Assembly (NCBI GenBank): GCA_945829235.1
Contig: CALZUA010000001.1
Span: 124,001 to 188,000 of the forward strand
Direction of reading: 5' to 3'
Length of the DNA: 64,000 bases
DNA from: an uncultured Clostridia bacterium
GTDB lineage: Bacteria > Bacillota > Clostridia > Oscillospirales > Ruminococcaceae
Positions 1 to 64,000 of this stretch are shown here, piece after piece. Position numbers and translations under genes: made by a program. Within the stretch, counting starts at the first letter, position 1. Every line of letters begins with the position of its first letter. The notes beneath the pieces were generated by a model, which did no database searches, was not told where the DNA came from, and saw only the letters and a list, made by a program, of their open reading frames with translations.

Positions 1-35
1 CACTCGACAATTATATCCGAACCGGATAAAATCAT
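1..35 (-). CDS. Start of a gene leaving the window (11 codons)
   Basis: An ATG on the minus strand at 35 is preceded by a good ribosome site (AGAGAGGG, eight bases upstream) and by a consensus promoter at 73-101. The eleven visible codons read MILSGSDIIVE. The MILSG opening is reminiscent of dCTP deaminases, but eleven residues are far too few to name it. The rest lies outside the window. Confidence 0.4.
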   Translation of the reverse strand, partial: MILSGSDIIVE

Positions 36-72
36 TATAAAAACCCTCTCTCTTTAAATAATATACATTGTA

Positions 73-101
73 ATTATACCATAAAATGCCGTTTCTGTCA
101 A
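73..101 (-). promoter_or_regulatory. Sigma-A promoter reading off the left edge
   Basis: Minus-strand TTGACA (96-101) and TATAAT (73-78) are separated by 17 bases. It drives the partial gene starting at 35. Confidence 0.75.
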
Positions 102-170
102 CGACATAAAGCATATTTTTTCTTGAATTTCCGTCACATATTTGAACAAAATAGCCAAAGAGGTGATTTT

Positions 171-512
171 ATGAGAAAATTTTTTGAAGGCACGCTTTGC
201 GGTTTTTTGAATGGATTTTTCGGGAGCGGCGGGGGAGTGCTTGCCGTGCCGATTTTGGAGAAAGAGGGCTGTGACACGAACGAGGCGCACGCGACTTCCG
301 TAGCATTGATTTTCGCGTTGAGCGTAGTAACAGCGCTGTTTTACGGCTTTTCGGGTAATCTTGATTTCGCGGGCGCGTGGAAATATATTCCATACGGCGT
401 TGCGGGAGCGCTTTGCGGTGCGTTTTTTCTGAAGAAAATCAAGTCAATCTGGCTAAAACGGATTTTTGGCGGCGTGATAACCGCGGCGGCTGTGAGGATG
501 TTGCTGGTATGA
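171..512 (+). CDS. TSUP (TauE/SafE) family half-transporter, first subunit
   Basis: A 113-residue, strongly hydrophobic protein with about four membrane segments. The N-terminal glycine-rich segment (FGSGGGVLAVPIL) followed by an A-x-x-TS motif is the first-repeat signature of the TauE/SafE sulfite/organosulfonate exporter superfamily. Full-length members have two such repeats in about 250 residues; this is one repeat. The start at 171 is chosen over the upstream in-frame codon at 123 because AAAGAGGTGATTTT precedes it. Its stop overlaps the start of the next gene (ATGA), which encodes the second repeat, so the two probably form a heteromer. Substrate unknown. Confidence 0.85.
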   Translation: MRKFFEGTLCGFLNGFFGSGGGVLAVPILEKEGCDTNEAHATSVALIFALSVVTALFYGFSGNLDFAGAWKYIPYGVAGALCGAFFLKKIKSIWLKRIFGGVITAAAVRMLLV

Positions 513-910
513 TGGAAGCGATAATTGGCTTTGCAACGGGGATTTTAGCGTCAATGGGACTTGGCGGCGGGTTTATTCTGGTGGTGTGGCTGACGCTTTT
601 CGCGGGTGTCGGGCAAAAGGCGGCGCAGGGGATAAACGTGCTGTTTTTCCTCCCGATAGCGTTTATCGCGCTTATTTTGCACCTCAAAAATCACCTCGTC
701 AACAAACCGCTCGTCAAAAAAATGATTTTCGGCGGGATAATCGGCGCGGTTATCGGAACGCTTGGTTCAAACGTTATCGCGAACGATTTGCTGAGGAAAC
801 TGTTCGCGCTTTTTCTGATTGCGTTTGGCTTGCGGGAACTTTTTTCACCGAACAAGTCTGCCGATAATCAGCAATCAGATGACCATAATCAGCGTTCCCG
901 CACCGATTAA
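509..910 (+). CDS. TSUP (TauE/SafE) family half-transporter, second subunit
   Basis: A 133-residue membrane protein with the repeat signature again (ASMGLGGGFILVVWL) and about four hydrophobic segments. The start overlaps the stop of the preceding half-transporter by four bases, so the genes are translationally coupled and together equal one normal TSUP protein. The last roughly 17 residues (SADNQQSDDHNQRSRTD) are polar, and most are encoded by the antisense of the convergent EamA gene, with which it overlaps by 36 bases. This tail may be a run-on after loss of an earlier stop. Confidence 0.8.
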   Translation: MMEAIIGFATGILASMGLGGGFILVVWLTLFAGVGQKAAQGINVLFFLPIAFIALILHLKNHLVNKPLVKKMIFGGIIGAVIGTLGSNVIANDLLRKLFALFLIAFGLRELFSPNKSADNQQSDDHNQRSRTD

Positions 911-1297
911 AATGCACCCGATAAGCGATTTCGCGGTGAATTCCTCGTGCAGGAAAATGAACGCCAAAATCAGCGTTATCACCACGCTCAGCTTGTCGAT
1001 GGGAACAACCTTTGACGCTTCGCCGAGCTGGAGCGCCCGATAATAGCAAAGCCACGAAACGCCTGTCGCAATTCCCGAGAGAATAAGAAAAATCCAGCTT
1101 TTCTTGCTGATTTCGGGCAGTCCGCTTTGCGCGTGAGTGAGGAAAACCATACCCCAAGCCATTATAAGAACAACCGCAGTTCTGATTGCGGTTGCGAGGT
1201 TTGAGTTTACGTTCTCTATGCCAACCTTTGCCAAAATTGATGTAAGCGCGGCAAAAACAGCCGAAAGCGCCGCGTATAAAAGCCACATTTTTGTCAC
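875..1297 (-). CDS. EamA-family (DMT superfamily) half-size transporter
   Basis: A 140-residue protein with five predicted membrane helices, matching single EamA domains of the drug/metabolite transporter superfamily, including the end of the domain (SVVITLILAFIFLHEEFTAKSLIG). Typical EamA permeases carry two domains in about 300 residues; single-domain forms act as dimers. A promoter at 1323-1350 and ribosome site AAGAGGTGACAAAA support the start. The substrate cannot be inferred. It is convergent with the TSUP pair. Confidence 0.85.
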   Translation of the reverse strand: MTKMWLLYAALSAVFAALTSILAKVGIENVNSNLATAIRTAVVLIMAWGMVFLTHAQSGLPEISKKSWIFLILSGIATGVSWLCYYRALQLGEASKVVPIDKLSVVITLILAFIFLHEEFTAKSLIGCILIGAGTLIMVI

Positions 1298-1322
1298 CTC
1301 TTGAAATGCAAATTCTACAATA

Positions 1323-1350
1323 ATTATAGCACCAAATTCTGAAAAGTCAA
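1323..1350 (-). promoter_or_regulatory. Promoter of the EamA gene
   Basis: Minus-strand TTGACT (1345-1350) and TATAAT (1323-1328) are separated by 16 bases, upstream of the EamA start at 1297. Confidence 0.65.
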
Positions 1351-1361
1351 GTTAAATTTAC

Positions 1362-1392
1362 AAAAAATCCGCCTTCTTGCCGAAAGCGGATT
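1362..1392 (-). terminator. Rho-independent terminator after the L7/L12-like lipoprotein gene
   Basis: Reading the minus strand, AATCCGC and GCGGATT form a stem around an 11-base loop and run directly into six T residues, just after the lipoprotein stop codon. Confidence 0.8.
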
Positions 1393-1397
1393 TCAAA

Positions 1398-1724
1398 TTA
1401 TTTGGACGGTGTAAGTTCAATCACAGCGCCGACGTTTTCAAATTTTACCTTGATTTCCTGAGCATCGTCGGTGGATTTTCCCGTTGCGATAACAACCGGA
1501 ACAGACTCGGAAAGATCCTTTGCCTCTTTGAGTCCGAGCTCGGTCAGTTCTCTGATTTCCTTGATAACTTTGATTTTTGAATTGCTGTCAAAGGAAACGA
1601 GCGTAACGTCCCAGCTTTGGATTTCCTGAACCGAGGAACTGCTGTCATCGGGCTTGTTTCCGCAACCCGTGAACGAGATAAGCGCGCCTAAAACTCCGAG
1701 AAAAGCCACTATTTTTTTCAACAT
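1398..1724 (-). CDS. Lipoprotein carrying a ribosomal L7/L12 C-terminal-like domain
   Basis: A 108-residue predicted lipoprotein: N-terminal LKK, hydrophobic segment and lipobox ending at C21 (SFTGC), then a short Ser-rich linker. Residues about 37-105 align without difficulty to the C-terminal domain of the rplL product encoded immediately upstream: by hand count 31 of 66 positions are identical, including the K-x-x-VIK and LGLKEAK segments that in real L7/L12 form the translation-factor-binding face. The N-terminal dimerisation domain and Ala-rich hinge of L7/L12 are absent. The start at 1724 has GGAG six bases upstream; an in-frame ATG at 1736 is possible. It lies 66 bases after rplL on the same strand, separated by a hairpin, so it may be read through from rplJL. 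Function unknown; it probably arose by duplication of the rplL 3' end onto a lipoprotein signal. Confidence 0.85.
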   Translation of the reverse strand: MLKKIVAFLGVLGALISFTGCGNKPDDSSSSVQEIQSWDVTLVSFDSNSKIKVIKEIRELTELGLKEAKDLSESVPVVIATGKSTDDAQEIKVKFENVGAVIELTPSK

Positions 1725-1741
1725 ATTTTTCTCCATAACAC

Positions 1742-1775
1742 AAAATCCTCCGCAGAAAAACCGCGGAGGACTTGT
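1742..1775 (-). terminator. Hairpin (partial terminator) between rplL and the lipoprotein gene
   Basis: Minus strand: TCCTCCGC and GCGGAGGA pair across a loop of about nine bases, followed by ATTTTGTGTT. The T tract is weak and interrupted, and the right arm also supplies a GGAGGA that could act as ribosome site for the next gene, so read-through seems likely. Confidence 0.6.
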
Positions 1776-1790
1776 TTTAGTTGAACGAAA

Positions 1791-2171
1791 TTACTTGAGT
1801 TCGATCTTAGCGCCTGCTTCTTCGAGCTTAGCCTTGAGTTCCTCAGCCTCAGCCTTAGCAACGCCTTCCTTGATAGCCTTAGGAGCAGCCTCAACGAGCT
1901 CCTTAGCCTCCTTAAGACCAAGACCGCAGATATCCTTAACAGCCTTGATAACAGCCATCTTAGCGTCACCGAAGGAAGCGAGAACAACGTCAAACTCGGT
2001 CTTCTCCTCAGCAGCAGCGGCACCAGCGGCAGCACCTGCAGCGGGAGCTGCTGCAACAGCGGCAGCGGATACGCCAAATTCCTCTTCGAGAGCCTTTACA
2101 AGCTCGTTAAGCTCAAGAACGGAAAGTTCTTTTACTTCGTCAATCATCTTTGTAATCTTTTCAGAAGCCAT
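1791..2171 (-). CDS. rplL: 50S ribosomal protein L7/L12
   Basis: A 126-residue protein with the complete L7/L12 layout: N-terminal dimerisation helices (about 1-35), an Ala/Pro/Gly hinge rich in AAA and AAPAAG (about 36-53), and the C-terminal factor-binding domain (55-126) with [17 protein letters not shown]. It forms the ribosomal stalk that recruits and stimulates translational GTPases. The gene follows rplJ by about 70 bases with ribosome site GGAGGT. Unlike many bacteria, rpoB does not follow; a lipoprotein gene with a copy of its C-terminal domain does. Confidence 0.98.
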
Positions 2172-2241
2172 TTCAATTTACCTCCATAAAATATGTTTTT
2201 TGTTGAATTACGCGGCGGTTAAGCCGACTTTTTCCCGCGGA

Positions 2242-2748
2242 TTAAGCGGATTCGCCCTGTTTTTTCTCGATTTCGCTGATAGCGATAGCAAGACGCTGAA
2301 TGGGCGACTGAAGCATAAATACAAGCTGAGAGAGCAGGGTTTCCTTGGACGGGAGCTTTGCGTAAGCCTCAACCTCTTCCTTGGAAATAGCCTTTCCGTC
2401 TACGAAACCGAGCTTGATGGAGAACTGTCCCTTGGAATCCTCAGCCTTTTTGTTGAGAACCTTAGGCGCGATGATGATGTCATCATTTGACAGCGCAATT
2501 GCTGTTGTACCCTCAAGAGCGGAATCGAGTCCCTCAATACCTGCAGCATTTAACGCACGCTTGAGCAAGGTGTTCTTAACTACGAAATAGTCAACGCCGT
2601 TGTCGCGAAGCTCTTTTCTGAGCTTGGTATCGTCTTCAACGGAGATGCCCTTATAGTCAACCAACACGCCGCCTGCCGCGTTTTTCAGCTTTTCCGTCAA
2701 TTCCTCAACGAACTGCTGCTTTTTAGCGAGAACGCTTTCACTAGGCAT
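2242..2748 (-). CDS. rplJ: 50S ribosomal protein L10
   Basis: A 168-residue L10: N-terminal rRNA-binding domain (to about 130) with the family segment VDYKGISVEDDTKLRKELRD and C-terminal helices that carry L7/L12 dimers. The start is set at the ATG at 2748, eight bases after AAGGAG; the in-frame GTG at 2757 overlaps the ribosome site and is rejected. Upstream lies the autoregulatory L10 leader. rplK and rplA are not upstream; a divergent apbE gene is. Confidence 0.97.
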   Translation of the reverse strand: MPSESVLAKKQQFVEELTEKLKNAAGGVLVDYKGISVEDDTKLRKELRDNGVDYFVVKNTLLKRALNAAGIEGLDSALEGTTAIALSNDDIIIAPKVLNKKAEDSKGQFSIKLGFVDGKAISKEEVEAYAKLPSKETLLSQLVFMLQSPIQRLAIAISEIEKKQGESA

Positions 2749-2769
2749 TTTTTTCACTCCTTACAATGA

Positions 2770-2912
2770 ATTTGCTGTCAAAAACAAAAATCCCCTCTGC
2801 AAAAAGACAGAAAGGGAGAACAGATTTCATAAAAATCAAAATCACGTTCTTCGGCAGGCGCGGCGAACCGCATTATAGAATTACTTCCACCTGCTGTCTT
2901 TAGAACAGCAAA
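2770..2912 (-). promoter_or_regulatory. Ribosomal protein L10 leader
   Basis: The 5' transcript of rplJL contains the hallmarks of the Firmicutes L10 leader: AAAGACAGCAGGTGG, then TAATTC and ATAATG, then CCTGCCGAAGAAC, which pair into the kink-turn structure bound by L10 with L7/L12. It ends in the attenuator hairpin at 2780-2817. Excess L10-L12 complex is expected to favour termination. Confidence 0.85.
2780..2817 (-). terminator. Attenuator of the L10 leader
   Basis: Minus strand: CCCTTTCTG pairs with CAGAGGG around TCTTTTTG, followed by ATTTTTGTTTTT. It lies between the leader and the rplJ ribosome site, as in other L10 leaders. Confidence 0.75.
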
Positions 2913-2915
2913 TAT

Positions 2916-2944
2916 ATTATACCACGCCAATTTAAATTTGTCAA
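2916..2944 (-). promoter_or_regulatory. rplJL promoter
   Basis: Minus-strand TTGACA (2939-2944), 17-base spacer, TATAAT (2916-2921); a perfect sigma-A promoter, back to back with the apbE promoter. Confidence 0.9.
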
Positions 2945-2962
2945 TAGTATTTTCAAAAAAAC

Positions 2963-2991
2963 TTGACTTTTTTTTCAATTTGGTTTACAAT
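2963..2991 (+). promoter_or_regulatory. apbE promoter
   Basis: TTGACT (2963-2968), 17 bases, TACAAT (2986-2991). Because transcription starts near 2998, the possible TTG start codon at 2963 cannot be used. Confidence 0.75.
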
Positions 2992-3022
2992 AAGTACAGT
3001 AACTCGAATAGGCGGTGATTTT

Positions 3023-4021
3023 TTGAGAAAAATTGCGGGAATTTTGCTTGTAATGGCAACGTTTTTGTTCACCTCGTGTACAAAAGCGCCCGAAAAATCC
3101 GAGGAATATTTCTTCGCGATGGATACATATATGAAAATTGAGGCTTACGGTGAAAGCGCGGCAAATGCCGTTTCACAAGCGCGAGCGTGCGTTGAGGAAC
3201 TGGAGAAGCTTTGGTCGGCAACCGATGAAAACAGCGAGATTTACGCGATAAATCACGGCGAACCCCCCGAGCTTTCCGATGAAACCCTGGATTTGCTCTC
3301 GTTCACCCTCGAAATGTCCGCGAAAACCAACGGCGCGTTCGATGCGACAATTTACCCCGTTTTGACCGCGTGGGGTTTTACGGCAGATGAACACCGAGTT
3401 CCCGATGAAAGCGAGCTTGCCGAGTTGCTCAAAAAAGTTGGTTATGAAAAGGTTTTGGTTGACGGGAACAAAATCTTGCTGGAGCAAGGAATGATGCTGG
3501 ATTTTGGCGGTGCGGCAAAGGGCTGGGCGAGTGACGAGTGCGCCCGAATAATGCGTGAAAACGGCGTAAAATCCGCGCTGATTAACCTCGGCGGGAACGT
3601 GTACGCGCTCGGGAAGCGCGTCGATGGGAATTTGTGGAGAATCGGTGTTGCTGACCCGCTGAGCGAAAGCGCAGAAAACGCGGGAATTGTTGAGGTTTGC
3701 GACCGCGCGGTTGTCACCTCGGGCAGCTATCAGCGCTATTTCACGCAAAACGGCAAAACCTACGGTCACATCATCAACCCGAAAACCGGTTATCCCGCCG
3801 ACAACGATTTGCTCTCCGTAACAATTGTCGCCGAGGAAGGAAAGCTCTGCGACGTGCTCTCAACCGCGCTTTTTGTTATGGGCAGGGAGCAAGCCGAGCG
3901 ATTTTGGCGGGAAAACGGCGGGTTTGAGATGATTTTGATTGCTAAAAGCGGCGAGATTTTTGTTACCGCGGGGATTGCCGAGAGTTTTTCATCGGGCAAA
4001 AATGTACACATTATAAACTAA
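3023..4021 (+). CDS. apbE: FAD:protein FMN transferase (ApbE), lipoprotein
   Basis: A 332-residue ApbE-family protein that transfers FMN from FAD to Ser/Thr of membrane flavoproteins such as RnfG/RnfD or Nqr subunits. A lipobox ending at C19 anchors it outside the membrane. Family segments are in order: MDTYMKIEAYG, GAFDATIYPV, the flavin-binding LDFGGAAKGWASD, SALINLGGN, and the C-terminal VVTSGSYQRYF...HIINPKTGYP. The metal-binding Asp/Thr segment near CDVLSTALFVMG is also present. A TTG start at 3023 is chosen since GGCGGTGA lies just upstream and the promoter excludes earlier codons. The deaminase gene follows 21 bases later. Confidence 0.93.
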   Translation: MRKIAGILLVMATFLFTSCTKAPEKSEEYFFAMDTYMKIEAYGESAANAVSQARACVEELEKLWSATDENSEIYAINHGEPPELSDETLDLLSFTLEMSAKTNGAFDATIYPVLTAWGFTADEHRVPDESELAELLKKVGYEKVLVDGNKILLEQGMMLDFGGAAKGWASDECARIMRENGVKSALINLGGNVYALGKRVDGNLWRIGVADPLSESAENAGIVEVCDRAVVTSGSYQRYFTQNGKTYGHIINPKTGYPADNDLLSVTIVAEEGKLCDVLSTALFVMGREQAERFWRENGGFEMILIAKSGEIFVTAGIAESFSSGKNVHIIN

Positions 4022-4042
4022 CGCAGATTAAGGAGGCTTGCT

Positions 4043-4498
4043 ATGAACGAGTTTATGGAGCTTGCGGTAAAAGAGGCGGAAATCGGGATTGAGAACGGCG
4101 AGGGAGGACCTTTCGGGTGCGTTATCGTGAAGGACGGCGAGGTTGTCGGGCGCGGTCATAATCAGGTTGTGAAGCTGGGTGACGCTACTTGTCACGGCGA
4201 AATGATGGCAATTCGCGATGCCTGCAAAAATCTCGGCACGTTCAACCTCACGGGTTGTAAGCTGTATACCACGGGCGAGCCTTGCCCGATGTGCTTCGGA
4301 GCGATTTTGTGGGCGAATATCTCGAAGGTTTATTACGGCTGTAATGTTGAGGACACAGAGCTAATCGGCTTCCGCGACAAGCGTTTCTACGAGGACTGCG
4401 ACACGCTCAAGCAAGCGCTTTTCACCGAAACCGACCGCGCCGAGTGCCTTGAATTGTACAAAATGTACAACGCAATTCGGCGCAAAACCAACTATTGA
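4043..4498 (+). CDS. Nucleoside/guanine deaminase (CDA superfamily)
   Basis: A 151-residue zinc deaminase. The active site is complete: H51-x-E53 (CHGEMMAIRDA) and C81-P-M-C84 (EPCPMC). The usual HAE is HGE here, which is frequent among clostridial members. The C-terminal half (GCNVEDTELIGFRDKRFYED) resembles guanine deaminases such as B. subtilis GuaD rather than tRNA adenosine deaminases. It probably converts guanine or another purine base to its keto form in the cytosol. Ribosome site AAGGAGG; apparently in the apbE operon. Confidence 0.85.
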   Translation: MNEFMELAVKEAEIGIENGEGGPFGCVIVKDGEVVGRGHNQVVKLGDATCHGEMMAIRDACKNLGTFNLTGCKLYTTGEPCPMCFGAILWANISKVYYGCNVEDTELIGFRDKRFYEDCDTLKQALFTETDRAECLELYKMYNAIRRKTNY

Positions 4499-4516
4499 TT
4501 ACATAGCAGCTGAATT

Positions 4517-5875
4517 TCACGGTTCAGCCGTTTTGCTTTTGCCGAGCCTTCGGTAAACGGTGAAGTACATTGTCGTGAAGCACGCAAGCCCGCCGATTGC
4601 GTTGGAAATCGGCTCTGCGAGGAAAACTCCATCGATGCCGAAGCCGATTTGCGGGAGAAAAATCGTGAGCGGGATAACGATTATCGCCTTTCGGAGCAAC
4701 GAGAAGAAAATCGCGCGTTTTGAGTAGCCGAGTGCCTGAAAGGTTGACTGCCCCGTGAACTGAAACGCCATAAAAATGAACCCGAAAAAATAGATGTGCA
4801 ACGCGGGAACGCCTTTTTCAATCATCATCAAATCATCGGTGAACGCGGAAATCAACAGCTTCGGCGCAAGAAGCACGAAAATCCACGCAATCGCTGTATA
4901 GACAATGCCGAGGAACGCCATAAATTTTATGCCTTGCTTCACGCGGTCAAATTCGCAAGCGCCATAGTTGAAGCTGAGAACAGGCTGAGCGCCGTGCGTG
5001 ATGCCCTGAACGGGGAGGTGGAGGATATCACGAACGGAGTTGATTACCGTCATAATTCCGACGTACAAGTCGCCGCCGACGGTTTTCAAGGTCGCGTTGC
5101 ACACAACCTGAACCGCGCAGTTTGTTGCCTGCACGATAAACGCCGACAGACCGAGCGTTGTGATTTTTCCGACAAGCCGCGGGTCGATTTTCATATTTTT
5201 TCGCTCGATTTTCAGCAACGCTTTTTTACCCGTCAAAAATTTCAGCACCCAAACAGCCGATACGATTTGGCTGATAACCGTTGCAATCGCCGCGCCTTTC
5301 ACGCCCATATCAAACGCGAAAATGAACAGCGGGTCAAGAGCGAGGTTGAGAACCGCGCCGATTGCGGTTGTGAGCATTCCGATTTTGGGGAAACCCTGCG
5401 CGTTGATGAAGCCGTTCAAGCCTGTCGAGAGCATCAGAAACGGCGTTCCCACGAGGTAGATTTTGAGGTAATCATCGGCGTAGACGTAGGAATTTTCGCT
5501 TGCGCCGAACAAAAACAACACGGGTTCACGGAAAATATAGCACGCGCCAAGCAAAACAACCGAGCTTATCAACAACAGCGAAAACGTGTTCCCGAGAATT
5601 TTCCGCGCTTTTTCATCGTCCCGCGCACCGCGCGCTATTGCAAAAAGCGGAGTGCCGCCCATACCGAAAAGGTTGGTGAAAGCCGCGATAAGCGTTGTTA
5701 TCGGGAAAACCAGCCCGATTCCCGTGAGCGCCATACTGTCCGCCACGGGCAGGTGACCGATGTAAATTCTATCGACAACATTGTACAGCAGTTGCGTAAT
5801 CTGCGCCAAAACCAGCGGAATTGCCTGCGAAATAATGTTCTTTTTCACCGAGCCTTTTGAAAAATCGTTTGCCAT
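4517..5875 (-). CDS. MATE family efflux transporter
   Basis: A 452-residue protein with twelve predicted membrane segments in two homologous halves, opening with SQAIPLVLAQITQLLYNVVDRIYIGHLPVAD, the typical MATE N-terminus. Members export cationic drugs or metabolites by Na+ or H+ antiport. Substrate not predictable. It is convergent with the deaminase and has its own promoter at 5908-5936, back to back with the KAP gene promoter. Confidence 0.95.
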   Translation of the reverse strand: MANDFSKGSVKKNIISQAIPLVLAQITQLLYNVVDRIYIGHLPVADSMALTGIGLVFPITTLIAAFTNLFGMGGTPLFAIARGARDDEKARKILGNTFSLLLISSVVLLGACYIFREPVLFLFGASENSYVYADDYLKIYLVGTPFLMLSTGLNGFINAQGFPKIGMLTTAIGAVLNLALDPLFIFAFDMGVKGAAIATVISQIVSAVWVLKFLTGKKALLKIERKNMKIDPRLVGKITTLGLSAFIVQATNCAVQVVCNATLKTVGGDLYVGIMTVINSVRDILHLPVQGITHGAQPVLSFNYGACEFDRVKQGIKFMAFLGIVYTAIAWIFVLLAPKLLISAFTDDLMMIEKGVPALHIYFFGFIFMAFQFTGQSTFQALGYSKRAIFFSLLRKAIIVIPLTIFLPQIGFGIDGVFLAEPISNAIGGLACFTTMYFTVYRRLGKSKTAEP

Positions 5876-5907
5876 AATCTCGCTTCTTTCGTTATTTTCT
5901 ACATTAA

Positions 5908-5936
5908 ATTATACCATTTTTGCACGTTCTTGTCAA
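5908..5936 (-). promoter_or_regulatory. Promoter of the first MATE gene
   Basis: Minus-strand TTGACA (5931-5936), 17 bases, TATAAT (5908-5913), about 30 bases upstream of the start at 5875. Confidence 0.85.
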
Positions 5937-5998
5937 TTAACGCTAAAATATCCTGTTTGACTTTTTGCACAAAAACTTTTTCTTTTTGTGGAAATTGC

Positions 5999-6027
5999 TT
6001 GACAAATAATTGAAAAAGAGGTATAAT
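5999..6027 (+). promoter_or_regulatory. Promoter of the KAP NTPase gene
   Basis: TTGACA (5999-6004), 17 bases, TATAAT (6022-6027), then AAAGGAG before the ATG at 6065. A perfect consensus. Confidence 0.9.
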
Positions 6028-6064
6028 ATAGTTATCAAAAATTTTTGAAAAGGAGTTTTTGCCA

Positions 6065-7852
6065 ATGAGAGATTTTGAGAACAAATGTTTCGGAAAATCC
6101 GATATGCCGATTAAAAGCGGCGCGGAGGACAGCTTTTGCACCGAGGCGTACATAGACGGTCTTTGCGGGTACATCAGAAGCTGTGATACCCCGATGACGA
6201 TTTCTATTCAGGGCGGCGGCGGAAGCGGTCGCACAAGTATGCTGAAAATGATAAGCGAGAAGCTGGTGGATAAGAATATCACCGTTATCAGCATCAACGC
6301 GTGGCAGTCCTCTCAGTTCAACGTAGGTCTTACGTTTTCCGTGATTTCACTCCTCATCAAGGAGCTTAACGAGGGCGGCGCGCATTTCCGCAACGTTATG
6401 AACCTGTTTTCGAGCATTGCCGAAAAGCCCCGCAAGGCTGAAGCGGCGTGCGCGGTTGCCGATGAAATCCGCGCACTCAAGAACGAGTTCCAGGCGGCTG
6501 TTGACCAAAAGCTCCGCGATACCGGATGCGACAGGATTGTGTTCTTCATCGATGACCTTGACCGTCTGCAACCCGTTAAGGCGGTTGATTTGCTCGAGTA
6601 TATGAAAATGTTCATCGATTGCGAAAAGTGCGTGTTCCTTCTCGCGGTGAACAGCGAAACAATTAGCGAGGGTGTTCGCCAGAAATACGGCTTGAACGAT
6701 GGCAGAGATTTCTTTGACAAGATGATTCAGCTCCCGTTCAACGTTCCCGTTGAAAAATACGACATCGAGAAGTTCGTGAGAGCGGAATTTGACTCGTGGG
6801 ACGAAAATATCCTCAAAAAGAACGATATCAACCTGTTCAAGAGCCTTATCGGAAACTCAATCGGCTTCAATCCCCGCGGTATGAAGCGCCTGTTCAACAC
6901 GTTCCGTCTGCTTGACGCGACAATTGATATCGAAACCGAAAATGCTGAAAAAGCCGCGCTTGCAAGAGGCGAGAGCAAGTCCTCCGCTGAGCCGAGCATC
7001 AGCAAGATTTCCAGACAGCGAGCTTTGTTTGCGGTAATTTGCCTGCAGACCAGCTTTGAGAAGCTGTACTGGTTCCTGCTTTCATCGAGCAGTCTGCTTG
7101 ACGCAAACTCGCTCACCGTGTTTATGAACGATGAGGAATTGCGCGGAAACGCCGAGATTATGCGCACCGTGTTCACGGACGATGATGGCAGAGTTGACGA
7201 GGAAATGGTAAGGAGAGTGCGTAAGTTCACACCGCATTTCCAGAGAGCAATCCGCGCGGGTTATTACGACAACGTTTCCGATGATGAAATTCTGCGCACG
7301 GTTATCAGAGAGGCAACCGTAACCTCCGTCGGCACCATGATTGAGTCCAACGATGAGGACAAACAGGACGATAACCGCAGACTTGTCGAGGTCATCAACG
7401 CCGAGCTTAAATCGCACTACAAGAACAGCGTTTACTTCCAGCCGTTCTATCAGAGCGGTACAACCGAGGCGTGCGGCTACTCGGCATTCAAGGCGTATGC
7501 GGGCTTTGAGTTCTCGGTTGTTTACTCGATTAGGCACACGATAAAGAACACTCGCGTTGTCAAGTTTATGGTCAAGAATTTGACAAAATCCCCGAACAAC
7601 GCGCCTGCGGGTGATGATTTGTGGAAATACTGCAACAACGACATTATGTTCGATACCCTCGGCAACGACCCGCTTCAGCTTGGCAGAAAAGCCGAGTGCA
7701 GTTTCTCGGGCAAAAAGCTGAGTATGGATTATGATTACGTTGGAGAATTTGCCGTTAAGGACAGCGAAGGCATTAAGAAGACTATTATCGATGTGATGGA
7801 GAAGGCAATCGAAACCGTCAAGGTTCACGAACAGCCCACTATTCTCAACTAA
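6065..7852 (+). CDS. KAP family P-loop NTPase
   Basis: A 595-residue protein. The KAP domain spans about residues 15-370: a Walker A-like GGGGSGRT at 50-57, Walker B FFIDDLDR with D163-D164, and the family sequence LAVNSETISEGVRQKYG followed by FFDKMIQLPFNVP. The Walker A lysine is replaced by arginine (R56), which may weaken nucleotide binding. No convincing membrane segments interrupt the domain, unlike many KAP proteins. The C-terminal 200 residues match nothing I recognise. It is monocistronic, with its own promoter and terminator. KAP proteins include phage-exclusion (PifA-like) members, but no function can be assigned here. Confidence 0.85.
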   Translation: MRDFENKCFGKSDMPIKSGAEDSFCTEAYIDGLCGYIRSCDTPMTISIQGGGGSGRTSMLKMISEKLVDKNITVISINAWQSSQFNVGLTFSVISLLIKELNEGGAHFRNVMNLFSSIAEKPRKAEAACAVADEIRALKNEFQAAVDQKLRDTGCDRIVFFIDDLDRLQPVKAVDLLEYMKMFIDCEKCVFLLAVNSETISEGVRQKYGLNDGRDFFDKMIQLPFNVPVEKYDIEKFVRAEFDSWDENILKKNDINLFKSLIGNSIGFNPRGMKRLFNTFRLLDATIDIETENAEKAALARGESKSSAEPSISKISRQRALFAVICLQTSFEKLYWFLLSSSSLLDANSLTVFMNDEELRGNAEIMRTVFTDDDGRVDEEMVRRVRKFTPHFQRAIRAGYYDNVSDDEILRTVIREATVTSVGTMIESNDEDKQDDNRRLVEVINAELKSHYKNSVYFQPFYQSGTTEACGYSAFKAYAGFEFSVVYSIRHTIKNTRVVKFMVKNLTKSPNNAPAGDDLWKYCNNDIMFDTLGNDPLQLGRKAECSFSGKKLSMDYDYVGEFAVKDSEGIKKTIIDVMEKAIETVKVHEQPTILN

Positions 7853-7865
7853 TCTTGATTAACAA

Positions 7866-7905
7866 AAAATTCACCGGCGGAGTTTTGCTTCGCCGGTGTT
7901 TTTGT
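7866..7905. terminator. Bidirectional terminator between the KAP and second MATE genes
   Basis: CACCGGCG (7872-7879) pairs with CGCCGGTG (7891-7898); GTTTTTG follows on the plus strand and AATTTTTT on the minus strand. Confidence 0.85.
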
Positions 7906-7910
7906 TAAAT

Positions 7911-9350
7911 TTACTTTTTGTCGATAACCACATCGGTTTTAGTCAAGCTGTTTTCGAGTTTTCGCATTGCCTTGAACTCAAAAAGCGCCATCAAAAGCGC
8001 AACTACTGCGGAAATCAAATCCGCGACAGGTCCCGTGTACAAAATCCCGTCAATCCCGAAGAACAGCGGGAGCACAATCAACAGCGGTAAAAAGAAAATT
8101 ATCTGCCTTGTAAGCGATAGAAAAATGCCTTTAATCGGCTTTCCGATTGAGGTGAAGAAGGTTGCGGTCACGGGCTGAATGCAGACAAGCGGTACCAACA
8201 GCAGGAAAATCCGGAAAAATCTCTCGCCGAATTCAAAGTAGATTTCGGGTTCATCGCTCCCGAAAAGCGCAAGAATTTCACGCGGGAAAAGCTGGTACGC
8301 AACGAACGACGCAACCGAAATTGCCGCGGCAATCGTCAGCGCGAGCGTGTACGCTTTACGAACTCTGCCGTATTTCCGCGCGCCGTAGTTGTAGCTCTCA
8401 ATCGGCTGTGAGCCTTGCCCCAAGCCGATTACCACGGAGAAAATCACTTGGTTCACCTTCATCACTATTCCCGCGCACGCGAGGGGGATTGCGTCACCGT
8501 AAGGCGAGAGCGCGCCGTAATCCTTCAGCGAGTTGTTGAGGACAATCTGCACAATCATCATCGCGATTTGGTTGAAAAACGAAGCCATTCCGATTGAAGC
8601 AATCCGCAAGGTTACGCGAAGATTTATCCTGAAGTGGTTCAGGGAGAGCTTTACCGTTTTAAACCGGAAAAGATATGCGACAACAATAATTGTTGAAACG
8701 ATTTGCCCGATAATTGTCGCGAACGCCGCGCCTTTCATACCCCAGTCCAGTCCGAGCACGAAAATCGCGTCCAAAATCGTGTTGATGACAGCGCCGATGA
8801 GGTTGCAGAACATCGTCATTCGCGGGCTTCCGTCGGCACGGATTAAGTGCCCGCCGCCGGTTGAAACAATGAGGAACGGGAAACCGAACGCCGAGATTTG
8901 CACATAATCCTGTGCGTATGGGAGAACATCGTTTGGTGCGCCGAACAGCCTCAAAAGCGGCGTGAGGAAGATGAGCGTTATCGCCGCCAAAATCACCCCG
9001 CACACCGTGAGCATTGTGACGGAGTTGCCGATGAAAAGAGGCGCTTTTTCGGTTTCGCCCTTGCCCATCGCGAGGTTAAAGCAGGACGCGCCGCCTATTC
9101 CAAAGAGCAACGCCAGCGCAATGCACGATGTTGAGAATGGGAACGCAACGTTTGTCGCGGAGTTGCCCAAAAGTCCGACCGCTTGCCCGATGAAAAGCTG
9201 GTCAATAATGTTGTAGAGCGCGCCGACAAGCATCGCGATTATGCTCGGCACAGCGAATTTCACCATCAATTTCCCGACCGGCTCACACCCGAGCGGGTCA
9301 CACCCAACCGGCTTACACTCGACCGGGTTGTCTTTTACATTTTCTGACAT
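7911..9350 (-). CDS. MATE family efflux transporter with cysteine-repeat N-terminus
   Basis: A 479-residue MATE protein (GKLMVKFAVPSIIAMLVGALYNIID onward), related to but distinct from the one at 4517. The start at 9350 follows AAAGGATAAACAA; the longer open frame to 9449 lacks a ribosome site and enters a repeat region. Before the first membrane helix lie four 15-base tandem units (9273-9332) encoding NPVE-CKPVG-CDPLG-CEPVG, which put three cysteines exactly five residues apart on the cytoplasmic N-terminus. Substrate unknown. Confidence 0.93.
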   Translation of the reverse strand: MSENVKDNPVECKPVGCDPLGCEPVGKLMVKFAVPSIIAMLVGALYNIIDQLFIGQAVGLLGNSATNVAFPFSTSCIALALLFGIGGASCFNLAMGKGETEKAPLFIGNSVTMLTVCGVILAAITLIFLTPLLRLFGAPNDVLPYAQDYVQISAFGFPFLIVSTGGGHLIRADGSPRMTMFCNLIGAVINTILDAIFVLGLDWGMKGAAFATIIGQIVSTIIVVAYLFRFKTVKLSLNHFRINLRVTLRIASIGMASFFNQIAMMIVQIVLNNSLKDYGALSPYGDAIPLACAGIVMKVNQVIFSVVIGLGQGSQPIESYNYGARKYGRVRKAYTLALTIAAAISVASFVAYQLFPREILALFGSDEPEIYFEFGERFFRIFLLLVPLVCIQPVTATFFTSIGKPIKGIFLSLTRQIIFFLPLLIVLPLFFGIDGILYTGPVADLISAVVALLMALFEFKAMRKLENSLTKTDVVIDKK

Positions 9351-9376
9351 TTGTTTATCCTTTTCGGTAGTTAATA

Positions 9377-9517
9377 CGGGGTTGCCCTCGCCGCAGGCTG
9401 TCGATAAACCACCATCTGCGTTGTCAGCCGCACATCGGTTTCCTAGCATCCGGCGGCTTCTCGACAGCCTGTTTGTTTTGTGTTTTTCGACAAGTTAAAG
9501 CGGGGTTGCCCCCGCCG
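9377..9517. repeat. Intergenic repeat cluster with a long hairpin
   Basis: A 17-base direct repeat (9377-9393 and 9501-9517, one mismatch, extended leftward by GTTAA) brackets an inverted repeat in which an 11-base arm at 9394-9404 is perfectly complementary to 9461-9471. It sits between the MATE gene and dprA and encodes nothing I can support. It resembles remnants of an interspersed intergenic element. Confidence 0.55.
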
Positions 9518-9530
9518 TTTATCACTTGTT

Positions 9531-10457
9531 TTAACCAAGAACATTTTTCAGATAATCGGTTAATCCACCGTTTTTCATCAGCGTTCTCACGATATCAATA
9601 TAGCTGAACACGGGCACTGCGCCATCGCGAATAAGCGCGGCTGTTCCCGCGAAACGCGCGTCCAGAATGTTGTGCGGGGGAACGGCAAAAACCTCTCGTC
9701 CTTGTTCAAGCGCGTGTTGCACGGTCAAAAGACAGCCGCTGTTTTCACCCGCTTCAAGAACTAGCGTTCCCAGCGAAAGTCCCGAAATAATTCGATTTCG
9801 ATGCTGAAAATAGCCGCTGGAGGGCTTGGTAAAAGGGAGAAGCTCGCTTATAACCGCGCCGCCCTGCTCGACCATTTTTCGTTTCAAAGCGCCGTTACCT
9901 TTGGGGTAATCCACCAAAATTCCGCACCCGCAAACGCCGATTGTCCGTCCGCCCGCGTCAAGACAAGCCTTGTGCGCGGCAGAGTCCAACCCGACCGCAA
10001 GCCCGCTTGTTATCACGGCACCGAGCTTGGTAAGGGAAGAAACAAGCGATTTTGTCACCGAAAATCCGTAATCCGAAGCAAATCGCGTCCCGACAACCGA
10101 AAGCGTGAACACATCGTCCAGCCCGCTGATATCTCCCGCGCAAAACAGCACGATAGGCGGATTTTCGATGTTCCTGAGCAACTTTGGGTATCTTTCATCG
10201 TCAAGCGTGATGATATCGATATTTTGTTCCTCGCAAGCCGCCAGCACGTTTTGCACCGCGCCGCTTCTGATTTCAGCGGCTCTGCGTTGTTCGTCTTCGG
10301 AAAGAAAAGGAATTTCACCGTCGCGGACAGCTTGTGCGGCAACTTTTGCGTTGTAATCGTACTGCGATAAAATCAGCGTGGTTTTCGGGTTGTGCGGTGT
10401 CATAACCATCAGTAACCACAACCATATTTCAACGGAGCTTGCGGCGGTTTCGGACAA
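9531..10457 (-). CDS. dprA: DNA-processing protein DprA
   Basis: A 308-residue DprA/Smf, the RecA loader that protects single-stranded DNA taken up during transformation. The Rossmann-like core is complete: SVVGTRFASDYG, VITSGLAVGLDSAAHKA, VCGCGILVDYP, the FQHRNRIISGLS segment and the closing FAVPPHN. It lacks most of the N-terminal SAM-like domain and the C-terminal winged-helix domain of longer homologues. A TTG start at 10457 follows GGGAGG by seven bases; the frame open to 10472 would overlap that site. It is 24 bases after the PfkB kinase gene, probably the same operon. Confidence 0.93.
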   Translation of the reverse strand: MSETAASSVEIWLWLLMVMTPHNPKTTLILSQYDYNAKVAAQAVRDGEIPFLSEDEQRRAAEIRSGAVQNVLAACEEQNIDIITLDDERYPKLLRNIENPPIVLFCAGDISGLDDVFTLSVVGTRFASDYGFSVTKSLVSSLTKLGAVITSGLAVGLDSAAHKACLDAGGRTIGVCGCGILVDYPKGNGALKRKMVEQGGAVISELLPFTKPSSGYFQHRNRIISGLSLGTLVLEAGENSGCLLTVQHALEQGREVFAVPPHNILDARFAGTAALIRDGAVPVFSYIDIVRTLMKNGGLTDYLKNVLG

Positions 10458-10481
10458 AATAATTCCTCCCAAACGGGTATT

Positions 10482-11504
10482 TTAGCGGTTCATTTCGGTT
10501 TGAGGACCGGTGGAGTTGTGCTCATCGATAATGCGCTTGATTTCCTTGAGGTCGGACGAAGGCAGGTCGCCGACAATCGTGTTCTTGACGGAACCTGTCG
10601 CGTTGCCGTATTTCAGCGCGGTTTCGCAGGAAAGGTCGCTTGAAAGCAGTCCCGCGAGCACTCCCGAAATATACGCGTCACCGCTTCCGATACGGTCAAC
10701 AACCTCGATATTGCGGTACGGTTCTTCCTCGTAGAACTTGTTTTCCTTGGAATTGTAGATAACCGAGCCGAATGTGTGGATTTTCGGGCTGTGGACAACT
10801 CTCTGCGTTGCACACATAATTGAGATGGGATATTCACTGCAGAAGCTCTTCATAATCTCGTACACATCGCCGGTTTTTCCGAAGGTAAGGCGGGCGGTGT
10901 CCTCGGAGCAGAAGAAAATGTCGATATACGGCAAAATCTGTTCGATGCACTTTCTCGCTTCCTCGCCGCTCCAGAGGTTGAGGCGGAAGTTAACGTCAAA
11001 CGAAATCAACGCGCCGTTTGCCTTGAAACGCTTAATCATCTCAATAGCGGCATCGCGCGTTTTCTGACCGAGCGCGAGGGTAATTCCGGTTGTGTGGAAG
11101 CAACGCGCGGATTTGAACATCTCATTGTCATAATCATCGAGATTGATGCTGTTAACCGAGGTGTTCTGTCTGTCGTAAACGATGCCGGGCTTGCGAGGGT
11201 GAGCGCCGTATTCGTAGAAATAGATGCCAAGACGCGAGTTTTTGCTGTCATCGTAGGTTATGTAGTCATCGCTGACGCCGCCGAAACGAATGCGGTTCTT
11301 GACGTACTTGCCGACATCGTTTGCGGGGAGCTTTGTGATGATACCCGTGCGCAGACCGAGAAGCGCCGCTCCCGATACAACGTTCAGCTCAGCGCCGCCG
11401 ACCTGTTTGTTGAAGGTATCGCAGTTTACAATTCTCTCGTTGTTGGGGGGAGAAAGCCTGAGCAAAAGTTCTCCGAATGCCAGCAAATCAAATGATTTTC
11501 CCAT
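10482..11504 (-). CDS. PfkB family sugar kinase, 2-keto-3-deoxygluconate kinase-like
   Basis: A 340-residue ribokinase-fold kinase. The N-terminal GELLLRLSPPNNERI and VGGAELNVVSGAALLG, and the C-terminal catalytic motif DRIGSGDAYISGVL (anion hole plus base Asp), identify the PfkB family. The start and the ISFDVNFRLNLW segment resemble KDG kinases (KdgK), which phosphorylate 2-keto-3-deoxygluconate; adenosine or fructose specificity seems less likely. The usual GAGDAF reads GSGDAY. Promoter at 11550-11578; start after AAAGGAG. Confidence 0.88.
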   Translation of the reverse strand: MGKSFDLLAFGELLLRLSPPNNERIVNCDTFNKQVGGAELNVVSGAALLGLRTGIITKLPANDVGKYVKNRIRFGGVSDDYITYDDSKNSRLGIYFYEYGAHPRKPGIVYDRQNTSVNSINLDDYDNEMFKSARCFHTTGITLALGQKTRDAAIEMIKRFKANGALISFDVNFRLNLWSGEEARKCIEQILPYIDIFFCSEDTARLTFGKTGDVYEIMKSFCSEYPISIMCATQRVVHSPKIHTFGSVIYNSKENKFYEEEPYRNIEVVDRIGSGDAYISGVLAGLLSSDLSCETALKYGNATGSVKNTIVGDLPSSDLKEIKRIIDEHNSTGPQTEMNR

Positions 11505-11549
11505 TTTTTTACTCCTTTAAATCGCTTGAAATTTTTTAAATTTGGAAAT

Positions 11550-11578
11550 ATTATAACACATTCCAACAAAAAAATCAA
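11550..11578 (-). promoter_or_regulatory. Promoter of the PfkB kinase-dprA operon
   Basis: Minus-strand TTGATT (11573-11578), 17 bases, TATAAT (11550-11555). Confidence 0.75.
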
Positions 11579-11622
11579 GGGGATTATCGCGGATTTGTTT
11601 GAAATATCGCGAAAAATTTTGA

Positions 11623-12159
11623 TTAAACGGTGATAAGGTCGCGGATATGTTCGAGGGTTTTCTCGCCGATACCCGAAACCTTTACAAGTTCATCAATGTT
11701 CTTGAAACCGCCGTTTTCGTTGCGGTATTTGATGATTGCGGCGGCTTTTGACTCGCCGATGCCGGCAAGCTTCACAAGCTCGCTTGCGGGAGCTGTGTTT
11801 ATGTTGATTTTATCGGCAACCTGCGGCTCAGGTGCGCTTGAAATTTCGTTGCTCTCGCTGATTTCGGGCAACGCGGAACTGCTTTCGGGTGTTCCCGTGC
11901 TCTCGGTTGGTTCAACGGGAACAACTCTGTCGATTGCCGAATTTTCCGATGAGGTGCTCGCCGATGAATTGCCCGCCGTTGATGAATTAACCGAGGAATT
12001 GCTTTCCGAGAAAACTCCCGATGAAACTTCTTCGAGCACCACGGCTTGCTTGACCTCGGGGAACGCGTTTCTGATGAACACCATCACAATCAGCGCGCCC
12101 AAAACCACGCGGATTGCCGTTTTGATGAAAAACGCGGCTTTGTCGGATTTTTCGTTCAT
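11623..12159 (-). CDS. comEA: ComEA-like helix-hairpin-helix DNA-binding protein
   Basis: A 178-residue membrane-anchored protein: cytoplasmic N-terminus, one membrane helix (about 12-30), a long Ser/Glu/Pro-rich linker (about 45-115), then two helix-hairpin-helix motifs at the C-terminus (INTAPASELVKLAGIGESKAAAI and NIDELVKVSGIGEKTLE). This is the ComEA arrangement, the DNA receptor that pulls DNA across the envelope during transformation. The SLBB domain found between anchor and HhH in many Firmicutes ComEA proteins is missing. No comEC is adjacent; dprA is 1.2 kb away. Confidence 0.88.
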   Translation of the reverse strand: MNEKSDKAAFFIKTAIRVVLGALIVMVFIRNAFPEVKQAVVLEEVSSGVFSESNSSVNSSTAGNSSASTSSENSAIDRVVPVEPTESTGTPESSSALPEISESNEISSAPEPQVADKININTAPASELVKLAGIGESKAAAIIKYRNENGGFKNIDELVKVSGIGEKTLEHIRDLITV

Positions 12160-12188
12160 TTTGCGCCCCCTTCCAAATTATTACTTTT

Positions 12189-12217
12189 ATTTTACCACAA
12201 TTTTCCTCAAATGTCAA
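12189..12217 (-). promoter_or_regulatory. comEA promoter
   Basis: Minus-strand TTGACA (12212-12217), 17 bases, TAAAAT (12189-12194), diverging from the azlC promoter. Confidence 0.7.
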
Positions 12218-12253
12218 TTTATTTCCCGAATTGCTGACAAAAACTTTTCCGTA

Positions 12254-12282
12254 TTGACAAAATTTGCCCGAGGGTGTATAAT
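12254..12282 (+). promoter_or_regulatory. azlCD promoter
   Basis: TTGACA (12254-12259), 17 bases, TATAAT (12277-12282). Confidence 0.85.
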
Positions 12283-12313
12283 ATAATTTATATAAAGAAA
12301 AGGGACTGATGAA

Positions 12314-13048
12314 ATGAAAGAGAAAAAGACAAATTCCGCCGATGCCGAGCGCTATATGACTGGCTTTCGGGACGGGCTCCCGATTGCGCTGGGGTATTTG
12401 TCGGTGTCGTTCACGTTTGGGATAACCGCTGTAAGTATGGGCTTGCCGCCGCTTGCCGCGGTGCTGATTTCGATGACGAACCTGACCTCCGCGGGACAGC
12501 TTGCCGGAGTTACCATAATTGCCGCGGGCGGCGGTTATCTTGAAATGGCAATGGCTCAGCTTATCATAAATCTGCGTTACGCGCTGATGAGCCTGTCGTT
12601 GTCGCAAAAGCTGAACGGGCGCTACAACCTGCTCCACCGAATAATCTCCTCGTTTGGGATAACCGATGAAATTTTCGCGGTTGCCTCGGGAAAAAGCGGC
12701 GAGCTCGACAAAAAATATATGTACGGTCTGATTACGCTTCCGTATATATTTTGGGCGGCGGGAACGGCGGCGGGCGCGTTTTTGGGGGAAATTTTGCCCG
12801 AGGGTGTGAAATCCGCGCTGGGAATTGCCATCTACGGAATGTTCATCGCAATCGTTATCCCGCCTTCAAAAAAGAGCAGGGGAGTGCTTTTCACGGCGGT
12901 TCTGGCGGCGGTGTTGAGTTGCGTGATTTATTATGTACCGCTGTTTGACGGCATTTCATCGGGAATTTCCGTGATAATCTGCACGGTTATCGCGGCGGCA
13001 CTCGGCGCACTTTTGTTCCCGAGAAAACATGAGGAGGCTGAACAATGA
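12314..13048 (+). CDS. azlC: AzlC family branched-chain amino acid exporter, large subunit
   Basis: A 244-residue membrane protein with the AzlC signature (GFRDGLPIALGYLSVSFTFGITA near the N-terminus; SAGQLAGVTIIAAGGGYLEMAMAQLIINLRYALMSLSLSQKL). With AzlD it forms a two-component exporter of branched-chain amino acids or analogues such as 4-azaleucine. Its last codons overlap the start of the next gene (ATGA), the usual azlC-azlD coupling. Confidence 0.93.
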   Translation: MKEKKTNSADAERYMTGFRDGLPIALGYLSVSFTFGITAVSMGLPPLAAVLISMTNLTSAGQLAGVTIIAAGGGYLEMAMAQLIINLRYALMSLSLSQKLNGRYNLLHRIISSFGITDEIFAVASGKSGELDKKYMYGLITLPYIFWAAGTAAGAFLGEILPEGVKSALGIAIYGMFIAIVIPPSKKSRGVLFTAVLAAVLSCVIYYVPLFDGISSGISVIICTVIAAALGALLFPRKHEEAEQ

Positions 13049-13374
13049 AAGACGCCTCGTATCTTTACTTGAGCATCGCGGTAATGGCGCTGGTGACCTA
13101 TCTTATCCGAATGATACCGCTTGCCGCGTTTCGAAAGAAAATCAAGTCGCGGTTTTTGCTGGACTTTTTGTACTATGTACCCTACGCGGTTTTGAGCGCG
13201 ATGACAATTCCCGCCGTTTTTTACAGCGGAAACTACATAATAAGCGCCGCCGCGGGAGTTTTGGTTGCGTGCGTTCTCGCGTTTTTCGAGCGCGGTCTGC
13301 TCACGGTTGCGGTGTGCGCCTGCGCGGGTGTTTTCCTTACGGAGCTTGTGATGCAGCTTGCGGGGATTGTTTGA
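13045..13374 (+). CDS. azlD: AzlD family branched-chain amino acid exporter, small subunit
   Basis: A 109-residue protein with about four membrane helices. The AzlD features MALVTYLIRMIPLAAFRKK and a FLYYVPYAVLSAMTIPAVFY segment are clear. It overlaps azlC by four bases and shares its promoter. Confidence 0.92.
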   Translation: MKDASYLYLSIAVMALVTYLIRMIPLAAFRKKIKSRFLLDFLYYVPYAVLSAMTIPAVFYSGNYIISAAAGVLVACVLAFFERGLLTVAVCACAGVFLTELVMQLAGIV

Positions 13375-13428
13375 TAATCGCGCGAAAGCAAAGCCGCATT
13401 ACAAAGCGAAATTTACGGAGCTGATAAT

Positions 13429-13911
13429 ATGGATATTTTGTTCAAAAATGACGATTTTATTTTTTCATACAGAGTTGGCGGAATACTTGTTCGGAACGGT
13501 AAGATTTTACTTCAGCGACCTAAAAATGACGATTATTCAATCATAGGCGGTCATATCGCAAGTATGGAAACAAGCGAGGAAACTCTGAAACGAGAATTCG
13601 CCGAAGAACTCCACGCCAAAATTGCTGTCGATAATTTGATAGCGGTGGGCGAGATATTTTTCCCTTGGAAAGGCAAGCCTTGTCATCAGTTGTGCTTGTA
13701 TTATTACGTTCATCTGCTTGATAACAGCATTCCGCTTGACGGTGTTTTTCACGGTTATGATGACCTTGATAATGAAAGGATAAACTTGGATTTTTGCTGG
13801 GTATCTTTGGAGGATTTGAAGAACGGCACAAAGGTCTATCCTTTGGAATTAGTTCCTCATATCATTGAGCCAGAGAACGGAATTTTTCACTTCGTTTCAA
13901 AGCAGATTTAA
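13429..13911 (+). CDS. NUDIX hydrolase
   Basis: A 160-residue NUDIX protein. The box GGHIASMETSEETLKREFAEELHA fits G-x5-E-x7-REUxEE well, so it should hydrolyse a nucleoside diphosphate linked to some group X. The beginning (FSYRVGGILVRNGKILLQRP) is the standard first strands. Substrate unknown. Start after CGGAGCTGATAAT; a hairpin terminator follows. Confidence 0.88.
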   Translation: MDILFKNDDFIFSYRVGGILVRNGKILLQRPKNDDYSIIGGHIASMETSEETLKREFAEELHAKIAVDNLIAVGEIFFPWKGKPCHQLCLYYYVHLLDNSIPLDGVFHGYDDLDNERINLDFCWVSLEDLKNGTKVYPLELVPHIIEPENGIFHFVSKQI

Positions 13912-13916
13912 ACGAA

Positions 13917-13947
13917 AAACGCTCCTCAAAAACGGGGAGCGTTCTTG
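13917..13947. terminator. Bidirectional terminator between the NUDIX gene and trpD
   Basis: ACGCTCC pairs with GGAGCGT around an A-rich loop; TTCTTGTT follows on the plus strand and GTTTTTCG on the minus strand. Confidence 0.75.
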
Positions 13948-13950
13948 TTA

Positions 13951-14967
13951 TCAGGAATTGCTTACCTCAATAAACTTTTGAAGCGTTTCGAGAGCCTTGC
14001 CCGAGTCGATAATTTCAGCCGCGAGCTTCACGCCGTCCTTCATCGTTTCGGCTTTTCCGCCGATAAACAGCGCCGCGCCCGCGTTCATCAAAACCGCGTT
14101 TCTCTTGTGACCTTTTTCACCTTTGAGAATATTGCGGGTGATTTCAGCGTTTTCCTCGGGTGAACCGCCCACAAGGTCGCTCTTTTGGCAACGCTCAAAG
14201 CCGAAATTCTCGGGAGTTATCGTGTAGGTCTTGAACCAGCCGTCCTTGAACTCGCAGACCGCAGTCGGTGCGGAGAGCGAAATCTCGTCCAGCTTGTCGC
14301 GCCCGTAGACAACCATTCCGCGCTTTACACCGAGGTTTATCAGAACCTGTGCCAGCGGTTCAACAAGGTACTCGTCATAAACTCCGAGCAGCTGCATTTT
14401 CGGGCTTGCGGGATTTGTGAGCGGGCCAAGAATGTTGAAAACCGTCCTGAAGCCAAGTTCCTTGCGGATTGGTCCAACGTATTTCATCGAGGTGTGGTAC
14501 TTCTGCGCGAAGAAAAAGCACATTCCAACCTTTTCCAGCAGTTCAACGCACTTTTCGGGGTCCTGCTGAATGTTTACTCCGAGAGCTTCCAAGCAGTCTG
14601 CGGTGCCGCATTTCGAGGATGCAGCGCGGTTTCCGTGCTTGGCAACCTTCATTCCGCCCGCCGCCGCAACCAGCGCCGAGGTTGTTGAAATATTGAAGCT
14701 ATGCGCGTTGTCGCCGCCCGTGCCGACGATTTCAAAAACGTCATCTCCCGCGTCAACCTTTGTCGCGTGGTCACGCATTGCCGCCGCGCAGCCCGCGATT
14801 TCATCGATAGTTTCGGCTTTCGCGCTTTTTGTTGACAGCGAAGCGAGGAAAGCGGCGTTCTGCGTGGGTGAGGACTCGCCGCTCATAATCTCGTTCATCA
14901 CCGCATACGCTTCGTCATAGGTCAAGTCCTGCTTGTTTACAACCTTTTCGATTGCTTCTTTAATCAT
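13951..14967 (-). CDS. trpD: Anthranilate phosphoribosyltransferase
   Basis: A 338-residue TrpD: N-terminal helical domain ([20 protein letters not shown]) and the PRPP-binding loop [20 protein letters not shown], then [23 protein letters not shown] and [19 protein letters not shown]. It makes N-(5-phosphoribosyl)anthranilate, the second step of tryptophan synthesis. No other trp gene is nearby, so it is an isolated copy; a TrpD paralogue acting on another substrate is possible but the motifs are those of true TrpD. Confidence 0.95.
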
Positions 14968-14994
14968 AGTTTTTCTCCTTCTTTTGTATAAATC

Positions 14995-15029
14995 CCAAAG
15001 CCCGTTCGCTTGAGCAAACGGGCTTTTGT
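14995..15029 (-). terminator. Terminator of fucO
   Basis: AAGCCCGTT and AACGGGCTT form a stem around GCTCAAGCG-type loop between the fucO stop and the trpD start, with T runs on either side. Confidence 0.8.
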
Positions 15030-15032
15030 TTA

Positions 15033-16178
15033 TCAGAGCAATTTTCTGTAAAGCTCTGCGATTTCCTCAACCGAGGTATCTCTCGGGTTTCCGGGACGGC
15101 AAGCGTCTGCGAAAGCCGATTCCGAGAGGAATTGAACGTCCTCGGGCTTTACGATATCGCGGAGATTGTCGGGAATTCCAACGTCCTTTGCAAGCTGTTT
15201 TACAGCGTCAACAGCCGCCTTTCTGTATTCCTCCTGCGACATATTTTCCGTACCCTTTACGCCCATTGCCTTTGCGATATCGCGGTATTTTTCACCGGTA
15301 ACGGGTGCGTTGTACTCCATAACTGTCGGAAGAATAATAGCGTTTGCGATGCCGTGAGGCGTGTCGTAGAGCGCACCGAGCGGGTGTGCCATCGAGTGAA
15401 CGATACCCAAACCAACGTTTGAGAAGCCCATTCCCGCAACGTACTGTCCGAGAGCCATACCCTCGCGACCGTCTGCGGTGTTCTCAACAGCTCCGCGAAG
15501 CGAACGTGCGATAATCTCGATTGCCTTGAGGTGGAACATATCGGACAGCTCCCACGCGCCCTTTGTGATGTAGCCCTCGATTGCGTGAGTGAGCGCGTCC
15601 ATACCGGTTGCCGCGGTGAGGCTCTTGGGCATTGTGCTCATCATATCGGGGTCAACAACGGCAACAATCGGGATATCGTGCGGGTCAACGCACACCATTT
15701 TTCTGTTCTTCTCAACGTCCGTGATAACGTAGTTTATCGTAACTTCAGCGGCAGTGCCTGCGGTTGTGGGAACAGCGATAATCGGCACGGACGCTTTTTT
15801 CGTCGGAGCAACACCCTCAAGGCTTCTTACATCGGCGAACTCGGGGTTGTTGATGATAATTCCGATGCCCTTTGCGGTATCCATCGAAGAACCGCCGCCG
15901 ACTGCGATTATGTAATCAGCGCCTGCGTTCTTGAACTCCTCGACACCGTGCTGAACGTTTTCAATAGTGGGGTTCGGCTTGATGTCGCTGTAAAGCTCGT
16001 AAGCAAGCCCTGCGCCGTCAAGAACATCGGTAACCTTCTTGGTTACACCAAACTTGATAAGGTCGGGGTCGGAGCAAATCAGCGCCTTTTTGAAGCCGCG
16101 GTTTTTAGCCTCATCGGCAACAGCCGCAAGCGCTCCTTTTCCGTGATAAGAGGTTTCGTTGAGAATAAATCTGTTCAT
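15033..16178 (-). CDS. fucO: Lactaldehyde reductase / iron-containing alcohol dehydrogenase
   Basis: A 381-residue group III alcohol dehydrogenase. NAD-binding GGGSSMD and the iron ligands Asp (DPDMMSTM region) and three His ([26 protein letters not shown]) are all present. The whole sequence follows E. coli FucO ([63 protein letters not shown]), so reduction of L-lactaldehyde to 1,2-propanediol is the best call. It lies directly downstream of a PocR-type chemoreceptor on the same strand, which fits diol/aldehyde metabolism. No other fucose or rhamnose genes are present. Confidence 0.9.
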
Positions 16179-16202
16179 AGCAATACTTCCTTTCGGTTTT
16201 AT

Positions 16203-17222
16203 TTATTTATTTATTTTTGCAAGTAAATCATTTACGTCGTTGAGCATCTCGTTGAGATGGTTGATGTTCTCGGCGTTCTTTTCGATGTTAGAATACATCG
16301 CCTTTATCTGGCTGTTGATTTCGGTCATCGATTTCTTGATTGCAAGGAGCATATCGCTGATTTCGTTTGCATTTTTGGTGTTTTTGTTGGCAAGCGAGCG
16401 AACCTCGGTTGCAATTACGTTAAAGCCAACGCCCGCCGCGCCCGCTCTCTTCGCCTCGATTGAAGCGTTGAAGCCGAGCAGGGTGAGGTTTGTGGACGCG
16501 CTTTCGATTGCCTTAACAATGCCGTCGGTGTTGACAACAGCCTTTTCCGATGCTGCAACAGCGGTTTTAATCTTATCAAAATTCTCGGAGAGTGCCTTGA
16601 CCGCCTCGGCAGTTGACTCCATTTCGCTATGAATTTTGGAGAATTCAGAGTTTACGTTTACGAGAACCTCCTCGTCTGTGGCACTCTTCTCCTGAACAAG
16701 CAGTTTCTGATAACCCGCTTCGGACAGCGCGTTTGCCATCTGATAAAGCAGATGTGCCGCCGACTCGATTTGCGCTTTCGGAACAACCTTGACCTTGCGC
16801 AGAGCCTCTATGTACTTGTCGGGGTCGATGTTGAGTTCAACGGCGATTTTGCGGAATTTCTCCTCATCGGGCTCCTCGGGAAGAACCTGTCCGCCTACAA
16901 GCGTTCCTATGTGCTTGCCGTTGAGCATAATCGGCGCGGCAAAGTCCATCAGACCGCCATGGCAGTAATAAACCGCGGGACGTCCCGTCTTGGAAGCCTG
17001 TTCGCCGCCGTGCAGGTCGCACTGATTGCAACGCTCGCAACCGACGCGCGATTTTCTGGTCAAATTCATGCAGAAATCCGTGAAGTTACTTCCGTTGGTA
17101 ACCGCACCCGTGTCGTCCGTGGCAAGAGCCGCCATTCCCGTTGCATCGGAAAACGCATCCTGAAGCGACTGAAGGGTGTGTCTGTCGATAACGTCAAGCA
17201 GTTTAATGTTGTTCATATCCAT
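16203..17222 (-). CDS. Soluble methyl-accepting chemotaxis protein with PocR sensory domain
   Basis: A 339-residue chemoreceptor with no membrane segment. Residues about 8-165 match the PocR ligand-binding domain (NLTRKSRVGCERCNQCD, HGGEQASKTGRP, YYCHGGLMDFAAPI, IGTLVGGQVLP), which binds small hydrocarbon derivatives such as 1,2-propanediol. Residues about 200-339 are a short MCP signalling domain with the hairpin-tip-adjacent LLGFNASIEAKRAGAAGVGFNVIATEVRSLA. It should signal through CheA from the cytoplasm. The neighbour is fucO, whose product makes 1,2-propanediol. Ribosome site AAGGAG; promoter at 17262-17290. Confidence 0.9.
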   Translation of the reverse strand: MDMNNIKLLDVIDRHTLQSLQDAFSDATGMAALATDDTGAVTNGSNFTDFCMNLTRKSRVGCERCNQCDLHGGEQASKTGRPAVYYCHGGLMDFAAPIMLNGKHIGTLVGGQVLPEEPDEEKFRKIAVELNIDPDKYIEALRKVKVVPKAQIESAAHLLYQMANALSEAGYQKLLVQEKSATDEEVLVNVNSEFSKIHSEMESTAEAVKALSENFDKIKTAVAASEKAVVNTDGIVKAIESASTNLTLLGFNASIEAKRAGAAGVGFNVIATEVRSLANKNTKNANEISDMLLAIKKSMTEINSQIKAMYSNIEKNAENINHLNEMLNDVNDLLAKINK

Positions 17223-17261
17223 AGCTGTAATTCTCCTTATAGGTGATATACTTCAATTACA

Positions 17262-17290
17262 ATTATACAATTTTAAACATTTTTTGTCAA
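17262..17290 (-). promoter_or_regulatory. Promoter of the PocR chemoreceptor gene
   Basis: Minus-strand TTGACA (17285-17290), 17 bases, TATAAT (17262-17267). Confidence 0.85.
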
Positions 17291-17482
17291 CGCTTTTTTT
17301 AAATATTTGTGCAAAATTAACATTTATTTATTAACATAATATGCAATTTTATTCCTAGTAAATTACAGGATTATGTTCCCGATAAGCAAGATTTGCACGC
17401 ATTTTTCTTGACAAAATCGCGGAATTTCGTTATAATAAAGGTAAAGCAAGCTACTGTAAAATAATGGAAGCGAGGAGAAATT

Positions 17483-17731
17483 ATGCGGGAAATCAAGACA
17501 GGGCGCGTTTATCGGCATTTCAAGGGTGATTTTTATTTGGTAGAAGCCGTAGCGTTTGACTCGGAAACCGGCGAAGAGGTTGTTGTTTACCGCAAGCTGT
17601 ACGAGGACGGCGCGTTGTGGGTGCGACCGCTCAAGATGTTTCTCGAAGAGGTTGATCGGGAGAAATATCCCGATGCCCGGCAGAAATATCGGTTTGAATT
17701 GCAGGAAATTGAGAGTAAAGCGAGGCGCTGA
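17483..17731 (+). CDS. DUF1653 domain protein
   Basis: An 82-residue protein matching the DUF1653 family: GRVYRHFKGDFYLVEAVAFDSETGEEVVVYRKLYEDGALWVRPLKMFLEEVD is the family core. It is a small beta-barrel protein of unknown function, common in Firmicutes and Proteobacteria. The deformylase-like gene starts one base after its stop codon, indicating coexpression. Confidence 0.9.
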   Translation: MREIKTGRVYRHFKGDFYLVEAVAFDSETGEEVVVYRKLYEDGALWVRPLKMFLEEVDREKYPDARQKYRFELQEIESKARR

Positions 17732-17732
17732 A

Positions 17733-18143
17733 ATGGTTAAGGATATTGTTCGGGACACGTTTTTTCTGCAGATAAAGTCTGAGCCGGCAACAAAAGCCGA
17801 TTTGCCGACCGCGCGCGACCTTTTGGACACGCTTGCCGCGCACAAGGACGGTTGCGTGGGAATGGCGGCGAATATGATTGGCGTTGCAAAGCAGATTATC
17901 GCGTTTGATGACGGCGGGAAATACTCGGTTATGTTTAACCCCGAAATAGTCAAGTTTTCGGGTGCTTACGAAGCGGAGGAGGGTTGCCTGTCGCTTGCGG
18001 GAACGCGCAAAACCAAGCGTTTCAAGAGCATCAAGGTTCGCTTTTTCAACGAGGATTTTCTCCCGCGCATCAAGACCTTCACCGGTTTTACCGCGCAGAT
18101 TATCCAGCACGAAATCGACCATTGCCACGGTATTCTCATTTGA
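17733..18143 (+). CDS. def: Peptide deformylase-like protein
   Basis: A 136-residue short peptide deformylase, which removes the formyl group from new proteins. Motif 2 EGCLSL (C85) and motif 3 HEIDH (H126, E127, H130) supply the metal ligands and catalytic Glu. Motif 1 reads GMAANMIG where GLAAxQxG is expected, so the glutamine that stabilises the reaction intermediate is methionine (M48). The C-terminal helix of longer deformylases is absent; the protein ends six residues after the metal site. It may be a paralogue with altered substrate rather than the housekeeping enzyme. Confidence 0.85.
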   Translation: MVKDIVRDTFFLQIKSEPATKADLPTARDLLDTLAAHKDGCVGMAANMIGVAKQIIAFDDGGKYSVMFNPEIVKFSGAYEAEEGCLSLAGTRKTKRFKSIKVRFFNEDFLPRIKTFTGFTAQIIQHEIDHCHGILI

Positions 18144-18227
18144 TTTGAAATAACTCACAAAGCGGGAATTATATTTCTAGTTTTTACATTTTCACCCAAT
18201 TTTCATAATTTTCTTGTCGAGAATTGG

Positions 18228-18256
18228 TTGACAATTGTCGAAAAAACCGATATAAT
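18228..18256 (+). promoter_or_regulatory. Promoter of the Cache chemoreceptor gene
   Basis: TTGACA (18228-18233), 17 bases, TATAAT (18251-18256). The longer open frame starting at 18224 would begin inside this promoter. Confidence 0.85.
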
Positions 18257-18298
18257 GAAACGTGTATGTGTAAGCAACATTCTAAAAGGAGTATTTCT

Positions 18299-20263
18299 AT
18301 GAAAAAAGCGCTTGGACTTGACAAAAAAATCATAATCTGCGTAAGCGTTCTCACGGCGGTTATGCTGATTATTTCGTCAACGGTAAGCTATATCATCAGC
18401 AACAATATGGTGTCCTCGGAGAGTCAGTCGAAGGTTATCAACGAGCTGAAGCACCAAGCCTCCGTGCTTGACGGCTGGCTGGACAAGCAGGAAGCAATTG
18501 TTTCGGACGTAGCAACGTTTTCCGCATCGTTTGCTCCAACTCCCGAGCAACTCCAGCAAATGCTTGCCTCGGCTTGCACAAGCTCCGGCGGGACAGTGTA
18601 CAGCGCGTATCTCGCCTATCCCGTCAACATCACGATTTTCAACACTGATATTGAGCTTCCGCCCGAGTTTATTGTTATGGAGCGCGGCTGGTACAAGGAC
18701 GCTGAGGCGGCTCACGGAAAGCCGATTTGCACCTCGCCGTACATCGATTTCAACACGGGAAGTATGATTATCACGGTTGCAACGGCGGGTTATTCCGATG
18801 ACGGCAAGCTGTTTGCAATAGCGGGCGGCGATGTTTATATCGACCAACTGATTAACGCGGTGAGCGATATCAAAATCTCCGAGAATGCTTATCCGTTCCT
18901 GATTGACGCGGACGGAAACGTTCTCGTTCATCAAAATCAGGATTATCTCCCGAAAATTGTTGATAAAGAATCCGTTTTCACCAACGTTTCCGATATCCCC
19001 GCTTACAAGGACAGAGTTGAGAGCGGGACAATTACCGTCAAAAACGATTATGACGGCGTTAAGCGTGCAATCAGTACCGTTCAGCTCGCAAACGGCTGGA
19101 CGCTCGGATATGCTATCGATTACGCAACCTATACCGGTGGTATTACCACGCTGATGATTATGCAGATTGTGGTAATGGTTGCGGCGATTTTGCTGGTTGT
19201 GGGACTTTGCGCGATTGTTGTAAAACGTTGTATGAAGCCAATCGACAGCCTTAACGTTGCCGCCGAGAATATGGGCAAGGGCAACCTCAGCTACGAGCTG
19301 ACCTACCACGGCAACGACAGCGTTGGTAAGCTCAGCGAAAATCTTGCCGAAACCAACAAGGCGCTCAAGAGCTACGTTGACGATATCTCCGCCAACCTTT
19401 CGAGAATGAAGGACGGCGATTTCAACGTGAAATTCGGCGCGGATTATGTCGGAGATTTCGCGCCTATCAAGGACTCAATCGACCAGATTTCCAAGTCAAT
19501 CGGCTCGGTTATCGATGGGATAAGCACCGCTTCCGAGAAGGTTAACCTCAGCGCTGGCAATGTTTCCGCGTCTGCGGCAAATCTTGCGGCGGGTTCAAAG
19601 GAGCAGACCGAAACGGTTGCCGAGATGAGCGGGATTGCCGACAAGTTTATGGCGCTCACCAAGGAAAACGGCGACAGCGCCGAGAAAGCGCTTTTCTTCT
19701 CAAATCAGACCGGAGAAGCGGTTGCCGCGAGCAACGAAAGTATGAAGGAATTGCTCGAGTCTATGGAGCAAATCACCGAGATGTCCGTGCAGATTGAGAA
19801 GATTATCAAGACCATCGATGACATCGCGTTCCAGACGAACATTCTCGCGCTCAACGCGTCAATCGAAGCGGCAAGAGCGGGCGCGGCAGGCAAGGGCTTC
19901 GCGGTTGTTGCGGATGAGGTGAGAAACCTCGCGTCCAAGTCCGCCGAGGCGGTTCAGGGAACGACCGAGCTTATCACAAGCACTGCCGAGGCTATCGAAA
20001 AAGGTTCGACAATCGCAAACGAAACTGCGGCTTCGCTGGAAGCGGTTACCGAGAAATCCAAAGAGGTTGACTTGCTTGTCGCTAGGATTTCCGAGGTCTG
20101 CGGTGAACAGACGCGCGATGTTGCCGCGATTAACGAGAAAATCGGCGTGATTTCATCGGTTGCTCAGAGGAACTCCGAAACCGCACAGGAAAGCGCATCG
20201 TCAAGCGACGAGCTGAATAGCCAAGCGAAAATTCTCGACGAGCTGCTCGAAAAATTCAAGTAA
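18299..20263 (+). CDS. Methyl-accepting chemotaxis protein with dCache sensory domain
   Basis: A 654-residue transmembrane chemoreceptor. TM1 is at about 9-35; an extracellular double-Cache domain follows ([49 protein letters not shown]); TM2 is at about 282-308. A HAMP domain (about 308-360) and a second HAMP-like segment ([18 protein letters not shown]) precede the signalling domain, whose conserved tip is at about 505-545 ([39 protein letters not shown]). Cache receptors of this build sense amino acids or organic acids. Start after AAAAGGAG; terminator follows. Confidence 0.95.
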
Positions 20264-20308
20264 AAAGAACGCTCCTTGTCAATCGGCAAGGAGCGGTTTT
20301 TCGCTTGA
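20264..20308 (+). terminator. Terminator of the Cache chemoreceptor gene
   Basis: CGCTCCTTG pairs with CAAGGAGCG around TCAATCGG-type loop, followed by GTTTTTCG. Confidence 0.8.
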
Positions 20309-20347
20309 CAACGGGGAAATATGTAACGTGAAAAGGAGAGTGTGAGT

Positions 20348-20836
20348 ATGAATTTTTGCTATGAATGTGGAACAAAGCTGGTTGCAAAGCACCTTGACGG
20401 CGAGGGGGAAATTCCGTTCTGCGAGCGGTGCGGGACGTTTCGGTTTCCGATTTTCAACACTGCGGTGAGTATGGAGGTTTTGAGTCCCGCGCGCGACAAA
20501 ATCGTGCTGATAAAGCAGTACGGCAAGGACAAAAACATTCTTGTCGCGGGGTATGTCAACAAGGGCGAGAGCGCTGAGGAAACCGTTTCGCGCGAGGTTC
20601 GCGAGGAGCTTGGCGTTTCCGTTGGGCAAATCCGGTTCAACAAAAGCGCCTACTTCGAGCCGAGCAACACGCTTATGCTGAATTTCTCCTGCGTTGCCGA
20701 AACCGAGGAACTTCACATCAACGAAAAAGAGGTTGACAGCGCGGCTTGGTACACTCTCGATGAGATTGAAAAGGAGATTTTTCAGGGCAGTCTTGCACAC
20801 AAGTTTTTGCTGGAATTTTTGCGGAAAAACAGTTGA
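20348..20836 (+). CDS. NUDIX hydrolase with N-terminal zinc ribbon
   Basis: A 162-residue protein. Four cysteines in CYECG and CERCG (within the first 32 residues) form a zinc ribbon as in NudC NAD pyrophosphatases. The NUDIX box GYVNKGESAEETVSREVREELGV is intact. The NudC-specific SQPWPFPxS motif after the box is absent, so NADH/NAD-cap specificity is not supported; the substrate may be another dinucleotide. Start at ATG 20348 with AAGGAG; the GTG at 20342 is too close to that site. Confidence 0.88.
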   Translation: MNFCYECGTKLVAKHLDGEGEIPFCERCGTFRFPIFNTAVSMEVLSPARDKIVLIKQYGKDKNILVAGYVNKGESAEETVSREVREELGVSVGQIRFNKSAYFEPSNTLMLNFSCVAETEELHINEKEVDSAAWYTLDEIEKEIFQGSLAHKFLLEFLRKNS

Positions 20837-20847
20837 ATAGAAACTAA

Positions 20848-20878
20848 ATTCCCGTGAGCAATCGCGGGATTTTTTCTG
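20848..20878 (+). terminator. Terminator of the zinc-ribbon NUDIX gene
   Basis: TCCCG and CGGGA form a short stem around a GAGCAATCG-type loop, followed by TTTTTTCTG. Confidence 0.65.
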
Positions 20879-20968
20879 CCATAAATCAAAAAATCACCTC
20901 TTTGACAGGTTTGTCATAAGATGAAATAAGACTGCTTTGGCAGATTTTAAGTACAAGGAGAGATTTTT

Positions 20969-23900
20969 TTGATTGAATTAACAGAATATCCGAACTGCGA
21001 AAATGTTCGGGTTTTCGATATTGAAGCGATTTCGCTTCCCGTGGTCTACAACAAATTCGGCGACCACGACCCAAACGGAATGATTTACGTCCTAAAAAAG
21101 ATTCCGAGCGTATTCGCCGAATGGCGGAGGAGCTGTTTAAACAGCCCGTGCCTCAACCCTATGAGTGGGTTCGCCCGCTGGTTATCCGCGCGAATGTCGG
21201 CGATACCATTCAGGTGAACTTTGAGAACAAGCTCAACCGTCCCGCGTCAATTTACGTTCAAGGGCTTTGCTATGACGTTTTGACCTCGGACGGCTCAAAT
21301 GTCGTCTATAACCCCGACACCACGGCGCGCCGGTTTATCCGCTACGTTTGGCACGCGGACAAAGAGGGCGTTTTCCTGTTCTCGGATATTGGGGACACCC
21401 GCAGCAATGAAGAGGGAACAAATGTTCACGGGCTTTTCGGTGCAATTATCGTAGAAGCCGCGGGTTCAACTTGGTTTGACCCCGTGACCGGAAAACCGCT
21501 TGAGAGCGGCTTGTTTGCCGATATCTACAACCCCGCAAAACCCGCGTTTCGCGAGTACGCGGTGTTCTTCCACGACGAGCTTGAAATCAAGAACAAGGAC
21601 GGCGAACAGCCGATTGACCCGCACACGGGGCTTCCCAACGGCACAACTGCGATAAGCTACCGTTCCGAGCCGATGAGAAACCGCCCGCCGCTTGACCCGC
21701 ACGCCGACCACGCCGACACCGCCGAGGATATATCGATGAGCTCGTGGGCTTACGGCGACCCCGCGCCGCCTATTCTGAAAGCGTATGTCGGTGACCCGTC
21801 AAAAATTCGGCTGATACACGGCGGCGTGAAGGAAACGCACGTATTTCACCTGCACAATCACCAGTGGCGGCTTGAACCCGACGACCCAAAATCCACGATT
21901 ATCGACTCGATTTCGATTAGCCCACAGGAGTGCTTCACGCTCGATATCCTGTACGGCGCGGGGAGCTTTAACGGAATGATGTACCCGCATTTCCATGAGG
22001 GAATGTGGACGCTCTGCGCGTTTTCGACCGCCTTCAGGACGGCAAGGATACCTATCCCGACGGCACGACAATCGAGCCGCTTCAGCCGTTCCGTGACCGC
22101 CCGCTCCCGCCGAGAAAGGACAAAATGCACCCGGGTTATCCGAACTTTGTCGCGGGTGAATTCGGCGAAGAGCCGCTTATACCGCCGCTTGGCGTTATCA
22201 CCAAAGACGGTGAAATTGAACGAGAGCCGACTCCGCTCGAAGAAGCGAATTTTGTCGAAAATTTTACGGCGGGTGCGCTTTACACCGACACCTGCCCTCA
22301 CTGCAAGGACGAAAACCTCGATGACTGCACCGACTGTCCCTGCTGTCCCGATGAAGATGTCAAGGTCTTTGAAATCGCGGCTGTTCAGGCGAAAATTTAC
22401 TACAACAAATACGGCTGGAATGACCCGCAGGCGCGCTTCTTCGTGATGAAAGAGGAAATTGAAAAGGTTGGCTCGCTTGACGAGTATATCCGCCGCGTTG
22501 AGTGCGGGATAATTCGTCCCGAGCCGCTTGTAATACGCGTTAACGCGGGCGACTGCATCGAAATTCGCCTGACGAATTTCCTGCCGAAGTATATCGAGGG
22601 CAACGAGTTTCAGCTGAAAACGCTGACCGATATTGTTGTCTATCACATTCACCTCGTGAAGTTCGACACGATTGTATCGGACGTCGCGGCAAACGGCTGG
22701 AACAACCTCGCGGGTGCTCGGAAATGTGAAACGCTTATCGAGCGCTTTTTTGCAAACGAGGAGCTGAACACGGTTTTCTTCCACGACCACCTTTTCGCAA
22801 ATGTTCACCAACAGCATGGGCTGTTCGGTGCGCTTATCGTTGAACCCGCGGGCGCGGTTTTCCTTGACCCAAAAAACGGCGAGGAGCTGAAGTACGGCAC
22901 GAACGCGGTTATCAGAACCGCGGACGGCAAGTCCTTTCGCGAGTTTACGCTGTTTTTGCACGATTTCGCGCTGCTGTTCGACAAAGACGGAAACCCGCTC
23001 AATCCTCCCGAGCACCCGGGTTCGGTTGACGACCCCGGAGTTATGGGGATAAATTATCGCTGTGAACCGATGCGCGAGCGGCTGAAAATCAAGAACGACC
23101 CCGCGCATATTTTTAGCTCGTTTGAGTACGGCGACCCGTGTACGCCGATTTTGGAAACCTACCCCGGTGAGCCTATCAGAATACGTCTGCTGGACGGCGC
23201 GCACGAGGAACAGCACATCTTTAATATCGAGGGAATGCCGTGGCGAAAGGAGATAACCGACGCGAAATCGCCGCTTGTGCAGGCGCAGACGATAGGTATT
23301 TCCGAGGCTTTCAACCTGCACATCGACGAGCCGTATCCTGCGGGCGATTATCTGTATTATTCTGGCGGAATCGATGACCTCTGGCTCGGGCTTTGGGGGA
23401 TAATCCGCGCGTATGCAACCCCGCAGTGCCACCTCTTGCCGCTTTGCGGATTTAAGCCGGTTTGCACGCCGCAAATGCCGCCGAAAGGCGCGGTTGTGCG
23501 GAAATTTGAGATTGCGGCAATTCAGAAGGATATCGAGTACAACCGCTACGGCGACCATGACCCCGAGGTCTTGATTTTTGTTCCGCTTGACCACGCGAAG
23601 GACGTTTTGCACGGCAAAAAAGAGCCTGTTCCGCTTATACTGCGGGCAAACGCGGGCAACTGGATTGAGGTTACGCTCTATAATATGTTCAACCCGAAAG
23701 TGCCGATAAAATACAACGATTACCCGTCCGTGCCGCTTGATTTCCCGCACAAACCGGGCAACCGCGTTTCGCTCAACCCTCAGTTCCTGAAATACAACCC
23801 CGTGACTTCCTCGGGAATAAACGTTGGCTACAATCCCGTCGAGCAGACTGTCGCTCCCGGTGAAAAATCAAGTACCTCTGGCACGCCGACAGGGAGTACG

Positions 23901-24667
23901 GAACGGCTTTGTTAGGCTCCTACGGCGACCTGCGAAATCACCGTTACCACGGGCTTTTCGGCGCAATTATCATCGAGCCTGTCGGCGCGAAATATTACAG
24001 CGGAGCGCGCCCGATGAAAGAAAACCACAACGAATGCGCGGTTATCACGGCACCCGGCGAGGAAACGTTCCGTGAGTTTGTCCTGTTCGCGCACAACGGA
24101 ATACGGTTGCTCGACAAGAACGGCGACTTGATAAAGACAACCGAGCAGGATATGGAGGAAGGCGAGGGCGGTCACGGCGCGCCCGACCACGAGGATACAG
24201 GCGAAAAGGGCTACAACTACCGCTCGGAGCGCTTCTTCAACCGACTGAAACGCGTCCCGATAATCTCAAAGGTGTTCGACTCGAAAACGCACGGCGACCC
24301 CGCGACACCGCTTTTCTGCTCGTATGTGGGAGATCGCGTGAAAATCCGCTTGCAGATGCCCGCGGATAAGCCGAGAAATATCAGCTTTTTGGTTCACGGT
24401 CACCGCTGGAGTGCGCAACCCGATGACCCGCTGTCAAACGACATCTGCGTGCAGGGCGCGATGAGCGTCGGAAATGTGTTCAACATCGAGCCTGAGCGCA
24501 CAAAATGTCGCGGCGATTATCTGTATCGCTCCGGCTCACTGCGCTGGGACGTGGAGTCGGGAATGTGGGGAATTATGCGCGTGATGAAGCGCAATATCCG
24601 CTGTCATTGCGAAACCGCTTGCCGCCGCGTTAAGAGCTGGTTTGACAAGAAAATTCACAAGGATTAA
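20969..24667 (+). pseudogene. Giant six-cupredoxin multicopper oxidase, interrupted by three frameshifts
   Basis: Joined across three frame changes the reading gives about 1,233 residues made of three repeats of a two-cupredoxin unit. Each repeat opens alike (VFDIEAISLPVVYNKFGDHDP; VFEIAAVQAKIYYNKYGWNDP; KFEIAAIQKDIEYNRYGDHDP) and contains HGLFGAxIxEP. Candidate copper ligands include HVFHLHNHQW and PHFHEGMW in repeat 1, HIH and FFHDHL in repeat 2, and WHAD and HGHRW in repeat 3; the late sites of repeat 2 are degenerate. A 1,200-residue, six-domain oxidase recalls MnxG, the Mn(II) oxidase of marine Bacillus. Frame changes lie near 21105 (CCGGAG to CCGAG), 22008 (TGGGAC to TGGAC) and 23865 (A6 to A5); each is explained by loss of one base. 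The TTG start follows AAGGAGAG. No signal peptide is seen. Confidence 0.85.
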
Positions 24668-24683
24668 CAGACAATTTTGCTAA

Positions 24684-24724
24684 TCAACGTCCGCTGTTCG
24701 CTTGAGCAGCGGGCGTTTTTTGGC
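24684..24724 (+). terminator. Terminator of the multicopper oxidase gene
   Basis: CCGCTG and CAGCGG pair around TTCGCTTGAG, followed by GCGTTTTTTGG. Confidence 0.8.
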
Positions 24725-24798
24725 TGTACTTGCACGGTTTCGCGCACTTTCGCATATATTATATTTGATGGTAACAGTATTATTTTATGGAGGTTTTT

Positions 24799-25689
24799 AT
24801 GAACAACAATTTTGTTGAAAAGTCACTTGAGCTGCATCTGTTTTTCGGGCGGATAATGAAGGAACATTCGCTGTTTCTGGAGGCGGGTTTTACGCCCGCA
24901 AATCCGAATTTTTCGGAGAAAGCCGAGCATTTCAAGTGCGAGTTTGAAAAGCTGTTATGTGACGCGGTTAAGATGTCAAACGGCATCGTGAGCCAATGTG
25001 TTTTGCGTTCGGGGGAACTTGTCACGGAGTTTACCGCGCTTGCCGAAAAGCAAACCGAGTGTTTCACGGGAATTAACATTGACAACGAAATCACGAATTT
25101 GGAAATGCGCCTGCGGAGCGGTTGCGGAAAGTGCAACGAAAAAACGGAATTTCGCGGTATGGTAAAGCAACTCAATCAGCGCGCACTAAAGCTGTTGGAC
25201 GGACTGATTTCGTTCAAGGAAACAATTTTGCGAAACGTTTTGAACGGCGAGATGTTCACGATGAACTACCCGTTGCTCATCGAGCATATTATCCGCGAAG
25301 CGAAGCTGTACAGGGATTTTGTCGAGTGCTTGGAGCGGGAAGGCGCTTTGCCGGACAGCTCGATGAAGGAAACCGAGTGCTTCTGGAACCGTATTATGAT
25401 GGAGCACGCGATGTTTATCAGAGGGTTGCTTGACCCGTGTGAAACGGAACTGTTCAACACGGCGGATAAGTTTGCCGATGAATATTGCGAGTTGTTGGAA
25501 AAATGCCGCATCGCCCAAGATTCTGCGATGAGAGCAAGCTCTCTTGAAGTAACCAAAAAATTCCGCGAGTTCAAGACAGCGGGTGTGCAGGGAATTGAGC
25601 AAAACAAAATTCGCTCGGTAATTCTGCCGCTTCTCGCAGACCACGTTTTACGCGAGGCAAATCATTATCTCAGGCTTTTGAAAAGCTGA
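24799..25689 (+). CDS. DUF2935 family ferritin-like protein
   Basis: A 296-residue all-helical protein of the DUF2935 family. Two homologous halves each carry an E/H-rich helix: FFGRIMKEHSLFLEAGF near the start and FWNRIMMEHAMFIRGLLDPCE near residue 195, with further LIEHIIREAKLYRDF and LADHVLREANHYLRLL. The repeated E...EH and E/DH patterns resemble di-metal four-helix bundles. Function is unknown. Start at 24799 after TGGAGG; the ATG at 24787 overlaps that site. It follows the multicopper oxidase but has a terminator between, so coexpression is uncertain. Confidence 0.88.
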   Translation: MNNNFVEKSLELHLFFGRIMKEHSLFLEAGFTPANPNFSEKAEHFKCEFEKLLCDAVKMSNGIVSQCVLRSGELVTEFTALAEKQTECFTGINIDNEITNLEMRLRSGCGKCNEKTEFRGMVKQLNQRALKLLDGLISFKETILRNVLNGEMFTMNYPLLIEHIIREAKLYRDFVECLEREGALPDSSMKETECFWNRIMMEHAMFIRGLLDPCETELFNTADKFADEYCELLEKCRIAQDSAMRASSLEVTKKFREFKTAGVQGIEQNKIRSVILPLLADHVLREANHYLRLLKS

Positions 25690-25704
25690 GTGTTTTCACA
25701 AAAA

Positions 25705-25740
25705 TTCAGCCCGAGTTTTCACATTCGGGCTGTTTTTATT
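25705..25740 (+). terminator. Terminator of the DUF2935 gene
   Basis: CAGCCCGA (25707-25714) pairs with TCGGGCTG (25725-25732), followed by TTTTTATTT. Confidence 0.88.
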
Positions 25741-25769
25741 TGACAATTCACACTGTTTTGTGCTATAAT
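25740..25769 (+). promoter_or_regulatory. Promoter of the BtuF/FecCD importer operon
   Basis: TTGACA (25740-25745), 18 bases, TATAAT (25764-25769). No Fur box or cobalamin riboswitch is recognisable in the short leader. Confidence 0.75.
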
Positions 25770-25806
25770 GATAAAGTGTTAAATTTTAAAAAAGCGAGGA
25801 TAACAA

Positions 25807-26760
25807 ATGAAAAGATTTTTGGCGATATTACTGCTTGCCGCGCTGATTGCGCTTGTTGGTTGCTCATCGGGACAAAAGGGCGGAAATTCGCAGAAAAGTG
25901 AGAATACGGTTACGTTCACGGACGCGTTGAACCGAGAGGTTACGATAGCGAAAAATCCCAAGCGAACCGCCGCGCTTATCGGGAGCTTTGCTGATGTCTG
26001 GCAGCTTTCGGGCGGCGATATTTGCGCAACCGTTGAGGACGCGTGGGACGATTTCGGTTTGGACTTGCCCGATGCCGTGAAACTCGGCGGCGCTCATTCA
26101 CCGAGCTTTGAGGCGCTGTTGTCGGCAAGCCCCGATTTCGTTATTGCGAGCGCGTCCACGGCGGCAGATGTTGAGATGAAGGAACAGCTCGAAAATGCGG
26201 GAATTACGGTCGCGTATTTTGATGTAGACAACTTTGACGATTATCTGAAAATGCTCGATATCTGCACCGATATTACCGGCAGAAAAGACCTCTACAAGCG
26301 CAACGGGCTTGATGTCAAAGCGAAAATTGACGAGATAAAATCAGATTTTTCCGCGCAGAATTTGCCCGAAAACGAACGCACCGTGCTGATTCTCCGCGCG
26401 TCCTCCGGTTTTGTCAAGGCAAAGGGCAGCGAGGGCACGATTTTGGGTGAAATGCTTAGCGATTTGGGTTGTACAAATATTGCGGACAGCGAAAAAAGTC
26501 TGTTGGAAAATCTCAGCGTTGAGAGCGTAATCCGAAGCGAGCCTTACCGAATTTTTGTCGTGACAATGGGCAACGACACGGACGCGGCGCTTGAAAATCT
26601 CAAGCGAATGATTGAAGAAAATCCCGCGTGGGGACAACTCGGCGCGGTCAAGGAAAACCGTCTGCACGTTATGGAACGGCGGCTTTTCAACATCAAACCA
26701 AACGCAGAATGGGCGGTAGCTTATGAAAAACTCGCAAAAATCCTCTCGGGGAAAGACTAA
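25807..26760 (+). CDS. ABC transporter substrate-binding lipoprotein (siderophore/cobalamin type)
   Basis: A 317-residue class III (BtuF/FhuD-like) binding protein. Lipobox ends at C19 (LVGCSS). The mature part opens with VTFTDALNREVTIAKNPKRTAALIGSF, the typical periplasmic-binding-2 start, and contains LSASPDFVIASAST and the long connecting helix. It captures an iron chelate, cobalamin or haem outside the cell for the permease and ATPase encoded next. The gene overlaps the permease gene by 38 bases. Confidence 0.9.
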   Translation: MKRFLAILLLAALIALVGCSSGQKGGNSQKSENTVTFTDALNREVTIAKNPKRTAALIGSFADVWQLSGGDICATVEDAWDDFGLDLPDAVKLGGAHSPSFEALLSASPDFVIASASTAADVEMKEQLENAGITVAYFDVDNFDDYLKMLDICTDITGRKDLYKRNGLDVKAKIDEIKSDFSAQNLPENERTVLILRASSGFVKAKGSEGTILGEMLSDLGCTNIADSEKSLLENLSVESVIRSEPYRIFVVTMGNDTDAALENLKRMIEENPAWGQLGAVKENRLHVMERRLFNIKPNAEWAVAYEKLAKILSGKD

Positions 26761-27739
26761 AATTATATTTGCTGTCGGATTTGTTTTGCTTGCAGTTTCG
26801 GCGGTGCTCGGGATAACTCTCGGCAGTACACCGCTGTCATTTGAGGAAATAAAAACCGCGTTTATCGAGGGCTTCGATACAACAGCAGGCGGCAAAATTT
26901 TCCTGTATGTGCGGCTTCCGCGAACGCTTGCGGCAATTGTCTGCGGGGGAGCGCTTGCGGTTTCGGGAGCGGTTATACAGGGCGTTTTGGCGAACAAACT
27001 CGCTTCTCCGAGCATTATCGGCGTAAACTCGGGCGCGGGGCTTGCGGTTACGCTTTGCACGGCGCTGGGCGTTTACGGCGGTTGGAAGCAGTCCTTGTTT
27101 GCGTTTCTGGGAGCGTTTGCCGTGGTTATGCTGATAAGCGTGAGCGCGCGAAAATGGGGCGCTTCGCGCGGCACGGTAATCCTGATTGGCGTTGCCGCAA
27201 ACAGTTTGCTCGGCGCGATTTCCGACGCAATTGTGACGTTTTTCCCTGAGGTCGGCGTGATGAGCAACGACTTCAAAATCGGCGAATTTTCTGCGGTTAC
27301 ATATGAAAAGCTGTTGCCCGCGGCAATTTTGATTATGGTGACAATAACGCTGTTAATCACGCTTACAAACGAGCTTGATGTGCTAACTTTCGGCGAGGAC
27401 AACGCGAAAGGTCTTGGAATGAACACGGCGGTTATGCGCACAATTTTTCTGTTGCTTTCGGCAATGCTTGCGGGTTGCGCGGTGAGCTTGGCGGGGCTTG
27501 TTTCGTTTGTGGGACTTATCGTTCCTCACGCGGTTCGCAGAATTGCCGGAAGCAAGTCATCACGCCTGATACCGCTCTGTGCCTTGTTTGGCGGGGCATT
27601 TGTCTGCCTTTGCGACACTGCGGCAAGAACGTTTTTTGCACCATACGAAATCCCCGTCGGCATTATAATGTCGGTTTTCGGCGCACCGTTTTTCGTGTTC
27701 ATTCTCATCAAAGGCAAGGGAGGACACAGCCGTGATTGA
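26723..27739 (+). CDS. FecCD family ABC transporter permease
   Basis: A 338-residue permease with about ten membrane helices. FecCD signatures are clear: LYVRLPRTLAAIVCGGALAVSGAVIQGVLANKLASPSIIGVNSGAGLAV and SLAGLVSFVGLIVPHAVRRIAG. It forms the membrane channel of the importer. Start is inside the binding-protein gene; the stop overlaps the ATPase start by eight bases, so the three genes are coupled. Confidence 0.95.
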   Translation: MKNSQKSSRGKTKIIFAVGFVLLAVSAVLGITLGSTPLSFEEIKTAFIEGFDTTAGGKIFLYVRLPRTLAAIVCGGALAVSGAVIQGVLANKLASPSIIGVNSGAGLAVTLCTALGVYGGWKQSLFAFLGAFAVVMLISVSARKWGASRGTVILIGVAANSLLGAISDAIVTFFPEVGVMSNDFKIGEFSAVTYEKLLPAAILIMVTITLLITLTNELDVLTFGEDNAKGLGMNTAVMRTIFLLLSAMLAGCAVSLAGLVSFVGLIVPHAVRRIAGSKSSRLIPLCALFGGAFVCLCDTAARTFFAPYEIPVGIIMSVFGAPFFVFILIKGKGGHSRD

Positions 27740-28496
27740 CGTGAGAAATCTGGGTGTTGGATACGGGAAAACCTCGGTTTTATGCGATGTTTCGCTGTCG
27801 CTGGAAAAGGGCAAATTTGTTTCGATTATCGGGACAAACGGTACGGGGAAAAGCACGTTGTTAAAGGCAATTCTCGGAATGATTGAGATAAATTCGGGCG
27901 AAATTTTGGTTGACGGTGCAAAATCAGCCGAGCTATCGCGAGGGGAAATTGCACGGAAAATCGCGTATCTCGCGCAGGGCAAAAGCGTGCCCGATATGAC
28001 GGTCGGGCAGATGGTTTTGCACGGGCGATTTCCGCACTTGAGCTATCCGCGCCGTTACAGCGAAAATGACCGCAAAATAGCCGCCGCGGCTCTTGAGCAA
28101 ACGGGGCTTTCGGAGTACAAAGAAACGCCGCTTCCGTCGCTGTCGGGCGGAATGCGGCAAAACGCGTATATTGCGATGTCGCTCGCTCAGCAAACGGACT
28201 ACGTTTTGTTGGACGAACCGACCTCGTACCTTGATATAACGCACCAAATTCGGTTGATGAAAACGCTTCGCGAGCTTTCTGACAGCGGCAAGGGCATAGC
28301 CGCGGTAATGCACGATTTACCGCTTGCGTTTGGTTTTTCGGACAAAATCGCCGTGCTTAACGAGGGGAAAATCGCGCTGTTTGATACTCCGGAAAACGTG
28401 TGCGAGAGCAAAATTATCGGCAAAATTTTCGGCGTTGAGCTGAAATACAATTCAACCGAAAAGTACTATTTTTACGATATGAAAGCAACTTTGTAA
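27732..28496 (+). CDS. ABC transporter ATP-binding protein (FepC/BtuD type)
   Basis: A 254-residue ATPase: Walker A GTNGTGKST, Q-loop LAQG, signature LSGGMRQNAYIAMSLAQQ (first residue pair LSGG), Walker B YVLLDEPTS, and the H-loop AVMHD. It powers the upstream FecCD permease. It is the last gene of the operon; downstream sequence is a rearranged junction. Confidence 0.95.
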   Translation: MIDVRNLGVGYGKTSVLCDVSLSLEKGKFVSIIGTNGTGKSTLLKAILGMIEINSGEILVDGAKSAELSRGEIARKIAYLAQGKSVPDMTVGQMVLHGRFPHLSYPRRYSENDRKIAAAALEQTGLSEYKETPLPSLSGGMRQNAYIAMSLAQQTDYVLLDEPTSYLDITHQIRLMKTLRELSDSGKGIAAVMHDLPLAFGFSDKIAVLNEGKIALFDTPENVCESKIIGKIFGVELKYNSTEKYYFYDMKATL

Positions 28497-28506
28497 ACGC
28501 GCGGTT

Positions 28507-28713
28507 TCACGCATTTTCTTTGTTTTCGGGAACAAGCCAGATTTCCTTTGCGATTTCAAGCAACTTTTTGTCGATTTTCCCAAACTGTGCTTCCTCGTCA
28601 AGAATGTTGAAGGCAACCGTAATCGGCTTTGCTTTTTTGTACGGGCGGTCATCGCTTGCGCAGGCGGTAAGCGATTTAAGCGCAGACTCCGCGCCGTCCA
28701 GAATACTTTGGAG
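28507..28713 (-). pseudogene. C-terminal fragment of an HD-GYP-like phosphodiesterase or phosphohydrolase
   Basis: An open minus-strand frame of 68 codons without a start, ending at TGA 28507-28509. It contains SLTACASDDRPYKKAKPITVAFNILDEEAQFGKIDKKLLEIAKEIW, close to the C-terminal end of HD/HD-GYP domains (DALTSxDRPYKKA...A..IL..EA..GK.D..L...). The HD metal-binding part is missing. The open frame stops (TGA) at the same place where the DUF998 homology on the opposite strand begins, about 28711. Confidence 0.6.
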
Positions 28714-29176
28714 TCAGCTCTCGTCGTTGTACGGACCTTGCGGGATTGTATCGATAATGGCGGTGTGCATTGCCGTGGAAAAAAGCGCGCATAAGCTGGT
28801 GAAAATCGGAATTTACCTTTTCGCGGCAATGGAGTGGGTGAGCAACGTCGGTTATACGATGTTTCCGCTCTCGGACGCGGGCACGCCGGACGGCTTCCAA
28901 AACGTAATGCACCTTGTGGTAACAGGCGCGGTTGTTGCGCTGTCGATAGCTTCGCTTGTGGTAATTTTTATCGGTACACGGAAAAACGAGCTGAAAACTC
29001 TCGGCAACCTTGCTCTTGCGGCAGTAATCCTGATGATGCTCGGAGCAATCGGCACGGGAGCTATGCCAAAGGAATATTTCGGCATACCCGAGCGGTTCAG
29101 CGTTTTCGCCGCCGCCGGTTTTAACGCAGTACTCGGCATTTGGCTGTTCCGCGGAAAGCTCGGAGAAAAGTTATAA
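28711..29176 (+). pseudogene. N-terminally truncated DUF998 membrane protein
   Basis: From about 28711 the frame reads SQLSSLYGPCGIVSIMAV...MEWVSNVGYTMFPLSDAGT...FQNVMHLVVT and then three more membrane helices, matching DUF998 integral membrane proteins, which normally have an extra N-terminal helix or two (about 200 residues). Upstream, the same frame runs into the antisense of the HD fragment, so the true 5' end is lost. An internal ATG at 28757 could give a 139-residue product but lacks a clear ribosome site. Confidence 0.65.
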
Positions 29177-29181
29177 TTATC

Positions 29182-29210
29182 TTGACAAAGATTTGATTGT
29201 GTGATATAAT
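29182..29210 (+). promoter_or_regulatory. Promoter of the small lipoprotein gene
   Basis: TTGACA (29182-29187), 17 bases, TATAAT (29205-29210). Confidence 0.85.
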
Positions 29211-29282
29211 TATCAATCGAAGCGGCACGCTTTTGTAAGCAATTTTGTTGTTGACTTTAATTTATGGAAAGGAATAATTAAA

Positions 29283-29897
29283 ATGAAAATGAGCAAAAAA
29301 ATCTTGTGTGCAATCGCCTCGGCAACAATGCTTTTGACCTTGAACGCGTGTACAAATCAGTCCAAACCCGAGCAGTCTTCATCAAGCTCTTCGGTTGCTG
29401 ATGATTATGCTTTGCAGTCCAAAATCACCTCCGCAAATATTTTGGCATCAGATATTAAGACGCAGGCAACAGAATTTTTATTGAGTGCGTACAGCGATAA
29501 AAACACTCTCAAAGCAACAGAGAAGTTTGTTGTTGTGGGGTGCAGGGTTGACGATGGAAAGTGGACAGTTACCGTAAGCGACAACATTCAGTTCGGTGAA
29601 AAAGGCGACAAGTGGCGTTGGACGGGAGATGACAAGGAAACTTGCTTTGACAGCTTTATGGCAGATGTTATGGTTGATTTCAAACAGGGTTATGCTGAAA
29701 TTTACATAATTGACGGGAAATTAAGCGGTGTTGCGACAGTGAACGGCGGCAGTTCCTCCGACATTCCCGAGGCGCTTCGCAACGAAAAAACATGGAGCGA
29801 CAGCGGGGAAATCAACTGGCAGGGCGGAAAAGCCGGTGTCGGAGATAACGGGGTTATCATTGGCACTTCTCCGACGATTACTCATAAGGGCAACTAA
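29283..29897 (+). CDS. Lipoprotein of unknown function
   Basis: A 204-residue lipoprotein: signal peptide with lipobox LNAC (C23), a Ser-rich linker, then a soluble domain of about 165 residues that I do not recognise. The helix NILASDIKTQATEFLLSAYSDKNTLK followed by strands (VVVGCRVDDGKWTVTVSDNIQ, GYAEIYIIDGKLSGVATVNGGSS) loosely recalls pilin-like globular domains, but this is not enough for a call. Own promoter and terminator; monocistronic. Confidence 0.8.
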   Translation: MKMSKKILCAIASATMLLTLNACTNQSKPEQSSSSSSVADDYALQSKITSANILASDIKTQATEFLLSAYSDKNTLKATEKFVVVGCRVDDGKWTVTVSDNIQFGEKGDKWRWTGDDKETCFDSFMADVMVDFKQGYAEIYIIDGKLSGVATVNGGSSSDIPEALRNEKTWSDSGEINWQGGKAGVGDNGVIIGTSPTITHKGN

Positions 29898-29902
29898 AAT
29901 AA

Positions 29903-29933
29903 TAGGGGCGGAAAAATCTCCGCCCTTTTTTGC
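29903..29933 (+). terminator. Terminator of the small lipoprotein gene
   Basis: GGGCGGA pairs with TCCGCCC around AAAATC, followed by six T residues (29926-29931). Confidence 0.88.
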
Positions 29934-30049
29934 ATAAAATTATTATGGCAGTCAAATTGAATAAACGTTGACAACACGCTGAAAAAGTGCTATAATACAA
30001 AAAATGACAATTTGTTTAGATAACGGTTTTACATAAAAGGAGAGAAATT

Positions 30050-30649
30050 ATGTTTTGCAGGCAATGCGGAAGCGAGTTGCCCGAAGGCACGAGTGTTTGT
30101 CCGAACTGCGGAAGGGTGAACAGGGCAAAGCCGCCCGTAAACGAAATTCCTGTGCCAACCGCCGCAAAAGTAAGCAGGAATAAAAAGGCGTTGATTGTGG
30201 TAACGGTTGCGGCTGTTCTGGCAATTGTCGCGCTTGTTGTAGTGCTGATTATTTGCAATCAGCCGCGCATTTCACCGAACAATATCCGCCCCAATACAAT
30301 CCCTCCGAGCACCTCTTATTCGGGTGATATCTCCAAAGGTGATTTGGTGAAGATTAAGCTTAACCTCAGCGTTGAACAAAATGATTTTTTCGCAAAGTAC
30401 GGCGTTGATGTAATAATCAACGGCGTGACTGTAAAAACGATAAATCAAGGCGAAACGTTTACGAGGGAAATCGAGGTTGAAAAGGGGAGCTTTACGATAA
30501 AATTCGTGAAAAACCGTTCGTCATCGGACGAAACGTTCAACCTCCAGAGCGACGCGGTTGAACCCGCCGAGTACACGGAATACGTTGACCGTGACAGCAC
30601 GATAACGCTGAAAATCAAGACGCACAAGTTGAGGATAGAGATAGTGTAA
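30050..30649 (+). CDS. Zinc-ribbon membrane protein of unknown function
   Basis: A 199-residue protein: N-terminal zinc ribbon (CRQCG and CPNCG in the first 20 residues), one membrane helix (about 46-70), a Pro/Asn-rich linker, then an extracellular beta-rich domain (about 95-199) of unknown type with VDVIINGVTVKTINQGETFTREIEVEKG. The topology is zinc ribbon inside, beta domain outside. The next gene also starts with a zinc ribbon, 21 bases downstream. Confidence 0.8.
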   Translation: MFCRQCGSELPEGTSVCPNCGRVNRAKPPVNEIPVPTAAKVSRNKKALIVVTVAAVLAIVALVVVLIICNQPRISPNNIRPNTIPPSTSYSGDISKGDLVKIKLNLSVEQNDFFAKYGVDVIINGVTVKTINQGETFTREIEVEKGSFTIKFVKNRSSSDETFNLQSDAVEPAEYTEYVDRDSTITLKIKTHKLRIEIV

Positions 30650-30670
30650 TGCGAGAAATCCGAGGTAAAA

Positions 30671-31315
30671 ATGTTTTGTGAATATTGCGGAAAACAGATT
30701 GATGACGATGCAAAATTCTGCGAGTTTTGCGGCAAAACAACCGATGAAACCGAACCCGCCGAGCTTCTGAAAATCAAATCGGAGCCGGTTGGCAGGGGAC
30801 GGATTTTGTTTGTTTTGGAGATGCTGTTGAATGTGATTGTCGCGGCTTCACCGTTCATCAAAATGTTCGATATCACCGTCATAATGCGGTTTCAGTTCAG
30901 CTTTGTCGGTATGATTGACACGGTTAACACGGCGCTTGAGGCGGGAAGAAAGCTCGGTATAAACATAAAGTTTCCCAAAACGGGAAACTTTGGCTTTTGG
31001 ATTACGGTAGTTTTGATAGGTGCCGCGGCGGCGATGGTTGTGGGATATGTTTTTCTGGTTTTGTCGATAATTTCGCTCGGTAAACGGCAGAAATTCTCGT
31101 CCTCACGGAAAAAATCCGCGGTATCGCTTTGGTGTTTTCTGGCATCGTTTGGGCTGGATTTTCTGGCGATTTTCCTGATAAATTCAAAGACCGAGGGCTT
31201 TGCTTTTTTCAGTTTTTCGCTTTTCGGGGTAAATGCACTGTTTTACATATTTGCGGCAGGCGCTGTTGCGGGAATAGTGCTCGCGTGGTGCTATAAAAGG
31301 CGGGCGAAGGCGTGA
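30671..31315 (+). CDS. Zinc-ribbon protein with four membrane helices
   Basis: A 214-residue protein with an N-terminal double CxxC zinc ribbon (CEYCG, CEFCG) and about four membrane helices (near 50, 120, 160, 190). Zinc-ribbon proteins fused to membrane helices are widespread in Clostridia and mostly uncharacterised. It probably forms an operon with the preceding zinc-ribbon gene. It ends four bases before the convergent cupin gene. Confidence 0.8.
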   Translation: MFCEYCGKQIDDDAKFCEFCGKTTDETEPAELLKIKSEPVGRGRILFVLEMLLNVIVAASPFIKMFDITVIMRFQFSFVGMIDTVNTALEAGRKLGINIKFPKTGNFGFWITVVLIGAAAAMVVGYVFLVLSIISLGKRQKFSSSRKKSAVSLWCFLASFGLDFLAIFLINSKTEGFAFFSFSLFGVNALFYIFAAGAVAGIVLAWCYKRRAKA

Positions 31316-31319
31316 AGAA

Positions 31320-31757
31320 TTATCGGCTTTCTTCGATTTCGGCAATTTTTTTAGTTTGCTGTACTGTTCCGAACGGGTGCTGAACGGGCGCGTAAATTGA
31401 GTACAGCTTTAGCGGCGTATTTCCGATATTGATGATATTGTGCCAAGTGCCTGCGGGTATAATAACCGCAAACCCACCGGTGATTTTTTGCCGGAAATTG
31501 AGCGCGTCCTTTCTTTTGCCCATTACAGCAAGCGCACAACCGTTTTCGATACGGATAAACTGATCGGTATGCGGGTGAATTTCCAGCCCGATATCCCCGC
31601 TGACAGGAATACTCATCACGGTGACTTGTAGCTGATTTCCCGTCCAAAGCGCGGTGCGATAAGTCTGATTTGCCTCGGTAATCCTCTCGATACTTGCGGC
31701 AAACGGCTCTCCGCCAAAATCCCTTATTTCCTGTTTCGGACAATGGTTTTCATACAT
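31320..31757 (-). CDS. Cupin domain protein
   Basis: A 145-residue single-domain cupin. The first cupin motif is seen in IGLEIHPHTDQFIRIENGCALAVMGK (metal ligands His-x-His with Gln/Glu) and the second in FAVIIPAGTWHNIINIGNTPLKLYSIYAP (His). It probably is a small isomerase, dioxygenase or sensor; substrate unknown. Start at 31757 after GGAGG; the ATG at 31772 lies before that site. It may be the last gene of the tetR-flavodoxin operon (75-base gap). Confidence 0.88.
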   Translation of the reverse strand: MYENHCPKQEIRDFGGEPFAASIERITEANQTYRTALWTGNQLQVTVMSIPVSGDIGLEIHPHTDQFIRIENGCALAVMGKRKDALNFRQKITGGFAVIIPAGTWHNIINIGNTPLKLYSIYAPVQHPFGTVQQTKKIAEIEESR

Positions 31758-31832
31758 AACAAACTCCTCCATATCAGTGTTTTTTACATAATATGAACCG
31801 GAGGTTATTCGTGTGAAAAAATTACGGGGCAG

Positions 31833-32360
31833 TCAGACTGTCCCGCCGTTTTTCGCATACTCAATCAATCCCGCAAGATTTTTCTTGTCAGTGAAATCAA
31901 CAGGCTCGCTAAAAGCCGCAAGAAAACCCTTGTCCTCATCGGTTGGCTCTTTGATTTTCTCGAGGTGCTTTTTAATCATCGACATCATCAGCCTGTCCGC
32001 GCCTTTGAGTTGGCTGAAATCAAACCCGCCGCGCAGGAAAAAGTGACCGATTGATTTTTGCTGTTCGGGAGTGAGCTGTTTGTTCCAAAACGGAACGGTG
32101 TCCTTTTCCTCATCAAGCATTGCTCCAACCGCAAACAAAATCAGCTTTTTCCCAGACAGCTTGCCGAGATTTTTTGTAATCAGCTTCCCGCCGTTCATCG
32201 AACCTGCGTAAATTCCGCCGCCGCAGATTATCGTATCATAATTCAAAATATCGGACAAAGCGGCATTTTCTTTTATATCGCAACCAAGCTCCTCGGTAAT
32301 CCACTCGGCGTATTTTTTCGTGTAACCGGTTTTTGACTTGTAGACAACGATTGTTTTCAT
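31833..32360 (-). CDS. Flavodoxin domain protein
   Basis: A 175-residue flavodoxin-like protein. The FMN phosphate loop is at the start (VVYKSKTGYTKKYAEWI) and the CGGGIYAGSMNGGK and FAVGAMLDEE segments form the isoalloxazine side. The arrangement resembles protoporphyrinogen oxidase HemG-type flavodoxins, but family membership beyond flavodoxin is uncertain. It starts 15 bases after tetR and should be co-transcribed under TetR control. Confidence 0.88.
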   Translation of the reverse strand: MKTIVVYKSKTGYTKKYAEWITEELGCDIKENAALSDILNYDTIICGGGIYAGSMNGGKLITKNLGKLSGKKLILFAVGAMLDEEKDTVPFWNKQLTPEQQKSIGHFFLRGGFDFSQLKGADRLMMSMIKKHLEKIKEPTDEDKGFLAAFSEPVDFTDKKNLAGLIEYAKNGGTV

Positions 32361-32375
32361 TCCAATTCCTCCAAA

Positions 32376-32969
32376 TCAAACCTTGTGTTCATCGGCAAAA
32401 TACCGAAAATGTTCCTCAATGCGCTCCATAATTTCAAGCTCGCGCTCGGGCTCGCGGTCGTACAGCTGAATGAGAATTGACACGGGCAGAGCAAACTGCA
32501 TCGCAAGCATTTCGGGGTTTCCCGCGCGCATTGTGCCGTTATCAATCATCAGTCGAAAAAGCTCCCGATAAACGCCAAGCACGCTGTCGATGTTGTATTT
32601 TGTGGTGAGCAATCCTATGCGGTGACTGCGGAACTGCTCCATTGTGAGCATTCTGCGGACTTTTCTTATCATCGTGTCGTGGAGCGTGAACTCAATTCGT
32701 TTCAGCGACAACTCAACCAGCTCGTCCATCGAAGCGGGCGTTTTTCCGGGATTTTGCGCCGTGCCGAAATTCTGCTGATAATAGCTCTCCGCCTTTTCGA
32801 TAAGCGCGTCGAGGATATCCTCCTTGCCCTTGAAATGCTTGTAGAGCGATGGACCTTTTATCCCCGCGTTCTCCGCGATAAGGTCAACTCCCACGCCATC
32901 GTAGCCCTTCTCCGAGAACAACGTAAGCGCGGACTCCAAAATTCTGTCTTTTGTCGGCATTTTTTCCAT
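32376..32969 (-). CDS. TetR/AcrR family transcriptional repressor
   Basis: A 197-residue regulator. The N-terminal helix-turn-helix is typical (MPTKDRILESALTLFSEKGYDGVGVDLIAENAGIKGPSLYKHFKGKEDIL); the C-terminal ligand domain is unassigned. The start at 32969 follows AAGGAG; the longer frame passes through its own promoter. The operator AACGCTCGTT (32991-33000) overlaps the transcription start, and the same sequence is found at the divergent promoter, so the protein likely represses itself, flavodoxin and the hydrolase operon, and is released by an unknown small ligand. Confidence 0.93.
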   Translation of the reverse strand: MEKMPTKDRILESALTLFSEKGYDGVGVDLIAENAGIKGPSLYKHFKGKEDILDALIEKAESYYQQNFGTAQNPGKTPASMDELVELSLKRIEFTLHDTMIRKVRRMLTMEQFRSHRIGLLTTKYNIDSVLGVYRELFRLMIDNGTMRAGNPEMLAMQFALPVSILIQLYDREPERELEIMERIEEHFRYFADEHKV

Positions 32970-32990
32970 TTTATTACTCCTTGCAAAGCT

Positions 32991-33035
32991 AACGCTCGTT
33001 AAGTTAATTATAGCCGAATTATTCCATATTGTCAA
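32991..33035 (-). promoter_or_regulatory. tetR promoter with operator
   Basis: Minus-strand TTGACA (33030-33035), 17 bases, TATAAT (33007-33012), then the ten-base imperfect palindrome AACGAGCGTT (33000-32991) followed by AGCTT over the start of transcription. Confidence 0.8.
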
Positions 33036-33084
33036 GATATAAATCGAAAAAAGTTCCACGGTTTAATATTTGAGATAATTTTTA

Positions 33085-33130
33085 TTGACAAAAGTGAAAT
33101 ATTGTGCTATAATAAAAGAAAACGTTCGTT
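33085..33130 (+). promoter_or_regulatory. Hydrolase operon promoter with TetR operator
   Basis: TTGACA (33085-33090), 17 bases, TATAAT (33108-33113), then AACGTTCGTT (33121-33130) followed by AGCTTA. Geometry and sequence match the tetR promoter operator. Confidence 0.8.
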
Positions 33131-33178
33131 AGCTTATTCGGTTGAGATAAACAAGATATTGCCGATTGAGGAGGAAAA

Positions 33179-33904
33179 ATGTACACGGAAGAATACGGAA
33201 AAGGGAACGATAAGATAATAGTAATGCTTCACGGCGCGAATTTTGTACACTCGTTTTCCAAGCAGTATGTTTTGGGTGAAAAATATCACTTGATTATTCC
33301 GCACCTTATGGGCTACGGCAGGGAAACCGCCAAGACTTTTGACGCGGAAAAACAGGTTTCGGAGCTTGCTGAATTTATCGCCGCGCTTGATAAAAAGGTG
33401 TTGCTTGTGGGATTTTCGCTGGGCGCGCAGATTGCGTACAAGCTGGTTTCCGAGCATCAAGAGCTGTTCTGCGGCGCGGTTATCATAAGCCCGTGGCTTG
33501 ACAAGAACGAGAAAATGCTTGCCGCGGTTTTGGCGCAGAATGAAAAGCAGTTCAAGCTGTTCAAGAAGAAGTGGCTTTGTAGCCTTGTCGGTAAGATGAA
33601 CGGGCTTTCCAAGCCGCAGAGAAAAGAGTTTGTCGAGCAGATGCAAAAGGTGACGATTGAAACGATGAGAAACGCCGTTGACAACGGCATAACTCTCGAG
33701 TCGGTCAGGGGCTTTGAAAATGTGCAAATTCCCGTGTACGCGCTTGCCGGTGCAAAGGAGCAGGCTGAGGTTACGGGAAGCGTTCGGGCAATGTCCGAGA
33801 AAAACCCGAACTGCAAGTATGAAATCTGGGAAAAAGCCACGCACAATATCCCGCCGCTGTTTTCGGAGCGCTTGAACGGGTTGATTGAGAAAATGGCTGA
33901 ATGA
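33179..33904 (+). CDS. Alpha/beta hydrolase
   Basis: A 241-residue alpha/beta hydrolase with oxyanion region MLHGANF, nucleophile elbow GFSLG, a lid region, and the acid and base near the end (PVYALAGAKEQ and KATHNIPPLF with the catalytic His). Probable esterase or lipase-like hydrolase in the cytosol; substrate unknown. First gene of the operon facing tetR, starting after GAGGAGG. Confidence 0.88.
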   Translation: MYTEEYGKGNDKIIVMLHGANFVHSFSKQYVLGEKYHLIIPHLMGYGRETAKTFDAEKQVSELAEFIAALDKKVLLVGFSLGAQIAYKLVSEHQELFCGAVIISPWLDKNEKMLAAVLAQNEKQFKLFKKKWLCSLVGKMNGLSKPQRKEFVEQMQKVTIETMRNAVDNGITLESVRGFENVQIPVYALAGAKEQAEVTGSVRAMSEKNPNCKYEIWEKATHNIPPLFSERLNGLIEKMAE

Positions 33905-33916
33905 ACGGGAGAAAAA

Positions 33917-34429
33917 ATGATTGTTTTGATAACGGGCGCATCGCACACGGGAAAAACGGCGCTTGCACAAAAATTGCTTGAAAAGTATAAGTTTCCGTAT
34001 TTGTTGATTGACCACCTCAAAATGGGGTTAATCCGAAGCGGCAACACCGAGCTTACTCCCCTTAGCGATAACGATGACCTAACTGAATATTTGTGGAAAA
34101 TCGTCCGCGAGATGATAAAAACCGCCGTTGAGAATCGGCAAAAACTTATCGTTGAGGGCTGTTATATCCCATTTGATTGGCAAAAGGATTTTACGCGCGA
34201 GTATTTGGAGAGTATCAGATACATTTGTCTTGTGATGAGCGAGAATTACATAAGAAACCATTTTGCCGATATCAAGGGATATGCAAATGTTATCGAAAAC
34301 CGTCTGGACGATGACTGCACGTTGCAAAGCGTGCTGGAGGATAACGCGAGGGTTTTGGCGCTTGCTCAAAAGCACGGGCAAAATTATGTGCTGATTGACG
34401 ATGAGTACAGGGTTGATGTTGATTTATAG
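33917..34429 (+). CDS. P-loop kinase-like AAA protein
   Basis: A 170-residue P-loop protein with Walker A GASHTGKTAL at residues 7-16 and LIVEGCYIPFDW in the strand typical of small-molecule kinases of the adenylate-kinase group. The segment LLIDHLKMGLIRS resembles proteins labelled 2-phosphoglycerate kinase-like. It starts 12 bases after the hydrolase gene. Its stop is TAG, and the following gene starts in the same frame ten bases on with GGAG between. Confidence 0.75.
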   Translation: MIVLITGASHTGKTALAQKLLEKYKFPYLLIDHLKMGLIRSGNTELTPLSDNDDLTEYLWKIVREMIKTAVENRQKLIVEGCYIPFDWQKDFTREYLESIRYICLVMSENYIRNHFADIKGYANVIENRLDDDCTLQSVLEDNARVLALAQKHGQNYVLIDDEYRVDVDL

Positions 34430-34438
34430 GAGATAAAA

Positions 34439-35196
34439 ATGGACAACAGAGAAAGCATTAAAAAAACCAAAGCGGGCTTTGAGGAGAGCTTTCGTTTGGA
34501 CGAATTTTACAACAAACAAACGCGCGATGAAAAGCACCTCGAGCAAATCCTGAACAGCGTTCCCGTGGAGCAGGGAATGAAATTCTTGATTTGGGAACAG
34601 GCTCGGGATATCTCGCGTTTCCGCTTGCCGAAAAATACCGCGAGTCAGAAGTTGTCGGCTTGGATATCGTGGAAAAAGCGCTCGAGGAAAACCGCAAAAA
34701 AGCCGACCGGAGCGGGCTTTGCAATCTGAAATTTGTGTGTTATGACGGAATTGATTTTCCGTTTTGCGACAACACTTTTGACATCGTTATCACAAGATAC
34801 GCGCTTCACCATTTCCCGACAATCAATCATACCTTCGCGGAAATCAGCCGAGTTCTTGCGAAAAACGGGCTGTTTTTCCTGTCCGACCCCGCGCCGAATG
34901 ACGATGATACAGACCGTTTTGTCGATGAATATATGCAGATGAAAAAGGACGGTCACATCAAGTTCTACACCAAAACCGAGTGGACGGAAATCGGAAAATC
35001 GGCGAATTTGAACTGTATCAATGGATTTGAAACAACTATCCGTTTCCCGAGAAAAAAGAGCACGGCAATCGGCTTTGACGATATCATCAAACGGCACGAT
35101 GAAAAGGTGATAAAAGGGTACGGCGTGGAGGTTGTTGAAGATGAGATTTGGATTACCGAAAAGGTAAACAATCTTTTGTTCAGGAATGAAAAGTAG
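34439..35196 (+). pseudogene. Class I SAM-dependent methyltransferase, one frameshift
   Basis: Two frames join to about 252 residues. Residues 1-50 (MDNRESIKKTKAGFEESFRL...VEQGMKF) continue after a frame change near 34588 into L-GTGSGYLAFPLAEKY, the SAM-binding motif I, then VVGLDIVEKALEENR, DIVITRYALHHFPT and FLSDPAPND. Restoring one G (TTGGATTTGGGA instead of TTGATTTGGGA) gives the standard LDLGTGSG. The motif VEKALE...LHHF is typical of small UbiE/COQ5-like methyltransferases. Third gene of the TetR-controlled operon. It could be a sequence error rather than a dead gene. Confidence 0.85.
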
Positions 35197-35201
35197 TTAA
35201 A

Positions 35202-35242
35202 AAGCGGTTGGCAGGCGAACTGTCAACCGCAGTTTTTATTGA
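35202..35242. terminator. Bidirectional terminator after the methyltransferase gene
   Basis: GCGGTTGGCAG pairs with CTGTCAACCGC (one G-T) around GCGAA, followed by AGTTTTTATT on the plus strand; the minus-strand diguanylate cyclase gene ends here too. Confidence 0.85.
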
Positions 35243-36627
35243 TTTTGCTTGTGGACAATCATTTTGCCCTCCATCTTGGTTAAACCGTAATCAACCGCGA
35301 TTTTGTCGCCGACATACAGCTTTTTGAAGCAAGAAATTATCCGCTTTGCAACAAGCTCGCCGTTTTCCTCGTTCGCATCGATAAGCAACACGATAATCTG
35401 CCGGCTGGAATATCTCGTTGACACGTCAATTCTTCGGAGCGAGGTGTAAATCGCCTTGTCGAGCATATCAAGAGCGGTTTCGATTTCCTCGGTATCGGGT
35501 TCATCGGCACCCTCTGCGTTGGATAGCGTGAACAGCACTGTTTGCACATCTTTGCCGCTACGCTCGACAAATCTTCTGATGAAATTGTACACGTTGTGGA
35601 AGTTGTCAAAGTCGAGCAAAAACGCGCCGTTTCCGCTGTCGGCACGGCTGAAAAGCTCACCGAGATAGTTCAAATCAACATTGCTTGACGAACGGTTTCT
35701 TTCACCTTCGTTCTGGTCGCTGAAAAAGTGGAAGGAGTTTTTGCCGTTCTGTTTAACGTAATAAAGCGCTTTGTCCGCGCAGTTATAGAGCTTTGTGAAA
35801 TCCGTTGCATCGCTTGGTGCCTGGGAAATTCCAATTGAAACGGAGGAGTTTGTTTCAAACTTACATTGTTCCAGCTTGTCGCACAAATCTGAAATTATAT
35901 CGGACGCACGGTTGCTGATTTCGCTTCTGGAAGTAAGATTTGGCGCGAAAACGACAAATTCATCGCCGCCGATTCGGCAGAGAATATCGCCCTCCTCGGA
36001 GTACTTCTCAAGGGTTTCCGCGAACATTTTCAGCGTTTTGTCGCCGGCAATATGACCGTAGTTGTCGTTTATCGCCTTAAAATTGTCCATATCAATCATA
36101 AAAAGCGTGCCGTGAACGCCCTCGGAGAGAAGCCGATTGACGTTTTCCTCGGTGTAGGAGCGGTTCCAAAGCCCCGTGAGAGCGTCCTGCCGCGACTTTG
36201 TTTTGATGTCGGTAACCTCTTGCGTTTTCTCCTCAAGACGGTCGGCAAGACTCTTTCGGAGCTCCTCGAGTTCAAGCGTTCTGGCAACGCGCGAGAGAAT
36301 AACGCTTGGTACAAACGGCTTTGCGATAAAATCAACCGCGCCTGTTTCAAAGCACTTTGTTTCGGTATCGGCATCGTTGTCGGAGGTGAGGAAAATTATG
36401 GGAATATCGGCGCATTGTTCCTTTTTGCGAATTTCGGCAAATAGCTCAAAGCCGTCCATTTCGGGCATATTTATATCCAGCAGGATAAGGTCGCAAGGGT
36501 TGTTGTCAAGGAAGGTGAGCGCCTGAGAGCCGTGCATAACGGTAATCACGCGGTAGGTTTCGTTCAAAACTATTTTTGCATTTGACAGGCTGACTTTATT
36601 GTCGTCAACAACAAGAATTGTTTTCAT
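35236..36627 (-). CDS. Response regulator with GGDEF (diguanylate cyclase) domain
   Basis: A 463-residue protein: receiver domain (1-120; acidic pair D8-D9, phospho-acceptor D51 in LILLDINMPEMDG, Thr and Lys near FLTSD and AKPF), short coiled linker (about 125-150), GGDEF domain (about 150-310) with intact RIGGDEFV, then about 150 more residues that look like a second, degenerate GGDEF-fold (GAFLLDFDNFHNVYNFIRRF; no catalytic motif). It should make c-di-GMP upon phosphorylation. No partner kinase is adjacent. Confidence 0.93.
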   Translation of the reverse strand: MKTILVVDDNKVSLSNAKIVLNETYRVITVMHGSQALTFLDNNPCDLILLDINMPEMDGFELFAEIRKKEQCADIPIIFLTSDNDADTETKCFETGAVDFIAKPFVPSVILSRVARTLELEELRKSLADRLEEKTQEVTDIKTKSRQDALTGLWNRSYTEENVNRLLSEGVHGTLFMIDMDNFKAINDNYGHIAGDKTLKMFAETLEKYSEEGDILCRIGGDEFVVFAPNLTSRSEISNRASDIISDLCDKLEQCKFETNSSVSIGISQAPSDATDFTKLYNCADKALYYVKQNGKNSFHFFSDQNEGERNRSSSNVDLNYLGELFSRADSGNGAFLLDFDNFHNVYNFIRRFVERSGKDVQTVLFTLSNAEGADEPDTEEIETALDMLDKAIYTSLRRIDVSTRYSSRQIIVLLIDANEENGELVAKRIISCFKKLYVGDKIAVDYGLTKMEGKMIVHKQNQ

Positions 36628-36775
36628 TGCCGTAATAACCTTTCTCTATAATTTTTCTGCTGAACCTAATCTGTTCCAAATAAAAAAGCTTATTTTTTCA
36701 AGTATAACATATTTCTCCAAAAAAATCAACAGTTTATTTCTCTTTGACAAAAATTTTCTGATTTTTATAAACAAG

Positions 36776-37237
36776 TTAGCTATGCAAAAAACCCGAAAGC
36801 CACTTGATAAGCCCCTCGCAACCCTCCAGCACATCGCGGTAGGTGCTCTCGAAATCGCCTGTGTACCACGGGTCGGAGATATCGCGCGGGTTGTCGGTAA
36901 AATCGAGCAGGCGGTGGATTTTGTTGTCGAACTGTTTCGTGGAAATCCTTTGGAGGTTGCGGATATTAGCGGTATCCATACCGACAATCAGGTCGAATTT
37001 ATCGAAATCGGCGCGGGTTATCTGCCGAGCGCGCTTTGCCGAGTAATCTATGCCGAGCCTCCGCAAAATCGCGGCAGTACCGCGGTGTACGCCGTTTCCG
37101 ATTTCCTCGGTCGAGGTTGCCGCGGACTCCGCCGTAACATCGCTGATACCGCGCTTTTTCACAAGGTCGTTGAAAACAAACTCTGCCATCGGTGAACGAC
37201 AAATATTGCCGTGGCAGACGAAAAGTATTTTGTACAT
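36776..37237 (-). CDS. Low-molecular-weight protein-tyrosine phosphatase
   Basis: A 153-residue LMW-PTP. The P-loop CHGNICRS (C8 to R14) is at the N-terminus, and the general-acid loop DPWYTGDF is near the end. These enzymes dephosphorylate protein tyrosine and, in Firmicutes, also protein arginine. Start at 37237 after AAAGGAAC; a longer frame to 37252 has no site. Confidence 0.93.
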   Translation of the reverse strand: MYKILFVCHGNICRSPMAEFVFNDLVKKRGISDVTAESAATSTEEIGNGVHRGTAAILRRLGIDYSAKRARQITRADFDKFDLIVGMDTANIRNLQRISTKQFDNKIHRLLDFTDNPRDISDPWYTGDFESTYRDVLEGCEGLIKWLSGFLHS

Positions 37238-37450
37238 TGTTGTTCCTTTCACTAGGCTTTGTAATGTGGTTGAAAACTAACATTTTCATTATAGCACATT
37301 TTTCGTGATTTGCATAGTACCTTTATAAGAGAAAAACTCCCTGCACCCGCAGAGCGTTTCTTTATAAACTAATCGAAAAATCACAAATCCCTAAATCAGT
37401 TTTTTCCCCGCCGGTACTGCGTAGCACCACAGTATGTGTTGTAGAAATTC
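37238..37450. other. Gene-free stretch upstream of McrBC
   Basis: About 350 bases separate the phosphatase and mcrB starts. In it I see a small hairpin (CTCCCTGC 37337-37344 against GCAGAG 37349-37354) flanked by two CTTTATAA copies (37321-37328 and 37360-37367), then the mcrB promoter. The repeats around the hairpin could mark an old insertion edge of the McrBC pair; nothing else is recognisable. Confidence 0.4.
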
Positions 37451-37479
37451 TTGACAAAAAATGAAAAATGTGGTATAAT
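37451..37479 (+). promoter_or_regulatory. mcrBC promoter
   Basis: TTGACA (37451-37456), 17 bases, TATAAT (37474-37479). The mRNA would have a leader of about 100 bases before the ATG at 37589. Confidence 0.85.
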
Positions 37480-37588
37480 TAAACTATATTTTGATTTGCG
37501 AAAACAGAAGCGGTTTTTGCGGCTGACCGAACTCCACGATGGGAACCTCCGCAATTACCGCAAAAATAAAATCGGAGGGTATTTGGTT

Positions 37589-39499
37589 ATGACAAATAAT
37601 GAAATGGTTTACGGGATAAATAAGATTAAAGCTCTGTTTGACACAATTAACAAAAATTATAAGAAATGGTTTGAGGATAATTCCGACCCTGAAGATAAAA
37701 AGAGTGAATATAGCATAAATGGTATATATGACTCAAAACAATTGGGTGATGGTGATAAAACTATAATGAGTTGTATTACCGGAGCAAAAGAGTTTCTTGT
37801 TAATTTATCACAGGATTGCGTGTTGTGCGAAAAAGATGTTGACAACAGAAATTATAAAATAGATGTACAGAATGATACGAATAATAATAAGTTTGGCAGA
37901 ATCAAAAAGTATATGTGGGCAAAATTGATTTGCGATGCAGATAGCAGGTTTGTTGTAAGTAATTTTGTCGGATATGATGTAACTACCAAGGATAAAGATA
38001 TAGTTCATTTTAAGTTTTACAATAGTCTGGATGTTGATGGCGCAAATAGTATGACTAAGGTTGAAAAGGATTCTTTTACAGCTCTTCAAGATAAAATTCA
38101 GAAAGAAGAAAGTGGAAAACCTGCCTGGGAATCGGTTGTTTTTTCAAAGGATAATAAGCCTTGTATAGAAATCAAATTGTTTAAAGATTATAATCCTAAT
38201 GAGCCGCGAGATGATTATCAGGCTTTGCTTGATGAGTATACTTTGTCGATTATTAAATTGAAAGCTCTGCATAAGTACATAACAATAAAAGATTCGTATA
38301 AAGAATATAAAGAAGAGGTGTGGAAAAAAGTCGAGGATTTATTTGAGCAAATGCATATTGCTAAATCACATCGTATTCCTTTAAGTTATGCAATGATTGA
38401 AATAAGCGACCTTATTTTTGATGATTGCAAACAAATTGTTTTAACCGGTGCGCCCGGAACAGGCAAGACCTTCTCCGCAAAAGAGTATTTGAAATGGCAG
38501 ATGAGAGGGAGATTTGAGGTTGGTGACGATATCAAAAATGATAGCGAAAAATTTGAAAAAGCATTTGAAAAAGAATGGGAAAAACCGAAAAATAAATTCT
38601 CCGACCAGTGGGCAATGGTGCAGTTCCACCCATCTTTTGATTACACGGATTTTGTTGAGGGCATCAGACCGGCAAAAGTTAACGGTGCGAAAGAATCCAC
38701 TTTTGTGAGAATGGACGGCGTGTTCAAGCAGTTCTGCAGAAAGGTTGTGGAAAAAAATAAAGAAAAAGGAGAAAATAAACCAAACTATTATTTTATTATC
38801 GATGAGATAAACCGCGCGGATTTGTCCAAGGTATTCGGAGAGCTGATGTTCTGCCTTGAGGAAAACTATCGCGGCTCTAAGCATAAAATCAAAACGCAGT
38901 ATTCAAATCTCGATACATATGAAATGGTTGGTGGTTTTGCTGTTCCTGTTAAAGATGAAAGTAAAGAAGATGTCTTTGAAGACGGTTTCTATATCCCCGA
39001 GAATGTAATTATTATCGGCACTATGAACGATATCGACAGAAGCGTCGATACCTTTGATTTTGCTTTGAGAAGAAGATTTCGTTGGATAAAGGTTAATGTT
39101 GATGATAAACTCTTGGAATCAACCTTCCGGAGTATGAATAAAAAGTCGTTTTTGTCTGATGAACAAATCCAAGATTATGCTGAAAGAATAAATAATATGA
39201 ATGAGTTGTTCAAGGATTATCCGAAAATTTTCAGAGCTCCGGAGGATTTCTTTGTTGGTCCGGCGTATTTTGAGGGATTGTTCAAGGGGCAGTCTATGGA
39301 GTCTATTTGGACAAATAAGGTTGAGCCTTTGTTGAATGAGTATATCAGAGGCAGAGATGCTGGTGATTTTATTAAAGAAGCCAAGAAAAGATTTTTCCTA
39401 AGCAAAAAAGCTCAAAAAGCCTCTAATGACAAAAAATCATCTAGCGTTGGCGAGCCACAATCCGATGAAGCGAAAACCGATGCCAAGGTAGAAAACTAA
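37589..39499 (+). CDS. mcrB: McrB-like AAA+ GTPase of a modification-dependent restriction system
   Basis: A 636-residue protein. Residues 1-270 are a DNA-reading N-terminal region I do not recognise. The AAA+ domain follows: Walker A GAPGTGKT (287-294), Walker B FIIDEINRAD (D405, E406), and the McrB sensor GTMNDIDRSVDTFDFALRRRF. With McrC it forms a GTP-driven nuclease that cuts modified DNA. The C-terminus is a Lys/Ser tail. Base composition is clearly more AT-rich than the flanking genes, which points to horizontal transfer. Start at 37589 after CGGAGGG; the stop overlaps mcrC by one base (TAATG). Confidence 0.9.
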   Translation: MTNNEMVYGINKIKALFDTINKNYKKWFEDNSDPEDKKSEYSINGIYDSKQLGDGDKTIMSCITGAKEFLVNLSQDCVLCEKDVDNRNYKIDVQNDTNNNKFGRIKKYMWAKLICDADSRFVVSNFVGYDVTTKDKDIVHFKFYNSLDVDGANSMTKVEKDSFTALQDKIQKEESGKPAWESVVFSKDNKPCIEIKLFKDYNPNEPRDDYQALLDEYTLSIIKLKALHKYITIKDSYKEYKEEVWKKVEDLFEQMHIAKSHRIPLSYAMIEISDLIFDDCKQIVLTGAPGTGKTFSAKEYLKWQMRGRFEVGDDIKNDSEKFEKAFEKEWEKPKNKFSDQWAMVQFHPSFDYTDFVEGIRPAKVNGAKESTFVRMDGVFKQFCRKVVEKNKEKGENKPNYYFIIDEINRADLSKVFGELMFCLEENYRGSKHKIKTQYSNLDTYEMVGGFAVPVKDESKEDVFEDGFYIPENVIIIGTMNDIDRSVDTFDFALRRRFRWIKVNVDDKLLESTFRSMNKKSFLSDEQIQDYAERINNMNELFKDYPKIFRAPEDFFVGPAYFEGLFKGQSMESIWTNKVEPLLNEYIRGRDAGDFIKEAKKRFFLSKKAQKASNDKKSSSVGEPQSDEAKTDAKVEN

Positions 39500-41361
39500 T
39501 GAAAAATCAAAATAATACAAACACAATTGTTTTTTACGGCAAAGATTTTAGTCCACTTGAAGAAGCCTACATAGGATATCCGAGCGAAATTACTCAAGAG
39601 AATAAAAAAAACAAGGCGAAATTTACCGTAAATCCCATTAAAGAATTGCCCAACGGCAAAATTCTCCTCGAGATTTTAAAGGCTTTTCTTATCGACCTGA
39701 ACAACGAAATCAAGAAAGATACGGTTGAGATTATAGGTCACTCCGAAAAAGCAATCGATAACAAAGATGATTTTGCATTGTTTTCCCCGCAGTATTTGAA
39801 AATAAACGAGCCAAACTCGGACAAATCCCAAGAGGCTCAAACCGAAGCTGGTGATTCCGCCAAAAACTCCGATGACTCAGCTGAGAAAAAGAACAGCTAT
39901 GACAGTGTGCCGAGGTTTGGAAATCTCGTCGGAACTGTCAGAAGAATATATTATAAAAACGACAAATCCACAAACCTGTCAAAGTATTTAGAGGACATCA
40001 AAGACGTTAAAAATGACGCTGTGTTGAACTTGTTTAAAAGAAAGGCTGTTGTAATCAAGCTTGAGATTTCTTCGAGATTTGACACGTTTAATGCCGAGCA
40101 ACCCGAAAAATCGAAACATTATTTCTTGGCTGAAATGCTTTTGTGCGGCAGGCTCAATTTAAAGTTTGACTTTAAACATCACGTTGATTTTGATTATGAT
40201 TCTCTGTTTGATTTCTATATGCTGTGGGTTATTTTGGAGAATTTCAAAGAAGCACTGCATAAAGGCTTTTTTAAGAAATATCAAAGATTTGAGAAGAATG
40301 ACAGAAAGCTCAAGGGCAGTATCGATATCGCACGTCACATAAAACTGAATGCCGGTATGGATAACGGGTGTATCGCGTATTCATATAGGGAAAATTCATT
40401 GGATAATGAGGTTAATCATCTGATTCTTGCGGCAATTGATTATTTGCGTGAAAAATATGAGGAAATGGTTGACAACAATGTTGACAACGAACTGCTTTCT
40501 GAAATGAATCACCTGAAATATGAGATTGGTTATCCCAAATATAGCAGGCGAGAGCTGATAAACCTGAATTCTACACCTATTTCTCACCCGTTCTTCAGCG
40601 AATACAGAGCTTTGCAACAAAATTGTCTGAAGGTTTTGTGGGACGAGGGTGTGTCGCCCTTTGGAAACGATGATGAGCATGTAAGCGGTATTTTGTACTA
40701 TGTTCCGGATTTGTGGGAGGATTATCTTGTTAATCCGATCAACAAGGCGTTGAAATCAATTGGTGATGAACGGTTACAGGATTATAAATTTAGGGTTAGC
40801 GAACAGGAAGAAATATATGTGTTTACCGACCTAAACGGCAACGGCGGACATCCGACCTATCCGGATTATGTGTTTAATTTCAGTGAAACAGACGGCAATC
40901 TCAAAGCCGCAACTCCGTTTTTTATTCTGGATGCAAAATACAAGAAGGTTTGGCGGGATTCTCTTGAGGGAGAGTTTAGCAGTTATATGTTTGAGGACTA
41001 TAACAAGTGCATTCGGGATATGGGTTCAATCGGAGCAATATCCACAGGTGTTATTTTCCCCGTGAGCAAGAGCGAAATGAATGGGAGTGATATGCAAACA
41101 TCTCATAGATTCAGCAAGAATAACAAGCTGAGTTGTTTTTATACGATACCTGTGGTTGTGCCTGCTGTTGAAGAAGACACGTTTTCGGCGTGGCAGGAGA
41201 AAATGGAAAGGTCACTCAAGCGTACCGAGGAATTACTCGCCGGAATAGTTGGCTTTGAGTGCAAGCAGTTCATCGATATTCAGAAATTATTGCGTAAAAT
41301 CAACAATGCTGAAGAGTTGGCAAGTATTAGTCTTTTTGAAACAGCAGATAAAGATGAATGA
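39499..41361 (+). CDS. mcrC: McrC-like nuclease subunit
   Basis: A 620-residue protein. The C-terminal part carries the McrC PD-(D/E)xK nuclease core with FILDAKYKKVW (D478, K480) and the SSYMFEDYNKCIRDM helix. N-terminal 130 residues form an extra domain (FYGKDFSPLEEAYIGYPSE...) and a charged linker; total length is well above E. coli McrC (about 350), as in the larger clostridial forms. It binds McrB and cuts the DNA. AT-rich like mcrB and translationally coupled to it. Confidence 0.88.
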   Translation: MKNQNNTNTIVFYGKDFSPLEEAYIGYPSEITQENKKNKAKFTVNPIKELPNGKILLEILKAFLIDLNNEIKKDTVEIIGHSEKAIDNKDDFALFSPQYLKINEPNSDKSQEAQTEAGDSAKNSDDSAEKKNSYDSVPRFGNLVGTVRRIYYKNDKSTNLSKYLEDIKDVKNDAVLNLFKRKAVVIKLEISSRFDTFNAEQPEKSKHYFLAEMLLCGRLNLKFDFKHHVDFDYDSLFDFYMLWVILENFKEALHKGFFKKYQRFEKNDRKLKGSIDIARHIKLNAGMDNGCIAYSYRENSLDNEVNHLILAAIDYLREKYEEMVDNNVDNELLSEMNHLKYEIGYPKYSRRELINLNSTPISHPFFSEYRALQQNCLKVLWDEGVSPFGNDDEHVSGILYYVPDLWEDYLVNPINKALKSIGDERLQDYKFRVSEQEEIYVFTDLNGNGGHPTYPDYVFNFSETDGNLKAATPFFILDAKYKKVWRDSLEGEFSSYMFEDYNKCIRDMGSIGAISTGVIFPVSKSEMNGSDMQTSHRFSKNNKLSCFYTIPVVVPAVEEDTFSAWQEKMERSLKRTEELLAGIVGFECKQFIDIQKLLRKINNAEELASISLFETADKDE

Positions 41362-41410
41362 CAGACTTGATTTCGTGTGAAGAACGAACATCAATGGTAG
41401 GGAGAATTGT

Positions 41411-41980
41411 ATGAGGATTTTGATTAACGATACTTTAGAAAAACAGTCATTTTTGATGCCGTGGGACTCGGACGCAACTTGTTATAATTTCAAATTTCCG
41501 GAGGAAACCATTCTTCCCGATAAGCTGGATACAATCGAGGATAAATCCGCAGTCAAAACGCTGGTAATCAAATGCGACCTGCCCGATTACAGCTTTATCT
41601 CCGAAATGAAAAATCTCACGCAATTGTACATTTACACGGGCAACAATATCTCGGATTTATCGTTCTTGGAAGACCTTGTTAAGCTCCAACAAATCCTGAT
41701 TGTCGGAACGCATATCGCTTCACTCGAGAGCCTTGTCAAGCTGATAAAGGCGAAAAAGAAGCTCTATGACGAAATGCCCGACAATTCAATGCAAAAGATT
41801 TTTATCAAAATTGACGGCGTGTGTATTCAGTCCGATGGTTACATCGGCGATGGAAGCGAGCTTATTATGAGGAATATTTGTTCAACCGAAATTATTGTTA
41901 ACAAAAACACAATCAGTTTCAGAAATATCCGCAAAATCCCGAAATATAAACAATTGTTAGACGAGAGCGATAAGGCTTAA
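41411..41980 (+). CDS. Small leucine-rich-repeat-like protein
   Basis: A 189-residue cytosolic protein not matching a family I know. Residues about 50-115 show two to three leucine-rich-repeat-like units (VKTLVIKCDLPDYSFISEMKNLTQLYIY, ISDLSFLEDLVKLQQILIVGTHIASLESL). The remainder is charged. It sits 50 bases after mcrC with ribosome site AGGGAGAATTGT and may belong to the same transcript; composition is closer to the host than mcrBC. Confidence 0.75.
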   Translation: MRILINDTLEKQSFLMPWDSDATCYNFKFPEETILPDKLDTIEDKSAVKTLVIKCDLPDYSFISEMKNLTQLYIYTGNNISDLSFLEDLVKLQQILIVGTHIASLESLVKLIKAKKKLYDEMPDNSMQKIFIKIDGVCIQSDGYIGDGSELIMRNICSTEIIVNKNTISFRNIRKIPKYKQLLDESDKA

Positions 41981-42011
41981 GCTGGTTTTTATCAACAAAG
42001 GAGGGAAAACC

Positions 42012-42896
42012 GTGGATGAGAACAGCGCGCTTACCCTTTGCAAAGCGGAATACAGCCATTCAGGCGGTTCGGTTTTCGGCGAGGATATTACTATCAAAAT
42101 CACCGACAAGGAAATAGTTTACGCGAGCTATTTTCCGTGGGAGGGTATCAAAAATTACAGCGGCGAGGAGCATGACGAAATTGTTGTCGAGCACAAGCCG
42201 ATTGAACCCGCGCAGTGGGCTGAAATTGTCAGAGCAGTGGACGCGATTTCCGCGCTTTTGAAGGTTGCCGAGGAGTGCAAACCGATGCCGAAAGCACACG
42301 GTATGTTTATGGGATTTGGCGATTGTTTAAATAGAATTCCAGCTCCGAAATTCAATCCTATTCAAGTCCTCGATGACGGCGATAAAAGCGATTTTCGGCT
42401 GACGTGGCGCGACGAAAACGGCAAGGAAACCACATACCGATATTTCCAAATCAACGACAGGCGGTATTACACTCTGTTGGATATTTTACGCGAAACCGTT
42501 CACCCGACAGGCAGGAAAATTGTGTGGTACGGCGAGCCCGTGGTTAACGGAGTTTACGTTGCTGTCGGAGAACCAACCTCCGGCAAGGACAATGATTTTT
42601 CGTTCAAACTTGTGGAAAAGGAAAAGGGCATTTGGCGGTTTTACGCTTATTATGGCGAGAACAAACAGCCGGTTTACCATTATGCCGAGATTAACGAGGA
42701 AATTTGGGCGAGAATTGCCGAAAAGCTGAAGGAGCTTGGTGTTGAGCAGTGGAAAAAGGGAAAATACAAGGATAATCCTCAAATCACCCTAAAATATGAC
42801 GATGAGAAATCCGCATATTTTAAGCCCGACAAAAAAGGCTTGGCGGAGCTGAAAGCGTTTTTCCTCGGGATTGTTCGGGAGCTGAAAAACAGATAA
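42012..42896 (+). CDS. Uncharacterised protein with an internal duplication
   Basis: A 294-residue soluble protein without a recognised domain. The N-terminal part (SVFGEDITIKITDKEIVYASYFPW...VEHKPIEPAQWAEIVRAVDAI) and the C-terminal part (DFSFKLVEKEKGIWRFYAYYG...YHYAEINEEIWARIAEKLKEL) have the same order of beta strands, YxSY/YAYY motif, tryptophan and helix, suggesting two copies of one fold. The GTG start at 42012 follows AAGGAGGG. It lies 31 bases after the leucine-rich gene and ends at a terminator. Confidence 0.75.
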   Translation: MDENSALTLCKAEYSHSGGSVFGEDITIKITDKEIVYASYFPWEGIKNYSGEEHDEIVVEHKPIEPAQWAEIVRAVDAISALLKVAEECKPMPKAHGMFMGFGDCLNRIPAPKFNPIQVLDDGDKSDFRLTWRDENGKETTYRYFQINDRRYYTLLDILRETVHPTGRKIVWYGEPVVNGVYVAVGEPTSGKDNDFSFKLVEKEKGIWRFYAYYGENKQPVYHYAEINEEIWARIAEKLKELGVEQWKKGKYKDNPQITLKYDDEKSAYFKPDKKGLAELKAFFLGIVRELKNR

Positions 42897-42897
42897 A

Positions 42898-42936
42898 ATC
42901 AACGGCAGACCGCTTTTGCAGTCCGCCGTTTTGTTA
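42898..42936. terminator. Bidirectional terminator
   Basis: AACGGCAGAC pairs with GTCCGCCGTT (one bulge) around CGCTTTTGCA, followed by TTGTT on the plus strand; the minus strand gene ends at 42934. Confidence 0.75.
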
Positions 42937-43359
42937 TTGCTCGTTGCTGTTCCAAGAGTTCACTTTTGCTTGAATTTTTTCCTCGCTAAATCCAAACCAA
43001 GTCATTTCCCACAACACAAGCGCGGAAAAATATTCTTTACTGTGCGCCGACAAGTGCTCGGGATTGACGGGATAGCCGAGAGTATCCGCCCACGGATTTG
43101 CTTCAAGACTGTATTTCGTGGAGTTCTTTTTGTCTAAAACAAATGCCTCGTCAAAAACCGATTCGTCCAATGCCTCGGCTTTTTCGATGCAAATCAGGTA
43201 ATCATCGGATAATTTCGGCTCGATTACCTTTATTCTCGAAATTGCTTGTCGGAGTGCCGTTTCCGTGTGCTGAATATCGGGTGACTCATCGCAAAATTTG
43301 AGGAACTCTCGAACAACTTCATCGGTATCACATTCTCTGATGACTTCAAAGAAATACAT
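42934..43359 (-). CDS. Small acidic protein, DUF6557-like
   Basis: A 141-residue acidic soluble protein. The pattern DYLICIEKA...YSLEANPWADTLGYPVNPEHLS...ALVLWEMTWFGFSEEKIQ resembles a Firmicutes family of unknown function that I associate, without certainty, with DUF6557. Start at 43359 after AAAGGAG; the open frame to 43401 lacks a site. Function unknown. Confidence 0.7.
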   Translation of the reverse strand: MYFFEVIRECDTDEVVREFLKFCDESPDIQHTETALRQAISRIKVIEPKLSDDYLICIEKAEALDESVFDEAFVLDKKNSTKYSLEANPWADTLGYPVNPEHLSAHSKEYFSALVLWEMTWFGFSEEKIQAKVNSWNSNEQ

Positions 43360-43408
43360 TTTTTCTCCTTTTAACTCAGGCTCCGGATAACCCGACATCA
43401 AGTGCAGA

Positions 43409-45265
43409 TTATCGCTCGATGAACGCGAGAAAATCCTTCATCGGGAGCGGCTTGGAGTAATAGTAGCCTTGAATGTAGTCGATATTTTCCTTGAACATTC
43501 CGTCAATTTCCTCTGCGGTTTCGATGCCCTCGGCAACCAGCTTCAGCTTCATTCCGTGCGCCATTGAAACAACTGCGCGGACAACCTGCTTTGCTTTCGG
43601 TGAGCTGAAAAACGCCTTTGACATATCGTAATCCAGCTTGATGATAGAAACGGGCATCTCGACAACGTACATCAGATTTGATTCTCCCTTGCCGAAATCA
43701 TCGAGAGAAAACGTAAAGCCGTAGTCGATGAGCTTTTGCATATTCTTGAGCAAAACCGCGCGCGATGTAACCGATGCCGATTCGGTGATTTCAAGGTTGA
43801 TAAGGCTTGCGTCAATGCCGTATTTATCGATGATTGCGATAAGCCTGTCCGCGAGGTCTTCCATTTCGCACTGCACCACGGACAGATTGACCTCAACGTA
43901 ATGTATTCCCAGAGAAACCGCGTTTGTGTTTTTCAGAAACTCGCAGACCTTCTCGAAAACCCTTTCGCCGAGCCGCACAATCTGTCCGTTGCTCTCGGCA
44001 AACGGGATAAAAATACCGGGCGAGAGCAGGCTTCCGTCTGTTTTGCGGATACGAACGAGCGCTTCTGCGGAGGTGAATTTTTGCTCGGCGTTGGAGTAAA
44101 TCGGCTGAAGAAAAACCTCAACTCTGTCCTCGGAAAGCGCGTTGTTTATCTCCTGCTCGATAAGCGGGCGCTCGCGGTACTTGTTTATCGCGGTATCATC
44201 GGCGATGTACATCTTATCGGCATTTTTGGCGAAAGAGTTGTTGACGAAAGAAAGGAATTGAAACAGCTCTGCCATTTGGTTAAATTCCTCGCCGTGTTCT
44301 ACGAAAACAGCAGGTTGACTTTTCCTCAATTTCCCGAGATTATCAAAAATATCGAGCAGTTCATCGCCGAATTTTTTCAGCAACTCAACATTCTCCGAAA
44401 TAATGATAATATTGTTCAGATTTCGGAAAACGAAAAGCTCCTTGTGCGCGGCGGCAAGGGAAACGGCTTTTTTGAGCGCGTTTTCCGTGGAATCATCGTT
44501 CTCGCGGGACTCCGCGCCTTTCAGACGGATTTCCAGCAAGCAGAATTTTGTTTTTCTTTCAAAAAGGCGGTGCGAGAACTCCGAGAGTGCGTAGGAGTTG
44601 AAACAGCCTGTCCTGCGGTCGCGATAGGACTCGGGGTTTTCCATTATTACGAAGATTATCAGCATTCCGACTGCCGAAGCAAAGCCAACAATCAGCAGGC
44701 TGTTGTTCAGATACTGAATGGTTGCCGCGGCAATCCAAAGCGAAATCCACAAACCAACGGCAAAGCGTCTTCTTTTGCTGATTTTTTTCCGACAGATAAA
44801 AATCACGGCGATAATGCTCAATATGTGAATTATCGCAAAAACATATACAACCATAACCGCAAGCCCGTAGGTGTAATAGGCATCGGGGCTTTTGTGAATG
44901 TAAATGGGGAGCGCGGCAACGATTATGCTTTGCACCAGTCCGATAAGCCCCAATATTCGCGTCAAGCGGATATGCTTTTTCTCGGTGAAGAGGTCGGTCA
45001 TAATATAGCTCAGCGCCGATACCGCTTCCCAAAGCAACGACATTATGTACAGCTTGCACACGGTGACAACAGCAAGCATCGGTAGCTTTTCCATAAACTC
45101 GATTCCGACAAGCGACAAAATATCAAGCGAGAGGCTGATTATTGAGATATACAGTGTTCTGCGGAAAACCTTTTCGGAGTAGAGCTGAAGGGTTCGGCTG
45201 GATTTGTAGAAAATAAACAGCAACGCCAGAATAAACAACCCGTACGATTGGATTTGTATGTTCAT
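43409..45265 (-). CDS. Membrane EAL-domain protein (c-di-GMP phosphodiesterase)
   Basis: A 618-residue protein. Six or seven membrane helices occupy residues 1-210. A degenerate GGDEF domain follows (about 215-365; DRRTGCFNSYALSEF is kept, the GGDEF loop is not). The EAL domain (about 370-615) has the catalytic set: AEALVRI, the Asn in VNLSVVQ, EITES, LDDFGKGESN, IKLDY, AEGIETAEE and QGYYYSKP. It should hydrolyse c-di-GMP at the membrane, with the GGDEF-like part perhaps as a GTP-sensing domain. Confidence 0.93.
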   Translation of the reverse strand: MNIQIQSYGLFILALLFIFYKSSRTLQLYSEKVFRRTLYISIISLSLDILSLVGIEFMEKLPMLAVVTVCKLYIMSLLWEAVSALSYIMTDLFTEKKHIRLTRILGLIGLVQSIIVAALPIYIHKSPDAYYTYGLAVMVVYVFAIIHILSIIAVIFICRKKISKRRRFAVGLWISLWIAAATIQYLNNSLLIVGFASAVGMLIIFVIMENPESYRDRRTGCFNSYALSEFSHRLFERKTKFCLLEIRLKGAESRENDDSTENALKKAVSLAAAHKELFVFRNLNNIIIISENVELLKKFGDELLDIFDNLGKLRKSQPAVFVEHGEEFNQMAELFQFLSFVNNSFAKNADKMYIADDTAINKYRERPLIEQEINNALSEDRVEVFLQPIYSNAEQKFTSAEALVRIRKTDGSLLSPGIFIPFAESNGQIVRLGERVFEKVCEFLKNTNAVSLGIHYVEVNLSVVQCEMEDLADRLIAIIDKYGIDASLINLEITESASVTSRAVLLKNMQKLIDYGFTFSLDDFGKGESNLMYVVEMPVSIIKLDYDMSKAFFSSPKAKQVVRAVVSMAHGMKLKLVAEGIETAEEIDGMFKENIDYIQGYYYSKPLPMKDFLAFIER

Positions 45266-45381
45266 TTTTATTCTCCTGATTTTATTTGGGGGAATTTTTG
45301 CTCTTCTTTATTATAATCAATACTATTATACACGATTTTGCGAATAAAGGCAATAGAAAAATGAAAAAAATGCAAAACATC

Positions 45382-45428
45382 TTGATTTTTTTGGAAAAAA
45401 GTGCTATAATCATAAGATAACGTTCGTT
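45382..45428 (+). promoter_or_regulatory. Orphan promoter with TetR-type operator
   Basis: TTGATT (45382-45387), 17 bases, TATAAT (45405-45410), then AACGTTCGTT (45419-45428) followed by AG. The spacing and operator equal those at the two TetR-controlled promoters at 33 kb, but no coding region follows on this strand. Confidence 0.7.
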
Positions 45429-45545
45429 AGTCGAGCGTAAACCAATCGGGAGAAGTTTATTCAGCCGCGAAGGCTGTTCAAAACAAAAAGCGCATTAGCT
45501 TAAAAAATCGCCTTACAAAGCAACTGCTTTGCAAGGCGTTTTGAG
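45418..45545 (+). ncRNA. Candidate short transcript behind the orphan TetR-type promoter
   Basis: A transcript from the orphan promoter would run about 125 bases to the hairpin at 45505-45545. It contains no ORF with a ribosome site. It could be a small RNA or the remnant of a lost gene. The hairpin also terminates the AAA gene on the other strand, so its presence alone does not prove an RNA gene. Confidence 0.3.
45505..45545. terminator. Bidirectional terminator after the AAA ATPase gene
   Basis: CGCCTTACAAAGCA pairs with TGCTTTGCAAGGCG (one mismatch) around ACTG. The minus strand continues into ATTTTTTAAG, the plus strand into TTTTGAG. Confidence 0.85.
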
Positions 45546-47324
45546 TTAATGGAAACCGATTTTGGTGGAGTTTTTGGTGGAGATTTTGATTTCCGATGAA
45601 AGGATATCCGAGGCGGCTTTTTCCAAATCACTTTCGGTTAAATCGGTGAGCTTTTTGACGGTGAGGTCCTTGTCGTCCCACAATCTGATAGCAAGCTTTT
45701 GTGCGGCATTTGAGATAAGGTTGCGGGCTTCGCGTCCGTTTCCGAACTGGTCGCCTCTTATCGCGCGGAGCTTGTTGAAATAGTTGTCGAGAGTGCTTTG
45801 GGCATTTTTTGGAAGATTGAAACCCGTGCTCTCGCAAATCGACTGCGATACCTCGTAAAGCGTTTTGTTGTCGTAGTTTTCAAACTTGACGTTAAACTGT
45901 ATTCTCGAGCGAATTCCCGGGTTGCTTGAAAGAAACTCGTCCATTTTATTCTCGTAGCCCGCGAAGATACAGAACACAGTGCTCCGGTAGTTCTCCATAT
46001 TTTGCACAATGCAGGTGATTGCTTCGGTATCATAGCTGGTTGCGTTGTCCTCGGACAGCGTGTATATTTCATCGAAGAAAATCACTCCGCCGCCCGCTTC
46101 GTCCATCTCCGAGAACATCTTGTCAATCTTCGCGGCAGTCCAACCGACATACATTCCCGTGATATCACTTTTGCGGCACTCTTTGAAGTTGTTTGCGGAG
46201 GAGATGATATGGTTGTCGGCAAGCTGTTTTGTAAACATACGCGCCAAGGTTGTTTTTGCTGTACCGGGCGCTCCCGCGAAGCAACAATTACACCCGTTAA
46301 AAGCGCTTGCAATGCCCATTTCACGCCTCTTCTTTTCGAGAACGAGCATTTTTACAATGCCGTTAATTTTCTCCTGTTCACTCTCCAAGCCGACAATTCG
46401 CTGAGTGTTGCTCGCCGACAGCGCTTTTGGTCCAACCGTATGCGATTTGCAATTTAACAGCTTTGAAACACAGCTCTTTGTGATTACCTTTTTATCGTTG
46501 CCCGAGAACAGCCATTGATTGAGAATACTCTGAACAAAAATGTTGAGGTGATATTCATCGGGGTGCTTCAACAAGGCACAGTATGATTTAAGCTCGTTCT
46601 TGCAGTGCGAAACATCAAAGCCCATTCTCTTGAACTTCTCCAGCATCATCTGCTGTAAAGACTCGACAGTATCGGTGCCTATTTTAAGATAAAGATAGCC
46701 AAGCTCGATGCTTTTGCTTTCAAATATATCCTTGTTGCTTTCGGAATTGCTTTCATCAAGACTGTTTAAGCAATCGTAGAAGGAAAACTCAGGTCTGCAC
46801 ACCACAAAGACAAAACCGTCATACTTTTCGATTTCGTCCGCCAAATTGATAAAATCATAGGAAGATATTATCTCAACGATATGTACTTTGGAATTGTCAA
46901 GTTGTTCCGATAATTCATCGTCGGGCTTGTTCCCCGTATCAAAGAATGCGTCATTGGGGAAACCGTTGAAGGTTGTTACAGAAGCTCTGGGGTCGTTTTC
47001 GATAAGATACTTGAACTCCTCAAAGTCGTAGCATTCCTGCCATTCCTCCGACTCGCCGTGCTTGTTAAGCAGGGTTGAATACAATGCAAGAATTGCAATA
47101 AGAGCGTCGTTATGGTTGGCGGAGTTAATCAGGAAATGGTTGTTGAAGTAGTTGGTGAAATCGGGGGAATTTGAGCTTTGAATTTTTTCGATAATAGACC
47201 GAATTTCCGCAAAACGCTTTCTGTCCTTGACGCAATCGAGTATATTGCTTAGGCTGTAATTCTCGGAGTTAATATACGAACGACCATTGTGCTTTTCATA
47301 ATTTATCTTTGGGATTTCGTCCAT
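45546..47324 (-). CDS. CbxX/CfqX-type AAA+ ATPase
   Basis: A 592-residue cytosolic protein. The N-terminal 300 residues are unrecognised; the region ending near GNDKKVITKSCV could be a degenerate AAA module. The C-terminal AAA+ domain (about 315-570) opens with IVGLESEQEKINGIVKMLVLEKKRREMG, then Walker A GAPGTAKT (351-358; Ala replaces the second conserved Gly), Walker B IFFDEIY, and RIQFNVKFENYDNKTLYE near the sensor. This is the CbxX/SpoVK group. Start at 47324 after AAAGGAAT; the frame to 47513 crosses two palindromes. Its upstream neighbour encodes a WYL regulator, a pairing common in defence-related loci. Confidence 0.88.
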   Translation of the reverse strand: MDEIPKINYEKHNGRSYINSENYSLSNILDCVKDRKRFAEIRSIIEKIQSSNSPDFTNYFNNHFLINSANHNDALIAILALYSTLLNKHGESEEWQECYDFEEFKYLIENDPRASVTTFNGFPNDAFFDTGNKPDDELSEQLDNSKVHIVEIISSYDFINLADEIEKYDGFVFVVCRPEFSFYDCLNSLDESNSESNKDIFESKSIELGYLYLKIGTDTVESLQQMMLEKFKRMGFDVSHCKNELKSYCALLKHPDEYHLNIFVQSILNQWLFSGNDKKVITKSCVSKLLNCKSHTVGPKALSASNTQRIVGLESEQEKINGIVKMLVLEKKRREMGIASAFNGCNCCFAGAPGTAKTTLARMFTKQLADNHIISSANNFKECRKSDITGMYVGWTAAKIDKMFSEMDEAGGGVIFFDEIYTLSEDNATSYDTEAITCIVQNMENYRSTVFCIFAGYENKMDEFLSSNPGIRSRIQFNVKFENYDNKTLYEVSQSICESTGFNLPKNAQSTLDNYFNKLRAIRGDQFGNGREARNLISNAAQKLAIRLWDDKDLTVKKLTDLTESDLEKAASDILSSEIKISTKNSTKIGFH

Positions 47325-47413
47325 TTGGTTATTCCTTTCTTCATTTTTCAATGCGGTCAACCCACATTGGATTTCCCTTTCAAACTTATTATACAACCGT
47401 TCAATTATACTCA

Positions 47414-47431
47414 CCGTACAAATTTGTACGG
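47414..47431. promoter_or_regulatory. 18-base perfect palindrome upstream of the AAA gene
   Basis: CCGTACAAATTTGTACGG is a perfect inverted repeat with no spacer, about 90 bases upstream of the AAA start and close to the candidate minus-strand -10 TATAAT at about 47390. It is a strong operator candidate, possibly for the WYL protein encoded next to it. Confidence 0.65.
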
Positions 47432-47445
47432 AAAGGACGTGAGGG

Positions 47446-47459
47446 CGCATTATAATGCG
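47446..47459. promoter_or_regulatory. 14-base perfect palindrome upstream of the AAA gene
   Basis: CGCATTATAATGCG is a second perfect inverted repeat; its centre is exactly 30 bases from the centre of the first, about three helical turns. It includes a TATAAT-like core. Confidence 0.6.
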
Positions 47460-47510
47460 GAAAAATTTTTTGTTAGGATAATTTGTTGAAATTTTCGGCA
47501 ACTTGTTATA

Positions 47511-47546
47511 CAAAAAAACAGCAGGAAAAAACTCCTGCTGTTTTGC
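47511..47546 (-). terminator. Terminator of the WYL regulator gene
   Basis: Minus strand: ACAGCAGGA pairs with TCCTGCTGT around GTTTTT, followed by TTTTTTGT. The AAA gene therefore needs its own promoter. Confidence 0.88.
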
Positions 47547-47550
47547 ATAT

Positions 47551-48906
47551 TTACTTGTGATATTTATCGGACATTCTTGTCACAATGTCGCAAATTTCGT
47601 TTCTCAGCTCAACGGGTTCAAGAACTTCACAGCTGTCGCCGTACTCCATCACCCACAGTTTCACACCTTCCTTATCGATGTGGTGAAGGGTGATGATAAT
47701 CTCGTCGGGATTATCGGTGCGAGTGACAGGAAACTCAAAGCCAAAGGTATCGATAGCGTTGTTCATAAGGCTAATCCTGCACTTTATTTTGACATCGGAA
47801 AGTTCTTGCTCTGAATACATGATAGGGTGCGCGGACCTGTATTGTCCAACGGAAAAGCCGCTTTCATCAAACCTGTTTGCCTTATCGAGCCGGTCTTGAC
47901 CGCCGCTGTACGCTTTTCCGGTCATCTTGCAATTTCTGATGCTTCCCTTGGTATCCAGCGCTCTTTTTGACTCGCTGGGCAAGTATTCCTGAAAAGGAAC
48001 AGCGTCTTCACTAAGGCATTTTACGTTTTTCATACGGTCGATACGGAAATTTATGAATCTGGCTTTATCATTCTCAAAGGTTAATGCAACAAGATAGTAA
48101 TAACCGTTTGCCCACATAATCTTAACGGGATTGACAACACGGGTTGCCGTTCCGTTTCGGATAGCCGGGACAAGCTCCTTGTTCTCATCGTATTTGCAGT
48201 AGGTGAACTCCAGCTTTTTGATTTTGCCGCCGGATTTTTTCGAGCTCTTATTGTCGGCAGATTTTTTCGAGGTCTTTTTGCTTTTGGATTTTTTCGAGGA
48301 TTTTTTGTCGTTGGATTCGTCCAAGAAAACAGAGGAAAAAGCTTTTCGGATTTCTTCGAGATTTGTGTAATAGCTACCTCTGAATTTATCGGCGTAAACA
48401 ATTTCGGGAGAATATTTTTCGCGGTTGTAAACAGGCGTGAGCTGATTGAGGGAATTGATGATTTTTTCGGTTTTGTTTACCTCGGCGTAAGGGAAAACGC
48501 TTATTGCGTCACGAAGGAGAATAATCTGAGTTTCCGAAAAAGGCGTTTCGATGTAATAAATCCTATCGGAGGAGGTGTTTCGGGACTTTTGGCTGTTGGA
48601 CTTGATGATAAAACTCGGTAAAATTTCTTTGCCGAGGAATTTTGAAAACGCTCGCTTGACGTAGGTTCGCACACTTTCGTTGATATCGGACGCGTCTGAA
48701 TTTTTAGAAACATCTTGGTAAATCTCGGCGAAATCTCTTGCACTTAAACTATGAAAATCCTCAATACCTTCCTCTTCGGCAAATTCTATACATCTTGAAA
48801 AATACACCGAGATATCGTTCACGGAAACAGGTTTATTTTCGGAACTGTTTTCGATGAGAAATCTGAAAATATCAAACTCGTTGAGGTAAAGCTTTTTCTT
48901 TTGCAT
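47551..48906 (-). CDS. WYL-domain transcriptional regulator with Lys/Ser linker
   Basis: A 451-residue regulator. The N-terminal part (about 1-110) is an HTH-like region; residues about 198-228 are a lysine/serine-rich linker with repeated KKSSKKS and SKKTSKKS blocks. The WYL domain follows (about 235-330: VNPVKIMWANGYYYLVALTFEN and FRIDRMKNVKCL), and then the WCX extension ending in a ligand-side strand (PDEIIITLHHIDKEGVKLWVMEYGDSCEVLEP). WYL proteins bind nucleotides or nucleic acid and often repress phage defence genes. Promoter at 48948-48976; start after TGGAGG. Confidence 0.9.
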   Translation of the reverse strand: MQKKKLYLNEFDIFRFLIENSSENKPVSVNDISVYFSRCIEFAEEEGIEDFHSLSARDFAEIYQDVSKNSDASDINESVRTYVKRAFSKFLGKEILPSFIIKSNSQKSRNTSSDRIYYIETPFSETQIILLRDAISVFPYAEVNKTEKIINSLNQLTPVYNREKYSPEIVYADKFRGSYYTNLEEIRKAFSSVFLDESNDKKSSKKSKSKKTSKKSADNKSSKKSGGKIKKLEFTYCKYDENKELVPAIRNGTATRVVNPVKIMWANGYYYLVALTFENDKARFINFRIDRMKNVKCLSEDAVPFQEYLPSESKRALDTKGSIRNCKMTGKAYSGGQDRLDKANRFDESGFSVGQYRSAHPIMYSEQELSDVKIKCRISLMNNAIDTFGFEFPVTRTDNPDEIIITLHHIDKEGVKLWVMEYGDSCEVLEPVELRNEICDIVTRMSDKYHK

Positions 48907-48947
48907 TTTTGTTCCTCCATCAAAGTCTGTAATGCTTGATTTTTATT

Positions 48948-48976
48948 ATTATATCACATATCAGAGCCTTTGTCAA
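48948..48976 (-). promoter_or_regulatory. Promoter of the WYL regulator gene
   Basis: Minus-strand TTGACA (48971-48976), 17 bases, TATAAT (48948-48953). Confidence 0.85.
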
Positions 48977-49084
48977 TTGTCTGAAAATAAAATGTGTTTT
49001 TCAAAAAATTTTCATTTTTGTATCAACTTTTTCTCAAAATTTTGTTGTAAAATACAGTTGAAAACAAAATAAAGAGGAGATTTT

Positions 49085-49906
49085 ATGAACAGAAAAGTTA
49101 TTGTAAAAATATTCTTGGATATCGTAATGCTGGTGTTGTACGCGCTTTTGATGTTCGCGCAAGGGCTAGGCGGATTTTTCCACGAAACTGTAGGGCTTGG
49201 AATTGGGATTTTGTTTGTAATCCACGTTGTGCTGAATATCCCGATGATAAAAGGTCTGTTCAAAGACGTGAAGAGCGGAAATTCCAAAGCCGTAAAGGTG
49301 ATTACACTTGTTTTGGACATTGCGCTTACGGTTTGTATGCCGATTGTGATTGTTACGGGCGCGCTTATGGCGAAGGAATTGTTCGTGGTAAATTCGGGCA
49401 TTTCGTGGCAGTTGCTGTTTGATGTTCACAACATTTTGTCTTACGTCTGCCTTGGGATAATGGTTCTGCACTTGCTGATGCACGCGAAATATCTTGTCGG
49501 CGTGTTTAAGAAGTTGCCGTCGTCGGGCACGGAAATGAAGTCGGCGGTTTGCCGTTTTTCTGCGGGAGCAGCGGCGGGTGTTGTCTTGTACACCTCGCTT
49601 GCGGTGTTCAAGAATTACACCGATAAAGATATCACAAACAATCAGTATCTTCCCGACAAAAACACGGTTTCCGCACCGTCCGTTATCTCGCAACCAAATT
49701 CATCGGTGAACGAGAGTGTTCCCGACAACGAGCAGATAACCGAGAGCACGGAAACCACAACGCCGCCTACTGTCGAGGAGTATCTGTCGAAGCTGATTTG
49801 CACGGGTTGCAGAAAGCGTTGTTCGCTGTTGCACCCGCGTTGCGGAAAGGGACAAATGCAGGCTGAACGGGCAAAGGAGCAGTACTATCAGACCTACGCG
49901 GGTTAA
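49085..49906 (+). CDS. DUF4405-type cytochrome b561-like membrane protein with Cys-rich tail
   Basis: A 273-residue protein with four membrane helices carrying conserved histidines (HETVGLGIGILFVIHVVLN and DVHNILSYVCLGIMVLHLLMHAKYL), as in DUF4405/cytochrome b561-like haem-binding bundles. A fifth hydrophobic segment and a Ser/Thr-rich linker lead to a C-terminal motif CTGCRKRCSLLHPRCGKGQ with four cysteines, which could hold an iron-sulfur cluster or metal. A role in electron transfer is likely by inference. Start after AAAGAGGAG. Confidence 0.8.
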   Translation: MNRKVIVKIFLDIVMLVLYALLMFAQGLGGFFHETVGLGIGILFVIHVVLNIPMIKGLFKDVKSGNSKAVKVITLVLDIALTVCMPIVIVTGALMAKELFVVNSGISWQLLFDVHNILSYVCLGIMVLHLLMHAKYLVGVFKKLPSSGTEMKSAVCRFSAGAAAGVVLYTSLAVFKNYTDKDITNNQYLPDKNTVSAPSVISQPNSSVNESVPDNEQITESTETTTPPTVEEYLSKLICTGCRKRCSLLHPRCGKGQMQAERAKEQYYQTYAG

Positions 49907-49925
49907 ATTGCTCGTGAATATTTTG

Positions 49926-49962
49926 GAAAAGTCCGACTGAAATCGGGCTTTTCTTTTTGCAA
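49926..49962 (+). terminator. Terminator of the DUF4405 gene
   Basis: AAAGTCCGA and TCGGGCTTT pair (one mismatch) around CTGAAA, followed by TCTTTTTG. Confidence 0.75.
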
Positions 49963-50069
49963 AAAATTCGTAAAAATCGCCAAATTTACATAGATTTAAC
50001 ATAAGCGCGCTTTTGGATTTTACAAAAAGATAATATAATATAATTAAATATGTGTAAAGGAGCAGAGAA

Positions 50070-51871
50070 ATGAGCAAGAACGCATTACTTGAAAAATCGG
50101 TTTATATGAACAGGGAGCTGTCGTGGCTGAAATTCAACGAGAGGGTGCTCGAGGAGGCGGAAAACGAGAAAAATCCGCTTTGCGAGAGGCTTTCGTTTGT
50201 GTCGATTTATCAGAGCAATTTCGATGAGTTTTTTATGGTAAGAGTGGGTTCGCTGATTGACCAGAAGCTGTTGGACAAGAATATCCGTGAGAATAAAACC
50301 GACCTTACTGCCGATGAACAGCTTAACGCGGTGCTTGAAAGAGTGCGCGTCCTCAACGAGCGCAAGGATATTTTGTACAGCAAACTAATGGGCAGACTTG
50401 AGGAGCACAACGTCCGCATTGTCGATTTCAGAAACATCGACAAAAAAGAAAATCAGCACCTCGAGGACTATTTCAATTCCGAGATTGTACCGTTTCTTTC
50501 ACCCGTTATCGTTGGCGACAGACAGCCGTTTCCGTTCCTCAAAAACAAGGAAATCTATGCCGCCGCAGTTCTCGAAAAGAAAAGCGGCAAGAAGAAAATC
50601 GGCATAATTCCGTGCGGGACGGGCGTTGTTCCTCGCCTTATCGAGGTCGGGAAAAACAGCGGTACATACATCTTGTCCGAGGAGCTGATTTTGCACTTTG
50701 CTCCGTCCGTTTTCAAGGAATATACTGTGAAATCGAAGTCGTTGCTTCGGGTAACGAGAAATGCCGATATTGACGCGGACGCGTTGTATGACGAGGATTT
50801 GGATTACCGCGAATTTATGGCGGATATCATCAAGCGCAGAAAGCGTCTGTCGCCCGTGAGAATGGAGCTTTCGCGCGAGCTTGACGGGAAAATTGTCGAT
50901 AAACTCTGCGGCTATCTCGATATCGAACGCAAGTATGTTTTCAGAAATATGTCGCCGCTTGATTTGTCGTTTGTGTTCGGACTTCAGGATTATCTTCGCC
51001 AAAAATCCGAGCTTTTTTACCCGAAAAGAGTGCCGCAGAAATCGCCGCAGTTTGACGAGGGAACACCGGTTCTCTAGCAGGTCAAACAGGGCGACAAGCG
51101 CCTTTGTTACCCTTATGACAGCATAAAGCCGTTTCTGCGAATGCTCCACGAGGCGGCGGTTGACAAGGACGTTGTTTCAATCAAGATGACGCTTTATCGT
51201 GTTGCCAAGAACAGCGAGGTTGTAAACGCGCTTATCGAGGCCGCCGAAAACGGCAAGGACGTGCTGGTACTGGTTGAACTGAAGGCGCGTTTTGACGAGG
51301 AGAACAACATCGAGTGGTTGCGCCGAATTGTCTGCAAAACCGCGTTATCGAGATGATTGACGAGCAAATCGCGCTTGCTGAGAACAGTGAGGACGCATAT
51401 ATCGGCGTGAAAATCAACTCGCTCACCGACAAGAAAATCATCGATGAGCTTATCCGCGCGTCAAAGGCGGGCGTGAAAATCGAGCTTGCCGTGCGGGGGA
51501 TTTGCTGTCTTATTCCGGGGATTGCGGGCGAGACCGAGAACATCAGAGTTGTGAGCATTGTCGGGCGTTTCCTCGAGCACTCGCGTATCTACATCTTTGG
51601 CAAAGGCGATGCGGCAAAGGTTTATATCGCCTCCGCCGATTTTATGACGAGAAATACTTTGCGCAGAGTTGAGGTTGCCGCGCCGATTTACGACAAGCAA
51701 ATCAGGGAGCAGATTTTCTTTATGTTCAACACAATTATGTCGGACAATGTTCAGGCGCGCGAGCTGAAAAGTGACGGGAATTACGTTCGCGTGGAAAACG
51801 ACAACGAAAAGGTGAATTGTCAGGAGCTGTTCTTCGACAAGGCTTACGAGCAGGCGATGAACGAGAAATAA
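50070..51871 (+). pseudogene. ppk1: Polyphosphate kinase 1, with internal stop and large deletion
   Basis: PPK1 makes polyphosphate from ATP. The N- and head domains are intact (NRELSWLKFNERVLEEAENEKNPLCERL; SNFDEFFMVRVGSL), ending at an in-frame TAG (51075-51077). Reading on gives QVKQGDKRLCYPYDSIKPFLRMLHEAAVDKDVVSIKMTLYRVA...LKARFDEENNIEWLRR, still in frame. At 51316-51325 the frame switches to VAPNCLQNRVIEMIDEQIALA and the C-terminal domain. In intact PPK1 about 115 residues separate these points, including the autophosphorylated histidine in HSKLCL. The ten bases GGTTGCGCCG encode parts of both WLRR and VAPN, so deletion occurred between short direct repeats. As written the enzyme cannot be active. 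First gene of the run ending with telA. Confidence 0.9.
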
Positions 51872-51902
51872 TCGCCGAATTTATACAAAGGAAACGCGAA
51901 AA

Positions 51903-54386
51903 ATGAAGATTTACAATCATCTTTACCGCGACAGGCGGAAATTCAGCATTTTCCTCAACGGAACAGGTCTTGACCGCGAAAAACAGGCGCTTGTCCGCAT
52001 TCACACCTCGGTTCATTCTGCGGAGGAAGCGGCGGATATTGCGAGAGTTGTGACGGAGTTTTTGCCGAACGCGAAAATTATCGGTTGCTCGACATCGGGG
52101 GTAATCTGTGACGGAAAAATCCTCGAGGACAGCTGTCTTGTGTCGATTTCAACCTTTGACGGTTGCGAAATCGATACGTTTTACTCCGATTTTGCCGACA
52201 ACGAAAAGCAACTCTGCACGGAGCTTTCCGAGAAGCTGGTTAAGGGGAGAAACGGCTTTATGTTGCTGTTTTTGCCTGCGTATTATTCAAAGGGAATTAA
52301 GCTGGTTGAGCTGATAAACAAGCGGCTTTCGGGAGTGAAAATGCTTGGCGGTGCCGCCGATTTTAAGGGAAAAAAACGAAGCGCGTTTGTTATCGAGGGG
52401 GAAAAAGCGGCAAACTCTGCGGTTGCGGCGGCGTTTATTTCATCGGAACAGCTTTCGGTCTACGAGAATTTTGTGTGCGGCGCGGACAGCTCGGGGCAAA
52501 GTCACCGAGTAACCAAAACGCATAAAAACCGTATTCAGCGAGTTGACGAGCGGCTTGGCGCGGAGTGGTATTCCGAGCTGCTCGACAAAAACGAGCTTGA
52601 AAAAGACCACGAGCTGTCGCTATTGTTTCCCGTAATCAGAAAAACGGACATCAAAATTCCGTTTTTTGTTGACTACGAGCGGCGCAAGGAAGAGGGCTTG
52701 CGGTTGTCGTGTGAAATGCCGAAAGGCTCGGTGATTTACTCGGGTTATTTCAATCCGCAAAAGGTGCTTGATGAGATGAAAACGGTGTTCAGCGATATCA
52801 AAAACTCGCCGTCCGAAATACTTTTCGCGTATGATTGCAGTTCAAGAATGATTGTTATGCACAACTGCGCGAAATGGGAAACCGACCGTTTTTCCTCCAC
52901 GAATATGAGCGGAGCTTTGCTGTCGGGCGAAATTGTGAACCGTGGCGACAAGAATTATTTCGCGAATTTCACCTTTGCGGTTGCCTGTTTATCGGAAAAT
53001 CCCGATGCTCACATTCCGCTTCGGAGCAGGGATTTGACGGACACCTCGGCGATTGCTCAGAACAATATCAAGGCGGTGAACTACCTGCTTGCCACGTCAA
53101 ATAAACAGCTTGACGAGCAACCAGACGACAGGCTGGACAAGCTCCGCAACTCGCTTCTTCGCAACAACGCGCTGGGGCTTGACAATCAGTTCTGCTATTT
53201 GTACGACAGCGAGCACATCGGCTTGAATAAAATTGCGCTTTATTCGCTTACAAACGAGAAAATGGTGAAGCTGTTTGTGGGACGGCGCGAGATTTTTGAT
53301 GAGCTGAAAAGGGTTTACTCGGACGTTTCGGAAATGCTGAAAAACTTGACGGAAAACGGCGCAAATCTGCATATTTACAGCTATGAAGCGTTGTCGCTGT
53401 TGCTTGCCGCAGATGATGGAATTGAACCGGACGAGTTCGAGAAAATCGCGCGGAAAACGCTGGATTATCTCAACAGCATCACGCTTAACGAAATTCAGCT
53501 CACTTACATTTGCGCGGTTGTCGGTGATGAAAAGGAGCCGCTTCACAAGGCGGAAACCACGCTGCAATACGGCTTGGAGCGCAGTATCCCGCTGGTGAGA
53601 TACGACAAAATTTCCGACAGCGTTATCGACACAACCGAGGAAATTCACATTCTTCAGGTGCTTCGCGACGCGCTTTCCGAGGAACGCGTAATCCCGTATT
53701 TTCAGGGGATTTACGACAACGATGAAAAGCGTTTCGGGCTGTACGAGTCGCTGATGAGAATTGCCGATAAGGACGGCAAAATCTATTATCCCGACAAGTT
53801 TTTGCCGGTTGCCAAGAAGTATAATTTGTACGAGCTGCTGTCGGTTGTGATGGTGAAAAAAGTAATGAAAATGTTCATCGCAAGCGACGTGAGAGTGTCC
53901 ATAAATCTGAACGTGCGCGATTTATACGACCGCGAGATGATAAAGGTGATTTTCGGCAATTTGGATAAGGCAAAGCACCCAGAAAATTTTGTGTTCGAGC
54001 TTGTCGAAACGGAGGCGGTCACCGATTATTGTTATCTCAAACAGTTCGCCGACCGTATTCACGAAAAGAAAGCGAGAATTGCAATCGATGATTTCGGGAG
54101 CGGTTTTTCAAATCTTTTGCATATTCTGCGAATTGACGCGGATTATCTGAAAATTGACGGTGAGATTATCCGAATGATAAATGATGACGAAAAAATTATG
54201 CAGTTTGTCGGATTTCTGAGCAGTTGGTGGCGGGAGCGGCACAAACAGGTTATCGCGGAGTATGTTGAAAATGCCGAAATTCAGGAGAAAATCGAGAAAA
54301 TGGGGATTTCGTTCTCGCAGGGATATTTTTTCTCCAAGCCTCAGCCGTGGCAAAATAATGCGAGTGTTAAAGGAGCGGTCAAATGA
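51903..54386 (+). CDS. FIST sensory domain protein with EAL domain
   Basis: An 827-residue cytosolic protein. FIST-N/FIST-C sensory domains (about 25-390) carry IIGCSTSGVI and LMLLFLPAYYS...KMLGGAADFKG; FIST is a small-ligand sensor, probably for amino acids. A middle region (about 400-570) is unrecognised. The EAL domain (about 580-825) keeps most catalytic residues: Glu in YESLMRI, Asn in INLNV, ELVETEAV, IDDFGSGFSN, KIDGEII and EYVENAEI, with QGYFFSKP. It may hydrolyse c-di-GMP. It starts 31 bases after ppk1, and its stop overlaps the vWA gene (ATGA). Confidence 0.9.
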   Translation: MKIYNHLYRDRRKFSIFLNGTGLDREKQALVRIHTSVHSAEEAADIARVVTEFLPNAKIIGCSTSGVICDGKILEDSCLVSISTFDGCEIDTFYSDFADNEKQLCTELSEKLVKGRNGFMLLFLPAYYSKGIKLVELINKRLSGVKMLGGAADFKGKKRSAFVIEGEKAANSAVAAAFISSEQLSVYENFVCGADSSGQSHRVTKTHKNRIQRVDERLGAEWYSELLDKNELEKDHELSLLFPVIRKTDIKIPFFVDYERRKEEGLRLSCEMPKGSVIYSGYFNPQKVLDEMKTVFSDIKNSPSEILFAYDCSSRMIVMHNCAKWETDRFSSTNMSGALLSGEIVNRGDKNYFANFTFAVACLSENPDAHIPLRSRDLTDTSAIAQNNIKAVNYLLATSNKQLDEQPDDRLDKLRNSLLRNNALGLDNQFCYLYDSEHIGLNKIALYSLTNEKMVKLFVGRREIFDELKRVYSDVSEMLKNLTENGANLHIYSYEALSLLLAADDGIEPDEFEKIARKTLDYLNSITLNEIQLTYICAVVGDEKEPLHKAETTLQYGLERSIPLVRYDKISDSVIDTTEEIHILQVLRDALSEERVIPYFQGIYDNDEKRFGLYESLMRIADKDGKIYYPDKFLPVAKKYNLYELLSVVMVKKVMKMFIASDVRVSINLNVRDLYDREMIKVIFGNLDKAKHPENFVFELVETEAVTDYCYLKQFADRIHEKKARIAIDDFGSGFSNLLHILRIDADYLKIDGEIIRMINDDEKIMQFVGFLSSWWRERHKQVIAEYVENAEIQEKIEKMGISFSQGYFFSKPQPWQNNASVKGAVK

Positions 54387-55969
54387 AATTTATCAGAGCA
54401 GTGTTGGCGGCGATAACCGCGGTTGGTGTAATCGCAAGCGTTTCGGGGTGTTCGGGAGCAAGCGGAATTACGCACGGTGAAACGCTCCGCATTCTGTCAG
54501 GCTCGGAAAACGAGGCGCTTTCGCAAATTCTTGATGAGTGTGAAAAGAAAACCGGCGTGAACATCGAGATGACCTACAAAGGCTCGGTTGACATAATGCA
54601 GGAGCTGAAAAGCGGCGCGCCCGATTATGACGCGGTGTGGACGGCAAGCAGTCTTTGGATATCGCTCGGCGATGAAAAACACATCGTCAAGCACGATGAA
54701 TCGATTTGCACAACGCCGGTTATCTTCGGCATCAGGCAGTCGCTTGCGGAACAGCTTGGCTTCATGTCTGAACAGGTTTCGGTCAAGGACATTTTGTCGG
54801 CAATCGAGAACAACAAGCTGAAATTCTGTATGACTAGCGCAACGCAATCAAACTCGGGTGCAAGCGCGTATATCGGCTTTTTGTACGCGCTTTTGGGCAA
54901 AAACTCGGCGCTCACAAACGATGACCTCGCTTCGCCGCAACTGAGAGAGCAGATTAAGTCGCTGTTGAGCGGCGTTGAACGTAGCTCGGGCAGTAGCGGC
55001 TGGCTCGAGGAAATGTTTTTGGCGGGCGATTATGACGCGATGGTGAACTATGAGTGCCTGATAATCGACGCAAACAGACAGCTCGTGAACGCAGGCAGAG
55101 AGCCACTTTACGCAGTTTATTCATACGATGGCTTGAGCATCGCGGACAGCCCGCTCGGCTACCTCGACCACGGCGACAGCAAAAAGGAAGACGCTTTCAA
55201 AAAGGTGCAGGAGTATCTGCTCTCGGAGGAGGTTCAGAGCGAGATTGAGGGAACGGGGCGGCGGATATCGCTGAACGGCGTTTCGGCGCAGAACAAAGCC
55301 GTTTTCAACAAGTCTTGGGGTATCGACACCGAGCGCATACTTTCGCCGATAACAATGCCCGCCGCTGACGTTTTGTCGAACGCGCTGAACCTTTGGCAGA
55401 GCAGTTTCCGCAAGCCGTCACTCTCTGTTTACTGTCTTGATTTTTCGGGCAGTATGAAAGGTGAGGGAAATCAACAGCTTGTTAATGCGATGAAACAGGT
55501 TCTCGTGCAGGAAAACGCGAGGGAAAATCTTCTTCAGGCGGGTGAGGGAGATGTAAATGTTGTGGTGACGTTTGACCGAAAGGTGCTGAATGTGTACACC
55601 TCCGAGAGTGCCGATGCGGACAGCCTCGAGCGGCTCTACGAAAGCGTTCGCGAGGAGCAAATCGGCGGCGGAACTGACATTTACACGGCGGCAAAATACG
55701 CTGACAATCTGATTAACGAGAACTACAATCCGTCCGACTACACCGCGGCGGTTATACTGATGACGGACGGCGTTTCGGAAAATACAAATCAAATCGCTTT
55801 CGAGAAATTTTATCGAACATCGGGCGGCGATATTCCGATTTTTTCGATAATGTTCGGCTCGGCTGAAAGCGACTAGCTTGACGGTATCGCGCAGCTTACC
55901 AACGCGAGAGTTTTCGACGGAAGAAAGGACCTTGTGGGCGCATTCCGCAGCGTGAAAGGATACAATTGA
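54383..55969 (+). CDS. Lipoprotein with substrate-binding and von Willebrand A domains, internal TAG
   Basis: The frame covers 528 codons. A lipobox ends at C23 (VSGCSG). Residues about 30-325 are a type II periplasmic-binding fold (LRILSGSENEALSQILDECEKKTGVNIEMTYKGS...). The vWA domain (about 345-520) has a complete MIDAS: DFSGSM, Thr in GGGTDIYTA, and MTDGVSEN. A TAG codon (55874-55876) interrupts the last 31 codons, after which the frame continues LDGIAQLTNARVFDGRKDLVGAFRSVKGYN, the normal family C-terminus. The TAG may be a C-to-T change of CAG, a sequence error, or true truncation; the MIDAS survives either way. Substrate-binding plus vWA lipoproteins accompany XpaC and TelA in many Firmicutes; their job is not known. 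Confidence 0.88.
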
Positions 55970-55970
55970 C

Positions 55971-56594
55971 GTGAAAAACTATGATAAAAAGGAAACAGCG
56001 GCGGGCGTTTGGTCGGGCATTCTCTCGGCGGTGCTGTTTTTGTTGCTGGTGTTTTTGGTGAAGTGGAACTTTTTCGTGTGCTTGGGAATAGCCGCGGCTG
56101 TTTATGTCGGGTTATCGCTTTTGCTTCGTCCCGTGAAGAAAATCGGGGGAGTTGCCGCGGAGAGCATTGACGGCGGGTTTGAATTGCTGAAACGGCTTGA
56201 CGCGGCGCAGAAGGGTTTCCAAAAAATCGAAGACGCGATGCTCGAAATCAACGACAGCTCCGTGAGAAGCGAAGCAGAACAGCTTCACTCGGTATCGGCG
56301 AAAATTGTCGAGTACCTCACGGCGCACCCCGACAGGATTTACGCGGCGCGGCAGTTTATCGATTATTATCAGGAAACGGCGGTAAAACTGCTTTCGCGGT
56401 ACGCAGAGCTTGAAAGTGCGGGGATTCGCACAAACGAGGTTATGCGGCAGCGCTCGGATACGCTTGACGCGCTGAAAACACTCAACCGCGCGTTTGAGCA
56501 GCAGTTTGAAAAGCTGATGAGCAACGAGATGACCGACACCGACGCAGAAATCCGGCTACTGAAACAGATGGTGAAAATGGAGGGCATTGAATGA
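55971..56594 (+). CDS. XpaC-like (5-bromo-4-chloroindolyl phosphate hydrolysis family) protein
   Basis: A 207-residue membrane protein with two helices near the N-terminus (about 15-50) and a long cytosolic helical part (RRLDAAQKGFQKIEDAMLEI...ARQFIDYYQETAVKLLSRYAEL...RAFEQQFEKLMSNEMTDTDAEIRLLKQMV). This is the XpaC family, which habitually neighbours telA. Despite its name no hydrolase motif is seen. GTG start one base after the stop of the vWA gene; its stop overlaps the next start (ATGA). Confidence 0.88.
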   Translation: MKNYDKKETAAGVWSGILSAVLFLLLVFLVKWNFFVCLGIAAAVYVGLSLLLRPVKKIGGVAAESIDGGFELLKRLDAAQKGFQKIEDAMLEINDSSVRSEAEQLHSVSAKIVEYLTAHPDRIYAARQFIDYYQETAVKLLSRYAELESAGIRTNEVMRQRSDTLDALKTLNRAFEQQFEKLMSNEMTDTDAEIRLLKQMVKMEGIE

Positions 56595-57643
56595 AACCGA
56601 AGATAATCGGCGCTGTGATACTTGCGGCGGTAGCGGCTGTCGCGGGAATTGTAATGCTGTTCACCGACAGCACGCAGGTAACTGCGCTTAACGGCTATCT
56701 CGGCGGTGAAAAAATCGGTCTGTTTGAGGACGAGGAAATCGCCGAGTACATCAAGAAAACCTATCATATCACCTTCGATTATTCCCGCGCGGGCTCGCTT
56801 GATATGGTGACTGCGGATTTGTCGGGGCGGAATTATCTTTTCCCGTCAAGCCAGACCGCGCTTGAATATTACAATGAAGTTCACGGCAGCGCAAAAGCAG
56901 ATGAAATAGTATTTAACACGCCGATTGTGCTGTATTCGCACAAAATTGTCGCGGACGCTCTCGAAAAACAGGGTATCGTGTCGCAGACGGACGGGGTTTA
57001 TTACGCGGATATGGAGAAGCTCACGACGCTTATTCTCGACGAAAAGCAGTGGAGCGACATCGGTCTTTCGCAGCTCTACGGCAGCGTTTGCGTTGATACA
57101 ACCGACCCCGCGCGCTCGAATTCGGGAAATATGTTCGCGGCGCTTCTCGCAAACTCGCTTAACGGCGGGAAAACCGTTGACGAAAGCACGATTTCTGCTG
57201 TCCTGCCAAAGCTCAAAGAAATTTTTTCTCGCACGGGTTATATGGAAACCTCGTCCTCCGACCTGTTCAATCAGTTCTTGAGAATGGGCGTTGGTGCGAA
57301 GCCGATAATCGCGGGCTACGAGAGCCAAATTCTCGAATATGCCGCAGAAAATCCCGCCGCATACGAGAAAATAAAGGACGATGTTGTGGTGATTTACCCG
57401 TCGCCGACGGTCTGGTCAACGCACATTTACATCGCGCTTGACGATAACGGAAAAAGCGGAATTGAAGCGCTTGTCGATAAAGAGGTACAGCGGCTTGCGT
57501 GGGAAAAACACGGATTTCGCACGGGCGATTATTCAAGCGCAAACGGCAAAATCGCAGTAAGCGGTATACCCGAAAACGTCACCGCTGTGATGAATATGCC
57601 GAGCTATAATGTGATGAAGAAAATTATTGACGAGTTGAGTTGA
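56591..57643 (+). CDS. Substrate-binding-like envelope protein of the Tel cluster
   Basis: A 350-residue protein with an N-terminal signal anchor (about 5-24, no lipobox) and an extracellular periplasmic-binding-like domain (GEKIGLFEDEEIAEYIKKTYHITFDY...LFPSSQTALEYY...DTTDPARSNSGNMFAALLANSLNGG). It resembles the binding domain of the vWA lipoprotein two genes upstream in layout. Ligand unknown. It overlaps xpaC by four bases and telA follows after nine bases, so the products very likely act together. Confidence 0.8.
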   Translation: MKPKIIGAVILAAVAAVAGIVMLFTDSTQVTALNGYLGGEKIGLFEDEEIAEYIKKTYHITFDYSRAGSLDMVTADLSGRNYLFPSSQTALEYYNEVHGSAKADEIVFNTPIVLYSHKIVADALEKQGIVSQTDGVYYADMEKLTTLILDEKQWSDIGLSQLYGSVCVDTTDPARSNSGNMFAALLANSLNGGKTVDESTISAVLPKLKEIFSRTGYMETSSSDLFNQFLRMGVGAKPIIAGYESQILEYAAENPAAYEKIKDDVVVIYPSPTVWSTHIYIALDDNGKSGIEALVDKEVQRLAWEKHGFRTGDYSSANGKIAVSGIPENVTAVMNMPSYNVMKKIIDELS

Positions 57644-57652
57644 GGAGCAAAA

Positions 57653-58771
57653 ATGGCTGAAGAAATAACTCTTGCGGCGCTTGCAAAGGCTGCCCGAAAC
57701 GACTGCGCGCAGCTTGATATTCAAAATGCTGCGGAAACCGCGACGCTTACTTTTACCGCAGAGGAGCGTCAAAAAATCGATGAAATCAAGTCGGAGCTTG
57801 ACCTGAGCGAAAGCGTGACTGCAGTTGAATTTGGCATAGGCTGTCAGCGAAGGCTCGCGGAGTTTGCGGACACGGTGCTGGATAATTCCACGAAGGACGA
57901 TATAGATGTCGCGGGACAATTACAGGCGCTGCTCGGCGAGATAAAATCGCTTGACGCAGGGGGCGCGTTTAAGGACACGTTTTGGGCAAAAATTCCCGTT
58001 ATCGGCAGCCGCGCGAGGAGAATGAAAAAGCTGAAAAAAGGTTTTTCCAAAGCGAGAGTTCGGATTGAATTTCTGGAACAGCAGCTTGAACGTTCGCGAA
58101 TGGAGCTGCTGCGCGGCTCGGAGCGGTTTGATATGCTCGGAACAGAGAGCGCGAAATGTTTTCGGGAGCTTACTTTGTACATTCAGGCGGGAACCGAGCA
58201 GCTTGCTCAAATGCGGGAAAACGTTGTCCCGAAGCTGAAAACCGAGGCACAGCGACAGAACGACCCGATGGCGCAGCAGCTGATATTCGGCTTTGAGGAG
58301 AATTTAAATCGGTTTGAGGGGCGGCTTCACGACCTTGAATTAAGCCGCACGATAGCGCTCCAGTCCGTGCCGCAGATGAAGATAATTCAGACGGGGAACA
58401 GCATTATGGCACAGAAAATCCAAAGCGCCGTGCTGAACACAATCCCGATTTGGAAGAATCAGTACGCGGCTGCTGTCGGGCTTTCGCAGCAAACCATTGT
58501 GTACAAAACGCAGCGCGAGATTGACAAAATAACCAACGCGATGATACAGCAAAATGCCGAAAATCTTCGTCAAACCGCTGTACAAGCCGCTGTGGAGAGC
58601 CGCCGCGGAATTGACACAGAAGCGCTGAATAAGGCGAACGAGAACCTTGTTCGTGTGATTGAGGAAACGCTTGCGTTAAACCGTGAGAGCGCTATACAGC
58701 ACCGTCAGGCGCAAGCTGAGCTTGGCAGGATAGAAAATCAGCTTCAAAATGCACTTTCGCAGGTAAGGTAA
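57653..58771 (+). CDS. telA: TelA/KlaA family toxic anion resistance protein
   Basis: A 372-residue all-helical protein with the TelA family core: FWAKIPVIGSRARRMKKLKKGFSKARVRIEFLEQQLERSRMELLRGSERFDML and WKNQYAAAVGLSQQ near the C-terminus. TelA proteins were named for tellurite resistance but are part of wider envelope and metal stress clusters (Ter/Tel systems). It is predicted to be cytosolic and to work with XpaC at the membrane. Last gene of the run starting at ppk1; a hairpin spans its stop. Confidence 0.93.
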   Translation: MAEEITLAALAKAARNDCAQLDIQNAAETATLTFTAEERQKIDEIKSELDLSESVTAVEFGIGCQRRLAEFADTVLDNSTKDDIDVAGQLQALLGEIKSLDAGGAFKDTFWAKIPVIGSRARRMKKLKKGFSKARVRIEFLEQQLERSRMELLRGSERFDMLGTESAKCFRELTLYIQAGTEQLAQMRENVVPKLKTEAQRQNDPMAQQLIFGFEENLNRFEGRLHDLELSRTIALQSVPQMKIIQTGNSIMAQKIQSAVLNTIPIWKNQYAAAVGLSQQTIVYKTQREIDKITNAMIQQNAENLRQTAVQAAVESRRGIDTEALNKANENLVRVIEETLALNRESAIQHRQAQAELGRIENQLQNALSQVR

Positions 58772-58800
58772 ACCGCCTCACCTGCGAAATTTTTATACAT
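58758..58800 (+). terminator. Terminator of the ppk1-telA run
   Basis: CGCAGGT and ACCTGCG pair around the telA stop codon region, followed by AAATTTTTAT. Confidence 0.75.
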
Positions 58801-59653
58801 TTGCTTTGTGGAGCAAACGCTCTTGTTTTGGCGTAATCCCGCGCCATTTTTTGTAGGTTTTGATAAAGTGGCTGCAGTCAAAAAATCCGGTTTCCTGCGC
58901 GATATAATCGAGTTCATAGTCCGAGTTTAACAGCAAATCCTGCGCTTTGTTCAGCCGAATGTAGCTTATATATTCCTTGCACGAGCGCCCGTAATTTTTG
59001 CGAAAAAGCCGCGCAAAATTCGAGTAGCTCATGTGGCATAAATCTGCCAGCTGAGCCACTTCAAGCGGCTCGGAGGAGTGCGTGTCGATGTACTCGAGAA
59101 TGTGGTAAAACGACAGATTTTGCTCGGCGTGTTTCTCGTGAATTTGCTTGGTTGACGCGTCAATTTTTCTTGCAATTTCAATCAACAGCGAGTGAATTCC
59201 CGACTGCACCGCAAGCATATACATAGCACTTTTTCCCTCAAATTCCGCGACAATATTTTGAACTAAATTGCCGATTTTTTCACAACTTTTTTCACTCGGC
59301 ACAACAATGCAAAAATCCTCGTCAGCCGTTCTTCGCACAAAACAGTCGTACATTTTTTGAAGATACGCTTCGGGAATATTTATTGTGTGAATGTTGAATT
59401 TTACAACTGCATACTTTACTTTTTCCGTACAATTTTTGTGCTCGGAAACCTCATGTAGCTGAAGCGGATAAAAATAACAGGTATCGCCGCTGTACAAAAT
59501 TTTCTCCTTGTTATTGCAGACTATTTTCACCGAACCGCTGATAATATAGAGAATTTCGCTGTAATAATGCCAGTGAAGCGGCGAATGAACGCTGTCCGTG
59601 TAAAAAATATCGTAGGGCTTTTGCATTAAATCGATATATTCAAAAAGCTCCAT
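58793..59653 (-). CDS. AraC family transcriptional regulator
   Basis: A 286-residue regulator: N-terminal cupin sensor (about 1-140; HWHYYSEILYIISGSVKIVCNNKEKIL) and C-terminal double helix-turn-helix (about 185-283; PLEVAQLADLCHMSYSNFARLFRKNYG and the closing IAQETGFFDCSHFIKTYKKWRGITPKQ). Sugar-responsive activators have this layout. It diverges from a mannan-related operon whose promoter has a good -10 but no -35 box, so it probably activates that operon. Start at 59653 after TGAGGTGA. Confidence 0.93.
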   Translation of the reverse strand: MELFEYIDLMQKPYDIFYTDSVHSPLHWHYYSEILYIISGSVKIVCNNKEKILYSGDTCYFYPLQLHEVSEHKNCTEKVKYAVVKFNIHTINIPEAYLQKMYDCFVRRTADEDFCIVVPSEKSCEKIGNLVQNIVAEFEGKSAMYMLAVQSGIHSLLIEIARKIDASTKQIHEKHAEQNLSFYHILEYIDTHSSEPLEVAQLADLCHMSYSNFARLFRKNYGRSCKEYISYIRLNKAQDLLLNSDYELDYIAQETGFFDCSHFIKTYKKWRGITPKQERLLHKANV

Positions 59654-59673
59654 TTCGTTCACCTCACATTTAT

Positions 59674-59702
59674 ATTTTATCACGCAGGTGAAATGTTGTC
59701 AA
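59674..59702 (-). promoter_or_regulatory. Promoter of the AraC regulator gene
   Basis: Minus-strand TTGACA (59697-59702), 17 bases, TAAAAT (59674-59679). Confidence 0.75.
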
Positions 59703-59751
59703 GATATTTGTGATAGATTTTTACAATTTTTTGCTTTTAATTTCATAGCTT

Positions 59752-59780
59752 ACCTAAGACTTTTGATTGTACAATATAAT
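59752..59780 (+). promoter_or_regulatory. Weak (activator-type) promoter of the epimerase/mannanase operon
   Basis: TATAAT at 59775-59780 has only ACCTAA at the -35 position. A missing -35 fits dependence on the divergent AraC protein. Confidence 0.5.
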
Positions 59781-59816
59781 AAAAGATAATTTCACAAACA
59801 ACAGGAGGGCAAAACT

Positions 59817-60176
59817 ATGAACGCAGAGGCATTTCGCAAGCACCTTGAGAACGATATTATTCCGTTTTGGAACAAAATGGAGGACGCCGAAAACGGCGTT
59901 GATGCAGAGCGCACGATGAACACGCTTCTGCACGTTCTTGAAACGTACACCGAGCTTTACAGAGCCGATGAATTTTACGCGGTCGGCGACGCAATCCGCT
60001 GTGCTTTGCGCATTTTCAAGTTCAAGGTTTACGATGATGAAAAGGAAATCTGCCGCGTGTTTTTTGAAAAATCGTACAACTCCGTGAAGCCGCATCAGGC
60101 GCTGGCTCACGCATGGAAATGTCCGTATCACAACGGCAGAATGTGCATTGAAATGATACAAAGGCTCGCTGATTGA
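59817..60176 (+). pseudogene. Collapsed cellobiose 2-epimerase (AGE family), two internal deletions
   Basis: A 119-codon open frame made of three pieces of a roughly 390-residue enzyme, all in register. Residues 1-26 (FRKHLENDIIPFWNKMEDAENG) are the N-terminus; residues 27-95 (DAERTMNTLLHVLETYTELYRADE...ICRVFFEKSYNSV) are the middle; residues from about 96 (AWKCPYHNGRMCIEMIQRL) are the extreme C-terminus. The (alpha/alpha)6 barrel and the catalytic histidines are mostly missing. The first joint carries GAAAACGGC (59889-59897); in intact enzymes an ENG also occurs shortly before the middle piece, suggesting deletion between short repeats. The intact enzyme would epimerise mannobiose or cellobiose, fitting the mannanase next door. 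Confidence 0.75.
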
Positions 60177-60187
60177 AAGGAGAAAAT

Positions 60188-61141
60188 ATGCAAAAAGCTG
60201 TAAATCCAAACGCTTCGGAGAAAGCGCAAAAGTTGCTGAATTATCTCTCGGAAACCGCAGGAAAAGCGATAATAACGGGACAGCACACCCAGACAAATCC
60301 GATGGAGGAAATCGCATATATCCGTGAAAAAACGGGCAAAGAGCCGCTTTTGAGGGGCTTTGAAATGCTTGCTTATTCGCCGAATATAAATTTTGCGGAC
60401 GCAACGGAACCGTGCCTCACCGAGGTCTATGAGAACCGCGATACGATGAAAACCGCGCTGAAATGGGCGAAAGAAACCGACGGTATCGTCACGCTGACTT
60501 TTCACTGGTTTTCACCGCTTGGCGGTCACGACAAGAGTTTTTATGCCAAGAACACCGATTTTGACGCGCGGAAAATTCTTGTCGAGGGCACACCCGAGCG
60601 CGCCGCTTTTTATCACGATATGGACGTAATCGCCGATGAACTGCAAAAATTTCGTGAAGCCGATATCCCGATTTTGTGGCGACCGTTTCACGAAGCGGAC
60701 GGCGAGTGGTTCTGGTGGGGCGCTAAGGGCGCGGTTGTCGCGATGAAGCTGTATCGGCTGATGTTTGATTATTTCGTCAACGTTAAGAAGCTCGACAACC
60801 TGCTCTGGGTGTGGAATTCCTCAAATCCGGAAGCCTATCCGGGCGATGATTTTGTGGATATTGTTTCGATTGATATCTACCTGCAAAAATACGAAAAAAC
60901 CGACTATCGCGAGCAGTACGAACAGCTTGTCCGCGCAACCTCGCGTTGCAAAACCGCGGCTCTCGCGGAGGTTGGATATATGCCCGATATCGAGTTGCTG
61001 GCGCAGTCGCATACCCCGTGGGCGTATTTTATGACGTGGTCTAAGGAGTTCTGCATCGGTGAACAGTACAACACAACAGAACGCCTGAAGTCAATCTACG
61101 ACAGCTCCTACGCGCTTTCCAAGCCGTTCAAACAAAGCTGA
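60188..61141 (+). CDS. GH26 beta-mannanase, intracellular
   Basis: A 317-residue glycoside hydrolase family 26 enzyme. The acid/base E169 sits in WRPFHEADGEWFWWG and the nucleophile E261 in ALAEVGYMPD; the N-terminal GKAIITGQHTQTNP is also typical. No signal peptide, so it should cut imported manno-oligosaccharides. Start at 60188 after AAAGGAG. It follows the epimerase remnant by 11 bases and the AraC gene is divergent, together a mannan-use locus. Confidence 0.92.
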   Translation: MQKAVNPNASEKAQKLLNYLSETAGKAIITGQHTQTNPMEEIAYIREKTGKEPLLRGFEMLAYSPNINFADATEPCLTEVYENRDTMKTALKWAKETDGIVTLTFHWFSPLGGHDKSFYAKNTDFDARKILVEGTPERAAFYHDMDVIADELQKFREADIPILWRPFHEADGEWFWWGAKGAVVAMKLYRLMFDYFVNVKKLDNLLWVWNSSNPEAYPGDDFVDIVSIDIYLQKYEKTDYREQYEQLVRATSRCKTAALAEVGYMPDIELLAQSHTPWAYFMTWSKEFCIGEQYNTTERLKSIYDSSYALSKPFKQS

Positions 61142-61143
61142 TT

Positions 61144-61890
61144 TCACACACCAACAGCCCACATTCCATCGATTTGCGTTGAAAGTGTATCATAGCTCCA
61201 GAGCCGCTCGGAACGCGCTCTGCTGTTGGGGTCACGCACGGAAAACAACCCGTTTTCGTAGCCGCAAATCAGTATAAAATGGCCCGATGAGGTGAAATCG
61301 CCCTTGCCCATCGCGCAGATTATCAGCTTGTTCTCGGCGAGCGCGTTCACCATACTCGCTTCCCACAACGGAATCTCCTCGGAGCGCAGTCCAAGCTGTT
61401 CCGCGCCCTTGCTCATAAGCGTCCAAGCCGAGCCGTTTTTGTAGCTCGAGAAGCCGTTTTCATCGCTGAATTTTGCTATGTATGCGGGCGAAAGCGTTTC
61501 GTCCTTGAGAAGATAAGCGCAAGCCATCGAAAGTGTTGTCGGACCGCAGCCGCTCAACCCCATCAGCTCACCCGAATACTCCAGATACCCCCACCGCTCG
61601 TCCCACTGCAAAAAAAGCGGCACGCTCCCATCCTCGGGCAAAGTCACTGTGCAGACAAATTTCACGTCCTTTTTCAGCGGATAATTCAGCACAAAATCCC
61701 GAGTTTCGGGATTGCGTTCCAGCATTGCCACAAGCTCGTTCGGGTATTCGCTTGGATTTATCCCGTTGTCAGTTGCAAATGAGCAAATTTCGGAGTTCGC
61801 GAGAGCGGCAGAATTTTGCTTTTTCGGTACAAGAAAAACGACCGCGACAATTGCCGCCAAAATTGAAATATAGATAATTTTTGCTTTCAT
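61144..61890 (-). CDS. C39-like (papain-fold) peptidase, membrane-anchored
   Basis: A 248-residue protein with an N-terminal signal anchor (about 4-21). The C39-like peptidase domain has C115 in SGCGPTTLSMA, H204 in SSGHFILICGY and D220 in VRDPNS, a full Cys-His-Asp triad, and WDERWG before the active Cys. It acts outside the membrane, perhaps on peptides or cell wall cross-links. It lies 81 bases downstream of the VanRS-like pair on the same strand, so it may be their target. Its ribosome site GGGGAG is the right arm of a hairpin (61898-61927). Confidence 0.88.
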   Translation of the reverse strand: MKAKIIYISILAAIVAVVFLVPKKQNSAALANSEICSFATDNGINPSEYPNELVAMLERNPETRDFVLNYPLKKDVKFVCTVTLPEDGSVPLFLQWDERWGYLEYSGELMGLSGCGPTTLSMACAYLLKDETLSPAYIAKFSDENGFSSYKNGSAWTLMSKGAEQLGLRSEEIPLWEASMVNALAENKLIICAMGKGDFTSSGHFILICGYENGLFSVRDPNSRARSERLWSYDTLSTQIDGMWAVGV

Positions 61891-61897
61891 AAAATCA

Positions 61898-61927
61898 CTC
61901 CCCGAACTAAATTATAAGCTCGGGGAG
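61898..61927 (-). promoter_or_regulatory. Hairpin enclosing the peptidase ribosome site
   Basis: Minus strand: CTCCCCGA (61927-61920) pairs with TCGGGGAG (61905-61898) across a 14-base loop. The right arm is the Shine-Dalgarno sequence, seven bases before the ATG at 61890. It could end the histidine kinase transcript or hide the ribosome site. Confidence 0.6.
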
Positions 61928-61971
61928 CAAGTTTTGTTTTAAGGAAAAATTACGGAAAAATTAAGATTTTC

Positions 61972-63072
61972 TTACATCGGAAGAACGATTGTAAAGGTGA
62001 TGTCGTTTCCGTTGCACGCGGCGGAAATTGTGCCGTTGTGAATCTCGATAATCTGCTTTGTTATCGCAAGTCCAAGCCCTGCGCCGCCTGTTTTACTGCG
62101 GCGGGAGCTATCCAGTCGGCAGAATTTATCGAAAATTCGCGCAAGCTTTTCGGACGGAATTTCATCGCCGCAATTTGTGAGCGTAACCACGATATTGCTC
62201 CCCGAAAAATGCGCGGTAAGCTTAACCTCGCTGTCGTCCCAGCCGTAATTTACGGCGTTTCGCAAAAGATTATCGAGCGCGCGGGCAAGCTTGTCAGCGT
62301 CCGCGTTGAGCCTGATTCCGCTCTCGATATCGCAGGATATCGCCATACGTTTTTCCTCGAGCAACGGGTAAAATTCCTCGACAAGCTGATTGAGCATTAT
62401 CGACAGGTCAACGTTTGTTTTTTCAAGCGAAAGCTCGCTCAAATTAAGCCGCGTTATCTCGAAAAACTCGTTTATGAGCTGCTCGAGCCGATACGCCTTG
62501 TCGAGCGTTATCCCGACGTATTTTGCACGCTGTTCACGCGGCAAATCGGGCGAGTCCTCGAGTATTCCGAGGTAGCCGATAATCGATGTGAGCGGCGTTT
62601 TCAAATCGTGCGCGAGGTACACGATAAGGTCATTTTTCTGCTGTTCGGCAAGTTGCCGCGCCTGCTCGTTTATCATCAGGCGGTCGCGGTAATTTTTAAC
62701 CGAGCTTGCAAAGGTTTTCAGTTCCTCGGGACAATTCTCGCCGAAAACCACGGATTTTTCGTCATTAACCGCGTTTTCGGTGAGCGAAAGCAGTTTCCCG
62801 TGATGAGAAACAGTGCGGATTGTTATGATAAGAAAGCCGATAAAATAAGCGATTAGCACGATTTCTTTTCGATAATAGCAAACAAAATTGTACACACTTG
62901 CGGCAAAATCGCGGAAGCCGTCAAAGTCCGAAGCTACTCCTCTAAAAAGTTCGTATGCGACATTGAAGAAAAGAAATCTCAAAAGTAGCACGGCGGCGAC
63001 GAAAATTGCCGTGAAAATCGCTAGTTTTCCGATGTATTTATTTAGAACGCGGTTTTTCAATTTTGTAGCCAA
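61972..63072 (-). CDS. Sensor histidine kinase, VanS-like
   Basis: A 366-residue kinase: TM1 about 16-38, short extracellular loop, TM2 about 70-88, dimerisation/phospho-acceptor H155 in VYLAHDLKTPLTSIIGYL, then the ATPase domain with N box (LDNLLRNAVNYG), G1 (RIFDKFCRLDSSRRSKTGGAGLGLAI). It is close to VanS-type kinases of Firmicutes. It overlaps the response regulator gene by 35 bases. Confidence 0.93.
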   Translation of the reverse strand: MATKLKNRVLNKYIGKLAIFTAIFVAAVLLLRFLFFNVAYELFRGVASDFDGFRDFAASVYNFVCYYRKEIVLIAYFIGFLIITIRTVSHHGKLLSLTENAVNDEKSVVFGENCPEELKTFASSVKNYRDRLMINEQARQLAEQQKNDLIVYLAHDLKTPLTSIIGYLGILEDSPDLPREQRAKYVGITLDKAYRLEQLINEFFEITRLNLSELSLEKTNVDLSIMLNQLVEEFYPLLEEKRMAISCDIESGIRLNADADKLARALDNLLRNAVNYGWDDSEVKLTAHFSGSNIVVTLTNCGDEIPSEKLARIFDKFCRLDSSRRSKTGGAGLGLAITKQIIEIHNGTISAACNGNDITFTIVLPM

Positions 63073-63736
63073 CCCCCCAAACTGTCGTTATGTAATGCGG
63101 TGAGCGCGGCTTTTCACCGAGCTTTTCGCGTATCCTCCGAATGTGTACCATCACGGTATTGTTGCTGTCGAGGTAATCCTCGCCCCAAACGCTCTCGAAA
63201 ATTTTCTCGGACGAAACCACGGTTCCCGCGTTCTCGCAGAGCAACCACAAAATGTTGAACTCTGTCGGCGTGAGCGAAATTTCCTTTTCAAACAGGGAAC
63301 AGGTGTGGTTGTCCTTGTTTATCAAAAGTCCGTCGTACTCGAAAATGTTCGCGGACGGCTCGGAGTTGTAGTTTTTGTAACGCCGGAAGTGTGCTTTAAC
63401 GCGCGCGGCAAGCTCCAGCGGGTTAAACGGTTTGGTCACATAATCATCAGCGCCGATTGACAAACCGGTGATTTTGTCGATGTCCTCGGTTCGCGCGGTG
63501 AGCATAATGACGGGGAAATTGTAGCGCTCGCGGATTTTTTTGCACACCACAAACCCGTCATAAACCGGCATCATCACGTCTAAAATCGCCATATCAAGGT
63601 CTGCTCCGAGCGTGTTTACGACAGCAAGCGCCTCCGCTCCGTCAAAGCACTTGTACACCTCGTGCTCTTCGTTTTTCAGGATAATCTCAACCAGCTCGGC
63701 GATTTCCTTCTCATCGTCGGCAACAAGTATCTTCAT
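63038..63736 (-). CDS. OmpR-family response regulator, VanR-like
   Basis: A 232-residue regulator: receiver domain with phospho-acceptor D53 (MAILDVMMP) and conserved Thr/Lys (MLTART, VTKPFNPLEL), then a winged-helix DNA-binding domain (FEKEISLTPTEFNILWLLCENAG...SNNTVMVHIRRIREKLGE). With the overlapping kinase it forms a two-component system probably responding to cell-envelope stress. Start after AGAGGTGGTGCA. Confidence 0.95.
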   Translation of the reverse strand: MKILVADDEKEIAELVEIILKNEEHEVYKCFDGAEALAVVNTLGADLDMAILDVMMPVYDGFVVCKKIRERYNFPVIMLTARTEDIDKITGLSIGADDYVTKPFNPLELAARVKAHFRRYKNYNSEPSANIFEYDGLLINKDNHTCSLFEKEISLTPTEFNILWLLCENAGTVVSSEKIFESVWGEDYLDSNNTVMVHIRRIREKLGEKPRSPHYITTVWGVGYKIEKPRSK

Positions 63737-63829
63737 TGCACCACCTCTTTCCTGTTAATTATAACATATTTCTGCGAAATTTTACAGTGGTAAAATCTTA
63801 ATTTTTTCTGATATTTTTTGTGCGTTCGC

Positions 63830-63858
63830 TTGAAAATGCTTGCGGAATTTGGTATAAT
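63830..63858 (+). promoter_or_regulatory. Promoter of the right-edge gene
   Basis: TTGAAA (63830-63835), 17 bases, TATAAT (63853-63858), diverging from the VanRS-like operon. Confidence 0.7.
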
Positions 63859-63901
63859 GAAGAAAATTCTATGCGAAATCGTAGTGTGAGGAGGAATTGT
63901 T

Positions 63902-64000
63902 TTGGCGTTTCAATTAAACAGCGTTGTGCCGTGGGGGAGAAATCTCGGCGAATATCGGAGTATGTTTTGTTTAACCGACGAGGATATGCGAAAGCGGATT
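63902..64000 (+). CDS. Start of a SAM-dependent methyltransferase-like gene (partial)
   Basis: Thirty-three codons are visible: AFQLNSVVPWGRNLGEYRSM then FCLTDEDMRKRI. The VVPWGR...EYxxMFxLT opening is that of a family of small conserved proteins usually labelled SAM-dependent methyltransferases. A TTG start follows GAGGAGGAATTGT. The rest is outside the window. Confidence 0.7.
   Translation, partial: MAFQLNSVVPWGRNLGEYRSMFCLTDEDMRKRI

Follow-up and report, generated by a model that had tools for sequence, protein, structure and literature searches.

How a domain of the ribosomal stalk protein bL12 comes to be carried by a predicted lipoprotein, and what it may do there, is the question raised by a small gene on the minus strand of the window, the whole stretch of 64,000 nucleotides that was analysed. 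The gene, labelled lpp (1398..1724, minus strand), encodes 108 amino acids made up of a signal, a linker and an L12 C-terminal domain. Its single open frame runs from 1398 to 1736 (minus strand) and contains ATG codons at 1736 and 1724, the former being the alternative start. The start at 1724 appears the likelier, because the relative G018 is without the upstream ATG and an AAGGAG/TGGAG-like ribosome site stands a few bases before the MLKK/MKQ start in all three species that carry the gene. The likely ribosome-binding site for this start is GGAG at 1731..1734 (minus strand) in the window and AAGGAG or TGGAG in the orthologues. The carriers are the window's own genome (G000) and the relatives G018 and G031; the nearest relative without lpp is G001.

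The Ribosomal_L12 C-terminal domain was assigned to 1413..1610 (minus strand) from PF00542, the AlphaFold model and matches to solved sequences. The earlier note on this DNA had aligned the C-terminus of lpp to the same domain of L7/L12 with about 31 of 66 identities, had claimed that the dimerisation domain and hinge were gone, and had proposed a profile search and a structure prediction. The measured alignment to the adjacent L7/L12 gave 32 of 72 aligned residues identical and 47 of 72 similar (E 5e-17). In the profile search, PF00542 matched residues 39-104 of the 108-residue protein over model positions 2-66 of 67 (E 1.1e-22), and residues 43-108 of the 112-residue form (E 1.2e-22, 80.4 bits, cut-off 25.9). 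The dimerisation profile PF16320 matched the neighbouring rplL and gave no match to lpp up to E 1; signal and linker stand in the place of the dimerisation domain and hinge. The bL12 equivalog TIGR00855 scored lpp at 65.4 bits, which is below its cut-off of 84.4. The AlphaFold model built with 24 aligned rows showed the order E-H-H-E-H-E (strand 38-45, helices 47-61 and 65-73, strand 77-83, helix 85-97, strand 100-106) with a block-mean pLDDT of 91-94 over residues 41-100. With the three orthologues only, the same order of elements was obtained at a mean pLDDT of 67.5; the signal and linker were modelled without confidence. With an E threshold of 0.01, lpp matched 18 solved sequences, each of them L7/L12 or mitochondrial L12. 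These results are in accordance with the earlier description of the domain.

The N-terminus, as read from the sequence, has a positive start with KK, a hydrophobic stretch, SFTG directly before C21, and then the linker. The signal peptide with its predicted lipid-attachment Cys21 (MLKKIVAFLGVLGALISFTG followed by the Cys) was placed at 1662..1724 (minus strand) from the sequence, the FTGCGNK motif and a pattern control. All three orthologues have a positive n-region and an identical FTGCGNK, and each has a type II signal with lipobox Cys as judged by sequence and pattern; the lipobox reported earlier was thus recovered. A comparable lipobox pattern arose in 5 of 20000 codon-shuffled versions of lpp, the pattern having been written post hoc, after the sequence was seen. 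Phe at the -3 position of a lipobox is allowed, though it is not the commonest residue. The genome also encodes a signal peptidase II (PF01252, 122.5 bits, cut-off 25). A donor of the signal peptide was sought by exact pattern only, and the FTGCGNK codon pattern occurred once in the genome, in lpp itself.

The genes preceding lpp were then considered for its expression. They are rplL, encoding bL12 (1791..2171, minus strand; PF00542 and PF16320, TIGR00855 158 bits against 84.4), and rplJ, encoding uL10 (2242..2757, minus strand; taken from the list of open reading frames and named from its position and the L10 leader). An L10 leader, the autoregulatory leader of the rplJL operon (RF00557), lies at 2776..2921 (minus strand; 57.5 bits, gathering score 44), and a promoter-like TTGACA-17-TATAAT at 2916..2944 (minus strand; 12 of 12 matches) overlaps its first 6 modelled bases. 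In Bacillus subtilis, attenuation at this leader is described as dependent on L10(L12)4 (PMC4538822). The leader was found upstream of rplJ in all three carriers and in G001, and no sigma-70-type promoter-like site was found on the coding strand of the rplL-lpp gap in any of the three carriers. For these reasons the co-transcription of lpp with rplJ and rplL is regarded as probable.

The gap itself contains a hairpin with a short T-tract (1743..1773, minus strand), which the earlier note had called weak. Folding revealed a strong structure instead, with 13 pairs in the window and -26.3 kcal/mol (z -5.2) for the 71-nt segment. The hairpin is near-identical in sequence in the three carriers, where the segments fold at -26.3, -20.4 and -22.8 kcal/mol and 0, 1 and 1 of 200 shuffles, respectively, were as good. 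A terminator pattern scan lists it in G000 and G031 and not in G018, while folding shows it in all three. After it, in the carriers, come four to five T and then an interruption; the corresponding hairpin of G001 runs into seven T. We read the hairpin of the carriers as a leaky terminator, which would pass part of the transcripts. Another hairpin runs into T's after the lpp stop (1364..1394, minus strand; -18.3 kcal/mol, z -5.0) and is a probable terminator; it was folded in the window only, and the pattern scan lists none after lpp in the three carriers. The lysine codon AAG makes up 4 of 12 lysine codons in lpp, 16 of 17 in rplL and 14 of 22 in rplJ, and this departure of lpp from rplL fits a lower expression of lpp. 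The co-regulation with ribosome synthesis suggested earlier therefore survives as probable co-transcription, given the leader and the gap without a sigma-70-type site, but not with the weak hairpin on which it had leaned. Past the lpp terminator a separate promoter-like site was observed (1323-1350, minus strand; 11 of 12 matches, extended TG), which points at the gene that we take to be EamA-like and is also present in G018 and G031.

Full-length relatives of lpp are encoded in G018 (76% identical) and G031 (70% identical). The gene order there is that of the window, with rplJ, rplL and lpp followed by the presumed EamA-like and TSUP-like genes, so that the rplL-lipoprotein pair, for which the earlier note had proposed a search of related genomes, recurs at the same place in two of them. 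The neighbours seen in common to all three carriers are rplJ, rplL, the EamA-like gene and a gene that we take to be ApbE-like, and these only. By rplJ identity to the window, G031 (98%) and G018 (95%) are the two nearest genomes and G001 (92%) is the next; G001 has no lpp copy and has a different gene behind rplL, as read by eye from the downstream sequence. Among 43 genomes of the genus lpp was found in 3, and in 4 the search returned no match of any kind; the absences rest on searches except that in G001, and with some assemblies 69-90% complete absence is not certain in each. An rplJ match was present in 39 of the 43. The dN/dS of lpp for the three pairs was 0.16, 0.16 and 0.27 by NG86 and 0.24, 0.23 and 0.38 by YN00, ratios that are rough owing to the high dS (0.56-1.16, NG86). 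The NG86 ratios of the neighbours were 0.03-0.14 for rplL and 0.05-0.09 for rplJ, and the dN of lpp was 0.15-0.19 compared to 0.03-0.04 for the neighbouring EamA-like gene. The length of the protein varies among the three in a 10-residue linker stretch and one N-terminal residue and nowhere else. From the low dN/dS and the near-constant length across three species, lpp is judged to be constrained but evolving much faster than its neighbours, and by these measures it is a real, young and lineage-specific gene.

The best explanation of these observations, to which we give somewhat better than an even chance, is that lpp encodes a lipoprotein of the envelope in which the L12 fold serves anew as a binding module, and that it is expressed by read-through within the rplJL operon, under the control of the L10 leader. 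The precursor would be exported, acylated on Cys21 and anchored to the cytoplasmic membrane on its outer side, and the L12 fold would then no longer lie beside the ribosome. The gene would follow rplJ and rplL as a minor third cistron of their operon, reached by read-through of the conserved terminator-like hairpin, and the L10 leader would thus govern it in parallel with the synthesis of the ribosome stalk. The domain, small, stable and alpha/beta in fold, would bind a putative envelope partner and would not serve as a dock for translation factors. This explanation is supported by the complete L12 C-terminal domain without L12_N and its pLDDT, by the n-region with FTGCGNK, by the signal peptidase II, by the purifying selection seen in dN/dS and by the operon signs, namely the leader, the hairpins and the gap without a sigma-70-type site. 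The export of an L12 C-terminal domain is further supported by a probably exported cohesin/dockerin/L12 protein in the same family (G243). Against it, the gap hairpin may stop most transcripts, which together with the occurrence of lpp in so few genomes of the genus and its fast evolution would suit a short-lived by-product, scarcely expressed and being lost. We consider a by-product very improbable, the frame being open in all three species with dN/dS below 0.4 by both methods, and the signal, lipobox, domain and ribosome-binding site being kept.

The envelope-lipoprotein explanation has also to be weighed on the translation-factor-binding face, whose residues were numbered by E. coli bL12 as set from the GANK65 motif (PMC6110070). 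K65, V68, I69, K70, L80, E82, A83, K84 and P91 are kept in all three lpp copies, K95 is replaced by Ala and K100 by Thr in all three, and R73, G79 and K81, present in the window and G018 copies, are missing from the G031 copy. The retained face of the earlier note thus holds for the window and G018, but not for G031, nor at positions 95 and 100 of any copy. According to one study (PMC9239087), a helix binding IF2, EF-Tu, EF-G and RF3 carries K81, K84 and K100, and K81 and K84 are important in subunit association with IF2. The kept K65, K70 and K84 would suit continued factor binding as well, and the domain might still bind translational GTPases: an uncleaved or slowly exported precursor would hold EF-Tu, EF-G or IF2 at the inner membrane face, or the mature lipoprotein would bind a surface elongation factor. 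V68, I69 and L80 in all three copies, R73, G79, K81 and K84 in the window and G018, and the role of K81 and K84 with IF2 point in this direction, but the signal peptide with its positive n-region and lipobox predicts export, and the replacements and the losses in G031 amount to a drift of the face that supports an envelope role. Because the face is retained in part and stands together with an export signal, continued factor binding by lpp is possible but not likely, and a GTPase-holding role is given a low probability. A similarly low probability is given to the view that lpp is a surface-recruited factor-binding domain whose synthesis is wired to ribosome-stalk production by the L10 leader and the leaky terminator, the envelope serving as a growth-rate readout or as a surface dock for an exported elongation factor. 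An envelope partner is more likely than translation factors as the ligand of lpp.

The source of the domain was analysed separately. The earlier note had proposed a duplication of the rplL 3' end; the rival is that the domain came from the L12 of another family, by horizontal transfer or as an older paralogue, and landed behind rplL, which concerns the origin only and is compatible with the envelope-lipoprotein explanation. The first loop of lpp reads SFDSNSK against SFGDAK in its own rplL, the extra residue being shared with the L12 of families f14 and f20 of the order, and the stretch IKVIKEIRELT resembles the L12 of the same two families and differs from that of its own rplL. Both the loop residue and the IKVIKEIREL stretch argue for another family. 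In a careful tree of 107 domains and 68 columns, lpp stands on a branch of 1.17 in an unresolved fork that also holds own-family rplL, and the own-family rows are nearest to it by path, which counts against the rival. In a thinned set of 84 domains, lpp with own-family rplL obtained a p-AU of 0.58 and lpp with f14 a p-AU of 0.67, neither being rejected. The thinned quick tree split own-family rplL from lpp (95.7) and placed lpp with f14 and f20 at a support of only 47. The tree with lpp held to f14 was 10.4 log units above the free quick tree and that with lpp held to own-family rplL 4.8, and the free tree, being worse than both, is a poor guide. With own-family rplL split from lpp in the thinned tree and a higher likelihood for lpp with f14, the data appear to lean slightly away from the adjacent rplL, and an origin in another family is given slightly less than an even chance. 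The duplication proposed earlier keeps the p-AU of own-family rplL in its favour, but has against it the f14/f20-like loop and the p-AU of f14, the trees being split.

The distribution of lipoproteins with an L12 domain was searched more widely. A scan of the genome-contig collection with the single lpp protein found no relative. With the three-row lpp alignment the scan gave 79 loci, among which only L092 and L093, belonging to the known two species, are lipoproteins; the other 77 were taken as rplL (70 by a motif test; L097, L105, L121, L133, L150, L152 and L156 by eye). In the order sample a full-length lpp match was present in 2 of 394 genomes among the matches listed, G018 not having been drawn; the matches were listed best first and the best 12 candidates scored for many genomes, so a divergent copy could escape. 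The lpp alignment matched twice in G000, in G031 and in a further 13 order genomes. In these 13 and G061, the extra Pfam hits were a MORN protein (G061), an LGT (G090), a zinc-ribbon protein (G206) and a cohesin-dockerin protein (G243); the extra match in G265 and G272 is a second rplL-like frame, as seen from score and frame length only, and the other eight gave no second Pfam hit. In the family sample, 11 of 297 genomes had more than one PF00542 match by our own reading, G000, G031 and G243 among them, and the extra hits in the other eight, read by eye, are not lipoproteins. Of the plasmid records 61 matched, and the 25 listed were annotated as rplL or had no annotation there; no plasmid record covered 80% of the query. 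Of the phages 34 matched, and among the 25 listed the annotation was rplL or L7/L12, rIIB-like, other or none; here too no record reached 80% of the query. A full-text literature search, judged by titles and the starts of abstracts and with most subscription journals outside its scope, gave no paper on an L12-domain lipoprotein. Within the samples searched, the lipoprotein form of the L12 domain was seen in these three species alone.

In this order L12 C-terminal domains recur outside bL12, and lpp fits such a mobile class, being a C-terminal domain without L12_N that is joined to another module. In the window's own genome a zinc-ribbon/L12 protein is encoded on another contig (L003:1381-2112; G000:C3:104958-105161; PF13240 and PF00542 over cut-off), where it adjoins a further protein whose start resembles a zinc ribbon. 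Four genus genomes encode MORN-repeat proteins that end in an L12 domain (L038:1727-2494 and L037:1932-2669, confirmed by Pfam; L039:928-1716 and L189, by eye). In G090 a prolipoprotein diacylglyceryl transferase (LGT; L196:651-2009) is extended by a long charged tail with an L12 C-terminal domain at its end; the fusion is present in 1 of 3 genomes of the family of G090, and the assembly concerned has 7% contamination. L206, L207 and L208 (G546, G613 and G442, genus g177) encode membrane proteins that are multi-pass as judged by eye and have an L12 domain at the C-terminus, in all three g177 genomes seen in the family sample. The G243 protein (L195:2265-3875 and 3921-5057) spans two adjacent open frames, read separately, of which the upstream one has a signal-like start; it combines BspA-like repeats and two cohesin stretches with a dockerin and, at the C-terminus, an L12 domain. 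A Pectobacterium phage rIIB-like protein with an internal L12 domain was also found (L194:2084-4183).

Mobile L12 domains being already known, the new feature is the predicted export of one by a lipoprotein signal; the non-ribosomal L12 domains of phages and of this order of bacteria thereby gain a member predicted to be exported. The locus offers a case, open to dating, in which a ribosomal domain has left the ribosome and apparently also the cell, since three sister species have lpp and G001, next in relatedness, has a different gene there. As the three copies differ in how far the face has drifted, the time of loss of a ribosomal interaction surface becomes measurable.

Compared to bL12, lpp is alike in the full-length PF00542 domain, in the E-H-H-E-H-E order of the model and in several face residues; it differs in having a lipoprotein signal instead of the dimerisation domain and hinge, in its PSK tail and in a first loop one residue longer than that of its own rplL. 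Phage proteins with an embedded bL12 domain were described by Mizuno et al. in 2019, among them a 724-aa protein of Erwinia phage Ea9-2 (PMC6375957). As far as the available part of that paper goes, the domain has likewise moved into unrelated proteins and is present or absent among homologues, but ribosome incorporation and translation-factor interfaces are discussed there, and not lipoproteins. The zinc-ribbon, MORN, LGT and multi-pass proteins resemble lpp in carrying the C-terminal domain without L12_N on another module; unlike lpp they are presumably cytoplasmic or cytoplasm-facing, and by coordinates none of their genes adjoins an rplL match (G008 has no rplL match). The cohesin/dockerin/L12 protein of G243 is large and multidomain, with no lipobox seen, a weaker L12 match (32.3 bits) and a contig other than that of rplL, but like lpp it carries the L12 C-terminal domain on a probably exported protein.
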